A stretch of 64,000 bases of DNA, from positions 310,001 to 374,000 of the forward strand of contig NC_016483.1 in NCBI RefSeq assembly GCF_000227115.2, written 5' to 3'. Positions 1-64,000 of the stretch are shown piece after piece; positions within the stretch are counted from its first letter, which is position 1; each line of letters begins with the position of its first letter. Both the position numbers and the translations under genes were made by a program. The notes beneath the pieces were generated by a model that was not told the DNA's origin, made no database searches, and saw only the letters and a list, made by a program, of their open reading frames with translations. The DNA is from Naumovozyma dairenensis CBS 421 (taxonomy: Eukaryota > Ascomycota > Saccharomycetes > Saccharomycetales > Saccharomycetaceae).

Positions 1-699
1 GAAGATCAGAATAGTAGGCTAGTATCTACTAATACTTTACCTGGTTCTAAATCGAAGACAAATAAACATCTGTCCAAAGTGAAAAATGACCACTCTAAAA
101 ATAAAACCAAAACACGATCGAATCTGAATGTTAGTGCTGATACAAATCCTTCAACTAGTTCCATAAAGCCACCTAAAAGTAACGATAGATCAACTTCCAA
201 TGATGGAAAGCGAAGTAACTTAGGCACTCGTAGTACAATTAAAACGGGGAGTATATCAACATTAGAGAAGTCAGAAGGTGTATGGTCAGATATAGATACT
301 TTAGATGATGTAAAAAAGATGGCTCAAGATTATAAAGGTGATGGCTTTCCCTCAAATTTCGAATCAAACTTGGATCAAATGCGTCGATCCAATGCAAAAT
401 TATTAACAGCAATGAGAGACAGGAATGAAAGATTACAGAAAGAATATGAGGCTCGTACAGAGAATGAATGTGCGACTTTTGTAGATGATGGTGAAAACTT
501 CTTCGAAGCAAAAAAAGAGAACGAGATAGAAGAAAATAACACTAGGAGCCACTATACGGCGATGTGTGGGAATAAGGATGCAGTAATCAATGAACAAGAA
601 GCTCAGTATGTGGAAGGTGTAATAGACATTATAAAAAAACTACGTCTCCCCATTACTCCAGGAACAACCGAAGGTGAGTCTTCAGATAGTCTTGCTTAG
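1..699 (+). CDS. Unrecognised protein, 5' end beyond the window
   Basis: The frame is open from base 1 with no ATG before a GTG codon at 79, so the gene starts upstream of the window. About 232 codons are visible. I do not recognise the product. The first ~85 visible residues are rich in Ser, Thr, Asn and Lys with no obvious fold. Then comes a more structured segment beginning near EGVWSDIDTL, with likely helices around NLDQMRRSNAKLL and RDRNERLQKEYEAR, and a final helix near EGVIDIIKKLRLP. No catalytic motif, signal peptide or membrane segment is visible. It converges on NOC2 with only 112 bp between the stop codons. In S. cerevisiae the neighbour on this side of NOC2 is RET1, which this is not, so it marks a rearranged border or a gene lost from that locus. 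A fast-evolving cytoskeletal or kinetochore-type protein is possible but is a guess. Confidence 0.8.
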   Translation, partial: EDQNSRLVSTNTLPGSKSKTNKHLSKVKNDHSKNKTKTRSNLNVSADTNPSTSSIKPPKSNDRSTSNDGKRSNLGTRSTIKTGSISTLEKSEGVWSDIDTLDDVKKMAQDYKGDGFPSNFESNLDQMRRSNAKLLTAMRDRNERLQKEYEARTENECATFVDDGENFFEAKKENEIEENNTRSHYTAMCGNKDAVINEQEAQYVEGVIDIIKKLRLPITPGTTEGESSDSLA

Positions 700-811
700 A
701 CGTGTTTTATAATTTACAAAATCAATATATAAGAATATCATGGTACATATACTCAATTATAGACAATAATAACTGACACTCCTCTTTGTTAGGATACTCC
801 AAATACATAAT

Positions 812-2917
812 CTATTCAGAATCTGACATCTCGACATCTTCATCTTCAGATTCTTCAGCGTTTCTAGCCTTCTGTTCTTCCTTTTCTCTATCTTCTTCTT
901 CCAAACTTTCTCTCAAAAGTTTAGCCTTTTCTTCTTTAACCTCTCTTTGAACGAAAACATATGCACCTAGAGGAGTCTTTTCCCATGGTAGATCATTTAA
1001 GAATCTATTCACCTCAGTATTGTTACTTGGACTGAATTCAACCTCAGATCTTTTCGTTTGAATGAATGTACTATTTTGATTCAATTTCTCAACAATATTT
1101 GATAATTGTTTATTGAACTTAATATTCTTGGAAGTCTTTATGTAACGACGTAAGGAAATTATTACAGGAGTGGCTAATTCCGGGAACGAAACACTTTTAC
1201 AATATAGGGTAAAATACTCGCCTACCAAATCAACAAACTGTTCAACTAGACCTTCTTGATAAACTTTTGTACCCAAATATGCTTGTGTACATTTGATGTT
1301 GTGATCGAAATCGAATGCTTCCAAATTTTCTTTTCTTTTAGAGAACTTAGTAAAGGCAGTAGATGTCAGAATTTCAGATAATAATGGGAATATTGGGATG
1401 AAAACACCGGTATTTTGAGACAGTCTAATCAAAGATTTGATCAAATAGAATCTTAATGGGAAAAATTGAGCTGTTGGTATCAACCTTGTGACACCGATTG
1501 TAACTTGAACTAGGGGATAAATCAATTGTCTCAATGGAGATTCACGGCCGTTTTCTCTTTCTGGATTACAAGAGAAGGATAAAACACGAGACCAGAAATC
1601 TAGAGAATGACAGAATTGCCAATTATAAATAATTTTATATACCTCTGCTGGATCAGATCTTGTGGTCTTTTTAGTTGTAGCATTCATCGTATTTCTCAAA
1701 TGGATAGCTAATTGTCTGATGTATTCAAAACCAACTTGGTAACTGACAACTTCATCAATACCGAATAATTCTGCAGCCGAATTCTTTTGGAAATTGATCA
1801 ATGGCATTGTTCTTAAATTGGTTTTACGGCAACTTTTAATGAAAGTTGAGTAAGTAGTCTTCAACACAACTTCAAGGATGGATTTTTTGAATTCTTTAGA
1901 AGCACTATGTAGGAAGGCAAATGAAGCGATTTGAGTTTCCACTTCTCTAGTTGTAGCCCAGATTTCAACAATATTTTTAATCAATTCTTTTATGACCCTT
2001 CTGTATGATAACAAGTATGGCATCAACTGGTCGACAGAATGAAGGATTAATGCAGCAGTTTCTGTATTTGTTATATCATTCAATAAAACTAATAGAGAAG
2101 CAGAATGAGATTTCACGATTGATGAAATCTTGGAAACATTTGCACCACCCGGTAATGTTCTTGATCCCTTTGTTGTCTTGTACGGAGCCATCTTTTGAAT
2201 TACTTGAGGTAAATCTTTCAAAGCAACGAACATCAATTCATGGAAGGCTCTTTCATCAGTGACCGTGTATTTATAATCTTCTACATTTTCATCTTTATTT
2301 AAATTAACTGCCACTTTGAATGCAGTAACTACATTTCTTAGAAGCTTCAAACTTGGGCTTTCGCGTAAATCTTTCTTCCACTTTTTGACAAGCTTTAATG
2401 TTAATTCAACCTTTTCTGGTCCTTGCTCTAGTTGTTCTTGTTCGCCTTCTTCTCCACTTCCTTCATCATCTTCATCAGCGGCGTCTAATGGGTTAGATGC
2501 AGCAAAATCTAATAAATCTTTATCATTTTCCTGCAAGTATTTATAGAATTCAGGATCTTCCTTGGATAGAGTTGCCATGTTAGCCGCCATATCACCTTCT
2601 TCTTCAGAAGAAGACTCATCATCTTCACTTTCTTTAGATTCTTTAATTTTTTTCAATTTCTTGTTTTCCTTTGGAAGTTCAATACCCTTTTCGAAGAAGT
2701 TTTCGACAGACATATCTTTGAAAACTTCTTCCTTAGAAGATTTCTTTAACTTTTGATCATCCTTGGTCAACGCACCTTCTCTTTTCTCTTCTTCAGACTT
2801 ATTACCACGACGGCCTTGAGTCTTTCTTTTGTGATCTTTTATCTTTTTTCTATGCTCTAATGTGTGCTTCAAATGCTTCGATTGAAACTTCTTGGTAGCT
2901 TTTGAAACTTTACCCAT
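812..2917 (-). CDS. NOC2: Ribosome biogenesis factor Noc2
   Basis: This encodes a 701-residue nucleolar/nuclear factor that pairs with Noc1 and Noc3 to assemble and export 60S pre-ribosomes. The start [20 protein letters not shown] matches the family N-terminus and length (about 710 aa in S. cerevisiae). The first ~150 residues are highly charged, with Lys-rich and Glu/Asp/Ser-rich stretches. The central and C-terminal part (from about residue 170) is the helical Noc2 repeat domain, with the recognisable segment [19 protein letters not shown]. An acidic tail ([14 protein letters not shown]) ends the protein. It is divergently transcribed from GEP3, as expected from S. cerevisiae YOR206W/YOR205C. 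The shared upstream region carries PAC and RRPE elements, so it is likely co-regulated with the ribosome biogenesis regulon. Identification rests on family sequence plus synteny. Confidence 0.95.
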
Positions 2918-3067
2918 CTGGCCCCAAATTTAATATATTTGATCTTTGGGTTTTATTACTCGACTATTTTGCAGTTAACTAACCGAAACAAATTGTTCAT
3001 GAATTTTCTAAAATATGTACATATCTTCTATCTTCAATATTCCTATAACCAAATTTTTTCATCTCAT

Positions 3068-3100
3068 CTCATCGCATTTTCATAATTTTGAAAAATTTTC
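3068..3100 (-). promoter_or_regulatory. PAC and RRPE elements of the NOC2 promoter
   Basis: CTCATCGC at 3068-3075 is the reverse complement of the PAC core GCGATGAG (Dot6/Tod6 target). TGAAAAATTTTC at 3089-3100 is an RRPE (Stb3-type) element. They lie 150-185 bp upstream of the NOC2 start, the usual place and pairing for ribosome biogenesis genes. The rest of the 354-bp NOC2-GEP3 intergenic region is AT-rich with no other clear signal. Confidence 0.7.
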
Positions 3101-3271
3101 GAGAAAATCCGTTCGAAAATGATCTCGAATTTGAGATGTAAATAAAAGAAGTTTAAAGGTATAAGAAACAGTATTTTAAGGTTGAAACTTGTGCCATGAT
3201 TTGTCAAAGGAGAAGACTGGTCAGGGTGATTTGTTTCGATTTTGCTGCTTTATTATATTTACCCATCTTTG

Positions 3272-4942
3272 ATGTTCCCAACGTTATGCTTCAGGAATCA
3301 TTCTAGGAAGTTTTCGACGTCGCTTACACGCTGGATCAATTGTAACTCATGTGGTATCGAGTTACAGAAGAAGGATCCATGTCAGGTTGGATATTATCAA
3401 GAACCTAAAACGGCGAAGAGACCCCACATTAAAAGTATAGAAGATTTGAAATACTTGCTATTTAGTCAAGATATCCAAAAATTAAAAGAAGACGAGAAAG
3501 AGGTAATCGAATCTAAGGGAGCTAATAACTCTCATCTACCACATAATCCGCTATTCTGCAAACGTTGTGTAGATGCTCTCCATCAAAATAAGTACGAGAT
3601 GAAGGACTTCCAAAGAATGTCTTTTTTTGATGTAGTTGAAAATATACCTAGAGAAAGTAATGTTCTACATTGTGTACCCTTCCCTGAATTCCCATTCCAT
3701 CTAGACAAAGGCATCCTATCTAACAAACATTACACTACCTCTTTACTTTTAACAAAAAGTGATCAATTAATACGACACAAATCCACATTGAACAAAGATG
3801 TACAGCATTTCCTTAAAGACTTCACTCACCATTATATGTCTGTCAAAACAAACAAAGCGATAGCAGTATCAGCATTGAAGAATTGGAATATGGACGTCTT
3901 ATATACCAATTTGAAAAAGAACTCATATTTCCTCGGTGCAACAAATGCAGGGAAATCAACTCTTATAAATTCACTGCTTCGAAAGTATCTGGGATACAAA
4001 GTGAACATAGATAAAAAGGGGAACATTATTCACCCCGAGTTCCCTCCTGATTTGCAAAAAAATATCAAAAAATTCCAGAAACTTCAATCAGCAGGGGTTT
4101 CTTATATTCCTAATATGACTAGGAAAGCACAGCCTTACCAAATTGGTGACAAATTAATTTTTGATTTACCAGGATATACTGCCAATGTAAACGAAGTGCT
4201 TTTGGAAGATATCATTGAAAAGGATTGGTTGGAATTGATCAGGAAAACAGAATTATTTACTGACCGATATGTAAAATCACAATCATACAAATCTATAAAG
4301 GGATCGAAAAATGGTGCTTGCTATACACTCGGTGGTATTTTCTTCATAGTCCCCCCTGAAGGCACGATTAATCAGATTGTCAAATATATTCCCGGTAAAC
4401 CATCTACATTCAGAAATGTTTCCAAAGCTTTAGAAGTATTTTCTAATGTTCATTCTGGAAACGGAACGGAAACAAAACATCCCTGGGAACAGTATTGTGG
4501 TATAACCCAAGATTTTTGCGATATAAATAAATTTGAAAGACATGTTTTACCACCATTTCAAGGCAGTATCGAAATTGTATTAAAGGATATAGGTTATATT
4601 CTTTTAAGAACCACAGGAACATATGAATTCAAAGGGTTACATGAACTTTGGGTTCCTAAAGGTATAGAAGTTTGTATTAGAAAACCGTTATTGCAACTTA
4701 TCAAAAACAATTATTCTACAAATGATTCCAAAGTAAGTTACCTTTCATCAAGGAACGATCCTATAGTTAGTAAAACTTATGTTATGGATCACGATGAGAA
4801 AGATACGCTGTTGAAAATGCAAGAAATATTTAAAAGCAGCAGTGAAAAGGGAAAAGTTTCTAGGAAGTATATACACGAAGATCCAAAAATATTGTTAAAT
4901 TCAGAGAATCCAAAATGTCTCTTCTGGTATTTTGATTTTTAA
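3272..4942 (+). CDS. GEP3: Mitochondrial circularly permuted GTPase Gep3
   Basis: This is a 556-residue mitochondrial protein, the same length as S. cerevisiae Gep3 (Mtg3), which acts in assembly of the small mitochondrial ribosomal subunit. The frame is open upstream, but the first ATG is at 3272 (MFPTLCFRNHSRKF), giving a basic presequence. A zinc-finger-like pair follows: CNSC near residue 24 and CKRC near residue 96. The GTPase motifs come in permuted order: G4 TKSD at ~161, G5 SALK at ~200, G1 GATNAGKST at 222-230, and G3 DLPGYT at ~305, which is the mark of YqeH-type permuted GTPases. It is divergent from NOC2 and converges on DED1, as in S. cerevisiae. Confidence 0.92.
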   Translation: MFPTLCFRNHSRKFSTSLTRWINCNSCGIELQKKDPCQVGYYQEPKTAKRPHIKSIEDLKYLLFSQDIQKLKEDEKEVIESKGANNSHLPHNPLFCKRCVDALHQNKYEMKDFQRMSFFDVVENIPRESNVLHCVPFPEFPFHLDKGILSNKHYTTSLLLTKSDQLIRHKSTLNKDVQHFLKDFTHHYMSVKTNKAIAVSALKNWNMDVLYTNLKKNSYFLGATNAGKSTLINSLLRKYLGYKVNIDKKGNIIHPEFPPDLQKNIKKFQKLQSAGVSYIPNMTRKAQPYQIGDKLIFDLPGYTANVNEVLLEDIIEKDWLELIRKTELFTDRYVKSQSYKSIKGSKNGACYTLGGIFFIVPPEGTINQIVKYIPGKPSTFRNVSKALEVFSNVHSGNGTETKHPWEQYCGITQDFCDINKFERHVLPPFQGSIEIVLKDIGYILLRTTGTYEFKGLHELWVPKGIEVCIRKPLLQLIKNNYSTNDSKVSYLSSRNDPIVSKTYVMDHDEKDTLLKMQEIFKSSSEKGKVSRKYIHEDPKILLNSENPKCLFWYFDF

Positions 4943-5657
4943 AAGCAATGTGTGTTTTCTGTATGAACTTATAAGAACATGTTTATCCTGTAAATAACAA
5001 AAACATAGACCACTTAAATTAGTAGGTAAGGTGACGTTACATGATGTCTCAACCATAATTCTTAGAGGCTGACTATATATAAAAGTTATATGAAATGCTA
5101 CAATAGCAATAAATAAAAAAATAAATTTAGGAAATAATATATCTGTTTATGATTATTCTATCTACAATAATAAAGGGTAACACGTGTACACCTATAAAGA
5201 AAGACTGACTACTATACATGGGGCTTTCATAAAAATCGAATACAATGCAGAAAATATATAAATGCGTTAATGAATATAATCTCTGCGGAGCTGAGGGAAA
5301 AAAGGTCATGATAAATGTTCCAGGAAAAGGTTTCAAATTGAAGTTTTCATTCATTCAAAAATTTTCATGAAAAATATAAATAAAAATGCTATTCCATCGT
5401 GATTGATCATAAATGGGATCTGTGTTTTTATTTAAATGGATAATAGTAAGTTTGGAATATCTAATGTACAATTGTGTATGAGAAAAAATTGGAGTAATAA
5501 AGTGAGGTAAAAGAAAAGAAAAAAACTAGAGGATTCTAGATTAGAATAACGACAGGATCTTTAGTATATTCTACACAACTCTTCACGAGAAGTGTAAAAG
5601 ATACAGTAAAAGTAGGTGAGAAAAAAAGAGATATTGGAAGATTCCAATAAAAGATGA
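4943..5657. other. Intergenic gap between convergent GEP3 and DED1
   Basis: These 715 bp are AT-rich 3' flanks of two converging genes. I see no RNA gene, repeat or credible short ORF. Open frames here are short and lack coding character. Confidence 0.6.
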
Positions 5658-8380
<2,723 letters not shown>

Positions 8381-8382
8381 TA

Positions 8383-8545
8383 ATTGAATCATAGCCACTT
8401 AGTAATCTTGATAAAACAATGGAAGAGTTACCTGGTCATACTAATTCGCCACAAGTGATCGCAACTTAAAATGAGGATATTGATATATATAAGATGTTGA
8501 AGACATCGGCCTATCGATCCAGGGAGTCAAAAGCTCCTGTTGGTA
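8383..8545 (+). repeat. Degenerate repeat copy 1 (inverted relative to 8655-8820)
   Basis: On the + strand this matches the minus strand of 8655-8820. It shares the exact string CAATGGAAGAGTTACCTG, then a colinear but clearly diverged ~140 bp. Copy 1 has lost the ATG present in copy 2 and has an in-frame stop (TAA) near 8466, so it is a decayed copy. Inferred to be part of a retroelement relic because a probable LTR lies nearby. Confidence 0.6.
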
Positions 8546-8647
8546 AAGGTTTGTTGGCGGTGACTATTGCAACATGGCAATAAAGGAATATTCATTATCA
8601 GCTTGAGATATCTGACTATTGGTTAAAAAAGCAGCAACACTCATAGT

Positions 8648-8803
8648 CTACATACTTTTAGGAGCAGACGGGTTGTCTCCCTGAACTGATGAGCCGATGT
8701 GTTCGACATCTAACATGTCAGCATCGTCATTAGGAGTCGTGATTACTTGTGCCAAATCAGTTGGATCAGGTAACTCTTCCATTGCTTTATTAATATTACT
8801 CAT
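8648..8803 (-). CDS. Small ORF (51 aa) in repeat copy 2, doubtful gene
   Basis: An ATG at 8803 opens a 51-codon frame starting MSNINKAMEELPDPTDLAQV and ending in GDNPSAPKSM before TAG. It is acidic and looks more like protein than random translation. It may be the start of a retroelement gag-type gene, since it lies about 290 bp inside the probable LTR at 9090-9301 in minus orientation. I do not recognise the sequence from Ty1-Ty5. It is probably a relic and not a functional gene. Confidence 0.25.
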   Translation of the reverse strand: MSNINKAMEELPDPTDLAQVITTPNDDADMLDVEHIGSSVQGDNPSAPKSM

Positions 8804-8820
8804 TTCGTTCAATTATCTCA
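8655..8820 (-). repeat. Diverged repeat copy 2 (inverted partner of 8383-8545)
   Basis: This minus-strand copy keeps a small ORF (see 8648-8803). The two copies face each other around a ~110-bp spacer, so the arrangement is an imperfect inverted repeat. The divergence suggests an old duplication rather than a recent one. Confidence 0.6.
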
Positions 8821-9089
8821 ATCTTGTTGTGATCATAACTAAGGGGCTCTCTACCGAATGGTAGAGCGATGCATCCGAACGACCACTGCTCTTATTTATG
8901 AGCGCAACTCTTTCAATAGGTGAATATTCAATTTAGTGGTCTCAACACAAGCAATGAAATCTGGATCCTCCAATATTCTTCTGAGCATGGTATAGAAAGT
9001 CCCGCCTCAATTATTTTCAGGCCCTAATGTGGAGGTTAGGATAGTAGTGGTTGCATACCACACTGCTCCTTTTCAGTAAAGGTGGGTAC

Positions 9090-9301
9090 TGTTGGATGAT
9101 CATATATACTGGATGGTAAATGATGGTATCTGGATAACTTCTCTGCCACTGTATACTTAACGCTTCGCCAAAGGAAAGCTTTCAGTTTTGAACTGGTTTA
9201 TATATTTTAACCAATAGAATAACCTCAATGTCAATTGTGATCTTTTCTTAAAATGGATAATTTTATAATGATCTGTCCTGCCCGTGTTCTTATATCCAAC
9301 A
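9090..9301. mobile_element. Probable solo LTR of a Ty-like retrotransposon
   Basis: The 212-bp segment begins TGTTGGAT and ends ATCCAACA, a perfect 8-bp terminal inverted repeat of the TG...CA type used by Ty1/copia LTRs. On the + strand it is preceded by AAAGGTGGGTAC, which resembles the polypurine tract next to the Ty1 3' LTR. A TATA-like TTTATATATTTT lies inside. The flanks (GGTAC and AACCG) do not form a 5-bp target duplication, so the element may be a recombined or eroded remnant. No intact reverse transcriptase or integrase is present anywhere in the gap. Orientation is undecided. Confidence 0.5.
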
Positions 9302-9481
9302 AACCGGCCTTTATAGGCATCTGATATGGGTATACCTGGCACTATAGCTCTAGGACAGAATATGTAGAATTGGAATAGATAATTTTATATCCACTAGTCG
9401 TTATTCTTACTCATTAACCGCGTTCAATTCATTAAGTGCCGTCTTTGTACCATATCCTAGCCAGCTGATCAACATTGCTGT

Positions 9482-9515
9482 GTAATAACTATATACCTAG
9501 GTATATAGTTATTAC
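9482..9515. repeat. 34-bp perfect palindrome
   Basis: Arms of 17 bp meet at CCTAGG with no spacer. The left arm reads GTAATAACTATATACCT and the right arm is its exact reverse complement. Beyond the palindrome one mismatched pair is followed by two more matching pairs (TG/CA). It lies about 200 bp downstream of the HIS3 stop. Confidence 0.9.
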
Positions 9516-9711
9516 GCATGTAACTTGACAATACTATTTCAGTACACAATATGTCGTTTGATATACCCTAAGGACGAAAGAGGTTATTCATTATGTCATT
9601 ATTTCAAGTGAAGAAATATATATATGTACATACATTCGTAAATCTATAAAAAAAGGAACTAGGTCAGTAAAACTATAACATGATTTTGGTTCTATCATTC
9701 ATGTACCACAT

Positions 9712-10377
9712 CTACATCAATACACCTTTAGTAGAAGGAACGTCATTGGTACCATTTGAAGAAGTAGCTTCTCTAATAGCGACAGCCAAAGCCTTAAAGG
9801 CACTTTCACTTCTATGATGATCATTTTTCCCTCTCAAACAATCCACATGAATGGTAATTCTTGCCGCTTCAGCGAAACTTTCCAAAAAATGAGGAATCAT
9901 TTCACAAGAAAGATCACCAATTTTTTCTCTTTTCAAACCTAAATCTATAATAGCGTAAGGTCTATTTGATAAATCCACCACCGCACGAGATAATGCCTCA
10001 TCTAATGGAGCGAATCCCGTACCGAATCTTTTAACACCACGAATAGCACCCATTGCCATTTTGAAAGCTTCACCTAATGCTATCCCACAATCTTCTGTAG
10101 TATGATGATCATCGATATGTAAATCACCTCTACATTCCATTATAAGGGACCAACCTGAATGTTTTGCTAATGCATGGATCATATGATCTAGGAATCCTAT
10201 ACCAGTATGGATATCGATTGTTTGTGAGTTGGTTGCTTGGGTTGCTATTGATTCAGTGCTATTCTTTTTGTTTAAGATTGAATTTTCTAATTTTAATGGA
10301 CCACCTGATAGTGAAATGGAGATTTGGATTTTAGTTTCATTTGTAATACGGTTAATTAGAGCTTGCTTTTCTGGCAT
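9712..10377 (-). CDS. HIS3: Imidazoleglycerol-phosphate dehydratase
   Basis: This 221-residue enzyme catalyses the sixth step of histidine synthesis, dehydrating imidazole glycerol phosphate to imidazole acetol phosphate. The Mn-binding histidine clusters are present: [17 protein letters not shown] (near 57-73), DIHHTT-type [14 protein letters not shown] (near 86-99), and [17 protein letters not shown] near 178-194. Length and the C-terminus VPSTKGVLM match the yeast enzyme (220 aa). The start [16 protein letters not shown] aligns with the family. It is divergent from MRM1 across 266 bp, the classic HIS3-PET56 arrangement, with a Gcn4 site in between. Confidence 0.98.
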
Positions 10378-10422
10378 ATTTGTATGTAGGGTTTGGTTTC
10401 TCGAGAGTGAGCGTCTTTAGGA

Positions 10423-10429
10423 TGACTCA
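10423..10429. promoter_or_regulatory. Gcn4 site between HIS3 and MRM1
   Basis: TGACTCA is a perfect Gcn4 site, 46 bp upstream of the HIS3 ATG. An equivalent site controls HIS3 in S. cerevisiae, so general amino acid control is expected. A run of A residues near 10578-10589 on the MRM1 side resembles the poly(dA:dT) element of that shared promoter. Confidence 0.8.
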
Positions 10430-10643
10430 GGTTCAACAAGAAAGACAGTTATAGTTTTTAGTCCTTATATATTTCATGTTAGGCGCGGATGTTTAGTATG
10501 TATGTAATATTATATTAAAAATTGTAGATTTTTTGAATGATTTTTAATTATTATTCTGAAAATTTATTTGAAAAGAAGTCAAAAAAAAAAATATAAGATC
10601 AAGAGAAAAGAAAAAACGCGGCATATCTACTTCTTTTATAACA

Positions 10644-12011
10644 ATGATAAAGAATGGTAATGCGATAGCTACGTTAAGACTTTTTAGAACAAATCGTTTT
10701 TCTTTCAAACGAGAATTATCCATCAAGCCTGGAATTGTTACCACTAAAGGGAAGAATAGTCGTGGTAATGATGGTTCGATTAAATTTGAGAAAAATATTC
10801 CTATATATGGTAGACCTAAAGCATGGGAATTAGCTAAAGAGGATAAAGAGACGTGGTTCAAACGTAAATATGCACATGTCCATGCTCGAAGGAAGATGGA
10901 AAGAGCAGAAGAAGAAGGTGGGAATAGAAATGTTGATCCGTATGGTAAGAAGGAAGCGCATTTAGAAAGATTGAGACGATATTCTGATGTTAAACGTAGT
11001 CAATATGAAAATCATAGGACTAAATTTCAAAAGGTTAATCCTTTAAGTGGGTTACAAATCAATCCATTGATGGAATATATTTATGGTACAAATTGTGTTT
11101 TAATAGCGTTGAAACAAAATAAACGAGAATATTTCAATAGATTATGGTATCATGGACGATTAAATGATGAACTTATTCAATTATGTAAGGAACGAGATGT
11201 GGAATTGATTGAAACTGATAAACATCGTTTGAATTTGTTAACGAATTATGCAGTACATAATAATGTTGTTTTGGAGACTAAGCCATTAGATATCATGGAG
11301 ATATCACATTTGACAATGTGTGATCCTACTATTGGGGAGTTTGGATTCAAAGAGGTAGGATTTGATCGTAATGATTTGACTGATCATACGATGAAATATA
11401 TTTGTAATTTTACTGAAGGAGAAGGAGACAGGGAGGAAGTATCAATAAAGACAAGAAATCGTACGAAGAAGTATCCATTTGGCTTGTTTTTGGATGAAGT
11501 TGTTGATCCGCATAATATGGGGGCCATCATTCGAAGCGCATACTTCCTTGGTGTAGATTTTATTGTTTTAACGAGGAAGAATTGTGCCCCCTTATCACCT
11601 GTTGTACTAAAGACAAGTAGTGGATCTATGGAATGTATGCCAATCTTTTGTGTTGATAAACCTTTACAATTTTTCACAGATTCTCAACGAGAAGGTGGTT
11701 GGGCATTTATTACTAGTCATGTTAGTGATGCTAATGGTAAGATTAAAGATTTGAAATATATTAAAGATAAGATATTAGATCTACATGATCTAAGTGGGAA
11801 ATGTTTGGATTTCCCCATTATGCTTGTTATTGGTAACGAAGGAGCAGGAGTACGAACCAATTTACGTATGAGAAGTGATTTCTTTGTCGAGATTCCCTTT
11901 GGTAGAAAGCAAGAGATATTGGGACCAGGCAATAAAATGGGACTCCCTATTGTAGATTCTTTGAATGTCAGTGTGGCTACTGCCTTGTTAATCAACAGCA
12001 TCTTGAATTGA
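10644..12011 (+). CDS. MRM1: Mitochondrial 21S rRNA 2'-O-ribose methyltransferase
   Basis: A 455-residue SpoU/TrmH-family methyltransferase that modifies the peptidyl transferase region of mitochondrial large-subunit rRNA. The N-terminus is basic and rich in Arg, Lys and Ser, consistent with mitochondrial import. The SpoU substrate-binding domain (PIYGRPKAWE and NPLMEYIYGTNCVLIAL) precedes the knotted SAM domain, with motif 1 DPHNMGAIIRSA, motif 2 VIGNEGAGV and motif 3 LPIVDSLNVSVATALLI near the C-terminus. It is somewhat longer than S. cerevisiae Mrm1 (412 aa). It shares a promoter with HIS3. Confidence 0.95.
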   Translation: MIKNGNAIATLRLFRTNRFSFKRELSIKPGIVTTKGKNSRGNDGSIKFEKNIPIYGRPKAWELAKEDKETWFKRKYAHVHARRKMERAEEEGGNRNVDPYGKKEAHLERLRRYSDVKRSQYENHRTKFQKVNPLSGLQINPLMEYIYGTNCVLIALKQNKREYFNRLWYHGRLNDELIQLCKERDVELIETDKHRLNLLTNYAVHNNVVLETKPLDIMEISHLTMCDPTIGEFGFKEVGFDRNDLTDHTMKYICNFTEGEGDREEVSIKTRNRTKKYPFGLFLDEVVDPHNMGAIIRSAYFLGVDFIVLTRKNCAPLSPVVLKTSSGSMECMPIFCVDKPLQFFTDSQREGGWAFITSHVSDANGKIKDLKYIKDKILDLHDLSGKCLDFPIMLVIGNEGAGVRTNLRMRSDFFVEIPFGRKQEILGPGNKMGLPIVDSLNVSVATALLINSILN

Positions 12012-12149
12012 GTCTCTCTTTCTCTACTTGAGGTTGCGCAGATAGCCTCATGTTATCGACAAAAAAAATAACCTGTAAATAAATAACTAAAGATATATAT
12101 CCATGCATCCATGCGTACATGCAGCCAGCATTCGTTGTTCCAATATCAG

Positions 12150-12180
<31 letters not shown>

Positions 12181-12736
12181 AGAGGTGACACCACTGTGTT
12201 CCCCATAGTGCAACCGCTATACTCTCTAAACTAATTTAATGAATGAATAGATCGATATGCGCCATGGAAAGATCACATATAACGGAAGCTTACCCAGTTG
12301 TTTAACCATTTCCCGTTGGGGACACAGTTTCTAATTAGCCGCCCAGAGAAGAGAATTGGCACCGGGTTACCCTCTGGCCCTAGGCCTCATTCGAGGGGTT
12401 ACCCTCGCTTCGCTTTCTTGTTCTTCGAGAACAACCATTTTTCGCCCCAGAGAGAAAGAGCGAGCGAGCGAGCGAGCGACAATGAGAGAATTGACGGATG
12501 GAAACTCGTGGAAGTTTGCTATTGCTATTGCTATTGCTATTGCTATTGCTATTGCAATTGCAGACACGTTTACCCGTTCTGTTGACACTATGGCCAACTT
12601 TTGCCCACATACCTAGGTACGTATAAAGAAGCTGGGATCTTCAATCAACATCAGAGGAAACCGCTATTTGATGATAAGCAATTGAGCAACTCAACTCAAC
12701 TCATCCTGTTTGTTCAACCTCACGTCAAGTCCCGTC
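12012..12736 (+). promoter_or_regulatory. BFR1 upstream region with two Reb1-type sites and simple repeats
   Basis: Two GTTACCCT elements (12366-12373 and 12398-12405) fit the Reb1 consensus RTTACCCK and are 32 bp apart, in the same orientation, about 340-370 bp before BFR1. A (TA)n tract occupies 12156-12179, a GAGC repeat about 12458-12478, and a GCTATT hexanucleotide repeat 12517-12555. Open frames over the hexanucleotide repeat exist in several frames on both strands and reflect the repeat, not genes. Confidence 0.6.
12517..12555. repeat. GCTATT hexanucleotide microsatellite
   Basis: About six tandem units of a six-base motif lie in the BFR1 5' region. Because six is a multiple of three, the tract leaves reading frames open on both strands. 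Confidence 0.85.
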
Positions 12737-14200
12737 ATGTCTACTAACGAAAACTCTCAAAAGGATAACAACAAGACCAATTCCAATCACAGATTCGTCA
12801 AACGTCCAGACGTCTCCGTTAGGGACAAGAAATTGGACACATTAAATGTTCAATTGAAGAAAATTGATAATGAGATTGCATTATTGAGAAAGCAAATTGA
12901 TCATTATCAAATTTCTGATTCAGTTCAACAAGAACGTAAAAAATTATTAGATCATAATAAGGAAATTATTAAGAATCAAGCTGATTTGAAAAATCGTAGA
13001 AATCAAATCTTTGAATCTATTAAGATCTTGGATTCAAATATTAAGAGAAGAAATAATGAAATTAATGAAAAATTAGGTAAGAAACATAAATTTAATACCA
13101 CTGCGGAAGCTAAACAAAGAATCGCGGAAATTGATGATTTGATTGGATCTGGCGATTTATCCATTGTGGAAGAAAAATTGTTAGTTAAAGAAGCTCAATC
13201 TTTAAATAAATTAATGAAGGATTTGATAGCCATTGATCCAATTAAGAAGGCTATTGATGATGATAAGGCTAAAATTGTCAATTTGAAAGAAGAATTGAAT
13301 TCATTGAATCCAAAGACTTTGTCTTCTGATTTCGAAAAGAATCAAGAAAAATTAAATGATTTGAACGCAAAGAATCAAGGTGTTTATGATAAGAAACAAA
13401 GTATCTTCTTGAAAAGAACTGCTTTGTATCAAAAACGTGATGAAATTTATTCTCAAATTAGACAAATTAGAACTGATTTCGATAATGAATTTAAAGCTTT
13501 CAAAAATAAGTTAGAAAAGGAACGTTTAAGACGTGAAGAAGATGAAAAATTATCTAAATTGATGGAAGAAAAGGATTCATCCTTGGGTAAATTACAAGAA
13601 AAATTAACTCATGCTAAAATCCCCGCTTTCACTTTTGAAATTGAATCCATTGAAAATACATTGGTTGCATTGGATCCAACTTACGTTAAACCAAAGAAAA
13701 ATACTGCTTTGGATGAATTAACCAGTTCAAATGAAAAGATAAACAGTAACACCCAAATAAGAAAAGTGGAAGCTGCTGCTGATTTAGTTCTTGTCCCAAC
13801 TAAGAACGAAGAAGATATTTTCTCAAACACTGCTCCATCTAAATCTAAGAAATTTAAGAAGAAGAATCAAAATAAGCAAGCTCAAAATGGCGATGCATTT
13901 GCTAAGATTGATGGTAAATTCACTTTGGAACCAACTTTAATTGCTACTTTGGCTCAATTAGACGTTAAAGTACCAATATCTAAAGATGATGTCGCCGTCT
14001 CAATTGAACAATTGAAATCTAAACATGAAGATTTAATCAACAAACAAGATGAACAAACTGAAAAGAATATTGCTAACGTTGAAAAGGAAATTTCTCAATT
14101 ACAAATTTCTTTCCAAAAGAAAGAGGAACAAATTAAAAAGGAATTAGAAGAAAAAAGACAACAAGAAGCCGCTGAAAAGGAAGCCTCCGTTGAAGCTTAA
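12737..14200 (+). CDS. BFR1: Polysome-associated mRNP protein Bfr1
   Basis: A 487-residue coiled-coil protein associated with mRNPs and ER-bound polysomes; its overexpression suppresses brefeldin A sensitivity in S. cerevisiae. The frame is open back to a TTG at 12710, but the first ATG (12737, MSTNENSQKD) is the credible start. Family blocks are clear: FVKRPDVSVRDKKLDTLNVQ, KIPAFTFEIESIENTLVALD, PSKSKKFKKKNQNK and GKFTLEPTLIATLAQLDV. Charged coiled coil dominates residues ~30-310, and a second short coil ends the protein in a Glu/Lys-rich tail. S. cerevisiae Bfr1 is 470 aa. It converges on MCA1, and order with MRM1 and MCA1 is conserved. Confidence 0.95.
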   Translation: MSTNENSQKDNNKTNSNHRFVKRPDVSVRDKKLDTLNVQLKKIDNEIALLRKQIDHYQISDSVQQERKKLLDHNKEIIKNQADLKNRRNQIFESIKILDSNIKRRNNEINEKLGKKHKFNTTAEAKQRIAEIDDLIGSGDLSIVEEKLLVKEAQSLNKLMKDLIAIDPIKKAIDDDKAKIVNLKEELNSLNPKTLSSDFEKNQEKLNDLNAKNQGVYDKKQSIFLKRTALYQKRDEIYSQIRQIRTDFDNEFKAFKNKLEKERLRREEDEKLSKLMEEKDSSLGKLQEKLTHAKIPAFTFEIESIENTLVALDPTYVKPKKNTALDELTSSNEKINSNTQIRKVEAAADLVLVPTKNEEDIFSNTAPSKSKKFKKKNQNKQAQNGDAFAKIDGKFTLEPTLIATLAQLDVKVPISKDDVAVSIEQLKSKHEDLINKQDEQTEKNIANVEKEISQLQISFQKKEEQIKKELEEKRQQEAAEKEASVEA

Positions 14201-14499
14201 TTCGTCGTGCTTATTTTTCTCCCTTTCTCTCTATTTCATGTTTTTTTTTGTTTAATGTTCCTTCACCTCACCATTTTTACTGCTCGTTTAAAACTATAAA
14301 AATAAACGTTCATTTTCACAACTTTCATTTTGTAAAATATATACAAAGTATATGAATAGATAGACGAAATATATATATTGCAAAAAACTTTGTTTTGTTT
14401 CTTAAACTTATCCATTTTTTTTTTTTCCTCTAGTCCTTTGATATGCTCTTATGCGTTATACAAACTACAAAAATTAGTATATAGTTTTTTTAAAGAATA

Positions 14500-15870
14500 T
14501 TAAATGATAAATTGCAGATTACAATCAATTGGATGTGATGCAGATAATTGTGGTTTTTGAGAATATTTGGCAGCCAATTCTTTTCTCATATTTTGTAACA
14601 AAGAAAGATACGATTGTTGAGGTTGTGAACTTAAAACTTTAATGAAAGCATGAGACATCGCACCAGTATTCTGTCCATCTTCGACAGCATCAGCTGAAGT
14701 TTGACTATCTTTTGAACCTGATAACATAATAATATCAGCTTGAGAGAATTTCACTTCTTTAATCTTCTCTCTATCAACATTATTTCCCACTGAGTTTTTC
14801 ACAGTTTTAAATACTGATCCTAATGATCGAATCAATCCAGCACGATTTCCCGTAGCATAAGCCATGGCAGCTTGTAAACCTTCACCACCAACATCTTTCC
14901 ACATATTTGGTTCTTTGATAACACCCTTTGTAGAATAAGTATATGGTAAATCCAAAACAGTTCCAGAATGACATGAATCAAACAATGTAGTCAACCTAAC
15001 ACCTTGTGGCAAAGGTTCAACCATAATATCATGCATATCATCATCAATCAATTCTCCGGCATTCTGGAAATCTACAGGATAAATAACATCATCCATTCCA
15101 TCATCTTCATCTCCATCAAGATCCTTTGTTTGACCACCATGTCCTGAATAATGGAAAAATAGTGAATCATTAGGTTGAGCATCACGAACTAACCATTGCA
15201 TAGCTCTTATAATGTTAGCCTTTGTTGGTTGACGAACGGGATCTTGTTGATCATCTGTTAAAATGACAATATCCTGGGGGGAATATCCATACCGTTGAGA
15301 TAAAAAGTTGAAAATGTTGTGTGCGTCATTGATACAACCACGTAATGCATTTGAAGAGCCAATGTAATTGATACCAATGATTAAAGCTTTACGTTTACCT
15401 GTACATTGAGAATATTGGAATGATGGTTGTGTTTGTTGATTGTTTAAGTGGAAAGATTGTGGTTGTTGAGGTGGTCGAGAAATGTTTTGAGGTTGAACAT
15501 AATTAGATGGAACATTTTCACTATAATTCTGATATTGTTGTTGTTGTAAAGGTGCGGAAGAGTAGTTATTGCTGCTGTTGGAGCCGTTAGTGTAGTTGTT
15601 TTGATTATTAATTGGATTTGGTGGTCTAGAATATTGTTGCTGATATTGTCCTCCTTCATCTCTTTTTCTTCCTCCTATTATCCCATTATTATTATTATTT
15701 AATTCATTACTTGACGGATGTGGACGTGGACCAGGGACTGGAATTCCCGGTCTAGAATATGCAGCATGAGCACTATTGTAGTTGTTCTGTGGTGGGCCAT
15801 TATTATATTGGTTATTACTATAATTCTTGTTTTGATTGTTATAGGTATGATTGCCCTGTCCAGGAAACAT
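14500..15870 (-). CDS. MCA1: Metacaspase
   Basis: A 456-residue type I metacaspase, a Ca-dependent Arg/Lys-specific cysteine protease linked to protein quality control and cell death in yeast. The first ~155 residues form an Asn/Gln/Pro-rich prodomain with several NNN and QQQ stretches. The caspase-like domain starts at GKRKALIIGINYIG. The catalytic pair is His244 in FFHYSGHGGQ and Cys300 in FDSCHSG. The acidic loop DGDEDDGMDD before YPVD is typical. It ends in a conserved HPIDCNLQFII-type strand. S. cerevisiae Mca1 is 432 aa; the extra length is in the prodomain. It is divergent from LIP5 across 292 bp. Confidence 0.96.
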   Translation of the reverse strand: MFPGQGNHTYNNQNKNYSNNQYNNGPPQNNYNSAHAAYSRPGIPVPGPRPHPSSNELNNNNNGIIGGRKRDEGGQYQQQYSRPPNPINNQNNYTNGSNSSNNYSSAPLQQQQYQNYSENVPSNYVQPQNISRPPQQPQSFHLNNQQTQPSFQYSQCTGKRKALIIGINYIGSSNALRGCINDAHNIFNFLSQRYGYSPQDIVILTDDQQDPVRQPTKANIIRAMQWLVRDAQPNDSLFFHYSGHGGQTKDLDGDEDDGMDDVIYPVDFQNAGELIDDDMHDIMVEPLPQGVRLTTLFDSCHSGTVLDLPYTYSTKGVIKEPNMWKDVGGEGLQAAMAYATGNRAGLIRSLGSVFKTVKNSVGNNVDREKIKEVKFSQADIIMLSGSKDSQTSADAVEDGQNTGAMSHAFIKVLSSQPQQSYLSLLQNMRKELAAKYSQKPQLSASHPIDCNLQFII

Positions 15871-16162
15871 GGTTACAACTTGCTTGTTTACTTGTAAATT
15901 AATAGACTATTCTTGTCCCTTATACACCATTAACGTCTTCTATATCTCTAGATCTTATCCTGGAAGTATCTTTCGACACATTTCTTGTTTGAAGCTTCTT
16001 GATTCGTTCCGCCATACGAATGAAAGATCTTATATATATATATATATATATATACAATAATTAATATATAAAAGAGGGACCAAAACTGTAAACGCAAAGA
16101 AAAGCAAGGTCGAGAGATAAAAAAAAGAAGGTAACTTGAAATAGTGGAACTTAATACGCAAG
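15871..16162. promoter_or_regulatory. MCA1-LIP5 divergent promoter with a (TA)n tract
   Basis: The 292-bp region holds a TA repeat at about 16030-16053, which could serve as a TATA region for LIP5. Nothing else stands out. Confidence 0.5.
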
Positions 16163-17353
16163 ATGTTACAAACGAGAACATGCACTTCACTAAAAACCAG
16201 TTTACTCCTCACAAAAACGATAAGTGCAAGATCAATATCTAACTCGACATCTACGAAAGAACCAGCTACTCCTACCCCAAGAAGAAGGACTAGAATCACA
16301 GAATTTAAAGATGCACTCAACGTAGGACCATCATTCCAAGATTTCCTAACTGGTAACGCAGTGAATTTCAAACCTGATCCATTAGCAGATGCAGAATTTC
16401 AAAAATTACCCAGTTGGTTAAAGGTCCCCATTCCGAAGGGTACCAATTTCACTAAATTGACTAATGATGTTAAGAAGTTGAAATTGAGTACTGTTTGTCA
16501 AGAAGCTAAATGTCCTAATATTGGTGAATGTTGGAGTGGTGGGACATTTGGTAGGAAGAAGCAAAATAAGGGGAAAAACGTGGAAGGTGAACATTCTAAA
16601 GCTACAGCGACTATTATGTTGTTAGGTGATACTTGTACTAGAGGCTGTAGATTTTGTTCAGTGAAGACTGATAGGAATCCAGCACCACCAGATCCTATGG
16701 AACCGGAAAATACAGCAGAAGCTATTAAGAAATGGGGGCTTGGATATGTGGTTTTGACTACTGTAGATAGAGATGATTTATTGGATGGTGGAGCTCATCA
16801 TTTAGCTGAGACCGTTAGGAAGATTAAAGAGAAAGCTCCCAGTATATTTGTGGAAACATTATCGGGTGATTTCCGTGGAGATATGGAAATGGTTGATGTT
16901 ATGGCTAAGAGTGGACTTGATGTTTATGCTCATAATATGGAAACAGTTGAGGCTTTGACTCCATATGTCAGAGATAGAAGAGCTACTTATAGACAATCAT
17001 TGGCTGTTTTGAAAAGAGCTAAAGAGACAGTTCCAACTTTAATTACAAAGAGTTCTATTATGTTAGGATTTGGAGAGACAGATGAACAAGTATTACAAAC
17101 CTTGAAAGATCTACGAGAAGTAGGTTGTGATATTGTCACATTCGGTCAATATATGAGACCAACAAAGAGGCACATGAAAGTGGTTGAATATGTTCATCCG
17201 CGTAAATTTGATTATTGGAAGGATGTTGCCATGGGATTAGGATTCTTATATTGTGCATCCGGTCCTCTCGTGAGATCTTCTTATAAAGCAGGAGAAATAT
17301 TTATTGAGAATATCTTGAAACATCGAAAAAACTCACCTCCCCAAGGTATATAA
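16163..17353 (+). CDS. LIP5: Lipoyl synthase
   Basis: A 396-residue mitochondrial radical-SAM enzyme that inserts two sulfurs into octanoyl groups to make lipoate on pyruvate dehydrogenase and related complexes. The N-terminus is Arg/Ser/Thr-rich with few acids, a mitochondrial presequence. The auxiliary Fe-S cluster cysteines are C112, C117 and C123 ([12 protein letters not shown]); the radical-SAM triad is C158-x3-C162-x2-C165. The C-terminal RSSY motif ([10 protein letters not shown]) needed for the auxiliary cluster is present. Residues ~125-145 form a Lys/Gly-rich insertion ([17 protein letters not shown]) compared with S. cerevisiae, in a loop between the clusters. Synteny with MCA1 is conserved. 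Confidence 0.97.
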
Positions 17354-17707
17354 CATAAGGATTGAAATATGCAGGGTTATTTTTAGGTTATTATTAAATT
17401 AAAAAAACTATTTTATTTATATACATATTTATTTATTTATTTATTTATCGACGATACTTCAGGAATGAATATTATTAGTCTCTCTATTTAAGTTCTCGGT
17501 ATACATTCGAAGTATATACAATTTTGTCATGTTAACGACGATTTCTCCGTTAGTGAAAAAAATTATAACTAGAAGAAAATATTTGAACAGCCCCCCCTAA
17601 GAACACAGTAATCATAAAAGTGGATATCTTTTATATATATATATATATGAATTCATATAATCCTTTAAGTAAGAAAACTAAAAGGGAAAGAAGTTACCTG
17701 ATACAAG
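17354..17707 (+). promoter_or_regulatory. Intergenic between LIP5 and the dienelactone hydrolase gene
   Basis: AT-rich, with TTTA repeats near 17420-17447 and a (TA)n tract near 17632-17648 about 60 bp before the next ATG. This is the junction between chromosome XV-like and chromosome IV-like gene order; no tRNA or transposon marks it. Confidence 0.5.
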
Positions 17708-18529
17708 ATGTTAATTGAAGACAGTTTCAAAGATATTGCGACATCCTACGATACCACGTTAAGATGTTATATAATCAAACCTAAATTAAAAAATTATCCT
17801 CATGCAAAGTTCCCAGCTGTCATTGTATACAGTGAAATTTATCAAGTGACTGGACCAGTTCGTAGATTAGGTCAAAGGATCGCTTCTAAGGGGTTTATTG
17901 TTGTTATGCCTGCTATTTATCATAATTTTGTTGGTCCGGAGGCGTTGAATTATGATGTCGAGGGGACAGATATGGGTAATGAGTTTAAGATTAAGAAACC
18001 TTTGAAATCGTATGATGAAGATAATAAATTATGCTGTGATTTGATTTATTCGATGAATGAATTTAATGGAAGAGGTATTGGTGTTACTGGGATGTGTCTT
18101 GGTGGTCATTTAGCCTTTAGAGGATTATTAGATAAGAGAATTTCTTGTGCTACTTGCTTTTTCCCCACTGATATTCATTTGAAAAGTTTAGGATTAGGTA
18201 AGAATGATGATTCTTTAGCGAGAGTTTCGCAAGAGATTGGCAAGGATCAAGAAATGATTTTAATATTTGGTACTTTAGATACTCATGTTTCACCTGAAGG
18301 AAGAGATTTAATCAGACAGACGTTAAGAGATCGTAGTGTCAATTTCACCTTTTTAGAAGTGCTTGACGCTCAACATGCCTTTATTAGAGATGAATCAAGT
18401 AAAGGCAGATATGATGCAGATATTACAGAAGCATGTTTAGGATTGATGTTTGAACAGTTCAATAGAAGATTAAAGAATGAGTTGGGTGCATTTGTTAGTG
18501 ATAATAGTGCTATTGAACATGTTTGCTAA
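17708..18529 (+). CDS. Dienelactone hydrolase family protein (YDL086W-type)
   Basis: A 273-residue alpha/beta hydrolase of the carboxymethylenebutenolidase family, exactly the length of S. cerevisiae YDL086W, whose physiological substrate is unknown. The catalytic triad is visible: nucleophile Cys in [13 protein letters not shown] (GxCxG elbow), an Asp in [14 protein letters not shown], and a His in [10 protein letters not shown]. The N-terminal strand with [19 protein letters not shown] and the segment PAIYHNF are highly conserved in this group. No signal peptide is seen, so it is likely cytosolic. It lies in tandem upstream of the NADH dehydrogenase gene, as YDL086W and NDE2 do in S. cerevisiae. 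Confidence 0.9.
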
Positions 18530-19687
18530 GTCAGACTATATACATATATGTTATCGTTGTTTTTATTGATTACTTCGGAGATACATACTTAACTGGCAGA
18601 GAACTACATTGACATACATATGTTGGGTTTTTTGTAATCATCTGGACCAGAGGGTCTATATGTATTACCAAATCATAATTTTCGGTTTATTAAAAAAGCC
18701 AACAGAAATAATATTATTATTTATAGTATAAGAAAATGGCGCTAGCATTATCCCGGGGTGTACGGCTGTTTTAAATGCGGGGAAAAGAAATTTATTATGT
18801 GTCTCTGCCCTCCCCGCGGAGTTTAAGAAATTATTCTACGTATGTTAATCACTGAGATAAAAATGTTTGTTAAATCCGGTAAGAAGAGAAGAGAAGAGAA
18901 GGAAATGACGGTGGCCGATGGGCGATGGCCCAAATGGCCCGTTGGAAAGCTTTGTCATCTACTGGCAGGAACCAGCCGCAAATCTGTGCACTTTCCTTCC
19001 ACCAGTGTAATTATAATCTAGAAAACAGAAATAACTCACCGGTCTTTGACTCATACCTTCCCAATATGTATTATTTTCAAGAAGCGAAGAACAGCGAAAA
19101 AACTTGTGGGGTGAATGGGTGGTGGTCCCTTCGGTGGAGAACCTTACCTTCCAATTGACATTCATCCATCCATCCATCGATGTCGAAAATCGGGGTAAAG
19201 TTACTCGCTTCTTAGTTTGGAGACAGCTCCACCAGCAGTGGAAGGATTATACGGAGTACGTAACATAACATAACATAACATAGCATAATGAAGGAGGGAG
19301 AGAAGAAAGAAAAAATAAGCAAACGGAAAAGTTTTTTCACTTGCATTCCCTTCCTTTACCCTGTCATATTCGAATGGGGAACTATAAATACATAAGCAGA
19401 GTTCCTTTGATATTTCCATAATTTGACACCTGGAAATTATTTTTTACCCCATTTTATTTCTTCACTATAAGGTTTCAAATATCATTTTCCAGTTTACTTC
19501 CGTTCCCGTTCCCTTTCCCTTTCCCGTTCCCTTTCCCTTTCATATTTCTAGATCTTGTTATATAAATAAAGCATAACTTTGTGTTACTGTCAATCCACCC
19601 GCTCCTCCCCTTAACATTTCCCTGTTTTCATAAACAAATACAATATAGCAGGGAAGCAATCCATTTAAGCAAGAATAACGTAAGAAA
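18530..19687 (+). promoter_or_regulatory. Long upstream region of the NADH dehydrogenase gene
   Basis: This 1.16-kb gap contains GCGGGG at 18777-18782 after an AT run (a Mig1-like site), a GC-rich patch near 18907-18945, a TAACA pentamer repeat at about 19261-19281, and a CCCTTT/CCCGTT pyrimidine tract at 19500-19540. Glucose repression through Mig1 is plausible for a respiratory gene but the site is about 900 bp from the ATG. Short ORFs here look non-coding. Confidence 0.4.
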
Positions 19688-21382
19688 ATGCTGTCTTCTA
19701 ATTTAGTTAGAGGTGCGATATGGAATTCGACTTTAAGAAGCTCCATCGTTGCCAAAAGGTCATTAACCATCTCAACTAAATTATTACAGGTTCATCCCAT
19801 CCCTCCACCTCCACCTCCATCTGCTTTCTCCTCTTCTGTTAAAGACTCACCCCCTGTGATTAAACAAACTTTAATGAACCGTTTCGGTAAATTAACCTTA
19901 AAGGTATCATTATACGGTATCCTTGCCGCCACATTATTCACAGGTTATTCTTTATACAGCGAAACCCTCCCAACAAGAAATCAACTACCACAATCAGCAA
20001 CTTTCTCAGATGGATCTCCTCGTAAAACAATCGTCATACTGGGATCTGGTTGGGGTTCCATCTCCTTATTGAAAAATCTAGATACAACCAAGTACAACGT
20101 CATCGTCGTTTCTCCACGTAATTATTTCCTTTTCACTCCATTATTACCTTCCACTCCAATGAGAACCATTGAATTGAAATCAATCATTGAACCAGTAAGA
20201 TCCATTACTAGAAGATCTAAAGGTGAAGTCACTTATTATGAAGCAAAAGCAACTAGTATAAACCCACGTGATAAATCTGTTAAGATTGAATCCAGTTCTC
20301 AAAAGGGTACTGATAAATTTGAAGTAGATTTGAAATATGATTATCTTGTGGTAAGTGTTGGTGCTAAATCTACAACTTTCAATATCCCCGGTGTCATTGA
20401 ACACGCTAATTTTTTGAAAGAAATTGAAGATTCAGAGAAGATTAGATTGAAAATCATTAATAATATTGAAATGGCTTCATTTTTATTACCTGATGATCCT
20501 GAAAGGAAAAAATTATTGAATTTTGTTGTTGTAGGTGGAGGTCCCACAGGTGTAGAATTTGCTGCTGAATTACAAGATTATGTTAGACAAGATTTGAAAA
20601 AATGGTTACCTGATATCAGTAAAGAAGTTAAAGTCACCTTAGTGGAAGCTTTACCTAACATCTTAAATATGTTTGATAAATCTTTAATTGAACATACTGA
20701 GAAATTTCTAAAGAAGGAAAAAATCAACTTGAAATTGAAAACAATGGTTAAATCTGTTGATGATGATAATATTAATGCTATGGTTAATGACAAAGTTGAA
20801 AAAATCCCTTATGGTGTTTTGATTTGGGCTACTGGTAATGCTCCAAGTGATCTTTGTAAAGGATTGATGGAACAAGTTGAAGAACAAACTTCACCAAGAG
20901 GTTTATTAATAAATAATCAATTACAATTGTTAGGTTTTGAAGATTCCATTTTTGCTTTAGGAGATTGTACTTTCCATCCGGGTTTGTTTCCAACGGCACA
21001 AGTGGCTCATCAAGAAGGTGATTATTTAGCTGATAGATTCAAAACAATGTATAAAATTGATCAACTTAAATGGAAAATAAATCATTTAGATGATGTTAAG
21101 AATCATTCCAAGAAAATCCGTTTATCTGATAAATTGACCAAATTAGAATCGAAATTACAAGATTTTGAATATCTTCATAGAGGTACTTTATCATATATTG
21201 GTAATGAAAAAGCCATTGTGGAATTAAAAATTGGTAACTCCAACTATAAAATATCAGGCCCATTGGCAATTTGGTTTTGGAAAAGTGCTTACTTAAATAT
21301 GTGTTTCTCAGTGAGGAATAGAGCATCAGTTGCCTTTGATTGGTTTAAAGTTTATTTCTTTGGTCGTGATTCCTCTGTTTGA
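19688..21382 (+). CDS. NDE1: External mitochondrial NADH dehydrogenase
   Basis: A 564-residue rotenone-insensitive type II NADH:ubiquinone oxidoreductase on the outer face of the inner mitochondrial membrane. It passes electrons from cytosolic NADH to the quinone pool without proton pumping. The N-terminus is a mitochondrial presequence followed by a Pro run (near residue 40) and a hydrophobic stretch near 62-80. Two Rossmann dinucleotide motifs are present: GSGWGSIS near residue 117 and [15 protein letters not shown] near 282. The GDC motif (ALGDC) near 425 and the membrane-anchoring C-terminus fit the family. S. cerevisiae has two copies, NDE1 and NDE2; the neighbour (YDL086W type) points to the NDE2 locus, so the symbol is by family only. 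Confidence 0.94.
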
Positions 21383-22102
21383 ATATACAATATTATGTCC
21401 CGAAGTTCTCATTTTTCTATTATTAATCCTTATAGACTAAACCAAATTTGAAAGAGAAATAACAAGAACAAGAAAAAAAGAATAAGACTAACATATATAT
21501 ATATATCTACGCTCCATTTTTTTATCCATATTCTCACTAGAACCTTCATTTTCTTTGTTCCCAAGCCTTTCAACTTACCTTACTCTAATTTTTCATAATA
21601 TTCTTTATCTTTTCACAGATATATCTTATAACTTTAATTTTAATACTAATTTTGGTGTTCGTTTTAGCTTCACAAACCCATTACATTATATTATATTATA
21701 TTATATTATATTATATTAGACGTGCATATTTTGCAATTCCCGGAGTTAGTTCGTATTTTATTCTTCACGAAGGGCGCTCTCCGTCCGGCTATATCAGAAT
21801 TATGTCCGCGTATGGGGGGTCGGCCATGGGGTCTCCAATTAAAACGGGGTCGGGAAGATTTTACATTACGTACGTACGCACGTTTTCAGAGAATTCATGT
21901 TAATAATGAGTTAAGCTAGGGGGAGAGGTGAAACAGAACGGGGAAGTTTTCACATATATATATATATATATACTTATATAATGAATTGAAATTGAGAAGA
22001 TATTAAAGTCTATCTCTCGCAATTCACTACAGCTGCTGAACAGTAGTATTCAAGATCTACTATATTGAAAGCCAAAAACACACACATATATATATATATA
22101 CC
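21383..22102 (+). promoter_or_regulatory. MDH3 upstream region with GC island and repeats
   Basis: A TATAT-type pentamer repeat (21685-21718) is followed by a GC-rich island (about 21738-21860) with several G-runs (GGGGGG, CGGGG, ATGGGG) and CGG/CCG triplets, then TA repeats at ~21953-21971 and ~22083-22100. The island could carry zinc-cluster (CGG) or Mig1-like sites, fitting a peroxisomal gene controlled by carbon source. No exact oleate-response element was found by eye. Confidence 0.4.
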
Positions 22103-23125
22103 ATGACAAAAGTGACAATATTAGGGGCTTCAGGAGGTGTAGGACAACCATTATCTCTCTTACTAAAATTAAGTCCCTACATTACAGAGCTATCATTATA
22201 CGATCTAAGAAACGTAGAAGGTGTAAGCAAAGACCTTTCTCACATAAATACCAATTCTAAATGTACAGGGCATGGTGAAATTGACATTGAAAAGGCATTA
22301 AAGGGTGCAAATTTGGTGATCATACCAGCTGGTGTCCCCAGAAGACCTGGTATGAGTCGTGACGATTTATTTAAGATCAATGCTAAGATTGTCAAGAGTT
22401 TGGTTAGTTATACTGGTAAATTTGCACCAGGGGCAAGAATTTTGATTATTTCTAACCCGGTAAATAGTATGGTCCCCATTGCGGTGGAACAATTGAAATT
22501 GATGGGTAAATTCCAACCGGGGAATGTCGTTGGGGTTACCATGTTGGATTTGGTACGTGCTGAAACATTCGTTGTAGACTTCTTAGGTGAGGATTCTACA
22601 TTGGATAAGACCAAGATGGATAAGGATATTACTGTTATTGGGGGTCATTCAGGGAATACTATTGTTCCAGTGTTCTTAAATAAGAAACTGGGTGAGACTT
22701 TGAAAATGAAAAAATGTTATGATGAATTTATTCATAGAGTTCAATTTGGTGGTGATGAAGTTGTGAAGGCAAAAGATGGGGCTGGTTCAGCTACATTATC
22801 AATGGCGTTGGCAGGTTATAAATTTGCGGAAGAGATTTTGAGAAGTTTGCATAAAGCCAAAAGTACAATGACCACTATCCCTGCATTTGTTTATTTGCCA
22901 GGTATTTCTAATGGTAAGGAAGTTCAAGAGAAGGTGGGTAACAAAAATCTAGAATATATCGCATTACCTGTTAATTTGGTTTATGGTAGTGTAGCAAGTA
23001 TAGATACTACTGTTTTAGATAACTTGACTTCAGAGGAAACTAAACTATTGAACATTGCCGTGAAGGAATTGATTGGTAACATTGATAAAGGTAAGAAATT
23101 CATCATTGGAGCATCCAAGTTGTGA
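22103..23125 (+). CDS. MDH3: Peroxisomal malate dehydrogenase
   Basis: A 340-residue NAD-dependent malate dehydrogenase that reoxidises NADH made during peroxisomal beta-oxidation and the glyoxylate cycle. The protein ends in SKL, a canonical PTS1 peroxisomal signal, which separates it from the mitochondrial and cytosolic isozymes. The NAD-binding GASGGVGQP is at residues 8-16. The substrate arginine loop [14 protein letters not shown] and the catalytic-site IGGHSGNT are intact. S. cerevisiae Mdh3 is 343 aa. It lies in tandem upstream of the kinase/THI3 cluster as in the YDL078-YDL080 order, with one unrecognised gene inserted between it and the kinase. Confidence 0.96.
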
Positions 23126-24228
23126 AATTTTTTTTTTGCAGCATCGTTACATTCCGGTTTTATTATTCGTGAAAATCTATAAGATAAAATAACTTTAGAC
23201 TCCCTTCTTTTTTTGTCTCTTATATCTTTATAAATCATATATTCAATTAACTAGCTAGACCTACTCGACTCTTAATGGAAATATAAATAATAAGCTAAAA
23301 GAACTTGACAATGTTATTTCTTAGAAGTATGTTGTCTTACTAAACATGCCGTCATAATACTCACCAAACCCCATCTAGCTTTGGACTATTGAGTCGATTT
23401 GTCATATATATAATATATACATTATATACATTAGTGCATTGTGCAGCTGAGTAAACAGGCGAATGTTCGTACTGGAACTACTCGAGAAACATTAAAGATA
23501 CACCAAAAATGCACACACCATCACGTACAACCAATAGAGTATATATTAGTCTATATTCTCAGGAGCAAATGAAAATGTAAACAAACCTATACTAACTAAT
23601 GTCGACTGTATACATAGCTTCGGATTTTACAATAATCGAGGTAAAAGCAGTACATGACTATAAGTAGTGTTTAAGCACCACTGGCATATACGGCATGTAC
23701 AATTTGGCTCTTCTATTTTTTCCAAGATATGTTAGCTTTACTAACTATTGGCTCTCCATCTAGGGAGTGCCTAAAAGTCTGTCTGGGTTCTCGAGATAAC
23801 GTTTAAGTCAATAATGTGGGGCCCCGGACAATTGACCCGCCTTAAAGAGAAGAGGCCGTTTTCTGGAAAACGGAAAAAGGGATATGGAAAATATTAATGA
23901 GCGTCAATTCTCCATCGTCGAAAGAAAAATAAACGTTAACGTAGTGTACTATGTTGGCGAGACTTATGTTAACAAAACAGTTAGGCTGTGTAGTAGCTGT
24001 TTACTTGTTGGTTATGTAAGTGAAATTCTTGCAATTGGTGTTTAATTATAGTAATCTGCTATTCAAAAGCTAAGGAAAATCGAAGGATATTTGCAATATT
24101 TTCGTTTACGTACCTAATTGAAATCAAGTATTTTTTTGGTATACGGACAGTTACATACCTTACAAGTCACACAGAAAGAGAAGCATTGTACCTTGAAACA
24201 CCTTAGGAAAGAAATTACGAAGCCAAGA
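23126..24228 (+). other. Gap after MDH3 with an orphan intron-like signature
   Basis: In this 1.1-kb gap GTATGTT at 23327 is followed by TACTAAC at 23590-23596 and an AG at 23617, matching a yeast intron of 291 nt. A second TACTAAC (23739-23745) with TAG at 23761-23763 follows a pyrimidine run. A G/C-rich patch (GGGGCCCCGG) lies at about 23819-23828. No tRNA was recognised. Confidence 0.4.
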
Positions 24229-24765
24229 ATGAGCAGTAGTGGAGGTATACTTAAGAGAATAAGTGAAATGTTTCACGAGTCTAAGGCCAGACCAGAATCA
24301 TCTGTAAGTCATACATATATACCAAAACCTAATGAAGATATGCTATTCGATCTTCCAAATCTCAAAGAAAATCTGAAAACGGACACACAATTAGATACCA
24401 AATCGCATATATGTTATTATCCGCATGGAACGTTCATCAAGAAAGTGGAAGTAGAGAAATTAAAAGAGCCATATTTATATGTTGACGATTTTCTTGCATT
24501 GAAAAACCGCATTAGTATAGAACATGTTGAAGAAATTACTAAAGCCATTACAGCATCGGAACCGGAATCCCATTCACAATCACTCACACAACTACAACCA
24601 AAAGATACTTTGCTTAAGCCGACTGTTACAAAAAATGAAAATGCTATCAAGAAGAGAACTAAACGTCTTACTGAAGCTACTATTAAAAAGATGATCAATT
24701 TTGATAACCAATTTGTTAAGTCCAATATGAAGACATCACTTTCAACAAGAATCCGTATGTATTAA
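24229..24765 (+). CDS. Unrecognised 178-aa protein
   Basis: The frame opens earlier at TTG 24118, but the first ATG is 24229 (MSSSGGILKRISEMF), giving 178 residues. I do not recognise it. It is basic and hydrophilic with no signal peptide or membrane segment. A more ordered middle (about residues 55-105: CYYPHGTFIKKVEVEKL, YLYVDDFLALKNRISIEHVE) is flanked by a Ser/Gln/Thr-rich linker and a basic C-terminus (AIKKRTKRLTEATIKKM, ending in RIRMY). It sits between MDH3 and the GSK3 kinase, which are adjacent in S. cerevisiae (YDL078C/YDL079C), so it is either a gene lost from that lineage or a new one. Moderate codon bias and a well-defined stop suggest a real gene. Confidence 0.7.
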   Translation: MSSSGGILKRISEMFHESKARPESSVSHTYIPKPNEDMLFDLPNLKENLKTDTQLDTKSHICYYPHGTFIKKVEVEKLKEPYLYVDDFLALKNRISIEHVEEITKAITASEPESHSQSLTQLQPKDTLLKPTVTKNENAIKKRTKRLTEATIKKMINFDNQFVKSNMKTSLSTRIRMY

Positions 24766-25848
24766 TGTGTCTTAACCTTTTTTTTTTTTTTTTTTGTTTG
24801 TCTTTTATTTTCTTTCTTATTTCTGCTACTTCTCCTTGTCCAGTTTTCACGTACCGTTTTCCAGTTACTGTATGGAGAAAATAAAATAATTAACCGCCCA
24901 GCGGGCAACCAACCAAGGGGGGTAATCTCAGAAACACCCGTAGAGAAAATAAGTGAGGTCAAACCTTCCCCTCAAGAGGGGCCCCTTTTAGGGTTTGAAC
25001 ACCCCATATCTGATGATTAGCCCTAAGGCGGGGGTTTCGCGCCGAGCATTTTTTTGGAATTTTTTTTAAGGAGATCCTTCTTCACTTTCACTTTCACTTT
25101 TCACAGAGTACCGTTGCGAAGCCATATATGTTAAAAGATAATCTTACACACAGGTTCCTTTGGCAAAACTGCTATTTCTTATACCATCCTGTTTTCTCTA
25201 ACATTTCATTCCCAGAGGATATTTTGAAATACTTCATCTACTGGGTACTACAGTCCTCATTGTTTCTTTAGTTGACTATCAACAGCTGGTAACTCATCGA
25301 CAGGTTTAATATATATATTTAATACAGTCATTCCATTAAAGGGTACCCCGAGAATTTTTTGTATCCAATCAAGATCTTCAAATCACCGATATAACTCGCT
25401 GCACCATCCAATATCATTAGATCAAAGATATTTCCTTTTCAGCTTTTAACAAGAGGTTAATCATACAATACATAGCATTTGATCTCTCTTTCCTTGCTGT
25501 TACTTCTCAGTCTCAAACAAAAATATACACATCTCGTTGCTTCGCGTTCTTTTTGATAATAAGAAAAGATAAAGTATCAAAGTGCTTTCATTAATATCAC
25601 ATTTGCACACGTTTTCGTCCTTATCCATTCATTTTATCCATTTGGTTTGTGCTGAGGAAAGATCTTTGTTCCAATTAAAAGCAATATTCGGTATATCTAG
25701 GTTCAAAGCTTTAATCCTTTTACTGTTTACATAAGAACAACTAAGGATTTTCCTTTGATCATCATCATAACAATAAATAGAACAATACTAATATAAAGGA
25801 AAGGAAACAATAACAACAACAAAAATAAAAATAAAAATAAAAATAACA
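24766..25848 (+). promoter_or_regulatory. Long GSK3-kinase upstream region with STRE cluster
   Basis: Three stress-response elements lie within 19 bp: CCCCT at 24968-24972, AGGGG at 24977-24981 and CCCCT at 24982-24986. AGGGG-like runs also occur near 24916. A T18 tract at 24778-24795 follows the preceding gene. From about 25100 the sequence is AT-rich leader, ending in AAATA repeats just before the ATG. The STREs suggest Msn2/4 stress control of the kinase, though they are ~870 bp from its start. Confidence 0.5.
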
Positions 25849-27051
25849 ATGAGCTCTCAAGATAATAATACTAACTTTCAAGATACAATAGTGCGCAAAC
25901 AAGTTTATTATGGCCATGTACAACATACTGTAAATAATGCCAAAAATGATACTAACGACAACGACAAAAACAACAATAATGATAATGACAATAACGACAG
26001 CAACAATACTAATGACAATAACAAAAACCCTAATGAACCTATAACGATATCATTCCCAACTACTGAAGTCATTGGTAAAGGTTCATTTGGTTTAGTCTTT
26101 TGTACCACCTTAAGGGAAACTAATGAATTAGTTGCCATTAAAAAAGTGTTACAAGATAGAAGATTTAAAAATAGAGAATTAGAAATAATGAAACTAATAC
26201 AACATCCAAACGTTATAAATTTAAAATATTATTTCTATGAAAAGGATTTAGATGATGAAGTTTATTTAAATCTTATATTAGATTATATGCCACAATCCTT
26301 ATATCAACGATTACGTCATTTCGTTCACCAACGTCAATCTATGCCAAGATTAGAAATTAAATTCTACATGTATCAAATGTTTAAAGCATTAAATTATTTA
26401 CATAATGCTAAAAACGTTTGTCATAGAGATATCAAACCACAAAACGTTCTTGTCGATCCAAACTCTTGGAATTTAAAAATTTGTGATTTCGGTAGTGCAA
26501 AACAATTGAAACCTACAGAACCAAACGTTTCATATATTTGTTCAAGATATTATAGAGCTCCTGAATTGATCTTTGGTGCCACAAATTATACAAACCAAAT
26601 TGATATCTGGTCAAGTGGTTGTGTGATGGCAGAGTTATTACTGGGACAACCGATGTTCCCCGGTGAAAGTGGTATCGATCAATTAGTCGAAATCATTAAA
26701 ATTTTAGGTACTCCATCAAAACAAGAGATTTGTGCCATGAATCCAAATTATATGGAACACCAATTCCCTCAGATTAAACCAATACCATTGGCAAAAGTTT
26801 TTAAAAAGGAAGATGAATTGACTGTTAATTTTCTAATACAAACTTTAAAATATGATCCATTAGAACGGTTTAATGCTCTACAATGTCTTTGTTCGCCATA
26901 TTTTGATGAATTGAGATATGGTGAAGGTAGAATCAAAGAAATCACAAATGATTTGAAACTTTTAGAATTCATCGTTGACGAAGAATTAGCTCATTTGAAT
27001 CCAAATGAACTCGATATCATCAAAAATAAATTAGCAATACATCCTATATGA
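25849..27051 (+). CDS. MRK1: GSK3-family protein kinase (Mrk1/Rim11 type)
   Basis: A 400-residue Ser/Thr kinase of the glycogen synthase kinase 3 family, which in yeast controls meiosis entry, stress responses and protein turnover. An Asn/Asp-rich stretch (residues ~30-60) precedes the kinase domain. Motifs are intact: GKGSFG near 76, AIKK with the ATP-binding Lys, catalytic [14 protein letters not shown], and the activation-loop Tyr in [12 protein letters not shown] typical of GSK3. [14 protein letters not shown] and the C-lobe are complete. Position beside THI3 and RPP1A matches S. cerevisiae MRK1 (YDL079C), whose ohnolog is RIM11. The Asn-rich run is encoded by imperfect AAY/GAY repeats. 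No intron is needed here, unlike in S. cerevisiae MRK1. Confidence 0.92.
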
Positions 27052-27855
27052 AGCTTGAAGTAAGGAAAAAAACAAAACAAAGCAAATAAAATAATAAAAT
27101 TAATATTGTAACACGGCATATTATCTTCACGCACTTATTTAAATCTTAAGTCTACTACATCATTCATTCTCTGCCCATTCGCATATTCCATCTATTGTAT
27201 ATATGTGCATATATCATTATCTTTCCCTCACATCACTTTTTTTTAATTTTATTGTATCCATCTTTGAAAAATAAATACTACTATTAACGATTATCCTTTT
27301 ACCAAGTATATTATAGTATATATAATATAATTCCATAACTATTGTATTTTATTCATCAGCCAATTTTTTCATGATATATCGATTATTTACATAGTATACC
27401 ATTATACAGTCCTGCAAGATTATCAAATAATTCATCCCACCGTTAGCACTGATATTCTTTGCCCAACAAGATGTGTTCTTTATACTGTCCTTTTATGTAA
27501 TTTCTGTTATTACGTAGACTCTCAAATATTCTGTGTAAGTTCTATATGGGATTAAAGGAAACTTATAGAAAAAGTTTAACTATGCGATGAAAAATACAAT
27601 TATTATAACAGGAAAGGAAAACTCCGTCACAGCAAAGCATGGTACTGAACATCGATCCCGACAATGGATACATACAACACATGACATACACATATTTGAA
27701 AGATCCTTCCGTTCGCTTCTAAAACAATAACTAAAACCCCGTTCGACGTTTTTTTCAATTGTATTAAGACTAAACCTATCAGAGAAGTATTGTCAATACA
27801 AAGGCAATCAATTAATCAATTCGCTCGTTCTTCTTTCTTTCCTCAACTCATTCCC
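27052..27855 (+). other. Intergenic gap before THI3
   Basis: These 804 bp are AT-rich 3' flank and promoter. No RNA gene, repeat family or strong regulatory motif was recognised. The THI3 frame is open upstream to a TTG at 27790, but no ATG precedes 27856. Confidence 0.5.
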
Positions 27856-29721
27856 ATGTCATACACAAACACAAATGATATCCCATCATATATCACGATA
27901 GCAGAATATATCTTTCACAGATTAAAACAACTGAAAATTGAAACAATCTTTGGTCTCCCCGGTGAATTCAATATGCCATTAATTGATAAATTATATAAGA
28001 TCCCGCAATTACGTTGGGCAGGTGATGCCAATGAATTAAACGCTGCATATGCTGCAGATGGTTATTCAAGATTGAAAGGATTAGGTGTTCTTGTAACCAC
28101 TTTTGGGGTCGGGGAATTATCTGCAATTAATGGTGTAGCTGGTTCATTCGCTGAACATGTTGGATTATTACATATTGTGGGAATGCCACCAACGAGTGCT
28201 CAAACAAAGCAATTGTTGTTACATCATACTTTGGGGAATGGGGATTATAACGTGTTTTGGAGGATCGCTAGTGAAGTAGCATGCCATACTGTTATTATTA
28301 ATGATACGGACCTTTGTTTCATGGAAGTGGATAAATGTATTGAAATCGCATGGAAAAGACAAAAACCTGTATATATTGGGATACCTGTAAATCAAGTGGA
28401 TATCCCTGTTCGTTCATTGCATTTGAATGTACCGTTGACTTTAAGTCCAGATATGAATTTAAACGATATTGGCAACGATGTCGTTCAATTACTTTTGCAA
28501 AAAATTTATAAAAGTACTCATCCTGTCATTATTGTTGATGGATGTATAATTAGACATGGGTGTATAGATGAAATGGAAGAATTCATACAAAGGACTAAAT
28601 TCCCAGTATTCGTAACTCCGATGGGGAAAGGAGCCATTGATGAAAATAATCCTAATTTTAAAGGTGTATTCACGGGATCCATATCTTCGCCATCTGTTAG
28701 GGAAGTGGTAGATTTCGCTGATTTCCTAATGGTAATGGGATGTATGTTAGCTGCTTTCAATACATCTACTTTCCATTTTGGGTATAAATCGAAAAATCGT
28801 GCTTTATTATATTCCGATAGTATTAAATTCAATAATGCTACATACCCAGATGTGTACTTGAAACCATTATTACAAAGTTTATTACAAAATTTAGATGAAT
28901 CTCAAATTAATTATGTTCCAAAAGAAACTCCAAAAATGATAATACCGAAACGTGAATTACCCGATGATGAATTACTTCGACAAGAATGGGTTTGGAATGA
29001 AATTTCTCATTGGTTTCAAGAAGGTGACATAATAATTACTGAAACTGGTACATCTGCATTCGGGATCAATCAAACGCGATTCCCTAATGAAGCACAAGGT
29101 ATATCTCAAGCATTATGGGGGTCCGTCGGGTATTCCTTAGGCGCATGTTTAGGTAGTTTATTTGCAGTTCAGGAATTTCAAAGAGACCATAACCATGATT
29201 TCCATCATCATACACAAAAGTCCGAGAAGCATAGAGTTATCTTGTTTGTAGGTGATGGGGCTTTCCAATTAACAATGCAAGAACTTTCAACAATAGTACG
29301 ATGGAAATTGACACCGTATATTTTTATATTAAATAATCATGGGTATTCTGTTGACAGAATTTTACATCATAGATCTGATGCTAGTTATTATGATATTCAG
29401 CAATGGGATTATTTGAATCTTATGAACACCTTCAATGCTACTGATGCGGATACAAGAAAGATTATTACCGTAGGAGATATGAAAGATATGCTAAGAGACC
29501 CAGAGTTTGCAGTAGATAATAGAATTAGAATGATAGAAGTAATGCTCCCTTCGATGGACGTGCCAAAGGCATTAGTCGATACTTGGAAAAAGGAAAAGGA
29601 GAAATATAAGAGAGCCTTAGAGAGCCCCTATTCTGATTACGTGACGGAAACTCCGAATTCTGATGGTTCTCTTCGAAATAAACGTCCTCGTATTGGTGAA
29701 ACACCTGAATCTGACTTTTAA
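27856..29721 (+). CDS. THI3: Thi3: decarboxylase-like thiamine regulator
   Basis: A 621-residue member of the pyruvate decarboxylase family. In S. cerevisiae Thi3 binds thiamine diphosphate and controls Thi2/Pdc2-dependent transcription of thiamine genes; it was also described as a 2-oxo acid decarboxylase. The first ATG is 27856. The PDC fold is complete: FGLPGEF near residue 35, NELNAAYAADGYSR, LLLHHTLGNGD, and the ThDP motif GDGAFQ...LNNHGY. The acids at the Pdc1 D28 and E477 positions are swapped in kind (Glu in GEF, Asp in YSVDR), as in S. cerevisiae Thi3, and LHHRSDASYYDI is a Thi3 signature. A His-rich loop (DHNHDFHHH) and a hydrophilic C-terminal tail are extensions. It lies between the kinase and RPP1A as in YDL080C. 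Confidence 0.93.
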   Translation: MSYTNTNDIPSYITIAEYIFHRLKQLKIETIFGLPGEFNMPLIDKLYKIPQLRWAGDANELNAAYAADGYSRLKGLGVLVTTFGVGELSAINGVAGSFAEHVGLLHIVGMPPTSAQTKQLLLHHTLGNGDYNVFWRIASEVACHTVIINDTDLCFMEVDKCIEIAWKRQKPVYIGIPVNQVDIPVRSLHLNVPLTLSPDMNLNDIGNDVVQLLLQKIYKSTHPVIIVDGCIIRHGCIDEMEEFIQRTKFPVFVTPMGKGAIDENNPNFKGVFTGSISSPSVREVVDFADFLMVMGCMLAAFNTSTFHFGYKSKNRALLYSDSIKFNNATYPDVYLKPLLQSLLQNLDESQINYVPKETPKMIIPKRELPDDELLRQEWVWNEISHWFQEGDIIITETGTSAFGINQTRFPNEAQGISQALWGSVGYSLGACLGSLFAVQEFQRDHNHDFHHHTQKSEKHRVILFVGDGAFQLTMQELSTIVRWKLTPYIFILNNHGYSVDRILHHRSDASYYDIQQWDYLNLMNTFNATDADTRKIITVGDMKDMLRDPEFAVDNRIRMIEVMLPSMDVPKALVDTWKKEKEKYKRALESPYSDYVTETPNSDGSLRNKRPRIGETPESDF

Positions 29722-30828
29722 GTTTTACGAAAGACAAAAAGTCACGACTTGAAACTATACTACAGTTACTATATGTTGTTTTAGAGACTTTTTAATTTTT
29801 ATGCTCAATCGATAAATCCAGATTACTCTAATTGTAAGATTACTCAAACCAACCTGAAGTAAAGAGAGTTAATCTTAATGTTATTTCTCTGCGTTGTTAA
29901 AGGGTACTTCTATAACTGGTACTTTCTGACGTTAGGAGATAAACCAGGTTCTTATTCACTTTCACAAACAATTACAAAACTAAGGGAGCAAAGAGTATGT
30001 CTAGATGAATACTACTACAAGTTCTGATTCGATTGACTATCGTGCTATCCACGCTGGTTAACTACTTAATGTAGGATATTAGCTCGCAAACATTCAGGAC
30101 TGCCTAAAGTATCTTTCTTATCTTGGCTGAAAATTAGAGGTTGCAGAAGGTATTACTTCTCATAAGACCAGGTAATAATGCAAGAAAGATTGACTAGCAA
30201 AAAGCTACATATATAGAAGGACAAACGGCTCCAGTGGGATAGAGACAGGAGAAGCAGTATTAAAGTATGTAGGCAACGCCTCCGGAGATGCATTACAAAC
30301 AACCGTAGTGTTACTAGTACATCAACCAAGAAAAGAGTATGTAAATACCTAGAAACCTATCTATAGAGGTTGAATATGAAAGGACCCTTCCCTTCTTCAG
30401 AATTCCCTATATAGTATGTATTTACTATAAATTGTGTTTATGTACATACGTCGAGGTTTTCTGCTAGACAAATGTACATACAATTTTTTTCCGTAATGGT
30501 GACACAGTCATCGGAGTGACGGGAAACAGTGTCACTCCTCTGCAACCGTAAGCCTGCGCAGTCTTTCATTTTTTCAGACAATCGTTTCTCACGATGCAAT
30601 TTTCAATGAGGAAAAAAATTTGACAGGACGCAATTGCAATTTCATGAAAAATTTTAGTCTGGAAGGAAGTATTTGATACAAATTCAACTTCTTCCTCTTA
30701 AACTATATTAACGTATATTTCAAGAAAGTTTCATTTCCAATTTAAGATTTGTTATTTTGTAACAAGAAATCAAAGAAATAGTCTGCTCCAATCAGCTTAA
30801 ATCGATTATCTCTACACAACTAAGAAAG
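29722..30828 (+). promoter_or_regulatory. THI3-RPP1A gap and RPP1A promoter
   Basis: The distal 700 bp contain no recognised feature. Near the gene, GTGACAC at ~30500 and GTGTCAC at ~30532 form an inverted pair about 25 bp apart, and TGAAAAATTTT at 30645-30655 is an RRPE-like element 175 bp before the RPP1A start. No clear Rap1 site was found by eye. Confidence 0.45.
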
Positions 30829-31152
30829 ATGTCTACTGAATCTGCTTTGTCTTACGCTGCCTTGATTTTGGCTGATGCTGAAGTTGAAATCACTTCTGAA
30901 AAGTTAATCACTTTGACTGAAGCTGCTAACGTTCCAGTTGAAGGTATCTGGGCTGACATTTTTGCCAAGGCTTTGTTGAACCAAAACTTGAAGGAATTGA
31001 TGGTCAGCTTCTCTGCTGGTGCTGCTGCTCCAGCTGGTGCTGCTGGTTCTTCTGCTACTGCCGGTGCCGCTGGTGAAGCTGCTGAAGAAAAGGAAGAAGA
31101 AGAAGCTAAGGAAGAATCCGATGATGACATGGGTTTCGGTTTGTTCGATTAA
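30829..31152 (+). CDS. RPP1A: 60S acidic ribosomal stalk protein P1-alpha
   Basis: A 107-residue ribosomal stalk protein that dimerises with a P2 protein on P0 and recruits translational GTPases. The helical N-terminal domain ([18 protein letters not shown]...) is followed by an Ala/Gly hinge (residues ~65-88), an acidic Glu/Lys run, and the universal C-terminus [11 protein letters not shown]. Codon use is strongly biased toward yeast preferred codons (GCT, GGT, GAA, AAG), as in other ribosomal protein genes. Order THI3-RPP1A-RPL13-RPS16 matches YDL080-YDL083. Confidence 0.97.
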
Positions 31153-31654
31153 GGGAAGAAATTATGATTTCTTAAAGTCAATGATTATATATATCTATCT
31201 TTTTATAACCTTTCTTACATACTATAATACAGCATGACATTTTTTTGTTATTTCACTTAGTTTTTTTAAGTAGTTTTAAATTTATAAACCGATGATGTAC
31301 TTTGAAAATTTAATGGTTATGAAACAATAATGCAGAGCTTTTAGGATTTAACAGAATTCTTCTATAGAGTTAATTAAAACTTCAAAGTAGTAACAGTAAG
31401 ACGGTATTTTTTTGTCATGATCTAAAAATGGTCCCGTATGATAACAATAAGTACGATATATACTCCTGAACTACTGTAAACCTGAAATGGCCAAAATAAG
31501 TGACATAGATTAAAGATATTGCTTCAAATAAACATTTAATAAAGGTTTGGAATTATTATTAGTGATGGCTTCCCATTATAAAATTGTACATAAATTTATT
31601 TCAGAAATAAAAATCGGTAATATATAAATTAATATATAATCGTGCTTAAGGTAT
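31153..31654. other. Intergenic gap between convergent RPP1A and RPL13
   Basis: The 502 bp of 3' flanks are AT-rich, with no ORF or RNA gene recognised. Confidence 0.6.
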
Positions 31655-32658
31655 CTATTTCTTCTTTTCAGCTTCAGCTTCAGCCTTATCCTTGGCTCTC
31701 TTTTCTCTAATACCTCTGTATTTCTTTTCAGATCTGGCTAATCTCAAAGTTCTGAAGGCAGATTCACCGTTATCTTCAACAGCTCTGGTTTCAACATCAG
31801 TAGTTGGTTGAGCAATTGGGAAAGTGGCAGCAGCAGATAAAACTTGTTCAACTTCTGGAGCCTTACCGTTTCTTGGGAAAACAATGATCTTGGATTGGTA
31901 TTCCTTCAATCTTTGAACGTTCAATTCAAAGATTTCTTGGTTAGTGTTTTGACGTCTGTGGTCAACAGCAATACCAATGGTTCTGGCGTAAGCAGCGGTT
32001 AAGCCAGCAGCCTTAACTTCAGCTAAACTGAAACCTCTACCGGCTCTAACCTTTCTGTTGTATCTGACAGTTGGAGCTCTGACAACAGGTCTCAATAAGT
32101 CTAATGGTCTTGGAGCAATCTTGGCAGCCTTGGCAGCTCTAGCATTACGTCTAGAAACTTTCTTACCGGCTTGGTCAAAATGGACCTTGACACGTTCTTG
32201 CCAGTGCTTTCTGAAATGGTTTTTTAAAATTGGTAAATTCTTAGAGATAGCTATTTAAAATAAAATTCATTGTAAATTTTCCAAAGTTTGTTAGTAATCA
32301 TTCTTATTTTTCCATGTAGTATTTTACAGATGTGTTGCCTTCCCTAAGCTGGAATTATTTATCATTATGCGCATGTTTTCAATCGTAAATTCTTTTTTAC
32401 CGTGGGATTTATGTGTTGGTACTCAACGTTGAAAAAACATTCAATAATATTTCGATATTATGGATTCATGGTGCTGTCCATTCTTTGTCCATTTCCTTTT
32501 CATACTTGACAATGTTTATTTTCAAGCTTACAGGTATATTCTCCTGCAGCAATCTCCCTCATTCTATATACCAACTTTTCATTTATTCCTGTTAGAGGTC
32601 ATCATTTGGATTATTAACACATCATTTTCATTATCAGTTGTATTCTTCACATACCCAT
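31655..32658 (-). CDS. RPL13: Ribosomal protein L13 (eL13), spliced
   Basis: A 199-residue 60S subunit protein, the same length as in S. cerevisiae. Exon 2 (32250-31655) alone lacks the start; exon 1 is the four bases ATGG at 32658-32655, joined to CTATCTCTAAG to read [18 protein letters not shown]. The tiny ATGG first exon is also used in S. cerevisiae RPL13A. The core [20 protein letters not shown] and the Lys/Glu/Ala-rich tail ending EAEKKK are diagnostic. The intron is listed separately. It is divergent from RPS16, sharing a 675-bp promoter with Rap1-type sites. Codon bias is high. Confidence 0.97.
32251..32654 (-). other. RPL13 spliceosomal intron
   Basis: A 404-nt intron: 5' splice site GTATGTG at 32654, branch point TTACTAAC with its core at 32296-32290, and 3' splice site TAG ending at 32251, about 40 nt past the branch point. 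All three signals match yeast consensus, and splicing gives an exact-length L13. I see no snoRNA inside it. Confidence 0.95.
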
Positions 32659-33333
32659 TTTTCGTTATTTTTACCTTGCCCTATTAATAAAACTCATTAG
32701 ACACTATTATCTATTATAATAGCCCTTTTCTATATACATTTGCTCAAATTCAATGTTGATCTCTCACTATTGCTTGCTCCGCTACAGCGCACGTAAAGTG
32801 GTACTGGCCCCTCTAAGAAACACAGACTACAACTTCTAAAAGTTCACGCGTTTAGAAAATCAACTACAATTCTGTATTGAATTTTTCTAATTTTCTCAAA
32901 GAAATTCAAAAAAAAAATTTGTTGATCATTATATAACATGTGTGGGTGCTGAAAAAAACACCGTCATATCTTTTAGAAGAAACAAAAATATAAAAGGCTA
33001 AAGTAAGACATAGTAATCCGTACACCCATTACACCCAAACATATTGATCATTCTGAATGTAAAATCATGGAAAAGTTCCACACCTTTATCTAGTAATGGA
33101 CGGGCGGTCAAGGCCAAGGAGAGGTCCTTCTGGAACCTCTGGAATTTCATCATTCTCTGCCTACCTTCGAGAAGGGCCCCTCTCAACCGTAGACAGAGCT
33201 CCGCCTAACTTTCCAACTCTTGATTGTTATACATACTAATAGTATAGGGTAAATATTCAATAAAAATAAGGTTGATTTCAATAAACCATATAACGTCTAA
33301 AAGGACCCAATAGAGCAAGAGAATAAGCATAAA
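32659..33333. promoter_or_regulatory. RPL13-RPS16 bidirectional promoter with tandem Rap1-type sites
   Basis: ACACCCATTACA (33022-33033) overlaps ACACCCAAACAT (33031-33042); both are close to the Rap1 consensus ACACCCRYACAYM, with one or two mismatches. They lie about 290 bp from RPS16 and 365 bp from RPL13, a normal distance for yeast ribosomal protein genes. Poly-A runs near 32908-32920 may add a nucleosome-poor zone. Confidence 0.6.
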
Positions 33334-34244
33334 GATGTCTACCGTCCCAAGTGTCCAAGTATGTCATAATTTGAAGAAAAAAGATATTGATCAATATGAA
33401 CCAATTTTTGATGAAATAGGCAGTAATAATTAATGAGCAAAATGGATAAATTAGAGTCAAACATTTACCAAAATCGGATGTACACAAGAGGAATATACAA
33501 TTTCGTTAATTATAAGTAGAATGATATTTATGAGATAACATTAAATTGCGTACCAGAAGTTAGGCGACTAAGAACATCTACAATCATTGAATATACCGTG
33601 ACAGTATTAAGAAAAAAACGGTGTCCTTGTAAAACAAGATGTCTACGTTAGATCTAAATATATACCAAGTATATCTATTGACGGTGAGAGAAATGGAAAT
33701 TGAAATCAAATAGTTGATCACCTTCATAGACGTTCAATATTGACTGTATCAATGATTTTATATTTTTCGATCGAAAACGTTTGTGCAATTACTAACAATT
33801 AATAAATTATTTTTATTTGATTTTAATTTGATTTAGACTTTTGGTAAGAAGAAGTCTGCTACTGCCGTTGCCCACGTTAAGGCCGGTAAGGGTTTGATCA
33901 AGGTTAACGGTTCCCCAATTACTTTGGTTGAACCAGAAATCTTAAGATTCAAGGTTTACGAACCGCTATTATTAGTTGGTTTGGACAAATTCTCCAACAT
34001 TGACATTAGAGTTAGAGTCACTGGTGGTGGTCACGTCTCTCAAGTTTACGCTATTAGACAAGCCATTGCTAAGGGTTTAGTTTCCTACCATCAAAAGTTC
34101 GTTGACGAACAATCCAAGAATGAATTGAAGAAGGCTTTCACTTCTTACGACAGAACCTTGTTGATTGCTGATGCTAGAAGACCTGAACCAAAGAAATTCG
34201 GTGGTAAGGGTGCTCGTTCTAGATTCCAAAAATCTTACCGTTAA
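33334..34244 (+). CDS. RPS16: Ribosomal protein S16 (uS9), spliced
   Basis: A 143-residue 40S subunit protein, the same length as in S. cerevisiae. Exon 1 (33334-33357) encodes MSTVPSVQ; exon 2 starts at 33837 with [19 protein letters not shown]. The uS9 core ([35 protein letters not shown]) and the conserved C-terminus [11 protein letters not shown], which reaches the decoding site, are complete. The junction phase matches the S. cerevisiae gene. Codon use is strongly biased, in contrast to neighbouring FDO1. The gene is divergent from RPL13. Confidence 0.97.
33358..33836 (+). other. RPS16 spliceosomal intron
   Basis: A 479-nt intron with GTATGTC at the 5' end, TACTAAC at 33790-33796 and TTTAG ending at 33836, 40 nt later. 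It is AT-rich and contains no recognised snoRNA. Confidence 0.95.
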
Positions 34245-35053
34245 GAATATTATATTCCATTATGTGTTTTTTTCCATCATTATATGGCATTCTTTTCTGT
34301 ATTAAACCTTTAATTTACATAATATATTGTATATCTTAATATTATTGGTGAAACGTTTCAAATATTAAAAAAAAATGATGTATACCTCATTTCAATATAG
34401 AATTAGTAGGTAGAACTAGAGTATTATTTTGAATATACTTTTAACATTTACTTCACCGCAATTCATACGATCTACAGTATATGCATGTTAGGTGACTCTC
34501 TTTCCATCTGTGTTAGACTAGGATATGAAGATCGTAAAGTAAAAACCATTTCTGATCTAAGTAAAAACTTCGCTGCAGATATTTTTCAGCATGAATATTT
34601 ACTTTAATAAAGGTCGATACTTTATATAATTGGTTAAGATATGAGCTATATAAGATCTTTTACAACTTAACTAAGAGTGGTTTATGTCGTATACCCAGTC
34701 TACGGAGAAGAACCAAATGAATAACGACATTAACTTACTAAAGGATATTATAACAAGAAAAAGAAGGATATACAGTTAAGAATAACTGGAAGTGGTCTCT
34801 TAATAAGGACACGTTTGCAGGCTTTCAATTGTATCGGTACTTCGACAACTAGGCATGTTTCAGCGGATGAACTGTTGATGTTCCTTATTTGAATCCTCTG
34901 ACGCGACGCGTAAGCGGACTTGTTTAGAATATATTGACTACGAAAACAAGACACGTAAAAATAGACTAGTTTCTAAAACATAACTTATTTTGTGATTCCT
35001 GAAGTTCCTAATTATGACGATTTGGCCATTATCAAACCAAACTAATTATTACA
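34245..35053 (+). other. Intergenic gap before the FDO1-like gene
   Basis: These 809 bp hold the RPS16 3' flank and the promoter of the next gene. I see no RNA gene or repeat. Confidence 0.5.
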
Positions 35054-35776
35054 ATGACAGGCCTTCAAACTAATGAAGCATGTAGTACTGTCGGAACGTT
35101 TACAGAAGTAATAATATCGGGCACAGATGATACCAAACAATTACACGATACGCCAGTAAATGTGAAGGGCAGCATATCCCATCATGCACAAGCAAAACCA
35201 GGTATTGAAAACCAGGTATTATCTGCGGATGAAGCCTCTGCTACTATAGTTCACTTAAATAAGCAATTAGGGAGATTGCAGCAATTGCTCAATCAGAAGA
35301 AGCTAAGGAATATGCTTTTGGAAAATAATGCGAAATCGTTGAAATCAAACAACGAAGTTGAAAGAAAGTTACATAAAGAACAATTCGATCAAATGAAATA
35401 TCAATCTTACCTAGAGAAGGAGAAACTGTTACGAAACTTGAGATTAAAAGATATGAAAATACGAAAATATAAGAAAAGGATCATAAGTAAGAACAAAGAA
35501 ATTAATCGACTAACAAAAATTCTGAACGATAATTCCGTAAAAGATAATTTACGAAACCTGTCGCCGTCTGTTGACCGTAAGGAATCTATATCGTCTAATT
35601 CCGAAATTTATTCAAGTCAATATACAGGCAGTACACCGACGAACAAATTGAGAACGCTTGGTGTCTTAGCCACAAGGGTACTTAATGAGGAATCAGAAGG
35701 ATGTTCAGATGCACATACTATATTAGAAGAATCAGATCCTTCACCAGTTGATCCAAATGCAACAGAACTAGAATAA
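35054..35776 (+). CDS. FDO1: Coiled-coil protein, probable Fdo1
   Basis: A 240-residue protein. Residues ~55-165 form a long, basic coiled coil (SATIVHLNKQLGRLQQLLNQ onward, with many Lys/Arg/Leu heptads). A Ser-rich segment follows, then KLRTLGVLATRVLNEE and an acidic C-terminus. I assign it mainly by position: S. cerevisiae YMR144W/FDO1, a forkhead Fkh1 interactor, follows RPS16A on chromosome XIII, the sister track of this block. The S. cerevisiae protein is longer (342 aa). If correct, this gene belongs to the opposite ohnologous track from its neighbours RPP1A and SUB2. Function stays unproven from sequence. Confidence 0.6.
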   Translation: MTGLQTNEACSTVGTFTEVIISGTDDTKQLHDTPVNVKGSISHHAQAKPGIENQVLSADEASATIVHLNKQLGRLQQLLNQKKLRNMLLENNAKSLKSNNEVERKLHKEQFDQMKYQSYLEKEKLLRNLRLKDMKIRKYKKRIISKNKEINRLTKILNDNSVKDNLRNLSPSVDRKESISSNSEIYSSQYTGSTPTNKLRTLGVLATRVLNEESEGCSDAHTILEESDPSPVDPNATELE

Positions 35777-36152
35777 AAGCATAGTATCATATCTAGAGAA
35801 GCTGTTTGGGTTTCTGAAGTATTAATATTCAATTTGTTAGATTTGGACAGTTTGGCACGATACAACGACTACATGATGAAGCGAGGTTCAAATAAGAATA
35901 ATGCACTTCACTTCATCTTATGTAACTCATGTCTCAAATAAAATAAATAAACAAAAAAATTATTATACCAAAAATATATATATATAGTCATTACATAGAT
36001 GCAGAAGTTTATGCATGAGACCACGAACTAAGATCTTAAAATATTAGGAGAATGCCATTGCATTCGACATTTAAGAATTTTTATTTTTATTTTTGTTTCT
36101 ATCTATTCGCAGTTCCAACATAAACAATACATATAGCATAGATTTCTTCTCA
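35777..36152. other. Intergenic gap between convergent FDO1-like gene and SUB2
   Basis: The 376 bp are AT-rich, with a short TA tract near 35973-35985. No gene was recognised. Confidence 0.6.
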
Positions 36153-37505
36153 TTAATTGTTCAAATAAGTTGATGGATCAATACCTTCTTCTGGGAATTC
36201 AGCAATCTTGACATCGAAACGTTCTTGGATCTTAGCTAGCACTTCTTCTTCTTCCTTTGAAGCAACGAAAGAAATGGCTAAACCTTTAGTACCGAATCTA
36301 CCAGCTCTACCAACACGATGTAGATATTGATCTGGCTCACTAGTTAAATCGTAGTTAATAGCTAAATTAATACGTTCAATATCGATCCCTCTACCGAAAA
36401 CATCAGTAGAAACACAAATACGCTTTTCGAAATCTTTGAAAGCTTTATAACGAGCAATACGTTCTTCTTGTTTCATATGACCGTGTACCGTAATAGCAGG
36501 GAAGTTAGATGCATTTAATAACTTAGTTAATTCATTTGCTCTATTTGTAGATTTAACGAAAATGATAACTTGATTAAATTCTAAATCATCTAATAATTGT
36601 GCTAATTTACGGTTCTTTTCACGTTCTTCCAATTTGATATAGTATTGTTGTAAACCATGTAATGTCAACTTAGCTTCATCATCCACGAAGATTTCTAATG
36701 GATTTTGTAAGAAACGTCTACAGATTGGTCTAATTTCTTGAGATAACGTGGCTGAAAACATCATTACTTGTTTATCTCTTGGAGTAGCTCTAAAGATTTC
36801 TTGAACATCTCTTCTCATATCTAATTCTTCCAGAACTTTATCACATTCGTCAATGACGAAGTTCTTTACGTGTGATAAATCAATATATTTGTCTCTAACT
36901 AAAGCCTTTAAACGACCTGGAGTGGCAACCACAATATGTGGAGCTGTATCTTTATTTTTTAATAGTTCAGCATCTTTATTAATTGGAGTACCACCATAGA
37001 AGACAGCGGTCTTAACATCTGGCATATATTTAGAGAATCTTAGATATTCGTTACGAATTTGGTAAGCCAATTCTCTTGCGTTACAAATGACAACAACAGC
37101 AACTTCACCTGGGACAGGGTCTAATTGTTGTAAAGTAGATAATACGAAGACAGCGGTCTTACCTAAACCAGATTTAGCTTGACATAAGACATCTGTACCG
37201 TGAATAGATTGTGGGATAGTATGTTGTTGAACTTCAGATGGATGTTCGAACCCACAATCGATAATGGCTCTTGATAATTCTGGTTTTAATAAGAAATACT
37301 TTGAATCCAGTGGAATGGATACCAACGTAGGAACCCTTTTATCGGCGCCAGTCGTGGCAGCAGCGTCACCTTCAGTGGTAGCGGAAGCATCGGTGGCACC
37401 GGCAGCACCTTCAGTAGATTCAGTAGCTGCATTGGTAGCATCGACTTGAATTTCTTGTTCGTTATCAGAGTATTCTAATAGATCTTCTTCACCTTCGTGA
37501 GACAT
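36153..37505 (-). CDS. SUB2: DECD-box RNA helicase Sub2, with a locally shifted frame
   Basis: A 450-residue UAP56-type RNA helicase that acts in spliceosome assembly and, in the TREX complex, in mRNA export. I start at ATG 37505 ([20 protein letters not shown]); the frame extends 21 codons further to a TTG with no support. Family motifs are near-identical to S. cerevisiae: [10 protein letters not shown] (Q motif), Walker [10 protein letters not shown] near 109-117, DECD at 219-222, SAT, and [10 protein letters not shown]. Residues 57-70 ([14 protein letters not shown]) are not family-like. The neighbouring frame over the same bases reads [12 protein letters not shown], the exact conserved sequence. 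A missing base near 37337 and an extra base near 37297 would explain it. Everything after [10 protein letters not shown] is normal. See findings. Confidence 0.95.
37296..37337 (-). other. Compensated frameshift segment inside SUB2
   Basis: Codons 57-70 of SUB2 are read one frame off from the ancestral one. The left border is an A-run (GATAAAAGGG) that seems one A short. The right border reads TTCAAAGTATTTC where TTCAAAGATTTC-like sequence would encode the family's FKDF. Confidence 0.85.
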
Positions 37506-39743
37506 TTTATAAAGGTTTTGTGGGTTATAGTTTTGACAAAAAAAGGGAAAGATAAAGAGAACGGACAATTCCTTATTAGCAAAGAAGTTGGTAGCTCAGT
37601 TGTATGAAATGGAAGCAGACACAGACCTATAGGATTAGGAAGATTCAAGTTTGAAGTCACTGAGATGTGTGGTTAAGCTTTAAAGTAATCCATGTTACTA
37701 TTGTTTGTTTGTTTGTTTGTTGTTCGTTGTTTGTTTGTCGCTCGTGCAAATTGCTACGTGGTATATGGAAATTTTAAAATTTTCCATATCGTGTGCCACG
37801 GGTCCGCGTCACGAATTGGGAAATAATATTTAAATGTGACACTTTCCGCTACATTGTGACACTCAGAGAAGGTTCGATCAACAAATGGAGATCTGTATAT
37901 TCCAACGTCTTAAAATATAGAAAAATGAATATCGTCAGTAAAAAAGTACTATGGGCACTTAACTCTTTTTAAGTTTGCTCCATTTAGTTGGCGCTTGGCT
38001 GAGGAATACCAAGTGTGTGTAACCATCGACTTGGTTAAATTAAGAAGCACATTCTTAAGTCTTTCTACTCTTAGTTTTTAAGATAGTATATAAGCGTGTA
38101 TAGGTTCTTGACTGTTATCTTATGTTTAAATAAGAATAAAAAAGAACGCGCTCTATATTAGAATTTGGGATTGAACAATTTTGGAGCTGCTACTTTGGCT
38201 TAAAACGCTTTTGGTAGTAACCATTTATAGTTCTTTTCTTATTAACATACTTAAAGATTCCACATAATTGGTTTATTTTTGAAACCTCTTTGTCAGATGA
38301 ATAATTAAATTTAAAAAAATATAGGTGAATTTTAGATAAATTTGCCAACGAAATATAAACAATGTTATGTTAGATTAAGCTACTTCCAATTAAGGATAAG
38401 GTTACTATTAGGCAAGTTATTGAACCTTAAAAGGGTTAAATATCATACTGTATATTAAGCACCTAAAGGGAGTTCGAGTTGGGAGACCAGTTAGTACGTG
38501 ATTAGACATAATTTACTTAACCACGATTTAAAAGGTGAGCACCTATAGCCACGGGCCCCCGTTTGTTCTTGTGCTCTGGAGTTATCAGTCTTGCTGTTGC
38601 TAGTTCCGGATTGTAGATTGGTATTGTAATAACTCTTCTATACGACAGTTAAGAATTGATATACATTTATGTTGGTGCTGCAGCTATCATGAGGTTAAGT
38701 AACTGTCTTCATCCATAGTTACATATTTACTCAAACAATAGGATTGCATGATTAGCTAACAAATTACAAACCAAATACAAACGACGTTTAATTTCTTTCA
38801 AAGCATCCAATATATCACGTCGAGAAATATCACCTAGGCTTCATAGTAGTATACACGATATGCCGAATTAATTCTATAAAAAGAAATAATGGTTCCTGGT
38901 TATGTCAAAAGATTCCAACATTCTTAGAAGTTTTATTTCAAAAAATGATTCATTCCTTATCGTGGGGTTGATTCCAAAGATATGGCCAGGCTTCGCATTC
39001 ATTTCCACAGGCAACTCATATCCTCGGTAGGAAAAGAACATTCGACTAATTTCACGAAAATGAAAATTAAACAGGGGGAGAGCAAGAGAATATGCTCCAC
39101 AAAACATCAGCGCACGCTTTGTCTAAAAATAACTTCAATAACGTCACAGTATTGTTCTAATAATCGCGAATTATGGGTAATCCTCTGTATCAGATGTGTT
39201 TTAAAAGGGCTTCAATATCGGAAGGTCTGTAAGTTTATACTAAACGGAGCGGCGGACACGCCATGCACCTGCACCCACATACTTACGTAACCGGAACAGC
39301 CGGAGACGGCTCGTTGGCGCGAAAGTTTGCTTTGCTTTGCTTTCCGTTTGTTTTGTATGTTCTCGAGAATTTGCGAGTTCGAGAATTGTTCCGATGTCAA
39401 AAATGTCGGGAAAAAATGACGTACTTTGGAAAGCTTTTCGTTGTTCAATGGAATGGAATCATTCATCAAAATCATCTCTTCAAAAACCTTCGATCTTTCT
39501 GAATTCTGAATTCTAATACAGATAAAACATTGAAGCTAGTTGCTGAAGGCACATTACAATAAAATAGAGTATTTACATTGTTTGGCACTTCCTACAAATA
39601 TAAATACTACTACTGTCTTTTACGAAAATTAATAAGTTCCCGCCTGGTTGAGAAACAGTTATCTGCAAAGGTAAACGGAAATTAACAACGAAAAACAAAA
39701 CAAAATATTTAGTCAATATTAAGATCCAATAAAAGATAACAAT
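37506..39743. promoter_or_regulatory. 2.2-kb gap between SUB2 and a wall-protein gene
   Basis: The SUB2 side has a TTTG repeat (about 37701-37735), a near-perfect 27-bp palindrome centred on AATTTTAAAATTTT (37763-37789), and two direct copies of TGTGACACT at 37835-37843 and 37855-37863. The wall-gene side has TGCACCC (39270-39276, Aft-type) and CGCGAAA (39318-39324, SCB-type). Between 38.0 and 39.2 kb I recognise nothing. The gap joins chromosome IV-like and chromosome XII-like gene order. No tRNA or LTR was found. Confidence 0.45.
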
Positions 39744-40280
39744 ATGAAATTACATATATTACTGCTTATAATCCAAGTTTGGACGATGGTTAGCTTCGCC
39801 CAGACGATTACTTTGGGCGCAATGGAAGGAAAATCAGACTCTGATACCTCGGGTACAGTGTACATATTCGACCAAAATGTTCAGTCAAATACTTATTTGC
39901 TTCATCTTCCTTCAACTTATAATTCTACACGTACAGCTACCCAAGCATCATTAAGTTATTCTGAAGATGCTCTTCTATCGCAACTTATGGACGCATCATC
40001 TGCCTCTTCAATAAAAACATCTACGATCAGAGGTAAGATATCTTCTGAATTCTCAACAAATACATTAGCATCTTCATCAAACTTAGAGGAAAATTCAATC
40101 AGTTCTTCTGTTAATTCTAAAGTATCAAGTCCTACGAGGGAGAATATAGTGAAACATACATCAAATGCAAACTCTACATCAACAAATGCCTCATTCTCAT
40201 CAAGTAGAGGGGATGGTAACATAGTTACGATACCCATTTTCTTTACATCATTAATGGGACTCATGGCATTCATCCTATAG
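39744..40280 (+). CDS. GPI-anchored Ser/Thr-rich wall protein (YLR042C-type)
   Basis: A 178-residue secreted protein. An N-terminal signal peptide (LHILLLIIQVWTMVSFA, cut near residue 19) leads into a Ser/Thr/Asn-rich body with many potential O-glycosylation sites. The C-terminus has a short hydrophobic tail (IPIFFTSLMGLMAFIL) after a polar spacer (SSSRGDGN), a typical GPI-addition signal. It is likely attached to plasma membrane or wall glucan. By position beside the next gene and RIC1 it corresponds to S. cerevisiae YLR042C (161 aa), a wall protein of unknown role. Sequence alone would not settle orthology because the body is low complexity. Confidence 0.8.
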   Translation: MKLHILLLIIQVWTMVSFAQTITLGAMEGKSDSDTSGTVYIFDQNVQSNTYLLHLPSTYNSTRTATQASLSYSEDALLSQLMDASSASSIKTSTIRGKISSEFSTNTLASSSNLEENSISSSVNSKVSSPTRENIVKHTSNANSTSTNASFSSSRGDGNIVTIPIFFTSLMGLMAFIL

Positions 40281-41187
40281 ACAACTTAAACTGTATTAAT
40301 TAATTTTTGATTTTCTAATTTCAATGACCACCGCAATAGCATATATTTTTCTTGTCTATATATCATAAATAATAGGTTACGTATAAATACCCAACATATA
40401 AACTGATACCCCAAAAATAATAAAAATAATTTTTCCTTTATTAGGTTACTTATTTTATATAATAAACAGGGAGAATAATAAGCTGAATATCTAAAGGTTC
40501 TAAAACATCTATCATTAGTAGTTCTTCAAAAGATCGTCAAGCCCAGTTTGTCGCATATGCGGGTAATACACCTTATTATGATCCTCGTTATACTTGATCT
40601 GGGTACAACTAGTATTCAGCTAATACTATCCCATCCTTAAATCTATAGACCTAGATATGGTTTAGAACAACTAAATCAAACTCTCGAAATATTTATATAA
40701 TTTTTATTAAACTGTACAATATATTTCTTTTTTCACACCTCGCATATTAGACGTTGTTTTCCCAATTTGCGTTACAAACATATTGGTAATTCCCCTGACG
40801 AAAGAACTTAACAACTTATTATAGGATTCGAGAAGAGTCATATTAATAAAGCTGTGGAGTAAATTGTCTTACATCCATTTCAAATGTATAGAATATTCGT
40901 TTCTAAAATAAAATAGTTTTGTATTTTAATTATGTCAGAAAAATTTCTCGATCTTATTGATCGCCAGATTAGGAAAATAAATCTTGAGGTAATCTCCAAC
41001 CCAAACAAACTCTTTTTCTTGCTTTCCAAAAAATTTATTCTTCTCCATCGATCACGACATTATGTTCTATAAAGACTATGCTCTTTCTGTTGACGTTTTG
41101 TATGTCTCTATAGCACCTGTTTGCTAAGACATATATTCTTGATACGAATAGGTCAAATCCTTCAATCATAAAACTTTTACTATCACC
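40281..41187 (+). other. Gap between the two wall-protein genes
   Basis: These 907 bp are AT-rich, with no convincing ORF, repeat or RNA gene. Confidence 0.5.
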
Positions 41188-41925
41188 ATGCAAACAATTC
41201 ATGATCTTTTCCAAATCATCACCATATGGACAATTTGTTGCATAGGTATTTTAAAAGTACAGGCTGCATCAGTAACCAAGACGTCTACTAATGGAGCCAC
41301 TAATACAGTAACAAGTTTCGCATCACAAACAATTACCAACTCAGCGCAGATGGTCTCTGCACGATCAGAGGCAGCTAATGTGGATATGCCATTTTTCATG
41401 GCATTCCTAGATGATTTTGGATCTCAATTACCTCAATATACATCGTATATGGCTCAAAATCATTTCACTTTACCTCAGGCAATCGCTGATTATTATTACC
41501 ATATTGCATTCCTGCCTGACACTGCAGATTTGCAAGCTGATATTGCAAATACATTTCCATTTAATCAATTTCAGACCTTTATAACTGCATTCCCATGGTA
41601 TTCCTCTCTTTTATCACATGCTTCCGTTTCTACGATCTACTTGCCAGAAGATTTTATAGAAAATACTGCAATTAATAACGCATCTATTATCCAAACTAGC
41701 TCTTCATTAGATGCCCCTTCCTCTTCTATTACATCCAGAAAAGCATCATCAACAATTTCATCGAAATCTATAACTTCCTCACCATCATCTTCTTCGTTTG
41801 TTACAACCTCTACTACTACTACTACTACTTCTTCTTCCACAACTAGATCAAACAATGCTGCTAATAATGAACTCAAAGTTTTAAATCCGACCATAATGTT
41901 GTTATTGATCGGGTTATTCTTATAA
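41188..41925 (+). CDS. AFB1: GPI-anchored SRP1/TIP1-like wall protein, probable Afb1
   Basis: A 245-residue secreted protein. A signal peptide spans about residues 1-26 (hydrophobic IITIWTICCIGILKVQA). The folded domain (about 65-165: MPFFMAFLDDFGSQLPQYTSYM, ITAFPWYSSL) resembles the SRP1/TIP1-type domain of yeast wall proteins. A Ser/Thr tract encoded by TCT/ACT triplets (~170-225) precedes a GPI-type hydrophobic tail (NPTIMLLLIGLFL). Between YLR042C-like and RIC1 genes the S. cerevisiae occupant is YLR040C/AFB1, whose product reduces a-factor action on alpha cells. The symbol rests on position plus general domain type. Confidence 0.75.
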   Translation: MQTIHDLFQIITIWTICCIGILKVQAASVTKTSTNGATNTVTSFASQTITNSAQMVSARSEAANVDMPFFMAFLDDFGSQLPQYTSYMAQNHFTLPQAIADYYYHIAFLPDTADLQADIANTFPFNQFQTFITAFPWYSSLLSHASVSTIYLPEDFIENTAINNASIIQTSSSLDAPSSSITSRKASSTISSKSITSSPSSSSFVTTSTTTTTTSSSTTRSNNAANNELKVLNPTIMLLLIGLFL

Positions 41926-42386
41926 GAAGAATCATATAAAATTACTGATATTTCATTATTATTAATGTCTGAAGTGAAAAAGTTCCTGTAACCTTAATTG
42001 TATCACAATTTCCTTATTTTTATTTTGTATTATATTTTTATATAATAATTAACGGATTTCCAAATGACGATAAATACTTCTCATTAGTAGATATATTTCT
42101 ATACCTTTATATTGTTTGAGAGCAAGGCTTTTTATTCGAACACCTACCAGTAATAACAAAACATCCTTTTACTACTACGTAGTTAGAGATCTTAAAAAGA
42201 CACGCTTAGTCCCAAGACACATTTATCGAATTTTAAGGTTTATAAAACTTATACAATACCAGTCAAATAGCGATACTTGAGACAAAACAAAACAGTTAAG
42301 TTCGGTCCCCTCACCCTAGCCAAGCATCTCTAATTAGTTAAAATCACGTCTTCAATTAATTTCCCCGATCCAATTGAGATATTATA
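41926..42386 (+). other. Gap before RIC1
   Basis: The 461 bp are AT-rich promoter sequence; no specific element was recognised. Confidence 0.5.
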
Positions 42387-45300
42387 ATGCATTTATGGCC
42401 ATTCAGTCCACCTCAACTTCTTAAAGTGTCCCCTAGATCAACAGCACTCTCCAACGAACAGATTAACGATAATGAAATAAAACAATGTCTCACATTACCT
42501 CAATCTAACGTAACAATTTTTCTACATCCATGTAGAGTTCAAATTTACAATTTCAAACCATTCGCCTTGGTAGCATCCCATGAAAGAACTCAAAAATCAA
42601 TAGATGAATTTGGTCAGAATAAATTCATGGTAAGTTCAACATCCTTCTCACACCCAATCAAAGGATTAATGAATGAGGAAGAAACTATAAATATAACTGC
42701 TTCGTTACAAAGGAAATCTATAGTCTATGTGATTACTGAAAAGAACTACATTCTAATTTATCAAATCTTGAAAAATTCATCTAATGTAACCATCTTCCAA
42801 GACTATGGTATTCTTGATTTAGGTTCCAGTTTTTCTAAGGAACCATTGAGCAACGAATTTGCTATCAGCCAAGATAGTAATGATGATGGTAATGATGATA
42901 CAGATGATGATACGTTGACCGTTTATGATAAAAACAACACTTCAAAGATTATCCAAAATGGGTATATTGTATCTAAGGCTAAGGGATTTTTGAATTTTCT
43001 TACCAATACTCAAGACGATTTAGCTGAATTACCAGTGAAAAGATTGGAACTTCGTTTGAAAGTGGTATTGAAGTTTGATTATGAAATTTTAGATGTGGTT
43101 GGCTTCAAGAGATTTGCCAAAATCGGAGATGGGAAATTTGAAGAAAATTTACTTATATTGTTCCCTCATGGATTGCAAATCCTTAATCTAATAGATTTCA
43201 AATTAAATAAGAGTCACCTTATAAATATTAAAGACTCTAAAAGGATTTGTATTTTACAAAATCAATTGTTTGTAATTGCTGAAGACAAAGAGAAAAATAA
43301 AATTACCATACATGAAATTGATGCAGAAAATCAAAAAACAGAAGAAATAACCATCGATGGTACTTCAAAACCATTTAAGTCATGCTTTACATTTAATAAG
43401 AGAATTGTTTTCATACACGAGAATATTGTCAGATTTTATGATCCTATCAAGAAGAAACTCTCTCATTCATGGAATACCTCAACGAAGAATAATATTTGTA
43501 AACCTTTGAATGATGATGTACTCTTGGTAATTTCAGAAGAAAACAATTTCTACGTATTTACAAAGTTTGGTAACCAATTAGTTTCATATGAGAAAACCCA
43601 TGAATCAGATAAACAACCTGCACTTAATTATTCAGATTTTTCATTTTGCAATAAAACATTAATAACCACATCAAAGAATGGAGATTATAAAATATGGCCA
43701 TATTGGGAAGAATCCAAACAGCCATTTTCTGATTTCCGTACCACAAAACCATACATTTTGCATAATAATAAAAATGAAATATTATTATATTCCCCAACAA
43801 ATGAATCTACATCAAATAAAGATATTTTCCAATCTATACGGTTACCGACAAAAACAATAAATAACTACTACCCTCTAGTTAGACTTAATTCCACATCAAA
43901 ACTTTTGTCCACATTTATTGCGAATAAGAATTTATTGTTAATATATAATACCGACACCAATAATTGGTATAATTTCCCACATGTTACGATCCTAGATATG
44001 CAATGGTTGGGCCATACATATTTAGTTTGCTATGCACAGAAAGAAGATGGATCGAGATCAATTCAATGTTTAAATTTTCCCTTACAAAACTTAGGAAACC
44101 GTGAATTTTCTGATTTAATTATTTGGGAATATGATTTAACTGAAGACATGAACGTTATTAGTATCCATGTGAACAGTTTGTTTAAATATAAGCTATTGAA
44201 ATTGAAGAATAAAGATGAAAAAAACTCTACTACACCAAATGAAGTTTTTTTCAAGACTGCTGAAATTATACTGATTACTAATCACGAACTTATTGTACTT
44301 GATGTTATATCTACAATCCATTTATCTGGAATCAATATCATTAAGAAATTGCATCAATTTGCTAGAGTGACTCTTCCTGAAGATATCGATGGAAGAGATA
44401 TCAAATGGGTCACGAATTATAGAGATGGATTATTATTTTTGTCAGATGATAAGATATTTAAGATTGAGAAAATAGCTAGTGAGGAATGGCTATCTGTAAT
44501 GTTACTGGAGAAGGTGGAAAGAATAATCGATGTTCTTCGAGAAGAGATTTATCTAATCCATGAGAATAAATATACTATCTATAGATTAGATGATTTATGG
44601 GATGATAAAGAACCAATATTGACAATTCCAGTGGAAGAAAATTCATATATTATATCTGCCTCCCCAGGAACAGCAACAGCTTATACATTGGAATGTGTCT
44701 TCACAGAGGGTTCATCTAGATTAGTAGTGAAACATGACATTTATTTGGATAAAGTTATATGTGCAAAGATAGAGCAAGAGGTAGATCCGGAGGAAATTAC
44801 AATTGAGTTCCGTCAATTGAAACATTACAATTTTGCCCTAGAGAAAATCCTATCCTCTAAAATGCTATCGGATGATCCGTTGGATAAGATAATAGCGCTG
44901 ATAAAATACAGTGATGAATTCGGTGATCCTACCAAACATACCAACTTGCTTGAGATTGTAAGCAACTGTTTAAGGAAGATTGAGACAAAGTACTGGAATA
45001 AACTATTTACCAGCTTGCAAATGACCCCTAGGGACCTATTAGGATATTGCATTGATGGTAATGAATCCAGGATATTGGGGATATTATTTTTGGTGTTTCT
45101 AAATTATGATGAAACGGATCTTGTACAAGATTTGAAGAAAAATGCTTCTACTTCAGGAACCGAAACAATTCCTGAAGATGAAACCGTTACACAGTACAAA
45201 ACAGATAATTCTGTAGTTAGTCTAGTGAAAGATGAAGAACTAATGTTACAAATACTTCGTGTATTAGTTACTAGTGCCGCAACAGCAACGGATGCAACAA

Positions 45301-45410
45301 AGGCTGTCGACGCGTGGGATATGTGTTTCCAGTTAGCCAGACTAATGAAAGAACTAGATAAAGAGAATAATACTCAATTAGTTCAAGACGCTATGAAAAT
45401 GTTCCAGTGA
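42387..45410 (+). CDS. RIC1: Ric1, subunit of the Ypt6 GTPase exchange factor
   Basis: A 1007-residue Golgi-peripheral protein that with Rgp1 forms the guanine nucleotide exchange factor for the Rab GTPase Ypt6, needed for retrograde traffic to the trans-Golgi. The N-terminus MHLWPFSPPQLLKVSP is characteristic of Ric1. The first ~700 residues have WD40/beta-propeller-like alternation without strict GH-WD repeats. An acidic Asp-rich loop (NDDGNDDTDDDTLT) interrupts it near residue 165. The C-terminal ~250 residues are helical and hold the conserved RIC1 domain. S. cerevisiae Ric1 is 1056 aa. Adjacent COX12 and AFB1-like genes match YLR038-YLR040. Confidence 0.93.
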   Translation: MHLWPFSPPQLLKVSPRSTALSNEQINDNEIKQCLTLPQSNVTIFLHPCRVQIYNFKPFALVASHERTQKSIDEFGQNKFMVSSTSFSHPIKGLMNEEETINITASLQRKSIVYVITEKNYILIYQILKNSSNVTIFQDYGILDLGSSFSKEPLSNEFAISQDSNDDGNDDTDDDTLTVYDKNNTSKIIQNGYIVSKAKGFLNFLTNTQDDLAELPVKRLELRLKVVLKFDYEILDVVGFKRFAKIGDGKFEENLLILFPHGLQILNLIDFKLNKSHLINIKDSKRICILQNQLFVIAEDKEKNKITIHEIDAENQKTEEITIDGTSKPFKSCFTFNKRIVFIHENIVRFYDPIKKKLSHSWNTSTKNNICKPLNDDVLLVISEENNFYVFTKFGNQLVSYEKTHESDKQPALNYSDFSFCNKTLITTSKNGDYKIWPYWEESKQPFSDFRTTKPYILHNNKNEILLYSPTNESTSNKDIFQSIRLPTKTINNYYPLVRLNSTSKLLSTFIANKNLLLIYNTDTNNWYNFPHVTILDMQWLGHTYLVCYAQKEDGSRSIQCLNFPLQNLGNREFSDLIIWEYDLTEDMNVISIHVNSLFKYKLLKLKNKDEKNSTTPNEVFFKTAEIILITNHELIVLDVISTIHLSGINIIKKLHQFARVTLPEDIDGRDIKWVTNYRDGLLFLSDDKIFKIEKIASEEWLSVMLLEKVERIIDVLREEIYLIHENKYTIYRLDDLWDDKEPILTIPVEENSYIISASPGTATAYTLECVFTEGSSRLVVKHDIYLDKVICAKIEQEVDPEEITIEFRQLKHYNFALEKILSSKMLSDDPLDKIIALIKYSDEFGDPTKHTNLLEIVSNCLRKIETKYWNKLFTSLQMTPRDLLGYCIDGNESRILGILFLVFLNYDETDLVQDLKKNASTSGTETIPEDETVTQYKTDNSVVSLVKDEELMLQILRVLVTSAATATDATKAVDAWDMCFQLARLMKELDKENNTQLVQDAMKMFQ

Positions 45411-45882
45411 GACATCGATGACACATGAAACATTTTTTCTATACATAATGAATATTAAATGTATAACTTCTACGATCAAACCTTAATAATTAATTACCTG
45501 TTTGCGCACAGTATATAAAATAAATGAAAATAAGCTTACTATGAAGTAGGATATGTAGATTCCGTGATACTTATTGCTACAATCGACTGTAATCCATACC
45601 GTTTGCTGACGCATTTCGAATGAACCAATAACATTCAGGAAATTATAGCTGGGCGGCTTTCTCGGAGCTTCTGCCCGATAACTCACCCGCACACCAGAAT
45701 TACTTTAACAAGTAGCTCTTTAGCATATAGACAATATTGCAAGACCCCTTATAAGAGAGGAACAACTAATTGTCACAATATATATTATTTCCTCTCATAA
45801 CCCTTTGTCATTAGTTGCCAACCATTCCTAGTAAGAGGATAACACTTAAAACACATTTTTTAACAAAACAATAATCACTATA
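45411..45882 (+). promoter_or_regulatory. COX12 upstream region with a Hap2/3/4-type CCAAT box
   Basis: ACCAATAA at 45624-45631 fits the yeast Hap complex site (ACCAATNA), about 255 bp before COX12. Haem- and carbon-source-dependent control is expected for a cytochrome oxidase subunit. Confidence 0.5.
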
Positions 45883-46158
45883 ATGTCCGAAGTGGAAGAC
45901 ATACAAGAATTCAATAAGGAAGACGAATCTCCGTTACATACAGTTGGTTTTGATCCAAGATTTCCTCAACAGAATCAAACTAGACATTGCTGGCAAGCGT
46001 ACGTGGATTATCACAAATGTATCAATATAAAAGGTGAAGAATTTGCTCCATGTAAAGTGTTCTGGAAAACTTATCAATCTTTATGCCCAGTGGATTGGAT
46101 TGAAAAATGGGATGAACAAAGGGAAAAAGGTATCTTTGCCGGTGATATTAACCCATGA
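45883..46158 (+). CDS. COX12: Cytochrome c oxidase subunit VIb
   Basis: A 91-residue intermembrane-space subunit of complex IV, needed for assembly. The twin-cysteine CHCH fold is clear: Cx9C (CWQAYVDYHKC) and Cx10C (CKVFWKTYQSLC), oxidised by the Mia40 pathway. SPLHTVGFDPRFPQQNQT and DWIEKWDEQREKGIFAGDI are near-identical to S. cerevisiae (83 aa); the extra length is an N-terminal acidic extension (MSEVEDIQEFNKEDE). There is no cleavable presequence, as usual for this import route. Confidence 0.97.
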   Translation: MSEVEDIQEFNKEDESPLHTVGFDPRFPQQNQTRHCWQAYVDYHKCINIKGEEFAPCKVFWKTYQSLCPVDWIEKWDEQREKGIFAGDINP

Positions 46159-46777
46159 TTGATTACCGGAACGGTTGAATAAATTCAATATATTCTTAGG
46201 GTTATAACCTCTTGTTTTTTTGTTAGAGTTTGAGGGGAAAAATAAAACGTTTTTCTATCTATTTATTAATTTATTTATTTAGATTACTCTTTATGAAGGG
46301 TGCACGATTACTACTACTACTATTATTATTATATATTAGGATAACTTTACCATCAAGATTTAAAAATATTACTTACTAAACAACTTAAGTGAACTTTTTA
46401 TAGCTAAATACAACTAAATCGTGATCTTAATGCGGTGATGGTTTGATGTTTTCCCTAGAATAGTTACTTATTATATATTCTACCAACATCTGTACAAGCT
46501 TATAATCAAATTTATTCGACGAAGCATTATTTCCCTTCGTGGTCTTTTTAGTAATGAAACTGTTTATGATATTATTCGTACTCAATCGATCAAGTTCTGT
46601 GTTTACTACAATATCTATGAGTTATAGCAGGGGTTTCTCGAACTAAATATTATATGGAGGCGAAAACCGAAACTAGTAAAAAGAGCCTGGACAGAAGAAG
46701 GTCTACAAAAAACAACAGAATGGAAACAAGGGAAAAGAAACCACTTTCCTCCTTTCTTTCAATGGTACGAAGGAGAG
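46159..46777 (+). other. Gap between COX12 and MLH2
   Basis: These 619 bp contain ATTT and ATT triplet-rich tracts near 46256-46335 and the MLH2 promoter. An out-of-frame upstream ATG at 46762 begins an 8-codon ORF ending at 46788, overlapping the MLH2 start. Confidence 0.5.
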
Positions 46778-49018
46778 ATGGCAATTAAAGAAATATCAAC
46801 AAATTCAAAATGGAAAATTGTTTCAAGTTCCTTTATATTAGGCCCAACTTCTGTTGTTCATGAATTACTAGATAATAGTGTAGATTCCGGTGCTACAACC
46901 ATATACATAGATGTAGATTCAAAAACTGGAGGTTGTGAATATATTTCAGTGAAAGATAACGGTTCTGGTGTAGAGAAAGATGATAGATCTGTAATGTGTC
47001 TAAATCATACTACTTCCAAAATTGAAAATTTTGAGGATCTTTCAAATTTATCTAGTTTGGGATTCAGAGGGGAAGCATTGTTTATGATTGCTAATTTATG
47101 TACAGATAAAGGTTCTATGGAAATTGCAACAAGAACTGAAAATGAGCCTATAGGAGAGAAATGGTTTGTTCAAAAAAATGGATCTATTCTTAATGATAAA
47201 AGGTATAAGACATCCTATGGTACTGGTACTACAATTACGGTAAGGAAGCTTCTAGGTGGATTGAGAGCAAGATACATTGATATGTCAGAAAAATCAAGGA
47301 AAAGTATAGATGAAATTAAACAAATGATAAATCATTATTCTTTAAATTATAGGTCAATCAGATTTTGCTTTTCATTAGTATCATTAGACAAGAATGGTAA
47401 AATAACCCAGAAACAGTTACAACAATCAATGGATATAAAACTTTCCAAAGTAAGAGCATTATCTTTCTTATTGAAACTGCGGAAACCAATAGCAACTAAT
47501 TTCATAGGCTTTGACAAACTTGAAGTAAATGACAAGGTTAGTCTCGAGGTAATACTCCCGACGATGAGACCAGAATCTGATATTATAAATGTGAAAAAGC
47601 CGTTAAGGTTCCTTTCGTTAAATAATAGAGCAATGTCTCTTCAATTAGAAATTGGTCATTCCATCAATAAATTGCTTAATTCATTATACAAAAGTTTTCA
47701 AATGTTAAATCCCATAGTTTGGTATATCAATCTAAATTGTGACCCCAAGTTAATTGACTTCAATATTGAGCCTGAAAAGAATGATGCTTTATTCAAAGAT
47801 TTTGATTTTATATTAGAACAAATAAAGGCATGTCTAAAGGAATTTATCATGGATAAATTAGATATTGGGGAAGAGGAGGATAGATCACTAGAATTCAGAA
47901 ATACAAAACCATTACCAGAAACAGAAACTGGTTCGCAAGCCATACCAATTGATATATCAGAACCGGAAAAAACCACAAATAGAAATATATCTCGACATTC
48001 TCCAGTTTTTAATGAACAAAGTATAACAATGGTAGACCATATAATAGATAATGAAGCCGAACCTCATGCCTTTGGAAAACAAATTGAAAGCAGATCCGGT
48101 TCGGGTGGAAGTTTATCTGAAATAACTGTCATTGATGCAATTGAGACCGGAGTGCCGAATGCAAGAATAAATGGAAGATCTATTACAAATGGGTCCATGA
48201 TTTCAGAAGAAGGTAACTGGTCACATAATCTACATGATGAACCACTTTCAGAAGACCAAGATCCTAGATTAGATGCCCAGAATAAAGGGTCTTCTTCGTC
48301 GTTAACGTATAATTATCAAGAGACCGAATTGACCAATGAGGATTTAGAGTTATCTAAGGACGCATCTCTGTCGAATCCATTTATTATAGCGAAGATGAAA
48401 AATATTGGTAAAAAACAGAATCCTAAAAACAAATTGAATTCCATTTCCAGTTTCAATGTCAATTCGTTACCAGAGAAGCCAACAACAATGATCAATAAAG
48501 ATGTACAACTTAAAAAATTAAGAGAAGTCAATGGGAATGGACCAAATCCATCACAAAAGTCTCTCTCTCAAAGTGTTTTTAATTTAGATGATACAAGAAT
48601 CTTTAAGAGACAAGCAGATGGAATAGAAGAGCATACAGAACAAGAAAATAGTATAACGAAACGCTATCGCTTAGCGGATAAATTGGATACTAATGTAACG
48701 GGAAAACGTATAGGGAAAACTGAAACTCAAAAGGTGAAAGTGGTGGCCACTAAAAAAAAGCATCGGAATAAAAAACTGTCTATGTTTTCAGAATTTACAA
48801 ATAGTTATTCTATCCGTATTCTTTATAAAAGCTTGAATATGATGGAATTATCGAAAGTATCCAAGGAGGCAGAAAGAATATTGACGGCACATGAAGATGA
48901 GAGGCCGTCTAAGATGTTGCTAGCTCAACTTCGAGATACTAATAAAACCATAGGAAAAAAGTATAATTTGAAGAGATCTAACCGAGGCTGGTACATTTAT
49001 GGCACGGGGCCCCCATGA
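46778..49018 (+). CDS. MLH2: MutL homolog Mlh2
   Basis: A 746-residue MutL family protein that pairs with Mlh1, assists mismatch repair as an accessory factor and limits meiotic gene-conversion tract length. The N-terminal GHKL ATPase shows motif I HELLDNSVDSGA, motif II VKDNGSGV and LGFRGEAL, with HTTSKI between. The usual MutL IAAGEVV start is degenerate here (SSSFILGPTSVV), as in S. cerevisiae Mlh2. The linker (residues ~390-650) is polar and low complexity. The C-terminal dimerisation region is short and there is no endonuclease motif (DQHAxxER), in keeping with Mlh2. S. cerevisiae Mlh2 is 695 aa. The position before SMF3 matches YLR035C. Confidence 0.93.
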   Translation: MAIKEISTNSKWKIVSSSFILGPTSVVHELLDNSVDSGATTIYIDVDSKTGGCEYISVKDNGSGVEKDDRSVMCLNHTTSKIENFEDLSNLSSLGFRGEALFMIANLCTDKGSMEIATRTENEPIGEKWFVQKNGSILNDKRYKTSYGTGTTITVRKLLGGLRARYIDMSEKSRKSIDEIKQMINHYSLNYRSIRFCFSLVSLDKNGKITQKQLQQSMDIKLSKVRALSFLLKLRKPIATNFIGFDKLEVNDKVSLEVILPTMRPESDIINVKKPLRFLSLNNRAMSLQLEIGHSINKLLNSLYKSFQMLNPIVWYINLNCDPKLIDFNIEPEKNDALFKDFDFILEQIKACLKEFIMDKLDIGEEEDRSLEFRNTKPLPETETGSQAIPIDISEPEKTTNRNISRHSPVFNEQSITMVDHIIDNEAEPHAFGKQIESRSGSGGSLSEITVIDAIETGVPNARINGRSITNGSMISEEGNWSHNLHDEPLSEDQDPRLDAQNKGSSSSLTYNYQETELTNEDLELSKDASLSNPFIIAKMKNIGKKQNPKNKLNSISSFNVNSLPEKPTTMINKDVQLKKLREVNGNGPNPSQKSLSQSVFNLDDTRIFKRQADGIEEHTEQENSITKRYRLADKLDTNVTGKRIGKTETQKVKVVATKKKHRNKKLSMFSEFTNSYSIRILYKSLNMMELSKVSKEAERILTAHEDERPSKMLLAQLRDTNKTIGKKYNLKRSNRGWYIYGTGPP

Positions 49019-49925
49019 GAGAAAAGGGGCACCTTTAATAATGAGAATAGATACGTCCGTCGCTAACAACATATAACTGTATATGATATAACATACATGC
49101 ATAAATATTGTTTACTTTCCGTAAAAGGTAAAGGCAAATGACAGCCAATTATCGAAATATGTAAACAAGGAATAGGTAGGAATGAATTGATGCTGCCGGT
49201 CAAGTTGGTGGTGATGGTTGTTATCATTATTGTTGGCCCAACAACTACGTATATCACCATGGAAACCACTGGCTGTCTGAAAAGAGGGAGAAAAATTCCG
49301 AAATGACAATGGATGGCGATGAGAAAGAGCCAGCCGGCGAAGGCAAAAAATTTGGGTGCAATCTGTTGCGGTGCACGGAGGTAGGCTTTTAGGGTAAAGG
49401 AACGAGGGCCGTAATATTCAATAACTTCGCATCATAGTTATTTAACCCTTAACCAGAATAGTCACGCTCAAAGTCTCTAGGGCAGAATAGCTTTAACAAA
49501 ATAATACCCCTTTTACCGGGTAAAACATTAAAAAGATTTGATTACAATCGATTAATAAAAACCCTTATGTTTTTCTTTAAAAACCCGTCAGAAATCGGGT
49601 GCGACAAAAGCAAATGCTTCCGGAGACCCATTTTTTTCTTCCTTCTTAACGATTAGCGAACCCTTTTTGTAGCAATAATAATTAACGAACGAATTCTTTT
49701 TTTTTTTTTTTTTTTTTCAATACAAAAGGGAAGTCATCTCAAATTTGTAGCTTTCATATTAATCTATAAAAAGGTTTTTCATTCTTAAGTAGGACAAGTC
49801 AGTTAACATTCTGAAAGTTTCCGACTACTTCCCAAAAATATCCAGAGGAACGTTAACGTTTACTTTACGTAATCATCGGATCTAATAAAATTATAACCTT
49901 CATAATATACAAATACAACTAAACA
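49019..49925 (+). promoter_or_regulatory. SMF3 upstream region with two Aft-type iron sites and a T21 tract
   Basis: GGGTGCA (49354-49360) and GGGTGCG (49597-49603) are reverse complements of PyPuCACCC, the Aft1/Aft2 core, at about -570 and -325 from SMF3. A 21-base T run at 49697-49717 probably keeps the proximal promoter free of nucleosomes. SMF3 is induced by low iron in S. cerevisiae, so these sites fit the gene. Confidence 0.55.
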
Positions 49926-51353
49926 ATGTCATCCTCAATGGACGTGCTGCGAAAATTTGCTAAATTCGTTGGCCCAGGGATTATGGTCTCAGTGGCATAC
50001 ATGGATCCAGGGAATTACTCAACAAGTGTTTCCGGTGGTGCTCAATATAAATATAAATTACTATTTTCCATATTCATATCAAATTTATTCGCTATCGTTT
50101 TACAATGTCTATGTGTCAAATTAGGAACCGTAACAGGTTACGACTTGGCTGAAAACTGTCGTCGTAATTTACCAAGAAAAATTAATCTCACTTTATATTT
50201 CTTTGCTGAATTGGCTATCATCGCTACAGATCTAGCAGAAGTAGTAGGAACTGCTATTGCTTTACAGATCTTATTCGGTATTCCCTTAACATGGGGTGTC
50301 ATTCTAACTGTCCTAGATGTCCTCGTGATATTACTATTTTATAAACCAGAGGAACAATCTATGAAAAGAGTTAGACTATTTGAACTATTCGTTGGTACCC
50401 TTGTCATCGCTACATGCTTCTGCTTCTTACTAGAATTATTTAAAATCAACATTCCTCATAAGAAAACTTTATTCGAAGGATTTTTACCATCTAAGGTCAT
50501 CTTTGAAGACAAACAAGCGTTATACATTTCATTAGGTATTCTAGGTGCTACAGTTATGCCACATTCACTTTATTTGGGTTCATCTTTAGTTAAACCAAGA
50601 TTACAAGAACACGATATGAAGAAATATGGTAAAGTTGAAGCTCGTCCAAGTTTGAGTGCTATCAAATACAGTTTAAATTATGCTTATGCTGAATTAATCA
50701 TTTCTCTTTTCTTAATCGCCACATTCGTTAATTCAGCAATTTTGATCGTAGCAGGTGCATCTTTATTTGGACAACCAGACGCCGCTGATGCTGATTTGTT
50801 ATCAATTTACGAATTATTGGTACATTACATTTCACCTGCTGCAGGCTTAATCTTTGCATTAGCAATGTTATGTTCTGGCCAATCTGCCGGTATCATTTGT
50901 ACAATGGCAGGTCAAATCGTTTCTGAAGGTTTCCTTGAATGGTCATTACCCCCATGGGCAACGAGATTATGTACAAGATTAATCGCCATTATCCCATGTT
51001 TGTTCGTCACACTAACTATGGGTGAACGTGGTATTTCTGATATCTTAAACCTTTCTCAAGTCGTATTGTCATTGATTTTACCAATCGTCTCTGCTCCATT
51101 AATTTATTTCACAGCTTGTAGAAAATTAATGACTGTGCCAGATGTTTATGGTGAAAATAATGGAACTTTAGAGAATAACGATGCAGTTATTGATGAACAT
51201 ACACCATTAACTTTGGAACGTAAGAAACTAGAAGCTGATTTCACAAATAGTCGCTGGCTAACGTGGTTAGCTGTTTTAATTTGGGCTACCATTGGTGGTT
51301 TGAATTGTTACTTGGTAGGATCTTTCCTAATGGGTGCCGACGTTCATTTCTAA
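49926..51353 (+). CDS. SMF3: Vacuolar Nramp iron transporter Smf3
   Basis: A 475-residue Nramp divalent metal transporter that in S. cerevisiae exports iron from the vacuole to the cytosol. The metal-binding motifs are intact: DPGNYS in TM1 (near residue 27) and MPHSLYLGS in TM6 (near 209). About 11 hydrophobic segments are visible. The transport signature GQSAGIICTMAGQIVSEGF is present. A short N-terminus and length match Smf3 (473 aa) better than the longer Smf1 and Smf2. It converges on RSC58, as in YLR033-YLR034. Confidence 0.96.
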   Translation: MSSSMDVLRKFAKFVGPGIMVSVAYMDPGNYSTSVSGGAQYKYKLLFSIFISNLFAIVLQCLCVKLGTVTGYDLAENCRRNLPRKINLTLYFFAELAIIATDLAEVVGTAIALQILFGIPLTWGVILTVLDVLVILLFYKPEEQSMKRVRLFELFVGTLVIATCFCFLLELFKINIPHKKTLFEGFLPSKVIFEDKQALYISLGILGATVMPHSLYLGSSLVKPRLQEHDMKKYGKVEARPSLSAIKYSLNYAYAELIISLFLIATFVNSAILIVAGASLFGQPDAADADLLSIYELLVHYISPAAGLIFALAMLCSGQSAGIICTMAGQIVSEGFLEWSLPPWATRLCTRLIAIIPCLFVTLTMGERGISDILNLSQVVLSLILPIVSAPLIYFTACRKLMTVPDVYGENNGTLENNDAVIDEHTPLTLERKKLEADFTNSRWLTWLAVLIWATIGGLNCYLVGSFLMGADVHF

Positions 51354-51699
51354 TTTTCCAAAATACCTCCTCATGATATTTTACAGAAAAACAAACAAAC
51401 ATCAAATATATTCATTTGCCGAATATTATATAGACCGCATAGTATTACATTTTCATTTCTTATTTTTTCTTCTTTCTTTCTTTCTATAAAACTTTACATA
51501 TCAAAAGAACATTCAAAAACAAGACATAATCATAGAATAAAAATGCATAACAAACTTTGAGCGTATTCTACTAAGAAATTTATATACTTATCGCTGAAAA
51601 TTGAACTTAATAGTTGTTATCTGACTATAAAGTTATAAGACGGTCCACATTACAGACAGTTATAAGCCTCCTGATGCTTGTACTTATTACAAAACGATT
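51354..51699. other. Gap between convergent SMF3 and RSC58
   Basis: The 346-bp AT-rich 3' flanks contain a TTTC-rich run near 51462-51485 and no recognised gene. Confidence 0.6.
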
Positions 51700-53346
51700 T
51701 CATTTCCTGTGTCTTCTTTTCCTTGCATGTTGTGCCCTTATTACAGGAATATTACCACTATAGGTAGCTTGAACTATCGGGAAAGATTTACATAAGGATG
51801 GAAAAAAATCAGAAACTTGTTTTGCCAGTATTATTTCTTTCATCAATCTTTTAGCTTTGTGATATAATTGAGTTTCTTCTTCTGTAGGCTTAGTTACTCT
51901 ATTTGATACTCTCTTTTTACGTAAGTTTTGTATTTTCAATAATGTTTCATTGACTAATTTTTCTTGTCTGCCGTTTTTAAAAGATTCTATTTCATCTTGT
52001 CCTAGATAGTTTGATGGTGACCAGTTGAAAAGATTCTCTAGTTTGATAACCTTGGACTTACCTGATTTACCGCTCGTTTCCTTGTCGGCAGCGTTATCCG
52101 CCACTATACCATCTGGGGTTGGTTTAGTTCCATTTACTTCAGTCATGTCTAGCATTTTAGTTTCAGATCCAGCTCCGGCTCCCATATCACCTTCCATTTT
52201 CCTAGCATTAATAGTTGTCGTATCGGTAGTTATTGTAGTAGTATTATTTGTACTGCCGGTAATATTTGGCGTATTTACAGTGTTGGTAGGTGTCTCTATA
52301 GCATCCGCGGTACCTGGAGTATTGGTAGTTTTAGTGATGGCTGCAGCAACTGTAGTATCAGCAGTATTTGCAGGTTCAATGATAGTTTCTTCTTTATCCA
52401 ATTTTTCTTCCGAAGTTTCCTTCTCTTCCACTATTTTTTTCTCCTTTAGGATATTCATATAAGCAACTTTCTTTAGCCACGTTATACCACGGGTCGTAGA
52501 ATCGACGACAGTTCCGTCTTCTTTTAAAGTAGGTGCCCATGATTTATAATCATCATAGTTTAACCAAGTAGTAGTGGGTAAGTTATACCAATTTGGATGA
52601 CTAAAATTAGTCAACATGGTCGTAGGAGTCAAAGTTGGATCAGGTATATTACTTGTATTGGCTGCAACAAAACCTAATCTTGGTGCTTCCTCTTGTACAT
52701 TTGTTTGCGGTATAACGTTATTTATTTCAAAATTTGAATTTGGTAATTCATGGGGTCTCTTATCTAGATTGGATTTTGAGATGAGAGATGAGAAAAGATC
52801 CAAATCTTTTGTCTTAATATGATACGTCTGGGTCAAGGGAAGTTTATAATTCATTGAAACCTTAATAAAATCCTTACCGATAACATCATCAAGCTCTGTA
52901 TTGGTGCTAGTATCTGTTGAGTCAATATCATCGTTGGCATCTATTATCATACCAAGCTTATAACATTCTCTTAAAATTAGCTCGGTGGCAAAATGGTAGA
53001 ATTTGTCAACCATATAATAGTTTTTAGTCCCCTGTGGATAGTAGTGGATCAATAGGATACAAACTAAAGTGATGTCGTGATATAGTTTGTAAATTCCATG
53101 TTGTTCTGGAATATATTCCTTGTTGTCAAATTTTTCATTTATAGTGGTTAATGCCAATTTGTCCTCATTTCGAAGCACTCCTTCTAAGTTACTCCTATTC
53201 TTGATAAACTTGAAGTATGATTCATATATTTTGGCTGGAATCTCTTCATAGAATTTTGATGGAAATTTTTCGTCTAGTACATCACACTTAGTAGAAGCAG
53301 CCTTCAAAACAATCTGTAAATCTGCCAAAAGATCATCAGGTGACAT
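51700..53346 (-). CDS. RSC58: RSC chromatin-remodelling subunit Rsc58
   Basis: A 548-residue subunit of the RSC remodeller, essential in S. cerevisiae (502 aa). The N-terminal ~150 residues form the conserved degenerate bromodomain-like region (PSKFYEEIPAKIYESYFKFIK, HDITLVCILLIHYYPQGTKNY). A conserved block around NFSHPNWYNLPTTTWLNYDDY and SWAPT follows near residue 245-275. A long Thr/Asn/Ala-rich linker (~310-420, many TNT/TTT repeats) accounts for the extra length. The basic C-terminal part (LENLFNWSPSNYLGQDE; HARKRRHRK) is conserved. Located between SMF3 and RAD5/ECM16. Confidence 0.92.
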   Translation of the reverse strand: MSPDDLLADLQIVLKAASTKCDVLDEKFPSKFYEEIPAKIYESYFKFIKNRSNLEGVLRNEDKLALTTINEKFDNKEYIPEQHGIYKLYHDITLVCILLIHYYPQGTKNYYMVDKFYHFATELILRECYKLGMIIDANDDIDSTDTSTNTELDDVIGKDFIKVSMNYKLPLTQTYHIKTKDLDLFSSLISKSNLDKRPHELPNSNFEINNVIPQTNVQEEAPRLGFVAANTSNIPDPTLTPTTMLTNFSHPNWYNLPTTTWLNYDDYKSWAPTLKEDGTVVDSTTRGITWLKKVAYMNILKEKKIVEEKETSEEKLDKEETIIEPANTADTTVAAAITKTTNTPGTADAIETPTNTVNTPNITGSTNNTTTITTDTTTINARKMEGDMGAGAGSETKMLDMTEVNGTKPTPDGIVADNAADKETSGKSGKSKVIKLENLFNWSPSNYLGQDEIESFKNGRQEKLVNETLLKIQNLRKKRVSNRVTKPTEEETQLYHKAKRLMKEIILAKQVSDFFPSLCKSFPIVQATYSGNIPVIRAQHARKRRHRK

Positions 53347-53690
53347 CCTGTAGTTTAAAGGTTATACTTCTTTGTTGTCGACTCTGTTAAATAATATTCG
53401 GAGATATATCGACAGTTTCCCGTTTTCTTAGATTAAAGTCATGTTTTCAGTGTATGAATATGATTTTGTTTGTTTTGCTATCTTCGATATTTAATTTTTC
53501 GTTATTTCCAAAAGGACGGGAAGCTGTCGCGTGCGACGGACGACTATAATTCAAAATAATAATCTTGAAGTTCTGTCACTAATACAATTGTAAGATCTAT
53601 TCGGTCTATCTATATAACTGTTTAGATGGTTATATATGATGCTATAGTACAATATATGATTTTTAGAATAACAGCAATGTTTGTTATATC
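53347..53690. other. Gap between RSC58 and ECM16
   Basis: The 344-bp region holds the RSC58 promoter and ECM16 3' flank. A GC-rich patch (GCTGTCGCGTGCGACGG, near 53523-53539) is the only notable feature. Confidence 0.5.
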
Positions 53691-56600
53691 TTATTTCTTT
53701 TGGTTTGCCTCAGCAGTTTTATAGTTTTTGTTCGTGATGAATTTAGTGACAACCCATTTTCCGTTTTGCTTCTCTTGATGCACCGCAATTGGATTCAAAT
53801 CCCATCCTATTTTTAGATCACTGTCAATAAAAGCACCGAATCTTGGAACAACATAACAATATCTTTCATTTAATGATATGGGTATACTTTTCAAGCCTTG
53901 ACCAGTCAAGGGTTTACTATAATCTAGTAGCAACCCATTCCTAGCAACATTAGCCAATGGAGTACTCTTAATATCACACAAGGTATTCATTCTTGTTTTG
54001 GCGTTACCACCGAGATGTAACGAATGATAAACTAAAAATTTTGGAGGTAATTCACCTAAATTGCTCAAGATGGATGATGGATGAATATAGACAAAACAAT
54101 CTGTTATTTCTGGAGTTTTTGAAGTAAGAACAGGTACGTATGGAATGTTAATTAATGAAGATTTATTAGTTATCTCAGCGTCTTCTGGGAAAAGATAATC
54201 GGCTCGAATGGCAACATGATCAACAAAACCGGCACATATCATTTGCTTCAAAAGTTTGACCTGTATTTCGGTAGGTGGATTTGATTTCAAATCTTCACTC
54301 TTTACGTTAACAGCAATATTCTCCTTCGATGTGTTGGATTTTATAATGTACATTAATTGCATTCTTAATTTCACAATTTCTTCTAAAGTTTTACTTCTTA
54401 GGAAGTTGTTCTGTACGAAGGTAGCTTTCTGATTCTTAGGAATATAGTCAAACGCACTAACAACACTCAACAGGCGGAATACATCACTCTCTTTGTCCAA
54501 TTTATTAAATTTGGCACGATTCTTATAAAACTGAGTACGAATCGTTTTCTTTCGTTCTTCTTCCTCTTTATCAATTCTTGTGTCTGTATTTTCATCTTCA
54601 TCATTATCGGTTGGTTTTACCTTGACTTCATTAATACCAAGTTCATTTTCGGATATGAAAGGATCACCAACAGATAAGGCACTCACGATTGAAACTATAT
54701 ACGGTAGACAATCGTGTTCGTCAGAGACTAGCAACATTTTGGAAAATCTAGGAGATAATGGGAACAAACTCATTTTCTTCCCATCATCAGTAATTTTTTC
54801 CCTAACATCTAACGCCCCTAAATATTGAAGTAATTGGATAGCTTTAGTCAACGCAACTCTATCTGGAGGTGTTGGGAAGGGGAAATTCACAATGTTATGG
54901 ATTGCCATGCTCTTCATTTGCAGCACAATACTTTCTACTGGCATTCGTAAAATTTCAGGTTTAGAGAATTCTTCGAAATCTCTCTCATAAACAGCTGATG
55001 AGTACAAACGATAACAGTGACCTGGACCTGTACGACCAGCTCTACCACTTCTTTGGTTTGCACCTGCTTTACTGATCCATCCGATTTCGAAACTTTGAAC
55101 CCCATTTGATTCATTGTATTTGCGTTCTTTGGATCTCCCACAATCTACAACATATCTGACACCAGGAATCGTTAACGATGTTTCAGCAATATTGGTAGAA
55201 ACAATACATAGCCTGGAGCCTTTTGGTGATTCCTCAAAAACCTTCATTTGTTCTTTAGTTGGTAGCAAAGAATATAATGGGAGAACATATAATGGATCAT
55301 CTTTTGATTGTCCTTCCTCTAATGTTTCGTCGAAACCTTCTTCGTTGTCAAAATCATCTTCTAAATTTTCTTCATCTGATCCAAGTTCTGCATTGAATTG
55401 TTCTTCATCAATGATCTTGGTACTAAATTCTATATCTTCCACTTCTAAGTCAGCAGTTTTGTTATTTACTCTTACAGTTGAGCTATTTGAAAAATTCTTT
55501 TTTGATTTCTTAAAAGGAAATTCCCTTCTCAATTTTTTAACCATATGATTAATTTCTTGTTGACCCGTCATGAATATTAGAATTGCACCAGGTGGTAACC
55601 TTCTATGGATCTTACATGTTTTTCGAAATGCTTCATCAGAGTAATTGAAAGGAGTTCTTTTGTTGAAATGCACAGAAACTGGATACTGTCTTGCTTCAAC
55701 TTTTAATATTGGTGGGGGAGTTGAGAATAATGTAGTATTTTCACTGAAATCAGTAACCCTCAATGTAGCTGACATAATAATCAACTTCAATCTTTTACAC
55801 TTCTCTGGATTACTCATATGTTCTTTAGCACGTAAACGGACACAACGACTTAACATACCTATTAATATATCCGTATTAACATTTCTTTCATGGGCTTCAT
55901 CAATAATAATAGAAGAGTATCTCGTTAATCTAAAGTCATGCATCATCTCTCTCAATAAAACACCATCTGTCATGAACTTAACTCTCGTGTCTTCCTTCGT
56001 TGTGGAATCGAATCTAATCTGGTATGCAACTTTACTTCCATGATTGCCCAATTCATTGGCTACACGCTTAGCCATCGAAACAGCAGCAACTCTTCTTGGT
56101 TGGGTAATCCCGATCATACCTGGATTGTCTGGAGAATCTGGGCTACCGAATCCAGATTCATATAAGAACTGCGGTACTTGAGTAGTTTTACCAGACCCAG
56201 TTTCACCACTAATAATTACAACGTCATTATGATGAATAGCTTCCATTATTGCATGTTCTTCACCGAACACAGGTAACTGCATCCTAGCCTCTTGAATTGT
56301 GTCAGATCTTTCTACTGGAACGTAAAATGCCTTCCTAACAGACTTTTCATCAACTGGAATATTCGGAACTTCTAGACCATCTTCCAAATCCTCTTCTCTA
56401 ATTATTGGTTTATAGTCTATATTCATTTGAGGAGTTATTGGCTCAACGTCTCTCCCTTCCATTTTCTTGATTTCTTGGTTTGCCCAATTTTTGAAATCTT
56501 TAGCAATATCATGTAATTTCTCTTCATCGTCAATATCATCATGTTCTTCTCTTTCATCATCCTCTTCTCCCTGATCGTCCGAAGCACTTTCAGAGTCAAC

Positions 56601-57503
56601 GCCACTTTCTTCTTTTAGTTCTTCCTCTTCCCCTTCATCACCCGCGCTTTCTTCGGTAGAGTCAGATTCCTCAGAGCTTGATACAAAGTCTAATTCATCT
56701 TCTTCATTATGTTTTTTCAATTCTTGCATTTCAACTCTTTGCCTCCAGTTGTATTTCCTCTTTGAAAGTTTTTTCCCTTTATTGATTACTTTCATGTTAG
56801 CGAACCCAAACCCTGATCCCATTCCGCCAAACTTGGCTGGTCTATTATCAATAAAAGTGGATGAGTTGGTAGTAACATCACCAAACTTACTTTCAAAGTC
56901 GTCAGATTCTTCATTGTCTTCATTTTCATCATCATGATTTACGTCATGCTCAGATTCCGAACTATATTGTAGTTCACGTTTAGCGGCTGGATCATTTTCT
57001 TTCCATTCTTTCACAATATGGTCTTCATAGAGGATTGCTCGAGTATCATCAGTTGATCTACCCTGTTTTTCTAAGCTCAGAGCTTCAGCGAACTCCTCTT
57101 TTTTAGTTTGCCTACCTTCACCTAATTTCTTTGAGCTTACTAGCAATGATGTATCGATCTTGTAATCTTGAAGTTTTTCAATAATAGTTTTTTTCTCTTC
57201 TCTCTTCAGTTGATGATCAATAAATTTATCCAATCTCTTCTTTTTAAGTCTTGAAATTTTAGATTCCTTTGGAGTGAATATTTCTTGCAGTTTTCTTTTC
57301 TTCAGGCTTTTCTCTTCCTCAGTCAATGGTTCCAATATTTCTGCATTTGTGTCTGTTATTGAGGTGTTCTTTGCGTCCTCTTCTTCTGATTCCTCTTCAA
57401 CTTCTCTATGGAACTGTTTATTTCTAACTTTCTTCAATTCTTTTAGCTTGGCCATATGACCCGCTCTGGCCTTTTCATTGAACCTTTTTCTATAAGTACC
57501 CAT
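53691..57503 (-). CDS. ECM16: DEAH-box RNA helicase Dhr1 (Ecm16)
   Basis: A 1270-residue nucleolar helicase of the small-subunit processome that removes U3 snoRNA from pre-18S rRNA; S. cerevisiae Ecm16/Dhr1 is 1267 aa. The first ~350 residues are charged and low complexity with long acidic runs. The helicase core follows: GETGSGKTT at 433-441, TQPRRVAA, DEAH at 535-538, SATLR, a long acidic insertion (~690-745), TNIAETSLTIPG and QRSGRAGRTG, then the DEAH-specific HA2 and OB-fold. The start MGTYRKRFNEKARAGHMAKL is conserved. Its promoter has PAC and RRPE. In S. cerevisiae this gene (YMR128W) is on chromosome XIII, whereas its flanks here, RSC58 and RAD5, are chromosome XII genes. Confidence 0.96.
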   Translation of the reverse strand: MGTYRKRFNEKARAGHMAKLKELKKVRNKQFHREVEEESEEEDAKNTSITDTNAEILEPLTEEEKSLKKRKLQEIFTPKESKISRLKKKRLDKFIDHQLKREEKKTIIEKLQDYKIDTSLLVSSKKLGEGRQTKKEEFAEALSLEKQGRSTDDTRAILYEDHIVKEWKENDPAAKRELQYSSESEHDVNHDDENEDNEESDDFESKFGDVTTNSSTFIDNRPAKFGGMGSGFGFANMKVINKGKKLSKRKYNWRQRVEMQELKKHNEEDELDFVSSSEESDSTEESAGDEGEEEELKEESGVDSESASDDQGEEDDEREEHDDIDDEEKLHDIAKDFKNWANQEIKKMEGRDVEPITPQMNIDYKPIIREEDLEDGLEVPNIPVDEKSVRKAFYVPVERSDTIQEARMQLPVFGEEHAIMEAIHHNDVVIISGETGSGKTTQVPQFLYESGFGSPDSPDNPGMIGITQPRRVAAVSMAKRVANELGNHGSKVAYQIRFDSTTKEDTRVKFMTDGVLLREMMHDFRLTRYSSIIIDEAHERNVNTDILIGMLSRCVRLRAKEHMSNPEKCKRLKLIIMSATLRVTDFSENTTLFSTPPPILKVEARQYPVSVHFNKRTPFNYSDEAFRKTCKIHRRLPPGAILIFMTGQQEINHMVKKLRREFPFKKSKKNFSNSSTVRVNNKTADLEVEDIEFSTKIIDEEQFNAELGSDEENLEDDFDNEEGFDETLEEGQSKDDPLYVLPLYSLLPTKEQMKVFEESPKGSRLCIVSTNIAETSLTIPGVRYVVDCGRSKERKYNESNGVQSFEIGWISKAGANQRSGRAGRTGPGHCYRLYSSAVYERDFEEFSKPEILRMPVESIVLQMKSMAIHNIVNFPFPTPPDRVALTKAIQLLQYLGALDVREKITDDGKKMSLFPLSPRFSKMLLVSDEHDCLPYIVSIVSALSVGDPFISENELGINEVKVKPTDNDEDENTDTRIDKEEEERKKTIRTQFYKNRAKFNKLDKESDVFRLLSVVSAFDYIPKNQKATFVQNNFLRSKTLEEIVKLRMQLMYIIKSNTSKENIAVNVKSEDLKSNPPTEIQVKLLKQMICAGFVDHVAIRADYLFPEDAEITNKSSLINIPYVPVLTSKTPEITDCFVYIHPSSILSNLGELPPKFLVYHSLHLGGNAKTRMNTLCDIKSTPLANVARNGLLLDYSKPLTGQGLKSIPISLNERYCYVVPRFGAFIDSDLKIGWDLNPIAVHQEKQNGKWVVTKFITNKNYKTAEANQKK

Positions 57504-57942
57504 TAGTATAATGCGCTACTTTATGCTCAATAAATAGGGATATTGCAATAAAACTAATTTATCAACGTAGACACTTCTTCTTCTTCCTCTCGTTATGCCA
57601 GTCTTTACTATGTTTTGTAGTTTTAGTTCATGTTTAGAAAATATTCTGATGCGATGAGCTAAAAATTTTAAACATCCGGACATCTTTCAGATCTATTGTG
57701 TACAATAAAAGTGCCAGACATTCAAGAACCGAGGATAATAATATTATAAAAAACGGCATATACAGGGTGCAGAGAAATTAAACCTTTATACAGTGGCTTG
57801 ATATGGAAATTACTTGAAGTTTTACGGGAGTGTGACCTTATTGAACTATTATCGAAAGATAAATACTCTAATAATATAATCCAAGACTTTATAAATACTT
57901 ATATAACTGTAAGTACAGTAAAATTGTTCGTAAAATAAATCT
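57504..57942 (-). promoter_or_regulatory. ECM16 promoter with PAC and RRPE
   Basis: GCGATGAG at 57651-57658 (PAC) is followed at once by AAAAATTTT at 57661-57669 (RRPE core), about 150 bp upstream of the ECM16 ATG. The remaining sequence is AT-rich RAD5 3' flank. Confidence 0.7.
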
Positions 57943-60900
57943 CTATTCAAATAACATTTTAATTTCCTCAATTCTCCTCTTTCTTCTTTCATCTTCATCA
58001 GCATCCATAGCTTCACCGATAGTTCTTTTCCTTTCTTGAATACGTAACATTTTTTCTTCAATACTATTTTCAACTATGAACCTCACCACTTTGACATTAT
58101 TTGTTTGTCCAATTCTATGGATTCTGTCAATAGCTTGATCCTCCATACTGGGAGACCACCAAGGATCCATCATATAGGCCTGCGATGCACAAGTCAGGTT
58201 TAGACCGACACCACCGGCCTTTAAAGAAAGTAGAAGAATCTTTTGGCGGCTCAGGTCTTTAACTTGGAAATCTTGAAGCACTACACTACGTTCTTTTAAC
58301 GATAAACGTCCATCAAACTTGTACACTTTTGATGAATCAGCTGGAAGAGCCTCAGTAAGTTCACGTTCTAATATGTCAAGATAAGATGAGAATTGGGAAA
58401 ATACAACAACTTGTTCACCAGCCGATGTATCTTGAAGTAATTTCAAATGGTTCAATAAAGCACCGACTTTCGCAGATTTGGGATCATTGTCATAATGTTT
58501 CAATAATAAACTTTGTGATTCGTCTTTATACAGAGTCAACAAACGACTGGGACTTATGCCTTCACGACAATTAGGGCAATTGAAATCCAGTTTCTTTTGC
58601 GATTGGAACGCAAAATATTCATCCAAACAGTTTTCACAAAATGGATGACCACATTCAGTAAAAACAACGTTTTCTACATTAATAGGTTCCGTCGTGCATA
58701 TTGAGCATTCTAACGATCTAAACTTCTCACTATTTTCATATTTTTGCTGGATGTCTGCAATTGCCTTAGCCAACTCTTCTTCAGTGAATCCGCCAGATTG
58801 ATTTTCTTTATTTGTTTGTGCTATTAAATCATCTAGTTCTTTAGAATCATTTACTATCTTATTGCCTTGGGACAAATCTTCATCATTTTCATCTTGAGCA
58901 CCTAGTAAGGCTACATCACAGCATACCTGTCTTAATCTAAGAATATGTACCAGAATTGTGGAGTATTTCTTCAGTAAATCACCACGTGCTAAACCAGATT
59001 GAACAGAACTTTCAGCTCTATTTAGTAAATATTTGTAGACTGCATTTTGTGTCTTATTTAATTTAATTCTTTCAACAACGATTTCTTTTGGCGGCAGTTC
59101 GACTAATGGTTTACCATCTATATCTTTCATTTGTTTGGTACGCCTCAATAAGACGGGTTCTAAAATAGCATTAACGACATCAAACGCCTGCCTAAAGTTC
59201 TTATTTTCGAAAGGTGTAGAGACAAACATTTTCCAATAACTAATTTGTGACCATGGTTCTAACTGTAAAAATTTTACCATACTGTATAAATCATCCAACC
59301 TATTGATAATTGGAGTACCTGTTAATATCCACCTACATTTGCTTGTCAATTCCATAATTGCCTTCGATGTGGCAGTAGTTCTATTTCTAATTGTGTGGCC
59401 TTCATCAATTACAACACGGTAAAAATCAACAGAAAACAAACCGGTCGATGCTTGTATATCACCGGAGTTCATCTTCGTCTTCGACAGTTTAAGCCATTCA
59501 CTTTGAACAATACCATATGTCGTTATAACTACTGTTGGTGGATTACCTGTAGCTGTTAAAAGCTTCTTAAGACTACTTACATTGCCTCCATAATATATTT
59601 CACTACGCATATCAGGAGAGTTATTTGCCTTTGTAAATTCTGAACTCCATTGATTTAATAATGACATTGGAACAACAATCAATGTTGTTCTAGATGCATA
59701 TGGTTTTTTAACCGATTTACCAATGATCTCATCATCATTGTCTTCTTTGAAAAGAGTTTTGTCGACAACATCGCTATCATGTGGGCATGTAAGAATCAAT
59801 GACAAAGTAGAAACAGTTTTACCCAACCCCATTTCATCAGATAATAGACCACCTTTCATCATAGTTTTCAAAACTGGCTTATTGACAGAAAATTCTCCAG
59901 TATGTAAATTAGCATAAAAAAATATATCAGAATCAACTAGAATGCTACTTCCTGATAATTTTTGAGCTGCCCATGACATATCCTTAGGCCATTTGAATTG
60001 TTTCCAAAGGGGATTCATTAAATTACCATCGATTTCGGGATCTTTACCATCAGATGCTGCTTTGGCAAATTCACGTTCTCTTCTTAACATCCAAGTCAAA
60101 CCTTGTTTCTGATAACGTCTTAAATCCAGTTTAAACACGTCCTTAGATGGTTCAGTTTCTGGGAGATTCTTCAAGGATTCTAACGATTGGGCGGCATTAT
60201 AGAATGTTTTCAGCTGGTTCAAATTCATAGAATCTTCATGATGTTGCGTCATGCCTTGTTCTTCATAATCTTGTGACATTAATTCATTGAAACTTTTGTC
60301 ATCTTCTAAGTCTATAACTTCTCCTTGGTCATCGATTCCACTATTAAGTTTCTCTAAAATGGCATTTTCATCTGTAACCGGGTTTATCTTTAACTTATCG
60401 AAAAGGGAGATTAAGGCTACCATTCTTGAACGATTTTGTAATTCTTCATCTGTCTCTACAATTGTTTTCCTGCTATTTCCCCATTCATTGGCGGAATGAT
60501 TTGTAGTAGGTTTCTTATCCGGTTTCTTCTCTTCGAAAATTGCAGATGTAAGAAAACAATCTAATTGAACTACGAAAGTGTCACCTATACTCAAACGCTT
60601 ATTATCACAAAATATCAAAGTGGCCTCAAAACTTATTTCATTTTTTCCTATCAATGGATACACAATTTGTGCAATATCTTCAGGTACTCTTCCAATTTCT
60701 CTATTTAATTGAGAATCGAAAACTCTGACATAATTTGACATCTTAGTTTTCCTTCTTCCATAAGAATCATATAGTTTAGATGGTGATAAATTAGATACTG
60801 ATTTAGTGAAGCTTAGTTCGGAGCCATATTTTAAGGGCCTAACAGTAGGTCTCGTTGCCATACATGTAACTTGTAAGGCACCGACAAACCTCTTCCATTG

Positions 60901-61395
60901 AATATTAGCTTTTAAGCGTTTTTCTCTTCTAAACCCATAGCCTTTCCCTCTTTTATGCGTGACTGGACTTCCCTCATGGGAAGATGAGTTAACAGATGAG
61001 TTCCTGGTTGAACTTCTAGATGAGAAAGGTGATGATGGCAGCTCTTGTGTTTTCAGTGAATTAGTATCATTATAGTTTTCAAAATAATATGTGAGAGCGT
61101 TTGAAATGTTATCTTCAGATTTATGAAACCTCTCATATAATTCTTCAGCTACTGGAAGAGACATTTCGGGTATGACACTTCTTAAGTCAGCGATGAATTC
61201 ATCTTTAGGATCTGAAGGTATTTCGATAGTAGGGATATTTGACTGGTCATTATCTTCTTGCTTTGATATGCTATTCTCGCTGAATAGAAATGATTCACTA
61301 TTTTGAAGGGATTGGTCAAAATTTACTTTGGCATCTTCTGAGGAATCTAGCTCATCGTCAAAAAATCTCTTTTTTTCCCCATTCATTTTTAACAT
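57943..61395 (-). CDS. RAD5: Rad5 helicase/ubiquitin ligase of post-replication repair
   Basis: A 1150-residue SWI/SNF-family ATPase and RING E3 that directs Ubc13-Mms2 polyubiquitination of PCNA and reverses stalled forks. Domains in order: an N-terminal region with a UBA-like helix bundle, HIRAN domain (~165-290, WKRFVGALQVTCMATRP), ATPase motif I DEMGLGKT at 520-527, DEGH at 664-667 (the Rad5 variant of DEAH), RING finger C897 to C943 (CSIC...CGHPFCENCL...CPNC) inserted in the helicase, then the helicase C motifs SLKAGGVGLNL and DQAIDRIHRIGQ. Two start Mets (residues 1 and 4) are possible. S. cerevisiae Rad5 is 1169 aa. MCB/SCB sites lie upstream. Confidence 0.97.
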   Translation of the reverse strand: MLKMNGEKKRFFDDELDSSEDAKVNFDQSLQNSESFLFSENSISKQEDNDQSNIPTIEIPSDPKDEFIADLRSVIPEMSLPVAEELYERFHKSEDNISNALTYYFENYNDTNSLKTQELPSSPFSSRSSTRNSSVNSSSHEGSPVTHKRGKGYGFRREKRLKANIQWKRFVGALQVTCMATRPTVRPLKYGSELSFTKSVSNLSPSKLYDSYGRRKTKMSNYVRVFDSQLNREIGRVPEDIAQIVYPLIGKNEISFEATLIFCDNKRLSIGDTFVVQLDCFLTSAIFEEKKPDKKPTTNHSANEWGNSRKTIVETDEELQNRSRMVALISLFDKLKINPVTDENAILEKLNSGIDDQGEVIDLEDDKSFNELMSQDYEEQGMTQHHEDSMNLNQLKTFYNAAQSLESLKNLPETEPSKDVFKLDLRRYQKQGLTWMLRREREFAKAASDGKDPEIDGNLMNPLWKQFKWPKDMSWAAQKLSGSSILVDSDIFFYANLHTGEFSVNKPVLKTMMKGGLLSDEMGLGKTVSTLSLILTCPHDSDVVDKTLFKEDNDDEIIGKSVKKPYASRTTLIVVPMSLLNQWSSEFTKANNSPDMRSEIYYGGNVSSLKKLLTATGNPPTVVITTYGIVQSEWLKLSKTKMNSGDIQASTGLFSVDFYRVVIDEGHTIRNRTTATSKAIMELTSKCRWILTGTPIINRLDDLYSMVKFLQLEPWSQISYWKMFVSTPFENKNFRQAFDVVNAILEPVLLRRTKQMKDIDGKPLVELPPKEIVVERIKLNKTQNAVYKYLLNRAESSVQSGLARGDLLKKYSTILVHILRLRQVCCDVALLGAQDENDEDLSQGNKIVNDSKELDDLIAQTNKENQSGGFTEEELAKAIADIQQKYENSEKFRSLECSICTTEPINVENVVFTECGHPFCENCLDEYFAFQSQKKLDFNCPNCREGISPSRLLTLYKDESQSLLLKHYDNDPKSAKVGALLNHLKLLQDTSAGEQVVVFSQFSSYLDILERELTEALPADSSKVYKFDGRLSLKERSVVLQDFQVKDLSRQKILLLSLKAGGVGLNLTCASQAYMMDPWWSPSMEDQAIDRIHRIGQTNNVKVVRFIVENSIEEKMLRIQERKRTIGEAMDADEDERRKRRIEEIKMLFE

Positions 61396-62030
61396 CTTTT
61401 ATTTTGTCTGTCTAGCGTAAAAATTAACTTTTGTGGATATCCCTTAATATACGAGGACTTGTTTGAAGAAGATGTAGTTGAAAGAAGGTTTTGATGAATT
61501 AATGTATTTATGGATCGTTAGATATATTTATGATAATTTTGGTGTTAACTTATTGATAGTATACATAATTGATATTTCATTTTTCAAAGGTTTCGCGTCT
61601 GGTTTCTTTAAAAAGTGAAATTCACGCGTGTGAACATTTAACCTTTACTTTTCGTATCACATCAACATTGTAGCTTTAACAGCAAAAAAACATTCCCTTG
61701 TAGTATTATTTTGAGCTGGCTAGCACTCATATAAGAAACACTGTTTTATATATATCTCCTGCATTTAGGTAAATGTATATCTTACAGGGATAAACCAATC
61801 ATGACTTTGGGTAAAACAAGGCCGAGAGAGAAATAAATGATTAATCATCTTAGCTATGCTTACAGACAGTATATCATATATTTAGCTTGTTCAGTGTTTA
61901 CATGTTTGTTTAGGACGAATATATAGATTTGTATAAAGGCCCGTCTTCAGTTTCTCTCTCATCGTAAGCGCTATTAAACCATGGATTTTATGAATATTAG
62001 CTAAATTATAAACATTAGTGGAATTCTAAG
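61396..62030 (-). promoter_or_regulatory. RAD5 promoter with SBF/MBF-type sites
   Basis: ACGCGT at 61624-61629 is an MCB, and TTTCGCG at 61591-61597 is the reverse complement of the SCB core CRCGAAA. They lie about 200-235 bp upstream of RAD5 and suggest G1/S-periodic transcription. The distal half is STO1 3' flank with no recognised feature. Confidence 0.6.
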
Positions 62031-63998
62031 TCAGAAACAGTTTCTAGAAATTTCAGTTAACCATCGTAATATTTCTTGTTTAGTGTGCTCATGTAAATTG
62101 CTGTCTTGAATAGGTTTTTTGATCACCTTAGCATCGTTACTCAAGTTGCTTGCATATCTCCTGATAATACTTTTCATAAGTAACATCGTTTGATTATATT
62201 TCCACTTGATATTCCATTTTTCAAAAGAATCTACGTACAAAGATGAATCAAATGTAGGCAATACCTCTATGCTGATATATCCTCTCTTTTCATACTCTTC
62301 AACTGTTTCGAACAAAACTGAGTATAGCTTTTGGAAAACATACTGGGCCCCAAGAAAATTGTTGACTCGTGTAATACGCCCTCTTGTTAATGTCCTAAAA
62401 ATACATTCTATTGCTGTGTCATCTGTCAGTCCATAGATCTTACCATTATAACTCTTTAATACAAAATCAATTACTGCTTTAGAGCTTACCAATCCACTAT
62501 ATCTGAAGGCATCAACGACCAAGAAACCTGTCTGAGAATTATTATTCCAAAAACGTAAAATGGATTCAATCATAATAAACTCTTTTGTACACGTTGACAA
62601 ATTTAGATCGCTTAGGGCTATATGTAAATCTTGCTGCAGATCATTTATGTACTTGTTCGAATGCGATAAGGATCTATTCCCTGAATATGTCACGCACTGG
62701 GTTAATAGTACGACAATAAACTCGTCCATCTCTCGAATCATTGATTGATATCTTGTTCTGATTTCGTCCAATATACCTTGAAGCTCATCCATATCTCTTT
62801 GGTTATTGGGTTTATGCATATATTTCAAAATATCACGTACCTGAGTTTCAAAAGGGACGTTTTCTTGAAGAAAATAAAGATCATTAGCTTTAATATCGCT
62901 GATGGCGACTTTGAAGTGAGAAAAAAAAGATTGATAATACTCATGTAATTCTTTTTCTGATACAAGACCCGCATTTGCGTAAGGTTTGAAAAGCTCAGGT
63001 AATTTAGCTTCTACGATCGTAGTATTGGAAGTCGACCGAATAGCTTTCTTAATTAGATTTTTGACAAAATTCACCTTGGGGTTATAAAATGATTTTTCGT
63101 ATTTGTAAAAGTAGTCAGTCCATTCATTCCACTTCCAATCGAAGTTAAAGTTACTGATTTGTAGTGTGAACCAGTCTAAGTATCTTAATTGAAGTTCAGC
63201 ATCTAACCCTTCAATATTATTGTAAAAATAACGAAAAGCTCTTCCAAAGACCGGTGCAATTGCAATAGGAGAAATTTGACAAATCTCAACTAATAAACTA
63301 TAATAATATACCAGTGGTTGTGGTGTATCTGGAAGTTTAAACACGAGACTTAATATAGTTTCGATAACTAAGTCTTCAATTTTAAACGTAGATGTTGATG
63401 GAACTTCCTCATACGCTTCCTTTAATTTGTTCATATCTTCCCCTGGAGCTGTAAAGATCCCTTTCTTGAAAAATATGTCTAAAGTAAGCACTTGTTTTGC
63501 GACCTCTTTTCTATTATATTCAATGCTTTCTACAACGTCAATAATAATATCATTTAGTAATTGACCTGCATACGTAGTAATTGGAACAACCGTTTCAAAG
63601 TCAATATCATCATTTGGAACATAAATCCTAAAATGCATTCTTGGTAATTTCCACATATAATCAATTGATCCCCTATTTTGAATGAAATTACTCGATGAAA
63701 TGGTACTAGCACATGGATACTTCAAGTTTGGAAAATTATCTAATCTATTTATTTCACTGGGTAAAAGATGATCTAAGCTAATAAATAAATCGTCGAGCTC
63801 TCTCAATCCACCTTTCAATGCGTTTACTACATTTTGAAGGGTAATATCGAGCAATAGCGTTTCAAAGGCACCAAGATATGAAAATACCTTCAACAGTTTA
63901 AGAGTTTGAGTTTGAGTTTCGGTTTTGAAATTTTTTTCGACGAAAGTTAATAGTTGAATAATATCCATCATAAGATCCTCTCGAAAGTGATTAAAATA
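62031..63998 (-). CDS. STO1: Nuclear cap-binding complex large subunit, 5' end beyond the window
   Basis: About 656 codons of CBP80/Sto1 are visible. The frame stays open through the right edge, so the ATG at 63971 is internal, not the start; S. cerevisiae Sto1 is 861 aa, leaving ~200 N-terminal residues outside. The protein binds the m7G cap with Cbc2 and supports splicing, export and nonsense-mediated decay. The MIF4G-like helical repeats are recognisable by SIDYMWKLPRMHFRIYVPND, TYAGQLLNDIIIDVVES, APVFGRAFRYFYNN, FDWKWNEW and RSLSHSNKYINDLQ. In S. cerevisiae it is YMR125W, two genes from ECM16 on chromosome XIII; here RAD5 is between them and SAS2 and DLT1 are absent. Confidence 0.93.
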   Translation of the reverse strand, partial: YFNHFREDLMMDIIQLLTFVEKNFKTETQTQTLKLLKVFSYLGAFETLLLDITLQNVVNALKGGLRELDDLFISLDHLLPSEINRLDNFPNLKYPCASTISSSNFIQNRGSIDYMWKLPRMHFRIYVPNDDIDFETVVPITTYAGQLLNDIIIDVVESIEYNRKEVAKQVLTLDIFFKKGIFTAPGEDMNKLKEAYEEVPSTSTFKIEDLVIETILSLVFKLPDTPQPLVYYYSLLVEICQISPIAIAPVFGRAFRYFYNNIEGLDAELQLRYLDWFTLQISNFNFDWKWNEWTDYFYKYEKSFYNPKVNFVKNLIKKAIRSTSNTTIVEAKLPELFKPYANAGLVSEKELHEYYQSFFSHFKVAISDIKANDLYFLQENVPFETQVRDILKYMHKPNNQRDMDELQGILDEIRTRYQSMIREMDEFIVVLLTQCVTYSGNRSLSHSNKYINDLQQDLHIALSDLNLSTCTKEFIMIESILRFWNNNSQTGFLVVDAFRYSGLVSSKAVIDFVLKSYNGKIYGLTDDTAIECIFRTLTRGRITRVNNFLGAQYVFQKLYSVLFETVEEYEKRGYISIEVLPTFDSSLYVDSFEKWNIKWKYNQTMLLMKSIIRRYASNLSNDAKVIKKPIQDSNLHEHTKQEILRWLTEISRNCF

Positions 63999-64000
63999 GA

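What the first reader, a model, noticed from the sequence alone, without database searches (positions are those of the whole stretch)
37296..37337. Two compensating one-base indels rewrite 14 residues before the SUB2 Q motif
Seen: in-frame codons 57-70 read [14 protein letters not shown]. The adjacent frame over the same bases reads [12 protein letters not shown], which is exactly the peptide at this position in S. cerevisiae Sub2. Both flanks are otherwise family-like. A one-base loss in the A-run at the left border and a one-base gain at the right border explain it. Known: in DEAD-box proteins an aromatic residue 17 positions before the GFxxP of the Q motif stacks on the ATP adenine. Here that Phe becomes Ser68, with Tyr70 nearby. 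Inference: this is either a real compensated frameshift in an essential helicase, which would be a rare event, or a pair of sequencing errors, or a site of translational frameshifting. The exact retention of the old peptide in the other frame means the change is very recent or not real.
Basis: partly seen in the sequence, partly recalled or inferred. Interest (0 to 1): 0.85.

Follow-up and report, generated by a model that had tools for sequence, protein, structure and literature searches.

The report
Assembly scar in yeast SUB2 gene
Fourteen odd residues in a yeast's essential RNA helicase come from two opposite one-base slips that are most likely errors in the published genome sequence rather than real evolution, a caution for anyone comparing such genomes.

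Summary
In SUB2 (minus strand, 37505-36153) of Naumovozyma dairenensis CBS 421, residues 57-70 read [14 protein letters not shown]; the frame beginning at 37338 reads [13 protein letters not shown], the S. cerevisiae Sub2 peptide. The shifts lie 39 bases apart: a four-A run at 37340-37337 (five expected) and an extra base at 37298. Of 109 relatives scored, 109 fit the shifted frame (6-13 of 14 residues) and none the printed one (0-2 of 14).

I judge it an assembly artefact (0.9). The project used Roche-454 and the pipeline YGAP, which edits scaffolds automatically, taking a read-supported indel near a frame break if the ORF becomes intact. Here one-base changes at 54 or 241 places would pass. 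So: one 454 error plus one misplaced edit (about 0.55), or two raw errors (about 0.35). A second compensated swap in the same assembly, in a repeat-rich agglutinin-like gene, supports a recurrent cause. No raw reads were available. A real change stays possible (0.08).

The parts
36153..37505 (-). SUB2 (UAP56/DDX39B orthologue), DEAD-box RNA helicase, 450 aa
   Evidence: translation; (5suq_A, E 4.8e-268); Pfam DEAD and Helicase_C
37296..37337 (-). 14 codons (residues 57-70) read in a frame foreign to the family
37337..37340 (-). left shift place: run of 4 A where the family peptide DKKG needs 5
37298..37298 (-). right shift place: one extra T (A on the plus strand) at the codon of the near-invariant Asp before Phe71
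37227..37253 (-). Q motif GFEHPSEVQ (residues 85-93), intact
   Evidence: coordinates computed from residue numbers

Best explanation
The two indels are not in the organism; they are an artefact of the published assembly. Most likely route (about 0.55): the 454 scaffold had one one-base error in SUB2, which broke the frame. The automatic frameshift corrector (YGAP) then took a read-supported indel of opposite sign within its search stretch, because it made the ORF intact, without checking that the residues in between fit the family. That left 14 foreign residues between the true error and the misplaced edit. Second route of the same kind (about 0.35): two raw 454 consensus errors that happen to compensate. 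Shown: the pair, the family conservation, the tolerance of an 'intact ORF' test. Taken from papers: the project's platform and method. Inferred: that the correction option was used on this species and acted at this gene.
For: (1) Identity: an ORF of contig C3 is listed as NDAI_0C01930 of N. dairenensis CBS 421 on a contig of 1,536,206 bases, the length of C3. The genome is 13.5 Mb with 11 chromosomes, Gordon et al. 2011, automated prediction (PMC5499181, passages); PMC4533239 (passages) cites the Gordon et al. PNAS 2011 paper for it. (2) YGAP paper (PMC3507789; passages, section 16): a 454 project whose reference is that same PNAS paper; YGAP annotated seven new genomes of it. The corrector searches reads from 50 bp before the end of one HSP to 50 bp after the start of the next and takes the commonest indel that gives an intact ORF. 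N. castellii: 184 frameshift sites, 109 corrected (81 additions, 28 deletions), 86 of 97 corrected genes confirmed. T. blattae: 398 bases inserted (194 A, 184 T), 48 deleted. (3) The two places are 39 bases apart. With only the left shift the ORF stops after 72 codons and a one-base insertion at any of 54 places gives an intact 450-aa ORF; with only the right shift it stops after 90 codons and a deletion at any of 241 places does. (4) Both indels are A/T and 454-like: an A-run under-call, and a base called in one empty flow exactly one flow cycle from a run of three of the same base. In this gene 33 of 1006 empty flows have such a run one cycle before and 29 of 1006 one cycle after (flow order TACG recalled; looked for after the fact). 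Insertions and deletions are the commonest 454 read errors (PMC3116506, passages). (5) 0 of 27 nonsynonymous sites of the old frame have changed against the S. cerevisiae peptide. (6) A second compensated swap in the same assembly, ORF C3:541713-543632.
Against: No reads were seen. The YGAP paper does not name N. dairenensis (0 occurrences) and the PNAS paper is not held, so use of the corrector on this genome is inferred. Conserved domains look clean: 0 of 51 matches in four families (76 kb) hold a stop or have a second piece in another frame. Two independent leftover errors within 39 bases are then unlikely, which favours the edit route over two raw errors but also leaves room for a real event. 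The second swap spans about 318 bases, lies in a tandem repeat and may have its own cause. The codon-usage scan does not flag SUB2 itself. One further scan candidate tested with relatives was in its proper frame.
Confidence: 0.9

Rival explanations
1. A real compensated double frameshift, present in N. [quoted passage not shown]
For: The ORF is intact. The catalytic motifs and the likely adenine contacts Phe86 and Gln93 are intact. AlphaFold2 gives low confidence to this stretch even with the normal peptide, so it may be flexible. In yeast Prp28 single Ala changes of the Q-motif Phe or Gln were tolerated, though the same passage says the equivalent changes in eIF4A and Ded1 were severe or lethal; both concern residues that are intact here (PMC4227776, passages).
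Against: Ten of the 14 positions are at least 90% conserved among 35 aligned fungal sequences; the shifted words occur in no other protein retrieved. All 13 old residues are kept in the other frame with no nonsynonymous change over the 12 codons counted, an age below about 0.11 neutral substitutions per site if real. Undoing the two events gives back the family residues with no other change.
Confidence: 0.08
2. Programmed ribosomal frameshifting: -1 at the left place and +1 at the right place, giving a near-normal protein from the sequence as printed.
For: The old peptide is fully preserved in the -1 frame.
Against: Needs two opposite, efficient shifts 39 bases apart in an essential gene. Frame 0 is open. 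No canonical slippery heptamer at the left (T AAA AGG) and no known yeast +1 site at the right (sequence; motifs recalled). Relatives keep the plain frame.
Confidence: 0.01

Closest known systems
YGAP automatic frameshift correction of 454 yeast assemblies (PMC3507789)
   Same: One-base edits near a frame break, chosen because the ORF becomes intact; inserted bases mostly A or T; same sequencing programme
   Different: The passages and the one section I saw do not discuss compensated leftovers, and the paper does not name N. dairenensis
454 homopolymer errors and carry-forward/incomplete-extension errors (PMC3116506, passages)
   Same: A-run short by one; single-flow extra base one cycle from a run of three
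   Different: That paper describes read errors, not consensus errors; here reads were not available
Sub2/UAP56/DDX39B DEAD-box helicases (PDB 5suq, 28xa)
   Same: Full-length match to Sub2; [15 protein letters not shown] and HRVGRAGR motifs; intact Q motif
   Different: Residues 57-70 as printed, including loss of the aromatic at -17

Membership tests
Sub2/UAP56 DEAD-box helicase | Full-length similarity with DEAD and Helicase_C domains | tested here: met
Sub2/UAP56 DEAD-box helicase | Q motif GFxxPxxxQ | tested here: met
   GFEHPSEVQ, residues 85-93
Sub2/UAP56 DEAD-box helicase | Aromatic residue 17 before the Q motif | tested here: not met
   Ser68 as printed; Phe in 109 of 109 relatives scored. 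This is the disputed stretch itself; I still call the gene the Sub2 orthologue because the rest matches at 373 of 380
454 error plus YGAP-type edit | Genome made by 454 in that programme | tested here: met
454 error plus YGAP-type edit | Second indel near the break and restoring an intact ORF | tested here: met
   39 bases apart; 54 and 241 tolerated places
454 error plus YGAP-type edit | Reads contradict at least one of the two indels | not testable with these tools
   no reads held
Programmed ribosomal frameshift | Canonical slippery site at each shift | tested here: not met
   sequence; motifs recalled
Old, fixed compensated frameshift | Same shifted residues in related species | tested here: not met
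   representatives of clusters at 90% identity only, and N. castellii Sub2 was not seen by name

The most novel reading that the evidence does not exclude
N. dairenensis really carries a very young compensated double frameshift in essential SUB2, so that a TREX/spliceosome helicase works with a wholly new segment in place of the conserved cap upstream of the Q motif, perhaps with a relaxed mRNA-export function or a compensating change in a partner.
Probability: 0.08. Interest if true: 0.65.

Novelty: not a real feature. Interest (0 to 1): 0.2.

Why it matters
If it is an artefact, the lesson is general: correctors that judge only by ORF integrity can leave short out-of-frame stretches inside intact genes. 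Such stretches pass annotation checks and can look like bursts of positive selection or lineage-specific motifs. A second case within the 314 kb examined suggests there may be more in this reference genome and in its sister genomes from the same programme. If real, it would be a striking natural experiment on the Q-motif cap of an essential DEAD-box protein.

Tried and rejected
Codon-usage scan for wrong-frame stretches: no power for SUB2. Its 14 codons score 0.5; its best stretch lies elsewhere, scores 3.2 and ranks 72 of 101 ORFs. Over 116 ORFs (101 in the window plus C3:400001-600000, 15 in C7:700001-750000) one ORF stood out (66.6); the best score in any other ORF was 8.7, which I took as noise. 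Two of those (ERG7-like, TBC-like) I judged in frame by eye, from recall. For NDAI_0C01930 (8.6) I aligned 13 of the 22 other proteins found; the printed frame fits, loosely, in a poorly conserved stretch. The rest were not tested.

AlphaFold2: the window protein is low (pLDDT under 50) over 1-70, but the control P0004 with the normal peptide is as low over 1-67, so this says nothing either way.

Kinase search: 132 pieces, none with a stop; where one kinase was split, the pieces shared one open frame as far as I read by eye. DEAD search: 37 pieces; one gene is split between frames (C6:670927-672921) about 1 kb apart, taken as the DBP2 intron (recalled).

In one search my comparison of the other frame was misplaced by one residue; one search replaces it.

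Literature: the listings of searches showed me no paper on this stretch or on compensated YGAP edits; one search returned nothing. Passages of PMC10327501, PMC4202332 and PMC10791578 did not bear on it. Gordon et al. PNAS 2011 and the 2018 Yeast paper on misidentified N. dairenensis assemblies are not held.

Rfam and tRNA scans of the window found nothing (tRNA scan with the bacterial code). A repeat search around the site found one 23-base direct repeat (37354-37415) and one 12-base inverted repeat (37204-37262), neither at the shift places.

Full report
What is there. SUB2 lies on the minus strand at 37505-36153 and encodes 450 residues without a stop. It matches S. cerevisiae Sub2 over its full length (5suq_A). 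No second close copy was found in the genome (DNA, protein, where the next best match by E-value is 35% identical). Residues 57-70, [14 protein letters not shown], do not resemble the family. The frame that starts at 37338 reads [14 protein letters not shown], against [14 protein letters not shown] in the yeast chain. The shifts sit at the four-A run 37340-37337 and the T at 37298, 39 bases apart.

How strong the contrast is. One search found 7111 proteins and listed the best 120. Of these, 109 had a Q motif that my pattern recognised. Against these the printed segment scores 0 (86 proteins), 1 (22) or 2 (1) of 14, and the shifted frame 6-13 of 14. Five of the 11 set aside also show the normal peptide; six were not resolved. 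Residues 71-450 match P0004 at 373 of 380. In a 35-sequence alignment K57, G58, S59, Y60, G62, H64, T66, G67, F68 and D70 (family residues at those positions) are at least 90% conserved. A search with residues 50-92 alone scored 96 candidates and listed 21 proteins; all 21, read, carry the normal peptide or a close variant of it, and no protein retrieved holds the shifted words. That database shows representatives of clusters at 90% identity, so the deposited N. dairenensis Sub2 itself was not seen.

Organism. An ORF of the sampled contig C3 is listed as NDAI_0C01930 of Naumovozyma dairenensis CBS 421 on a contig of 1,536,206 bases, the length of C3. PMC4533239 (passages) cites the Gordon et al. 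PNAS 2011 paper for the annotated genome.

How it most likely arose. The YGAP paper (PMC3507789; passages, section 16) says the laboratory sequenced several yeasts with Roche-454, citing the same PNAS paper, and that YGAP annotated seven new genomes of it. YGAP's frameshift correction counts indels in reads around the break and takes the commonest one that gives an intact ORF. Nothing in the passages I saw checks the residues between break and edit. In N. castellii 86 of 97 automatically corrected genes were confirmed. In T. blattae 398 bases were inserted, 378 of them A or T, and 48 deleted. In SUB2, if only the left shift had existed the ORF would stop after 72 codons, and an insertion at any of 54 places would pass as intact; if only the right shift, it would stop after 90 codons, and a deletion at any of 241 places would pass. 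The observed pair therefore fits either order: a lost A followed by a misplaced insertion, or an extra T followed by a misplaced A deletion. That the option was run on N. dairenensis, and at this gene, is inference.

Error chemistry. The left change is a homopolymer under-call. The right change fills one empty flow exactly one cycle from a run of three of the same base, on either strand (flow order recalled). In this gene 33 of 1006 empty flows have such a run one cycle before and 29 of 1006 one cycle after, so the fit is suggestive, not decisive, and it was looked for after the fact. PMC3116506 (passages) gives insertions and deletions as the commonest 454 read errors and describes carry-forward and incomplete extension.

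Is the rest of the assembly clean? Four conserved families gave 51 matches: 12 Hsp70, 10 TCP1, 9 sugar transporters (9 of 41 candidates scored) and 20 amino-acid permeases (20 of 24 scored). They total 76.3 kb by my addition; none holds a stop or has a second piece in another frame. At the published rates, about one flagged site per 46 kb (N. castellii) or one edit per 19 kb (T. blattae), taking 1.5 kb per gene, an uncorrected assembly would show 1.7-4.0 breaks; the N. castellii count includes false alarms, so its share is an upper figure. Zero is at best mild evidence that breaks were edited away, which is what would leave compensated pairs behind.

A second case. The codon scan of 116 ORFs found one strong signal: ORF C3:541713-543632 (minus, 639 aa, Candida_ALS_N domain; similar over residues 43-298 to Als9). 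From about codon 337 to 442 it reads CHHHYHYYWLDW... while the next frame reads TTTTTTTGWTGSFTTTYST..., with the normal frame on both sides. The gene holds 2.9 copies of a 141-base unit. The third unit is one base shorter than the first two at GGTTC. The opposite shift lies near the start of the first unit; its exact place is not fixed, because the sequence before it is not a repeat. This is another compensated pair, about 318 bases apart. Being repetitive, it could also be a misassembly or a real change. I only compared frames and units.

Function if real. The catalytic motifs and Phe86 and Gln93 are intact. In Prp28 the Phe inside the Q motif stacks on adenine and the Gln bonds to it (PMC4227776, passages); PMC7912733 (passages) has the -17 aromatic stacking on the Q-motif proline. 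AlphaFold2 gave no help, because the control was as uncertain as the test.

Verdict. Artefact 0.9 (edit route about 0.55, two raw errors about 0.35), real change about 0.08, recoding about 0.01.

Noticed in passing
C3:541713-543632 (L019:1713-3632, minus): Agglutinin-like (ALS-N) ORF with a second compensated frame swap: about codons 337-442, in its repeat array, are out of frame; repeat unit 3 is one base shorter than units 1 and 2.
   Followed up: partly
C7:720183-723325 (L027): An ORF ends at 723212 while protein-like reading seems to go on in other frames around a single N at 723325 beside a GCT repeat; it may be a flagged or patched frame break.
   Followed up: partly
C3:588696 and C3:588729 (L023): Two isolated single Ns near long gaps; runs of exactly 20 N occur four times in C3:400001-600000 and once in C7:700001-750000. 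Some N may be stretches withheld by the operators.
   Followed up: no
C6:670927-672921: DEAD-box gene split between two frames about 1 kb apart, as expected for the DBP2 intron (name recalled).
   Followed up: no
window 30829-37505: Genes for an acidic 60S protein, L13e and an S9/S16 ribosomal protein lie next to SUB2, the gene order recalled for S. cerevisiae chromosome IV; supports orthology.
   Followed up: no
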